Of a stretch of DNA of 21,064 bases, positions 1 through 21,064 are shown in pieces (positions within the stretch are counted from its first letter, which is position 1; every line of letters starts with the position of its first letter). The notes under the pieces were generated by a model. The model saw nothing but the letters and a program-made list of their open reading frames with translations, had not been told where the DNA came from and did no database searches. Source of the DNA: Phoronis ovalis (Eukaryota > Phoronida > Phoronidae); contig JAOXYB010106270.1 in the NCBI GenBank assembly GCA_028565635.1, positions 1 through 21,064 of the forward strand. Direction: 5' to 3'. Both the position numbers and the translations under genes were made by a program.

Positions 1-89
1 TCCAGCGTTATAAACTGTCGAACTGTGCTATATCTTTATCGCGGATGTAAGAGGAGTTGTGCGGCGGGTTTCTACTGGCTACTACGTTA

Positions 90-395
90 ATATTAGCAGT
101 GTTCTGATTGGCTTATCAAGGTGTCCTCGATGTAAATACATCGGGAACATTTTTTATACAGTTATTAAGATAAATAGAAGTTTAATTTACATTTACTCGT
201 GACGTTGATCCTCATAGTATGCATATTCATAATGTCAAAAAGTGGAAAGTTTGATAAATCTTTAAATATATTAATTTACGATTCAAACTGAATAAATGTT
301 TAATAAATATTTGCTCCTAACTTAAAATATCAGCAGCGTCCTGATTGGTTACTACGCTATCCTCGATGTCCAATATCGGGGACAGTGAATTCTGA
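90..395 (+). repeat. Small direct duplication
   Basis: Sequence at about 97-152 (AGCAGTGTTCTGATTGGC, then TCCTCGATGT and ATCGGGAACA) recurs at about 330-386 (AGCAGCGTCCTGATTGGT, then TCCTCGATGT and ATCGGGGACA), 233 bases on. A hairpin GATGTAAATACATC lies in the first copy. The surrounding 1-480 is otherwise featureless. Confidence 0.55.
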
Positions 396-480
396 TTGGA
401 TGATTGCTTACTTGATACGTCACAACTAATAATTGTGTTAGGATAATTGCGTTAGGAATGTAACTATTTATCCGATAATC

Positions 481-1560
481 GATAGTGAAATTGGTTCTTT
501 GTATCGGATATTACGTATATTTTTAAATTGTGGAGCTGTTTAGAATAAATAATGATATACTCCTTAATAGTATACGTCAAGTCATCAAAACATTTTTGTG
601 GAAACTAAAAATGAGAAATTACTGTAAAAAAAATTGAAGTACATAAATTTTACAATTAAAAACAGGTTTTATGTGTATATCTATTATTTGTTTCTTGTTT
701 TTCCACACTGATATACACGGCTAACATGCTGTTTAATGGACAGACATTGTGTTAAAAGCTTCAATAGGGCCCCCGTTTTATAGGTATTATTACAAGTCAC
801 ATGAATGCATGATTTATATGTAGTGAAGATTTCTCTAGTTTGGTTAGAAACAAAAGTGACTGCACGGTCCAGATACCGCAAGAAAGCTCGTTTTAGAATA
901 TAAATTCGGTTACAGATTCAATGATTATAAAATGTAATCCAATTATATAAGGGGACAAGCAGTATGAAAGTCGCTCAAAGTATCACTTGTTAACAAGAAT
1001 AGCAGCTGTCGTTGCCGTTATAAGGTTTTGCAAGTAAAATAAGTCGCACTGAGATATTTTGAGAAGGAACGTTATAGCACTTGTTTATAATAATACATAA
1101 GCATCCGGATGCAAGGAGTAAAATATCATTTTATTTAAATAATACTAGATGAAATTAAGTATGAAATAAAATAAAAAATCAGACCATCTGCTATCAATTA
1201 CAATGTGCAAAACAGTAAATAATCTTGTAGTTTCTAAACAACAGTCTTGAAATAACGATATTAACATTTGAACTGGTTGATATCAATTTTGAGAAATATA
1301 AAAACAATGTTAATTTAATTCAAGGATAGTCTACTGGACAGATTGAGTCAGCGATAATGCAGTAGGGGATAATTCAGTAATTTATGTTTATCCAGTTTGT
1401 CCGTTCTAGTGGTAACCCCTAGCAGGCCGTTACTAATCTTGTAAACATCATAATTCACTAAGTAAAGGAGCAGCCACTTATTCTTGAAATCATTTTGACT
1501 GAATTTTATGACATTTGAGCTAGTGTGAGAAATTTGAAAATTGCCCTGATTTTCTCAAAA
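481..1560. other. No gene seen
   Basis: AT-rich sequence with short open frames only. The minus-strand frame at 684-881 has no motif I recognise and no splice or start support. I see no RNA gene or element boundary here. Confidence 0.5.
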
Positions 1561-2170
1561 ATGGAGTTTTTGCAGCACATTTCATATTACTGCATGAATT
1601 TTGGTAAAGCGGTCAATATCTACTTCTTAATGTGTGAATATAATTTATGAGAAGTGATTCCGTTTTAAAATGTAAAAAACCCAATTGAAGAATAATTAAA
1701 TTTTGCATAAATTTCAAATTACTGAACGAATCTTACTGAAACTGCCTAAAACTATTCCTTAGTATGTTAACATAATTATGAGAAGTGTTTTCAGTTTGAA
1801 GTTTTATAACATGGTTGAGTAATTTTTCTGTAGAGAAGAGAAACTCGCAATATATCAGAGAACAAAGAGCACTTTTTCAAGTTCCTCCTAAAAAATAAAG
1901 CTAATTAATAGCTTACCAAGTTTTTATATGAGTTAAGAATATAATATATGTGACAAACTAGCCATGTATGATATAACAGCTCTTTACATTAAGAAAAGGT
2001 ACTTGACACCACTGTGAAAGTAGCAAAATTTAAATTTCTCCACTATTTTCTCTCAAAAGTGGATAGTTTTTTTAAAATAAATTTTAAATTACTGAAGGAA
2101 TGTTGCTAAAACTGCCTACAGATGTTCCTTAATATCTTAATATATTACAAGCGTTTTCAGTTTGAGTAGG
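1561..2170 (+). repeat. Diverged tandem repeat of about 115 bp, three recognisable units
   Basis: Three units, at about 1561-1680, 1690-1810 and 2055-2170, each run from an AAATTTCA/AAATTTTA stretch through ATTACTGAA-GAAT, a CTGCCTA block, TTCCTTA-TAT and TTATGAGAAGTG/TTACAAGCG to TTTTCAGTTTGA. Between the second and third lies about 245 bases of looser similarity. There are no coding features. Arrays of this kind are common repetitive DNA in marine invertebrates; I cannot name the family. Confidence 0.55.
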
Positions 2171-2213
2171 TATATGGCCCGTTGAGCGTATTCCGGTAGA
2201 CGGCGCTACCAAA

Positions 2214-2345
2214 TGACGTCACAGGTCAAAGGGCAAAGGTCACGATCTTTTGTATAAATTTCGTTAGAGGGTATTAATATATAGTTATTGACGTCACAGG
2301 TCACAAGTTATCATCATTTAGGTCAAAGGTCATTTTTCATGACCT
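2214..2345 (+). promoter_or_regulatory. CRE-like and nuclear-receptor half-site cluster
   Basis: A perfect TGACGTCA (2214-2221) is followed by AGGTCA-A-AGGGCA-A-AGGTCA (2223-2242), three half sites spaced by one base. A second TGACGTCACAGGTCA starts at 2289. A perfect DR1, AGGTCA-A-AGGTCA, lies at 2320-2332, and a reversed half site TGACCT at 2340-2345. DR1 sites are known targets of HNF4, RXR and COUP-TF type receptors; TGACGTCA is the CREB/ATF site. Because the motif pair recurs after 75 bases and lies in repetitive DNA, it may be a transposon piece rather than a working enhancer. Confidence 0.45.
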
Positions 2346-2467
2346 TAATTTTTAACCGTTATTTTGTAAACAGTAGGCGCTGATTGGTTGATAACTTTAG
2401 TTACTGGTTACCATATATTGTAATTTGTGAATGGAAAAAAACAATACCATCGCTATAGGCAACACAT

Positions 2468-2536
2468 CTCCTCGTGTTCAATTGCGAGATTCGTACGAGG
2501 ACAAAATACCTCCTGGTGTTCAATCGCAGATCACAA
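2468..2536 (+). repeat. Small hairpin and imperfect repeat
   Basis: TCCTCGT and ACGAGGA form a 7-bp inverted pair about 19 bases apart (2469-2501). The sequence GTGTTCAATTGCGAGAT (about 2474) recurs as GTGTTCAATCGCAGAT (about 2517). The 64-codon open frame over it (2427-2621) shows no protein-like features. Confidence 0.4.
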
Positions 2537-2748
2537 AAATATTGGATATAATATTATCCTTACCTCGTTTAGATCAATTCTGCTGACTCAGCAACAAAAT
2601 CATAAAAGCGTCCGTAGCTAAAAGTTGGCCCAGGTGCCGAGATGTCCAATTACCCTGGAAATGTGAGTTAGGACCCAAGGTATTCAAAAAATGCAATTTT
2701 GTCTTTCTATACGCTAGGTCAATTTTTTGCCCTCGGCTGACGGACTAT

Positions 2749-3411
2749 ATGGATCGGGCTGGTGATTAAAGTCAGTTTCAGAAAAATGTGTTGCTTTATG
2801 TCGGACCTTGTCGAACACATGTGTCCCAGCATTTTCATTAATAGTCCGGTTAATTTACTACTGCTGGTTGCTGGACAATTATATTCAAAATGTGGTTCCT
2901 TTAAATTTCTTTTATATGTAATAGTTTCGTGTTTAATTCGATTCGTACGTATCTTTTATAAATAATTAATGTTCATTCATATAACAAGTATATGCAAGTG
3001 CATATACATGAATAGCTGCAACACTGTTGGCAGGTGCTATATTAACAGTACATAGCTTATTCAAACTATCAGTTCCAATCCTTGATGCGAAGTGTGCAAC
3101 ATCTTCCCGGCATCTTCTCATGCTTAATTTCTTCGTTCCGTAACAGTCTTCAGTTATTCCAAAAAGCCCACGGACAGTTATTGTTGGAGCTCGAGTTCTT
3201 ATATCAAGAATAAAAATTGCCCCATTTGATCCCTTCCTTGCAGAGGACCTGTTTCCCATCAGACCGTATTACTCCATGACCAATCACAAGTCCCAAGGTC
3301 AAACCGTTGAAATGTTTAGCATTTTTCTGCCAGCACCAGTGTTTGTTCTTGGTCTGCTATATGTTGCTTTCTCAGGGGCAACATCTTTTGCTAACATGCT
3401 TTTTAAAAACA
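2749..3411 (+). mobile_element. Helitron remnant 1: broken Pif1-like helicase
   Basis: Non-coding sequence shared with 5631-5905 is followed by helicase pieces in + frames. First comes AATLLAGAILTVHSLFKLS (from about 3017), matching the Helitron Pif1 block after Walker A. Then comes VIPKSPR, joined directly to VGARVLISRIKIAPFDP and finally SQGQTVEMFSIFLPAPVF with LYVAFSGATSFAN, the conserved C-terminal helicase block. Stops and deletions make it non-functional, and the Rep (HUH) domain and Walker A are not seen. In intact elements this protein drives rolling-circle transposition. The minus-strand open frame at 2966-3259 is a shadow. Confidence 0.85.
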
Positions 3412-4787
3412 CTTGCTTTTTTACAATGGGGTTGGAATTAAATTTATGTGGCATTATAAAAATTCCTGTCCACTTTTTTCAGTGATCTAGCTTGAAATTA
3501 CTTTTTGCCAGCTTTGCGGTTACATATTATAACATTTGTATGTAAAACAATATGAAAGTTTCTATATTTGTTCAGTTAATTGCGGCGTAATGCTGGTAAG
3601 GCTGTACTTCATATACTCAACCAAAACGAACAGTAAGATGGTAGTATGCATTCATGAAGCTGATTGAGATTAGCTATAACATAACTGATGGTGATATATA
3701 CTAGTAACTGAAGATGGTCTTTGACATTATAATTACATTAGATCCCCTCTTTAGCAACAGCATGTAGCGTGACCGCAGTAACATTTATGCAATTACCCAG
3801 ACAAGTTTTAGCGGGTATATAGATTAGGACTGTGTATATAGAATAGGATATCACTACTAAGATCAATAAAGATGCGTACCAGCTAGGTCTAGAGGAAGAA
3901 TACTTTAAATTGGTTAATTTTTAAAAAGAAAGAGTTTTTTTCTTATTTACTTTAAATATTACTACCCGATCACTACCTCAATTAGTATGATGTAAGAAAG
4001 AGTGACGCAATAGAGTTTTTGTCTATAAGGATAATACCCGTAGGTATTTTACCAAATGGTATTTTATCTCTGATAATTGAATGGTCTATTTTGCCCGGGT
4101 GAATAATAGTGTAATATATGAATGGTGAATGCCATTGAGATAAAGTGCTAAATTTTGGACAGACATAAACATAATAATATAAACTGAATATAAGAATAAA
4201 AAATATGTGAATAAAACTGATAACCGGAATAATTAAAATTAGATGGAAAAAACAACAGATGATTTTTTCAGGTATTCCTCCCTTGCCCATGTTCCTGGAT
4301 ATTAGTATTGAGCTTACTAACGTTATTTTGAGTTTTCATAAAGAAGATGATGATGATTACGGATAGATATTTTTAGTTTTCTTATTGAGACGCCGATGCA
4401 TTGCCGTTATGCATTTGAGGTGCCGTCAACTATTTGTGACTATTTTATACTGATATTGACGGTTGAATCAATTTTGTGACAAGCAGAAAGTTTGTGAGTT
4501 TCTAAGTTTCAAATATGAAATAATTAGGAGAATTAAGTGATATTAGATATATTAAAACGTTATTATTAAGATTGTAAATAAAAAACTTATCTCGTTTATT
4601 CTTAACTCAACTTAGCAAACAAAATATAATATGTGGTTATCTATCCACATTTCAGGAGATGATCTGTGTTTACTCAACTACTTTAAAGTTTGAATTCATG
4701 TTAAACATCATCTTTAGCCAAATAAAACCTTTGTAATCTACCTTATGAAGATCAATTAATAAAGGAGTTTCAATTTCTTTGGAAATA
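3408..4787 (+). repeat. Segment C: extra copy of kinesin intron sequence
   Basis: It aligns with about 13670-15497 in the same orientation, from CACTTGCTTTTTTACAATGG to TTTCAATTTCTTTGG. Shared landmarks include ACCAAAACGAACAGTAAGAT, AAATATGAAATAATTAGGAG and AGCCAAATAAAACCTTTGTAA. Compared with the intron copy it lacks about 425 bases (13996-14420) and about 60 bases near 14893-14955. It abuts Helitron remnant 1 on its left. It contains no exon; the minus-strand open frame at 3982-4290 has no recognisable content and a degraded partner at 14714-14953. Confidence 0.85.
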
Positions 4788-4842
4788 ACTGAGGGTGATA
4801 GACACTAGTAGCTGAAGTTCGTCTTTGACATTACCTAGTTTA
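4785..4842 (+). repeat. Third copy of a 55-bp motif (also 3681-3736 and 13940-13997)
   Basis: Sequence from ATAACTGAGGGTGATA through TAGTAGCTGAAG to CTTTGACATTACCTAGTTT is a diverged copy of the motif at 3681-3736 and 13940-13997. It sits exactly at the right end of segment C. This looks like the start of a second tandem unit of that segment cut off after about 57 bases, or a boundary made by recombination between two copies. Confidence 0.6.
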
Positions 4843-5630
4843 TCGACGGTGAAATATGTGCATCAGCTAAATGTTACCTTACCTTGTGAATCATCTGAGC
4901 GTGCTGAGGGTCCCACAATGATCCATTACACCAAAGCGTTGTCAAGAAATATGGCAAACAGTCAAACTTTATATAGCTTTGCAGGTTATTTGTTATTTCA
5001 AAACAATTTGGACTAGTTAATTTCCTTGCCATAAGAACAGTTTCTCAATAACTCTTATAAGGTACACTCAGCTAAGCAAAGCTGTCTTCATATCTATAAT
5101 ATAAATTGTCTACCGGCCCCTGGCCTTCTGATCCCTAATGCTTTCTTGTTCGATGTAGGCTTACCGCTCTTAAACTGTTTCGCTTTGTTACAAAGCAATA
5201 TTAGGAAGCTGGCTTGCCGCTTTCGTCTCGTTTTCATCATTTGTTATTCAAGTCTAATCAGAGAAGTTAAATAGATCAGGTTAATATGGCGATGTCGAAC
5301 TCTAATGTGCATGCGTTGCTCACCAGATCGAAACACACTTGAAATCGTCACAGTACTCTATTGCGCATACGTTGCTCACAGGTTTGCATAGCGATCTTAT
5401 AGAATATATGTATAGAGGTCTATAAATATCTAAAGTGCAGGAATAACTCTTACTCTTCAAAAACGCTAAGCCTCCATTGCAAATGTTTGGTATCCGAACA
5501 GATACACTATTGCTACTTCTAATATATCATCTACTATCATTTCAGCCTGCAACTATTATTATCCCTCATCTTAGCTATCATTGTGCATTGATAAATTATA
5601 ACATGCATACGATACAATCGAGTAACGCTA
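4843..5630. other. No gene seen
   Basis: Between segment C and Helitron remnant 2 I find no recognisable exon or element. The 63-codon frame at 4825-5016 starts inside the 55-bp repeat motif and has no family resemblance. Confidence 0.5.
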
Positions 5631-6835
5631 TGTGGATCGGGTGATTAAAGTCAGTTTCAGAAAAGTATGTTTCTTTGTGTTGGACCTTATCGGATACATG
5701 TGCCCCAACATTTTGATTAATAGTCCGGTTAATTTACTACTGGTCGCTGGACAATTTTATTCAAAACGAGCTTAATGTAGTTCCTTTAAATTTCTTTCAT
5801 ATGTAAACGTTTCGTGTTTAATTTGATTCGTACGTATCTTTTATAAATACTTAATTCTCATTCATATAACAAGCATATGGAAGTGCATATACAGGAATAG
5901 CTGCAACACTGGTGCCAGTGCATGCCTTTGCAGTGATTGATAGGATGCTGCGATATATTACGGGTGTTCAATTAACAAGTGCCGTTTTGGTGGGAAGATT
6001 CTTCTTCTTGGGGGGCGATTTTAGACAAGTTCTTCCAGTTATTCCAAAAAGCCCACGTGGTATAAGGACGCAATTGATTTTCCCATCCACTTCTATAGTA
6101 CATTCATGTAATTTAAATCATTATAAAAATTTCCCAAACATTGCGCGAAGAAGATTACCTGCTAAAAACTGAAGATTATTATGTATACTACTCCCAGTTA
6201 ATTTTTCGTGCAGGCATGACCACCAACATTTTTTGCTATTCCACTATGTAGACTACCCCCCAGGAAAATGCAACCTAACAACTGACAAAATTCAGAGCTT
6301 TGCCCTAGCTCAAATAATCCCTTTAAATGTTGGTGTATCTTACTTTAAAAAGCTAATATTAGTTTCAATCGCTTGTACAGTCATTTATCTTTCAAACAGA
6401 AACAGCCAAAAAAGCCAGCGTCAAGGAGGAAAAAAGAATAAATCATGAATTTAAGGTTTTCGCACTTCTTCCAGCAGGGCCAGACCACTCCGCCACCACT
6501 GTGACCTTATGCCACGTACAGTTATTATTATTGGAGCTCGTGTTCTTATATCAAGAATAAAACTGGCCCATCCTGCCAATTACCTTGCAGAGGACCAGTT
6601 TCCCATCAGACCGTATTTCTCCATAAACATTAAAAAGTCCCAAGGTCAAACCGTTGAAATGCATGTTTAGCATGTTTCCGCCAGCACCAGTGATTGCTCT
6701 TGGTCTGCTATATGGTGCTTTCTCAAGGGCAACATCTTTTGCTAACATTAGTGTGAAAGTTCCCAGCATAACCACACAAGGGCTCTTTGATAGCAATTAC
6801 ATTTACAAAGCCGAATGTTGTATATAATTATTCAG
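5631..6835 (+). mobile_element. Helitron remnant 2: broken Pif1-like helicase
   Basis: It starts with the same non-coding leader as remnant 1. It then has PVHAFAVIDRMLRYITGVQ and FFLGGDFRQVLPVIPKSPR (5912-6060), which cover the Pif1 region after the DEA box and the GDFRQ block. After degraded sequence it resumes at about 6528 with GARVLISRIKLAHPANYLA, FPIRPYFS, KSQGQTVE and ALGLLYGAFSRATSFANIS. Frameshifts and stops separate the parts. It lacks the AATLL block that remnant 1 retains. Frames at 6233-6448 and on the minus strand at 6551-6796 show no recognisable function. Confidence 0.87.
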
Positions 6836-7042
6836 AAGTATTGTAAATAATAGTATTTTATGCATAATTTAATATAATGTAAATTCCCTCTTTTGTAGTT
6901 AACACTGTTATAATATGTGCAGTTTCTTTATTTTTGTATATTAATTGTAAAAGTTATTTTTTTGAAATAAGTATATGGTATATATTTTAAACATGTTTTT
7001 GCTCAATATTACAGTATCACGGGTTCCAGCTAGCAGTGCATT

Positions 7043-7225
7043 ATTTGTGTTGTAAGAACACATGTTTTGTTACTGTAGCAAAGCTCGTTAAGCTGATTAT
7101 ATATACTTGTAATGGTGCTGATGGTACTATCATTACCTTGCTTGCCAACATATCACCATGTCTCCTTTTGCGAGATTTCATTCATTCTGTAGTAATTATG
7201 AACATAAATTTACAAAAGGATTGAA
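7043..7225 (+). repeat. Dispersed repeat, copy 1
   Basis: It aligns with 11071-11245 and shares ATTTGTGTTGTAAGAAC, a GATGGTAC-ATC stretch, TTACCTTGCTTG, AACATATC, CATGTCT and TTTCATTCATTCTGT. Its open frame (7036-7224) is not conserved as protein in the other copy, so it is a repeat, not a gene. It directly follows the tail of Helitron remnant 2, after a CTAG at 7030-7033. Confidence 0.7.
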
Positions 7226-7271
7226 AAAAAAACTGAATCTAGACCTAGTTTTGATAGAGTTCCAAATTTAG

Positions 7272-7318
7272 TCCAGCAGAGATCGAAAAGAATGAAGTTT
7301 ATACGGGCAAAAAATTCA
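7272..7318 (+). CDS. Possible additional upstream kinesin exon
   Basis: A 47-nt stretch lies between an AG acceptor (7270-7271) and a perfect GTAAGT donor at 7319. It gives two leading bases and 15 codons (QQRSKRMKFIRAKNS) that end in phase 0, matching the phase-0 start of the next exon. The acceptor has only a weak pyrimidine tract and I recognise no kinesin motif in the peptide. It is listed because the donor and phase fit; it may be chance. Confidence 0.25.
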
Positions 7319-7377
7319 GTAAGTATGAAGATATTTAATAACTAGATATAACGTGCAACAGTCTGTCATTATTGCAG

Positions 7378-7492
7378 GAAAATGAAGCTGAAATAATGAT
7401 TGGTAGCATACATGTTTATCTGCAGTCTCTGTGTTACTTGATGGAATTGGAAGAAACTCTATCAATCAAAGACCTCAAAGGCAATGAACAAG
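7378..7492 (+). CDS. Kinesin-3 exon 1 of the visible part
   Basis: The acceptor is TTATTGCAG (AG at 7376-7377) and the donor is GTTAGG at 7493, a slightly weak donor. The peptide begins ENEAEIMIGSIHVYLQSL and ends KDLKGNEQ, leaving one base. It lines up with the kinesin-3 segment reading IGTAYVYLESVAY followed by DYKGKEEG. The leftover G joins GT from the next exon to make the conserved Gly, supporting the splice choice. No start codon is expected here; this is an internal exon. Confidence 0.85.
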
Positions 7493-10400
7493 GTTAGGAA
7501 ATGTTGCACTGGTATAGCACTGCATTAATAAAGTGTCCACTTAAAGTTTAGTGGAATCCGTAGTTGACAATTTGCTTTTTGTGTGTACCATAACATCTGT
7601 ATACCCAATCGACACCAGCATTATGATCACCTGTCATATGGATGTTAGACGTAAAGGCAAAGAGGCACCTCTGTGTGGTAACTTGAAGGCTTAATGTACG
7701 TCTGAAGGTTTCCTGTTTTATAAACTAAGATTGATGTTCAATGAACATCGTGTACTTTTAGTCCAAGTTTGGTACCAGTATACATTTGTTTGTTGGATTT
7801 TAAAATGTTGAGTTGTCTAATAGTCATAATATCATGTACCAGTAATTGAGTTTCTACCATACAAAAATATTAAATAAAATTTCAAACAATTATTTTGACT
7901 GTCAGCTGCCCAGTTTCTATTACTAGATAAGTTCCATAGTGTCATGCAAGAATACAAAAGCAAAATATGTAGCATTTCCTTGTGAGTTTTAGTTATCTCA
8001 AATAAAGTGTATAGTTTAGCCAACTACTGTGAAAAAGGTTTGACATCTTTAATTTTTCATCAGACCTAAATTTGCTTCAGAACTAAATAAATATTCATGG
8101 AGATATTGCTCTACTGCTTTTTCCTAGGTCATATGTTGGTTCAGGTTCAACCATGTACTTCAGAACGGAAGGATATTACGGATAATTTTATTGAGAATCC
8201 TAAAGATTTGGTTGGAAAATCTCTTCACTTCAAACTCATAATACCTCACGTGAGAGGTTTACCTTCAAAATTTCAAAAGGTATGTCTAGAAGAAAGGTAA
8301 TATTGTAAAAATGTGCTCTAAACATTGTTTTTCAGTAGCTGCCTCATCAGATTAGCAGTTTTTCCATTTGTGTTATAAAGGTACCGGGGGGATAACTTCG
8401 AGATTTTCATATGGGGTTGCTCCACCCTTCAAAAAATAAAAAAACCTTCCCCCTTGGGATTTTTTTGGACAAATGTCCCTAATTACCAGTCCTTTTTCGG
8501 AAAGAGTTCCATAAAGATCTTTACTAAATTTGTTAAGAAATACAAATTAAGACAATATATGAGGACATGATATGTATAAATATATAACTTCATATTGATA
8601 TGGAAAGCCATCAGAATCATAAGTTCTATACTTATAACGCGTATAAAAATAAATACTTATTACGCGTATCAGAGAGCAGAAATTGGAACACGTGGTTCAT
8701 TAGTATAACGTGTAATAATTCGATTAATTACGCGTAATAAATCAACCAATCAGAAAGCAGAAATTAATATGTGTAATAATTCGATCAATCGTAACTTTTC
8801 TTTCATAATCTGTGCCACCATAAAGCTGAGCTATATATTCACTGCGGTTTTATTTGTTTATATTTTATAATGTCATGCCATCTATATGCATGAATTAATA
8901 TCAAATTAAACTATGATGCTAACTTTAAACGGGCATAATATTATTTTATGCAATCAAAAAAATGTTACATATCTTTTGGTATTGCGGAGCAGTTTCCGGC
9001 GACCATTACACAAAATATAAAGCTTTATAAGATATTTTAAAATAAAATTTCAGTGAAATATCCTGGATATGTATTTGAATTACTATTAAGACAATTTGAA
9101 TTTGAATTTTTCCATTTATTATTTTGCTGAACCCCAGGCCTGTACCCGGTCTACCTGTACCCTATACACAAGAGTTATTTCTGCTGTTTTGTTGACTATA
9201 AAGAATTAAATTTATAATATAATATTATGCCCGTTTAAAGTTAGTGGCAGTTTAGATTGATAGTCATATTCATGTATATATAGATAGTATTATAAAATAT
9301 AAACAAAAAAATCCGCAGTAAATACACAGCTCAGCCTTATGGTGGCATAGATTATGAAAGAAAGGCTAAGATAGATCGATTTATTACGTATTACTGTCTT
9401 CTTTCTGATTGGTTGTATTATTCGGAATTTTGCATGCTGAAAACCATACCCCTTTAGCGGGGAGTTTACCTGTATATCTTGTTTAAGAGAGTTACTCCCC
9501 CGGAGATCATACTTCTGTAAAAAAAAATGTGAAACGTTTTAGAAAGATTGTAACGAGCAGGTTGTAACGAGCGAAATACCTTTTTTCATTTACGCAATTC
9601 TACCCGTTTCTTTTAGATTCTATTGGCACAATCAATAATTTTTCATTTGTGATTCATTTCCGTTTTTTCCCCATTAGAGTTTCTGCCGGTATAAGTTTTA
9701 TATGGAGGAACAGTGGACTCAGACGGATGAAGTGCCGAGTATTAATCCAGATTACAAACATGAAAAGATGTTCTCAGTCAATCATGTCACTCAGCAGGTA
9801 AATTTATTTAACGTTACTATTATTGTAGCATTTTAAGGAAATTCTACTTTGTGTTTGGAGTCAATGTTGTATGATATATTTTACTTTTGTTACTATTTAT
9901 AACATTGTATGCAAAGCAAGCTAAAGTGCTTTATGACCTATTATTTTAATTATTATATTTTACTATGTGTTCAAGACGCGATGATCTTTTTTATTCACAG
10001 CATGTGGATTATCTAATGAACACTCCTTTAGTTGTTGAAGTATGGGGGAAACAGAAGGAAAATAAGTCGGTAGGAGAATGCACTGACCCCAAATCAGGGA
10101 CTAATAGTTCCCAAAAGGTACGTTAAGTAAACAAATATAAATGCAGAGTTTTGCCTTTGATAATTAACTTGCCATTTATTATAAATGAACGTAGTAAGTT
10201 GAAGCAAATCTTGTAACATAGCCTCAAGGTATTACTTAATAAATAAAATGCATGGATTATTATTGGTTTACACACAAGAATATATTTTTTAATTTTCTTT
10301 GGTACAATCATTTTATTAGGCAAATTACTTATATGTTTTAAAAGTCTTGTTAGGAGTAAATTATGCAGATTGTTTAGTGCCATGAACATATACATTTAAA

Positions 10401-13400
10401 CAACAAATTAATAAAAGACTTGTTGATACATTGTTCCTGTGTAATGGCTCTAAGATATACAGTAAGTGATTTTTTGGGGGGATAGGGTTAAACTAAAGTA
10501 CACCTTGTCAAATCAATTATATAGAAGAAATAAACCGAACTTATAAAATCAAAGTTTTGAATGTTAATGAAAGTTTAATTTGTTTGTTAAATCTGTAATG
10601 GAATAAATTTGATTACATTAATTTGAATAGGAAATAAATATTAGTGCTCTTGTGTGACAGAACTATTCTACATATAGCCATGTTCTTTAGTACAGTAGCT
10701 TTTAATAACAGCATTTTTTTAGCAACAATTATCTTGATATCTGCGTGCCACTTTTAATTTATGATAATAGGTAACAATTTACTGGCAGGATGTCAATTGG
10801 TTTCTGGTCTTATTAGTTATAGATTGGTAAGTCTACGCTTACTCGATATGGGTCATTCGGGATTATGCAAATGAATGCTGTATGCGAAGGGAAATAAGTA
10901 ACTGCTTTGGGTTCTTGTTTCGATATGGATGATATATTCATAATGTACCGTAATTCTGAATTATTAATCATTGCCGTGAAGCTAGGTGCACTCAGTCATT
11001 GACGAACCTGCGTGACCACTTGTTAACCTAGGAGGCGTAGGCCTACAGCCATGCAAAACTGTCATCATATACATTTGTGTTGTAAGAACGCATGTTTGGT
11101 CACACTTGGAATATAATGGCGATGGTACCATCCTTACCTTGCTTGTTAACATATCGTCATGTCTTCTTTTGATTGATTGTGTTTGACATTTCATTCATTC
11201 TGTGCTTATAAAACATAAATATACATTACAGAGAGGATCTGAATGTTGCCTCAACTATATTTACGTTACATTTGGATTCATGTCAAATAATACATTTAGC
11301 CAAATAAAACCTTTGTAATCTACCTTACAAAGAGTTCAATACAAATATAAGGGTATCCATTACTTTAGAGGCTTTTTTCTGTTAATAACTGTGATCTAAA
11401 TGATATAATGTTCTTATAAATCATAAGTACACAGAAAAGTTGAAAAACACATTTTCCTATAGCTTATCTGGTTACTAAGTATAGCGAACAGAAGAGTTTG
11501 TTGTGTGATAAAATTAATTGCAATCTTATTGTGAAAGAACTGATTCATGTTTGCAAGTAAATTGCATATGAATAATTTTAATTAATATTTAACATTTTGT
11601 TTACAGGGTGATGGAAAGAACAAAACTACTACAGAACTACCGAAGGTTCCAATAACTCACAAGAGAAAACTAGTGAGTAATCAAGTATACATAGTACATT
11701 TTTGAGAAGGCCACGGGAAAAATTCCTCATCTAAATCGAATGAGACGTTCTAATGCGGAATGTAAAATTTAACATAAAAACGATTCCATATCATTTGCAT
11801 TTAGCAGCTGAAACAATGGATTTTCACGGTTTGAGTTCAGTCTTTGTTTTATAAATGCCGAATAACCTGTAAATTAGTTTCACATAAAGCTAAACCGTTA
11901 GTTCTGTTCTGTACGCTATACTAAAGGTTGCCTAATCAGGCCGTATAAAATCCTGGTAGTCCTATCAAACTGTTCATAACATTATGGAAAATCGATTTTT
12001 TATTAACCTGATAATGTATTTTCCGCACTATGAAATATGCTCTTTTTTGCAGGACCAGTTATCAATTACTCGTGAACTTACGAAATGAAAATAAAACTTT
12101 TCCAGGCTTTGGTTACTTGAAATCACGTTTTAAAGTACATATGAACTGCAGCCTCGACCAATAAACGTTTTTTCGAGCAATATTTCGCTATATTTGTATA
12201 TTATGTTATTCTTAGATATATAGTTTAAAACCTGTGACACTCTTGCTCTATATTATAGTAGCACAATCTGCTATAAAACATTTCAGTTGTGTTAAGATAA
12301 TAATGGTAAAACGTACAATGTATTTGTCTATTCCATGTACTTACGCCAAGTATTAACACTAGGTACCCCCAAAACTACTTAAAAAGTACTGAATACTACT
12401 TAAGACTACTTGAAGACAACAGAAACAGTACTGAATTTATACTGAAAAGTTATAATCCTCTTTCATGTGCAGTCAATCAAGTAGATAGATAATTGTTGGT
12501 CTACTAGTTGTGGAAACTTCATGCTGACTTAATTGTTTACATTTCTATTTAACTTCATGCAGTAGTAGTGACTGTTTTTTGTAAATCAAAACCTGCTCAT
12601 TTTTACCATTTCTTATTGCATAACATGTAGTTGGTTAAAAACTGAGCACAACAAACTTTGAATGGTGATTATCGGCCAAGAAATAGTTATTTCAGCTTCT
12701 TGAGCAAAAAGATATACCTGAACTACACAGTTTTCATGCTTAACTAATAATTGCTTATTTACATACAATAGAAATATCCTACTGAGATATCTATTAAGTA
12801 TAAGAATGGGCATTTTAAGTAGATTTGGGGGTACCTAGTGTAATTGTATAAATAAATGTGGACATAATGCCCAAACTATATATTATTGTTCACTATGTAT
12901 ACAAGTCACTTACATACATCATCATATTCTTATATATGTAGATATATTTGACAAAAGAAATATACAGTTTGGTTAAACAGCTGTGTAATATAGAACATTT
13001 ATCGTTATGTTCCACCGCTTACATTTTTGTTCTAGGAACTTGAAAAATGTCTCTATAATGAATGTACATTATATACAATTGAATCCCGAGAAGATGCATA
13101 ATATAATACAAAAAACCCGAAGATGTTTAGTATTCTGGTTGCACCTGAAATAAACACATTTGTGATTTTTTTGCAGAAAACTATGCAAGATCTGATCAAC
13201 TCTTGTAAAAATCTCGGTAAACATGAAGTGGGAATTAAAGAACTGCAAGACATTCTTGACTTACAATATTGTGAATCAGGGGAAGAAAGAGAAGATACAC
13301 TGGCCACTGGTACCACATCATTGATGCAACGAGAGGACACTGTAACTGATAGTTCACCAAAGGTACGTTCATAAGTAACCAATTTCCCCTTGAAAATTAA

Positions 13401-16400
13401 GTAGCCATTTATTAGAAATGAATATAAAAATGTCTTTATTGAAGTAAATCTTGTAACATAGCCTCAGGTATTACTTAATAAATATAATATGTGGATTAAC
13501 ATTGGTTTACACAAGAATTAAATCTTCTTTGGTACAATCATTTTATTAGGCTAATTAGTTGTATGTTTTATAAGTATTGTTATGAGTAAATTATGCAGAT
13601 TATTTTGTGCTATGAGCATAGATATTTGTAGGAACAAAAAAGCGTACTAATCTACTCCTGAAGATGCCCACTTACTTTTTTACAATGGGGTTGGAATCAA
13701 ATTTATGTGGCATTATAAAATTTCCTGTCCACTTTTTTCAGTGATCTAACTTGAAATTACTTTTTACCAGCTTTGCGGTTACATATTATAACATGTGTAT
13801 GTAAAACAATATGAAAGTTTCTATATTTGTTCAGTTAATTGTGGCGTAATAATGATAAGGCTGTATTTCATATACTCAACCAAAACGAACAGTAAGATAG
13901 TAGTATGGATGCATGACACTGTTTAGGATTAGCTATAACATAACTGATGATGATATATTCTAGTAACTGAAGATGGTCTTTGACATTATAATTACTTAGT
14001 TTAATACACTGCGCTTGTTTTCACATATTGGGTTATGGAATAGAAGTTTCTGAGTTATAGAGTTACCGTTAACACCTAAATCTCCACGCCAATGTCTCAA
14101 GCTTATTCCAATAATATGGATGGATTTTGAAATATTAACAGTAAAACAGAAAGTTTCTTATACAAGAAAACTACAAGATTCATTCTCATCAACTTAATTT
14201 TGACCCCAGAGATTTTAGAAATTATATACACTTCCTGTTATTTAAGTGTAAAGATTTCACGGTGGTGTAATTATCTATGAGGACTAAAACGGAGAAATCT
14301 GCAGTTACTTGACTGGATCCAAATTAAATGTTACCTATTAAACACAAAACAGATATAAATGAAAGCGCAGTAATCTATTTTAGAAGTTTTTGTTCTTTGA
14401 AATACTATTTTTTTTTTTAAATAACATTTGTGCAATTATCCAGACAAGTGGTAGCGCATATATGTGTATATAGAATAGGATATAACTACTGAGATAATTA
14501 AAGATGCGTACCAGGTCTAGAGGAAGAAGGATTTTAAATTGGTTAATTTTTAAAAAGAAAGAGGTTTTTTTTAATTTATTTTAAATACTACTCCTGATCA
14601 CTGCCTCGATTAATATGGTGTAAAAAAGAGTGACGCATTAGAGTTTATAAGGATAATACCCATAGGTATTTTACCAAATGGTATTTTACCTTTGTTAATT
14701 GGAATAGTCTATTTTACCCGGACGAATAATAATGTAATATATAAATGGTGAATGTTATTGAGATAAAGTGCTGAATTTTTGGACAGACATAAACATAAAA
14801 ATATAAACTGAATATAAGAATAAAAATATGTGAATAAAACTGATAACCAGAATAATTCAAATTAGATGGAAAAAAACAACAAATGAATTTTTCTCCACTG
14901 TGCATGCGCACTTGGTACATTTTCACACACATACATTGACACATGACTATCAAGGATGGATAACGATATTCCTCCGTTCCTGGATATTATTATTGAGCTT
15001 ACTGACGATATTTTGAGGTTTCATAAAGAAGATGATGATGACGACATCCTACCATTACTTATAGATATTTTAAATTTTCTTATTGAGACGCCGATGCATT
15101 GCCGATATGGATCTTAGGTGGCGTCAACTACTTGCGACTATTTTATACTGATATTGACGGTTGAATCAATTTTGTGACAAGCAGAAAGTTTGTGAGTTTC
15201 TAAGTTTAAAATATGAAATAATTAGGAGAATTAAGTGATATTAGAAATATTAAAAGTTTATTATTAAAATTATAAACAAATACCTTATCTCGTTTATTCT
15301 TAAATCAACTTAGCAAGCAAAATATAATCTGTGGTTATCTTTCCACATTTCAGGAGATAATCTGTGTTTCCTCAACTACTTTAAAGTTTGAATTCATGTT
15401 AAATATCATCGATCTTTAGCCAAATAAAACCTTTGTAACATACCGTACGAAGTCCAATTAATAAAGGGTTACAACTATAGGGGTTTCAATTTCTTTGTGG
15501 TCTAAACAATGCAATGTACTCATAAATCATAATTATACAGAAAAGATGGAAAAAGCATTTTCTTAAAACGTATCAGCTTACACAGTTATAGCCAACAGAA
15601 TAGTTTATTGTCTGGCGAACGTAATTGCTATTATGAAATAATTGTTCATGTATAGAATTCATACGAATAATTTTAATTAATATTTAAAATATTTGTTTAC
15701 AGGATGATGGAAAGAATAAAACCAATTGGAAGCAAAAGCCAAGGACACCAGAAGAAACACTGGTGGGTATATCTGGTGTAACTTCACATAATCTCTTAAC
15801 ATTATGCTATTTTCGGAATATAGTTTAGCAGTTGTCGTACTCTTGGTATATTATAGTAATACAAACCCATCTGCTATCAAACATTTGAGTTGTATTAAGA
15901 TATAGTAAAACGTCAATGTATTTGTCTGTTCCAAGTACTTCTCTTGAGTCAAGTATTAATTGCCTAATGTAGAAATAATGTCTAAAAGACGTCAAGTCAC
16001 TTAGATACATCATCATGTTTAACATTGTATATGTATATTTTATATTTGACAAATTTAAAATAATTATACAGTTTGGTTAAACAGTTGTGTAACAAAAAGT
16101 GCACATTTATAGTGATATGGAAAATTAACCTTTATGTTCCATTGCATACGTTTTTGTTCTAGGAACATTTATATTGAATGTACATTATATACAATTTTAT
16201 ATGCACCATTTAATACAAAAAAGTGAAGATGTTCAGTATTCTGATTGTGATTTTTTTTCAGCATCAAATACAAAAACTGGTCGATAGCCATCAACGGAAA
16301 AATCAACCAGCAGTGCCTATTGTTCAGCTGGAAAACATTCTCAGATATGGTGAGTCAGAGATAGCAATGGGCAAGAACGTATCACAGTGTTGTCAGATAC

Positions 16401-16405
16401 TGTAG
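7378..16405 (+). CDS. Kinesin-3 (KIF1/Unc-104 class, probably KIF28-like), C-terminal part, eight exons
   Basis: Eight exons (7378-7492, 8128-8279, 9678-9797, 10001-10117, 11607-11672, 13177-13362, 15703-15762, 16262-16405) join in one frame to 319 codons plus TAG; every junction keeps phase. The first four match the region of kinesin-3 motors after the FHA domain: IGSIHVYLQSL, LEETLSIKDLKGNEQG, NPKDLVGKSLHFKL, RGLPSKF, CRYKFYMEEQ, INPDYKHEKMFSV and PLVVEVWGKQ, where KIF1 proteins read like IGTAYVYLESVAY, DPSELVGKPLNFKV, ARGLPKRF and SSLVIQVWGRQ. The motor, neck and FHA parts lie upstream, beyond what I could find. The protein ends about 150 residues after the C2-like part, with no PH or CAP-Gly domain, which suggests KIF28 rather than KIF1 or KIF13. 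The role is inferred from family: microtubule plus-end cargo transport. The family call is firm; the subfamily is an inference. Confidence 0.85.
8128..8279 (+). CDS. Kinesin-3 exon 2, C2-like region start
   Basis: The acceptor is CTGCTTTTTCCTAG with a strong pyrimidine tract; the donor is GTATGT at 8280. Fifty codons after the split Gly contain VQVQPCTSERKD, the acidic link DNFIENPKDLVG, KSLHFKLIIPHVRGLP and SKFQK. In KIF1 proteins the matching segment is a PC-x-ERGRE stretch, then EDPSELVGKPLNF and ARGLPKRF. The exon ends in phase 0. The open frame continues upstream to an ATG at 8097, but that part is intron including the acceptor tract, so that ATG is not a real start. Confidence 0.9.
8655..8795 (+). 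repeat. Short diverged tandem repeat at the palindrome's left edge
   Basis: Two neighbouring units share TTACGCGTA, AGAGAGCAGAAATT / AGAAAGCAGAAATT, and GTGTAATAATTCGAT (near 8711 and again near 8771). The units are about 60-75 bases long. The second overlaps the outer part of the palindrome's left arm; the right arm shows only one clear unit. Confidence 0.5.
8735..9424. mobile_element. Long imperfect palindrome, probable TIR element, in a kinesin intron
   Basis: Two arms of about 210 bp (about 8735-8943 and 9218-9424) are inverted copies with scattered mismatches. They are separated by a roughly 275-bp spacer. Pairs include ATAATATTATGCCCG inner ends; CAGCTCAGCCTTATGGTGGC against GCCACCATAAAGCTGAG; and CTTTCTGATTGGTTG against CAACCAATCAGAAAG. 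Weaker similarity between ACCGGGGGGATAACTT (about 8384) and AGTTACTCCCCCGG (about 9491) suggests the true element may run from about 8384 to 9504. I see no transposase and no sure target-site duplication. Transcribed, this could form a long hairpin. Confidence 0.65.
9678..9797 (+). CDS. Kinesin-3 exon 3
   Basis: The acceptor is TTTTTTCCCCATTAG (AG at 9676-9677) and the donor is GTAAAT at 9798. Forty codons read SFCRYKFYMEEQWTQ, then INPDYKHEKMFSV and HVTQQ. This follows the KIF1 pattern YCKYRMYLEEE, NPDFNFSKVFSF and VTQQ closely and in the same order, so it is a confident internal exon of the C2-like domain. Both ends are phase 0. Confidence 0.88.
10001..10117 (+). CDS. Kinesin-3 exon 4, end of the C2-like region
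   Basis: The acceptor is TTTTTTATTCACAG and the donor is GTACGT at 10118. Thirty-nine codons begin HVDYLMNTPLVVEVWGKQ, corresponding to the KIF1 segment LLDYFESSSLVIQVWGRQ. The rest (GECTDPKSGTNSSQK) is polar and resembles the end of exon 6 (DTVTDSSPK) with the same donor sequence. That similarity marks the left edge of the tandem duplication. Both ends are phase 0. Confidence 0.88.
11071..11245 (+). repeat. Dispersed repeat, copy 2, in the unit A intron
   Basis: This is the second copy of the repeat at 7043-7225. It lies in the part of the unit A intron that has no counterpart in unit B, so it is either a separate insertion or was replaced in unit B. The opposite-strand open frame at 10982-11194 is a chance frame. 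Confidence 0.65.
11607..11672 (+). CDS. Kinesin-3 exon 5 (duplicate A linker exon)
   Basis: The acceptor is ATTTTGTTTACAG and the donor is GTGAGT at 11673. Twenty-two codons read GDGKNKTTTELPKVPITHKR plus KL, polar and basic with no known domain. It is paralogous to exon 7: the preceding intron ends and the first codons (DGKNKT) are nearly the same. It probably encodes a disordered linker. Both ends are phase 0, so it could be skipped without a frameshift. Confidence 0.75.
12357..12840. mobile_element. CACTA-ended MITE (484 bp) in the unit A intron
   Basis: The ends are near-perfect terminal inverted repeats of about 28 bp. The left end starts CACTAGGTACCCCCAAAA and continues CTACTTAAAA; the right end is the reverse complement with one mismatch (AAAT for AAAA). 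It is flanked by TAA on both sides (12354-12356 and 12841-12843). The duplicate intron has TAA once at the same place (15957-15959), so the boundaries are confirmed by an empty site. CACTA ends with a 3-bp target duplication point to the CMC (EnSpm/CACTA) superfamily. There is no transposase, so it is non-autonomous. An opposite-strand open frame of 66 codons inside it is not recognised. Confidence 0.85.
13177..13362 (+). CDS. Kinesin-3 exon 6 (duplicate A helical exon)
   Basis: The acceptor is GATTTTTTTGCAG and the donor is GTACGT at 13363. The 62 codons begin KTMQDLINSCKNLGKHEVG, continue with KELQDILDLQY, and end in an acidic, Ser/Thr-rich stretch. The first part looks helical. It is paralogous to the terminal exon 8, where HQIQKLVDSHQ and VQLENILRY occupy the same places. 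Open frames on the opposite strand here are shadows. Both ends are phase 0. Confidence 0.8.
13670..15497 (+). repeat. Segment B': intron stretch shared with segment C
   Basis: This part of the unit B intron matches 3408-4787. Its last 100 bases also match unit A (11290-11350), so the shared block spans normal intron sequence as well as the part unique to unit B. At one stretch after CCTTTGTAA, segment C (TCTACCTTA) agrees with unit A (TCTACCTTA) and not unit B (CATACCGTA). Segment C therefore separated before unit B took its present form. Confidence 0.8.
14956..15117 (+). other. 53-codon acidic open frame inside segment B'
   Basis: An ATG at 14956 opens MDNDIPPFLDIIIELTDDIL, then a run of acidic residues (EDDDDD) and ILPLLIDILNFLIETPMHC before TAG. 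The copy in segment C (from about 4291) has lost the ATG and gained an early stop (DDDDYG then TAG). The composition hints at a decayed N-terminal piece of a transposon protein, but I recognise no family. It is probably not a functional gene, given loss in the sister copy and no splice support. Confidence 0.2.
15703..15762 (+). CDS. Kinesin-3 exon 7 (duplicate B linker exon)
   Basis: The acceptor is ATATTTGTTTACAG and the donor is GTGGGT at 15763. Twenty codons read DDGKNKTNWKQKPRTPEETL. This is the duplicate of exon 5, with the same acceptor region and first codons; the second half has diverged. It is phase 0 at both ends, so the duplicated pair of exons adds to the protein without breaking the frame. 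Confidence 0.72.
16262..16405 (+). CDS. Kinesin-3 exon 8, terminal exon with stop
   Basis: The acceptor is a T-rich tract ending TTTTTTTTCAG (AG at 16260-16261). Forty-seven codons begin HQIQKLVDSHQRKNQPAVP, continue VQLENILRYGESEIAMG and end CCQIL before TAG at 16403-16405. It is the duplicate of exon 6 but ends in its own stop. An internal GGTGAGT at about 16349 would be a good donor, so splicing onward cannot be excluded. The nearby poly(A) signal and lack of further exons favour a terminal exon. Confidence 0.75.
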   Translation, partial: HQIQKLVDSHQRKNQPAVPIVQLENILRYGESEIAMGKNVSQCCQIL

Positions 16406-16452
16406 TTACCTGTGCGTGTAACGCGTAGAGCCACCTCATGCTTCTATAACAA

Positions 16453-16458
16453 AATAAA
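16453..16458 (+). promoter_or_regulatory. Poly(A) signal AATAAA of the kinesin gene
   Basis: A canonical AATAAA hexamer lies 48 bases after the TAG stop, in an A/T-rich stretch. The spacing suits a short 3' UTR. The hexamer is common in AT-rich DNA, so its position is the main support. Confidence 0.5.
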
Positions 16459-16912
16459 TATATTAAAATAATAACTGTTGAAAGGAGGTGGGTTTTGTTT
16501 TGACAAAAGTATGGAGTTTTTGCTTTTCTAGTAACAGCCATACACACTGAAAATGGCTGCAGTTTGCAAAATTATAATTCAAGAGATATTTTTTAATTAT
16601 TTGTTTTCTTTATGTGGTTCCAAGCATATAATTTTTATATTAGATGTTGTAACTTACAAAAAAAACTTAATGTGTAATAATCCATGGAAAATGTTTTTAA
16701 TTGTTTTAATAGTCCTGGACATTGAACGGGTGTTTAAGGATCTCCCTTTCATGTACAATACAATTCATTTATAAAGGCCATGTGCTCAAACAGCTTATGT
16801 TTCTCATGCAAATTATTATTAATTTACAATTTTGATGTATAGGCCTATGTATTTTTTTAATTATTATTTTCCATTTAAATAGGCTATAAACATGCACTTG
16901 GTGGAGCCACCG
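16459..16912. other. Downstream of the kinesin gene, no gene seen
   Basis: T-rich sequence after the poly(A) signal. The 73-codon frame at 16553-16774 is hydrophobic only because of T-rich composition and has no recognisable motif. A TATAGGCCTAT motif near 16840 is a palindrome of unknown meaning. Confidence 0.45.
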
Positions 16913-17132
16913 GTCACGAACCCAAGCAATCCCATGCAGAGCTTGTGAATGAATAGTTTTCTCACGACTATTTCATCAATTGATTTACTTCCTGTTTGTA
17001 AACAGGTGAACGCTGGCAATCAATTACACTACAAACAAAGGTGTATCTTACTTTTAAAAAATCAGTATTCCAGCCATGCATGATCTATTCATTCACAAGA
17101 CGCTGCGAGCTGGGTATTTTTGGATTTGTGAC
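16913..17132. mobile_element. Short TIR element (MITE-like)
   Basis: Inverted ends of about 45 bp begin GTCAC: left 16913-16956, right about 17085-17132. The inner 15 bases, CTTGTGAATGAATAG (16942-16956) against CTATTCATTCACAAG (17085-17099), are perfect; the outer part matches with several differences. The 128-base core has no open frame of note. I see no clear target duplication, so the outer limits are approximate and the superfamily unknown. Confidence 0.6.
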
Positions 17133-17334
17133 AGCTGACTTACCCAAGTTCATGATGCCAATAGTTTGTTAGAGGTGAATCCTATTGAAATTACTGTGTG
17201 GAAGTTGAGTGTTATCTGTGTGAGACTTTTTAATGTAATATATAGCAGCTTCAAAGTTATGCTGAACATATAGTTTTGTTTTCTAGGAAATGTGTTTTAT
17301 GATAATCTGGTTTTTATTTTTCATTGAAGTTATA

Positions 17335-17369
17335 AACCCTCCTAACCCCCCCCACACCCCCACCCCCCG
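17335..17369 (+). repeat. C-rich low-complexity tract
   Basis: A run of C with few A and T (ACCCCCCCCACACCCCCACC and following) lies within the AT-rich flank. It makes the 69-codon frame at 17290-17499 read as a Pro-rich stretch (NPPNPPHTPTPR), which is low complexity and not a gene. Confidence 0.7.
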
Positions 17370-17664
17370 GTTTTCATTCACATTGTATATACCTTTTATA
17401 AATAACAAGTTCCTAATTAAGGCATTAATTTATTCACGATTACAACATATGTTTTGTCTGTATATTTTAAACTTGTTGTTCATCAAGGCGGAATGTTAAA
17501 GCCTCATCGCGAAAAGGCTGCTTTCTCTGGTTCAGTTAATAATATTAATGACATCATATACTAAACAGTTCAGCTTTGGAAGAGGTAACAGTTCAGCTTT
17601 GGTTGGGATCCAATCAGGCATAACATAAACAGAACAACTTGGATGTACTTAGTGGTGTATCTGT

Positions 17665-17690
17665 GATAATAATAATAATGATAATAATAA
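17665..17690 (+). repeat. AAT trinucleotide microsatellite
   Basis: About eight ATA/AAT units with one interrupting G (ATAATAATAATAATGATAAT and following). It lies in an otherwise featureless stretch from 17370 to 18090, which I searched without finding a gene. Confidence 0.85.
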
Positions 17691-18096
17691 CCATATGTGA
17701 TACATTTTTCCATTAAATGACTTATCTCGTCATGATTGCGGTATATGTAAGATACAGTGCAATGATGTGTAATTTTAGTTTTGCTTCTGCGTAGCTTTAC
17801 AAATCACTATTTCTGACAAGTACATTGATATCGCATTATGTACGTGCTTGTTTTTACACGGAAGGGGTGTCGGGAACATTCACTCGCGTTCAAGGGATTT
17901 TGTTCACCAAAATTGACCCATTTCAGTATTATCGTTCGGAAAAAAAATTAAAGATATCAATTTATGAGAATTTCGCTTAAAAAAAGCGTGGGACTTAAAA
18001 GATGGACTTAATTTTTGGGAACTTCTTAGGACATTCCTACCAATATCTTGGTGAAAAAAAATACCCATTTGAACTGCATATCCCCGTGTTCATATA

Positions 18097-18260
18097 TCTA
18101 TACTACTAAATCTCGAGTGTCCGTCTGTCACTCTTTCCACCAAATATCTTCAAAACAATTACATGTATAATCATGACCTTTTCACACATCGTAGGTGTCG
18201 ACGATGGTTCGGGTTCCTCAAATTTTGGAGTCAATCGGTCAACGGTATCATATTTAATGG
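18097..18260 (+). mobile_element. Helitron-like 5' terminus
   Basis: After an A at 18096 the sequence begins TCTATACTACTAAATCTCG and continues GTGTCCGTCTGTC, the typical 5' end of many animal Helitrons (TC start, TATACTA-TAAA, then CCGTCTGTC). Helitrons insert between A and T, as here. A possible 3' end is CTAG followed by T at 18539-18543, with a weak CTTG-CACA-CAAG hairpin before it, which would make a roughly 446-bp non-autonomous element. The 3' end is a guess. There is no coding sequence. Confidence 0.45.
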
Positions 18261-18988
18261 GGCATTTTTGAACCTCTAGCATCATTATTTTTTGCCTGTG
18301 AGAGTCACGTGAACATGTCTGAACTCGGCCTTACGTGACCTATACATCTCTATCAAGATCCGTGGTTTACCAACAGGTTTATCCTTATAAATGAGTTAAC
18401 GTTCTGAGTTTGGATGACATACCCCTTCCAAAAATGCTTGTACGCCTGCGCTTTGACACACTTTAGATATATTGTGTCTATAAATGCATCCCCACTATAA
18501 AATTAGAGATACCTTGCACACAAGCCACCACAACGTAACTAGTATCAAGAAGCAAAAAAAAAATCCTAAACAATTCCGTAGAATGTGCGGCTGAATACGA
18601 TATGCAGGTTATGAATTCCGACCGCAACTTTAACTATGTTATACTCCCCACATCATGCACAGCCACCGTGTCATCTAACTTGCAAAATGATTTTAAAAAC
18701 TATTCCAAACAATTAGTGCTGTGACTAATAATGAGCTTCACATATATCGCAAATGCATCAGTATGGATACCGAGCTAAACCATATAGTGTTATTTCTATC
18801 ATTCAACGAACTGTCACCCACAAGGCTAGATGATTTAATATTAATATACTGCATTGTTATAAGAGAAGAAACGCTATTCAGTTTCCGCAACTAATGCATA
18901 TTGAAGGTGAAAGAAGCTCAAGTTAAGTGACTTTGACACGTATCTCCATTTTGTAGAACAACTTCGTTTTTATTGTGTGTGCTTGTAA
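18261..18988. other. No gene seen; 3' flank of the deiodinase locus
   Basis: Reading the minus strand downstream of the deiodinase-like stop, I looked by eye for a SECIS hairpin (ATGA, an AA loop, GA quartet) and found none convincing. I see no further coding sequence on either strand. Confidence 0.4.
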
Positions 18989-19736
18989 CTAATTCTTTGA
19001 AAATTCATTAACATAATTTCCTTCATACTTAACTACACCATTTAAAATAACATAAAGACGTTCTGGAAAACCGCTATATTTAATCTGAGCATCGTTTGAC
19101 CACGTGTCCACCAAGATTGAACAGGAAGGCATCATTAATTCTTTTAAAAGTTTTACCGCATCTAATTATATAAGCGATCTTGTATTGATTGATGCGTGCG
19201 CACTCTCAGTGGATCATTAGAAAACACCTACCCGTCAAAGGGATGTGCTTCTGACATATAAATAATAATGAAATCACCTACATGTTTAAAATCGGCGATG
19301 ATGTCTTCAAACTCATCAAGCCGATTTCTAAATAGAGATCAGGTGATATTCCCAAAATTCACTACTAGGGGGCGATCTTGTTTCATGAAATGCAAGAGAT
19401 TGAATTCCCTTTTACCATCAGTGCTTAGTACAGTAGGGTTGGGAGCTAATGAATCACGTTTTGCTTCTTTTTCAATTTCTTGGATACACGAAGAAAGGTC
19501 TTAAAGGCAGAGAAATTAAGCGAATTAAAACATTTCTCGAAAACACCAATAGTTCTACAAGACTTTTCCACGTTTTGAAGTTTTTCATCCGTTTCTGATT
19601 GTCCTTTTTTCTCCAACGTTCCAGAGATAATGTTTCCAATCAGCGGGACTTGAAGTACTAACCACAGTAGTTGAAGCGCTATGAATTGAAGCCTTATTTT
19701 ATTTATCTTATGAGAAGATCCGTGGTAATTTTTAAT
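18989..19736 (-). pseudogene. Iodothyronine deiodinase-like selenoprotein, broken
   Basis: Read 3' to 5' on the + coordinates. A membrane-type helix (LQFIALQLLWLVLQVPLIGN) lies in the first open part (19736-19446). Another frame then gives EKEAKRDSLAPNPTVL, DGKREFNLLHFMKQ, RPLVVNFGNIT (RPLVVNFG at 19374-19351), TGA (19341-19339), SLFRNRLDEFEDIIADF, DFIIIYMSEAHPFDG and HQSIQDRLYN. A third frame gives LLKELMMPSCSILVDTW and FPERLYVILNGVVKYEG, ending in TAG at 18991-18989. Deiodinases read RPLVLNFGSCT-Sec-PPFM, IYIEEAH-SDGW, NLQDRL, CPVVLDTM and LPERLYV in this order. Family role: Sec-dependent removal of iodine from thyroid hormones at membranes. Lesions are TAG for the Trp of DGW (19230-19228), one base missing in an A run (+ strand T run 19468-19472), and one near 19162. 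The C-terminus is about 15 residues short. The family call is firm; a functional state is doubtful. Confidence 0.85.
19339..19341 (-). other. In-frame TGA at the deiodinase selenocysteine position
   Basis: The codon lies between NFGNIT and SLFRNRL. In deiodinases the catalytic Sec sits at this point (NFGSCT-Sec-PPF). A random stop would be unlikely to fall here. The normal Cys two residues before Sec is Ile, and the two following Pro are Ser-Leu, so the active-site loop is unusual even apart from the lesions. Confidence 0.85.
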
Positions 19737-19748
19737 CTGAAAATATAA
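19737..19748 (-). other. Probable splice acceptor before the deiodinase-like membrane segment
   Basis: On the minus strand TTATATTTTCAG precedes ATT AAA AAT TAC, and only phase 0 stays open after it; the other two phases hit stops within a dozen codons. The segment has no Met, so an upstream exon ending in phase 0 should supply the start. No such exon is proven. Confidence 0.5.
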
Positions 19749-20288
19749 ACAACTTTGAGGGCAGAAGGCTTACAATAACAACACCTGTATAGCAGGAAAC
19801 ATGAAAAGTTTACTGTGAGATTAGAATAAGAGTTATTCATGGAGTGGTCCAAGTAATAAAAACTTGAACATGGTGATACATGATAATATCATTAAAAATC
19901 ATTGTTACAATTTGTACAATTTCCAGCAAATTTGAACAAATATAATGGTAGACATAGACCTATGTATTTATTTACAACCTTGGTTACATTAAAACATGTC
20001 TAAATACAGCTACGTACAAACTTGAATGATTCATTCAGTAGAAGTAAACATTCCTATAGAAATATGTGATACGCTAAAATGACCCTAAAATCCGATAATT
20101 CCTTTTCTTGTATAGTTCCTTTCTGTCTCTGGATCACTTAGTGCATCCCTTCGTAGCTGGGTTACATTAAACGCCGCATATTATCAATCATGTCCCCGCT
20201 GTTCTAAAAGTCGCAAAGTATGTTACCTGTTGCTGAAGAGCACTGACGAGTGCGTGCATACACTATTTTACAGCGTTGTACGATTTCA
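19749..20288. other. No gene seen
   Basis: If the deiodinase-like gene has an upstream exon this would be its first intron (minus strand). I find no recognisable coding sequence or element on either strand. Confidence 0.4.
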
Positions 20289-20741
20289 CTATTGATCCGC
20301 TACTTCGTAATTGCTCAGTACTATACACACTTGTTCGTTTAAATGATTATAACTGCAAGGCCACATATCAATATGGATTTTAGTCCCATTACCTGCACTT
20401 TTTACTTCAAGGTAGTAATTATATAACGCTTTAAACATAATCGCCTTTATTAAGAGTGATCGAATAACTTTAGGTGGAAACAGAGGTCTTGTCGGACTCA
20501 TTATGATTCTCTCACACTTTGGGGTGCTAATTTGGCAAGTTATAAACTCGCATCCCTGGGACGGAGTCAATATGAAAGTGGGTACCCATGTTCCGACATG
20601 GCTTTTCAAAAAAGCCTCGAACGAAGTGAAATTCTGGAAAAAATACACCTCTAAGGAAGTGAGTTTTAGACAATGATGTTTAAAAATAAAAGAGATATGA
20701 TATAGTATCACCTCCCCCAGATCACCCCCGGGAGTAATCAT
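20289..20741 (-). other. Unassigned 150-codon open frame, also open in part on the + strand
   Basis: The minus strand is open for 150 codons. A TTTTTTCCAG acceptor lies within it (about 20635), followed by HVGTWVPTFILTPSQG and MSPTRPLFPPKVIRSLLIK, and YNYYLE is followed by GTAAAA, which would be a phase-0 donor able to join the acceptor at 19737. The + strand is open from about 20412 to 20664 and reads a hydrophobic helix (GLVGLIMILSHFGVLIWQVI), then SHPWDGVNMKVGTHVPTWLF and EVKFWKKYTSKE, ending at a GTGAGT donor. Either could be a real exon; I recognise neither family. The minus reading would fit a first exon of the deiodinase-like gene, but that is speculation. Confidence 0.3.
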
Positions 20742-21064
20742 AAACTTGTACTGACTGTTCCTCGGTAGATTTTGCTTTACAATATAACTGGATTACTTCT
20801 TTTTATTCGATTAGCCGTTTCAACTAGCAATGCCGGAATAGCGTAGATAATACAGCTTTATTGAGCGCACTATATTTTTACTATAGATCACCATTCACTT
20901 TTATGATATCGTGAATCAGCGGCTTTAATTGCATGAGTCACTCAGATCCAGTTAATACACATATCATAGTTATGCTTTACTAAAACCACTGCTTACATTA
21001 TTAATATATCACCTGGTTGAGTTTTAATTGGTTATGGTTGGTCACGGTTTAATTTTTATTACGA
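20742..21064. other. No gene seen
   Basis: AT-rich sequence to the end of the window with no open frame, repeat or RNA gene that I can support. Confidence 0.45.

Follow-up and report, generated by a model that had tools for sequence, protein, structure and literature searches.

Near one end of a 21,064-nucleotide contig from the phoronid Phoronis ovalis (GenBank JAOXYB010106270.1; this whole stretch is called the window below), the minus strand carries sequence related to the iodothyronine deiodinases (Table 1). In a profile search of the whole assembly, positions 19016-19536 match the Pfam family T4_deiodinase far above chance, with 108.7 bits (E 9.0e-30) at 19168-19536 and 30.9 bits (E 6.9e-6) at 19016-19165, both of which exceed the curated cut-off of 27 bits. 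When the two pieces are searched separately against Pfam, the larger yields 115.8 bits and the smaller 34.1 bits for this family, which is the sole one to reach E <= 0.001 in each case. Among solved structures, the larger piece recovers two distinct sequences at E <= 0.01, Dio3 (4tr3/4tr4) and Dio2 (9h48), and the smaller piece recovers Dio3 alone at E <= 1. The NCBIfam model deiodinase_rel likewise ranks first for the locus, at a score far under its full-length cut-off. Of the 689 pieces of the window, 3 score above the inclusion threshold of a profile derived from 25 full-length relatives, and all three lie at this locus in colinear order. AhpC-TSA, a rival thioredoxin-fold family, has five matches in the assembly and none on the contig with the locus, and the assembly-wide T4_deiodinase search gives no other deiodinase match on these 21 kb. 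Judged from its sequence, the locus is an iodothyronine deiodinase by descent, as it combines the T4_deiodinase match with a TGA codon placed after RPLVVNFG-xxT.

Table 1. Features of the deiodinase-like locus, in positions of the window
Feature	Position	Strand	Evidence or remark
Deiodinase-like pseudogene (probable), entire recognisable extent	18989-19736	minus	N-terminal limit uncertain; ~750 bases
Probable N-terminal part	19449-19736	minus	Weakly supported (5.0 bits, E 0.48); ranks fifth among 689 pieces, in colinear order
Hydrophobic stretch within probable N-terminal part	19635-19691	minus	
Block up to Sec position (LAPNPTVL ... RPLVVNFGNIT)	19342-19500	minus	52.5 bits, E 1.5e-15, 25-row family profile
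EIEKEAKRDSLAPNP	19435-19479	minus	
RPLVVNFGNIT	19342-19374	minus	
TGA, selenocysteine position	19339-19341	minus	C2459 and C2134 have their TGA at the same aligned position
Post-Sec block, to EAHPFDG	19231-19338	minus	44.7 bits, E 3.5e-13, family profile
EAHPFDG, then TAG	19228-19251	minus	
TAG stop in Trp column	19228-19230	minus	Trp occupies this column in 96% of 70 family rows
SIQDRLYN, then TAG	19162-19188	minus	Homology switches frame here
C-terminal block (DAVKLLKEL ... PERLYVILNG ...)	18989-19165	minus	48.1 bits, E 3.4e-14, family profile; TAG at end, without the Gly-Pro of relatives
SILVDTW	19100-19120	minus	
FPERLYV	19049-19069	minus	
Possible SECIS relic, non-working	18758-18815	minus	9.4 bits; chance possible

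A first-pass annotation of this DNA, made from the sequence alone, had proposed a deiodinase locus in an invertebrate-type genome. The family assignment, the type of genome, the named blocks with their order on the minus strand, the TGA at the Sec codon and a 78-residue plus-strand reading frame at 19268-19504 were all recovered, and no other thioredoxin-fold family, which the annotation had named as the rival to exclude, gave a better match. It had spread the blocks over three minus-strand frames, whereas they occupy two; the third frame contains the weakly supported N-terminal part only. This last piece runs from stop to stop at 19446-19769 and lacks an ATG; an upstream exon is possible. On its own, it returned no deiodinase match in Pfam. 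Functional deiodinases have an N-terminal membrane anchor with a start codon, and a hydrophobic stretch is present in this piece, in a setting of weak homology and without an ATG.

The assembly (77.4 Mb in 4805 contigs) contains seven T4_deiodinase matches on four contigs, including that of the locus. Two of the others, C2459 and C2134, each have a Sec exon with the motif GSCT-TGA-PPF; GKYVE is followed in both by an apparent intron, beyond which lies the last exon. The fourth contig, C1583, has a last exon alone in the stretch examined. Exon limits on all three were drawn by eye, and first exons were not found. Within these limits, neither the Sec exon nor the last exon of C2459 or C2134 contains a stop apart from the TGA, and a TAA and a TAG that fall within the T4_deiodinase matches of C2134 lie beyond those limits. 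The two relatives are 81.5% identical to each other, and each is 34-35% identical to the locus. At least one SECIS-like element lies downstream on each of the three contigs, giving four in total.

Some further features of these contigs were recorded. C1583 (L013) has its SECIS-like elements at 2833-2901 and 4231-4297, after one recovered last exon, and both are part of a duplication (83% over 174 bases). C2459 (L011) carries at 2514-2587 a second, degenerate Sec exon, GSNT-TGA-LPF, that is 88% identical to 575-648, and decay of deiodinase pieces thus extends beyond the locus. A dispersed repeat, which in L013 occupies 266-370 and, inverted, 573-606, in the manner of a small DNA transposon whose ends are inverted, has a copy at 20565-20666 of the window and occurs on at least 39 other contigs, with 40 candidates scored out of 488. 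The same repeat adjoins the C1583 gene at 85% identity, and its presence both there and in the window supports a common source.

Elsewhere in the window, a PIF1-like helicase fragment, perhaps derived from a Helitron, lies on the plus strand at 5912-6172 (26.5 bits; cut-off 25.9), and a weak Hammerhead_HH9 match on the plus strand at 20215-20290 (20.3 bits; cut-off 52; E 0.14) is likely due to chance. The one COX1 match found in the assembly, with in-frame TGA codons, is on the mitochondrial contig C1114 (L010, L026; 15,713 bases). With genes named by eye, one strand of this contig carries cox3, an atp6-like frame, nad3, nad2, cox1 and cox2, with the atp6-like frame between cox3 and nad3, and the opposite strand carries nad5, nad4, nad4L, cob, nad6 and nad1; atp8 was not located. 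With atp6 shifted, this order is similar to the molluscan consensus given in PMC4189740 and PMC3704766. The former describes few events as separating that consensus from phoronid, brachiopod, nemertean and entoproct orders. Taken alone, the mitochondrial gene order points to a lophotrochozoan, likely a mollusc, although it does not establish the phylum.

The reading of the deiodinase-like locus is broken at several places. Two strongly supported blocks lie in different frames, the switch falling near 19162-19188, and TAG codons come after HPFDG, SIQDRLYN and SKN. A second frame change is probable near 19446-19500, where the N-terminal piece meets the Sec block (19339-19500). The final frame stops at a TAG ahead of a complete C-terminal part, and it lacks the Gly-Pro that 48 of 48 family rows share. 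The active-site loop reads NIT-U-SL against SCT-U-PP in the family: Asn replaces a Ser found in 50 of 50 rows, Ile replaces a Cys found in 86% of them, and Ser replaces the Pro that follows Sec in 94%. Where a functional selenoprotein would have one open frame besides its Sec TGA, the locus has TAG stops and one or more frame changes, and where a functional deiodinase would have an SCT-U-P loop and a C-terminal Gly-Pro, it has NIT-U-S and no Gly-Pro. The first-pass annotation was silent on the two TAG stops that follow HPFDG and SIQDRLYN and on the meaning of the frame changes, and it had presented a selenoprotein gene missed only through its TGA. The additional stops, the frame change, the absence of a recognised SECIS and the loss of near-invariant residues leave that view without support. 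It had rightly observed that NIT-Sec-SL is unlike the usual SCT-Sec-PP, but decay is a better reading of this loop than a new active site. We also considered an intron that conceals a TAG or the frame change, and rejected it because conserved coding blocks run through those places when inspected by eye.

In a conservation table made of 67 (P0016-P0082) of the 122 retrieved proteins and three local rows, 9 of 37 scored conserved columns are changed in the locus, the second highest share after P0039 (10 of 39) among rows with at least 15 columns. In a first tree, for which the same 67 retrieved proteins were used, the end branch of the locus is the longest of 71 rows, by a slight amount (1.58, compared with 1.56 for P0030 and 1.55 for P0041). 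It is again the longest (1.49; next 1.06) in a second tree of 47 rows, from which 24 long-branch or redundant rows, P0030 and P0041 among them, had been dropped by hand. Other family rows approach the locus in both branch length and conserved-column changes; branch length by itself is no proof of decay, and the stops and frame change carry the argument. Differences between the locus and C2459 are spread nearly evenly over the three codon positions (33, 30 and 39 in 85 codons), with 33, 31 and 44 against C2134 and 7, 4 and 13 between C2459 and C2134; the even counts partly reflect saturation.

No match to the Rfam SECIS models was found in positions 17000-21064 of the window. Applied to the four local SECIS-like elements, Rfam SECIS_1 finds two, at 27.4 and 24.3 bits and under its cut-off of 35, and the other two were recognised through pattern and alignment. 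A local model made from these four elements, which scores its own training elements at 79-93 bits as expected, was scanned over the whole window. Downstream of the coding sequence, the highest-scoring match (18758-18815) has an E value of 0.12 over 1,091 bases and of 2.3 over the whole window, no better than expected by chance. The matched sequence starts with GTTGAATGAT, as do most of the local elements, and lacks one stem arm; it may be a SECIS relic. Positions 18748-18825 fold no better than shuffled sequences (z 0.14; 99 of 200 as good), in a test that separates weakly, as three of the local elements themselves show only a small advantage over their shuffles (z -1.37, -1.14 and -2.37). A pattern test for a relic (1 of 5000 shuffles) was discounted because the pattern had been picked after the sequence was viewed. 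Both the Rfam and the local models can miss divergent elements, and so a divergent working SECIS could be present at the locus. A search of the assembly for tRNA-Sec gave nine matches, none over the 47-bit cut-off, with a best score of 46.6 (53 of 2114 candidates scored).

We conclude with considerable confidence, from sequence comparison, that the locus is a diverged iodothyronine deiodinase with a TGA at the Sec position, and that it is a pseudogene that would yield no working enzyme. The better-preserved relatives in the same assembly favour this reading, whereas the strong scores kept by the core blocks speak against it. The same strong scores, and the position of the locus on a 21 kb contig in a fragmented assembly, could be taken to mean that the stops and frame changes are errors in the assembled sequence. 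Some of the breaks could indeed have this origin. As a general account it is improbable, since it accounts poorly for the altered loop at the active site, for the lack of Gly-Pro and for the length of the branch, and since in both C2459 and C2134, within the limits drawn by eye, nothing but the TGA interrupts the reading of the Sec exon and of the last exon. Still harder to credit is a living variant enzyme with a NIT-Sec-SL site, in which RNA editing would turn TAG into a Trp codon and frameshifting would restore the reading. Relatives do have Trp at the position of the TAG that follows HPFDG, and alignment A1 places the final TAG at a Trp position too, but G-to-A changes in Trp codons commonly produce stops. 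Such an enzyme would also depend on a SECIS that went unrecognised, on several recoding events and on one or more frame shifts. An extended form of this idea, in which a lophotrochozoan keeps a Dio3-like intronless living lineage beside an intron-bearing set, with NIT-Sec-SL at its active site and TAG turned to Trp by A-to-I editing, would be equally far-fetched.

The manner in which the copy arose is a separate matter. At the position where C2459 has its apparent intron after GKYVE, the coding sequence of the locus reads through unbroken, and it probably also reads through an acceptor-like site of C2459 before VDTFYG, which falls in the weakly supported N-terminal part. Such read-through could have been left by a processed retrocopy, a special case of the pseudogene reading in which a spliced deiodinase mRNA was reinserted and then decayed. 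This origin is possible but doubtful: no poly-A tract was seen by eye beyond the coding end, and C2459 and C2134, at 34-35% identity, are not recent parents. An intronless lineage explains the read-through equally well, as PMC3316567 describes all detected vertebrate Dio3 genes as intronless. Relatives such as the retrieved protein P0022 span both of these positions, possibly within one exon. Most likely, the locus is a pseudogene of a deiodinase that lacked an intron of its local relatives.

For this preferred reading, the following course of events may be proposed. An ancestral deiodinase gene with at least one intron fewer than the local relatives would have made a thioredoxin-fold selenoenzyme, its TGA being decoded as Sec with the aid of a 3' SECIS. 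Function would then have been lost, perhaps as related genes persisted in the genome, after which the gene would have acquired a nonsense codon and frame changes, its active site would have been altered by substitutions, and its SECIS would have disappeared. The surviving TGA would be the fossil of a Sec codon.

By identity over at least 90 shared columns, the nearest rows are P0056 (45.9% over 109), P0022 (41.5% over 193) and the scallop protein P0053 (41.4% over 111). None of the groupings tested on the 47-row tree is rejected (p-AU 0.341 with scallop-type rows, 0.322 with the local trio and 0.171 with frog rows), so that the locus could belong with any of the three. In a large protein set, the locus piece alone had no relatives at E <= 0.001 (two candidates), 15 of 17 candidates were confirmed for the C1583 exon, and 107 of 2006 were confirmed for alignment A1. 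In the viral_contigs set, four pattern matches were found and none was confirmed.

The locus illustrates that a TGA at a Sec site is no evidence of a living selenoprotein, and that other stops, frame and SECIS need to be checked jointly. If confirmed, it would record the loss of one deiodinase copy where others were kept, a small data point in the history of thyroid-hormone enzymes in lophotrochozoans. With the iodothyronine deiodinases (PF00837; Dio3 4TR3/4TR4, Dio2 9H48) it shares the order of blocks, the Sec position and the motifs RPLVVNFG, EAHP-DG and PERLY, and it differs from them in its stops and frame changes, in NIT-U-SL for SCT-U-PP, in the missing Gly-Pro and in having no recognised SECIS. 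Compared with its local relatives, it agrees with C2459 and C2134 in family and in the place of the TGA, but those two have the apparent intron after GKYVE and SCT-U-PP, and they and C1583 have SECIS-like elements downstream, whereas none is recognised here. Sec-containing mussel deiodinases, invertebrate clusters that include dead copies without SECIS, and intronless vertebrate Dio3 genes are already published. The molluscan deiodinases McDx and McDy of Mytilus coruscus, described in PMC8481496, carry in their catalytic centre a Sec encoded by TGA and have a SECIS in the 3' region; these are full-length and expressed, unlike the broken copy at the locus. PMC3473315 reports 4 DI selenoproteins in Lottia and 12 in Capitella, describes DI gene clusters in invertebrates, and interprets copies whose SECIS is incomplete or missing as inactive pseudogenes. 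The inactive copies described there are clustered, whereas the present locus is the sole deiodinase match on its 21 kb contig. By analogy with those published copies, the locus is most likely another such relic.
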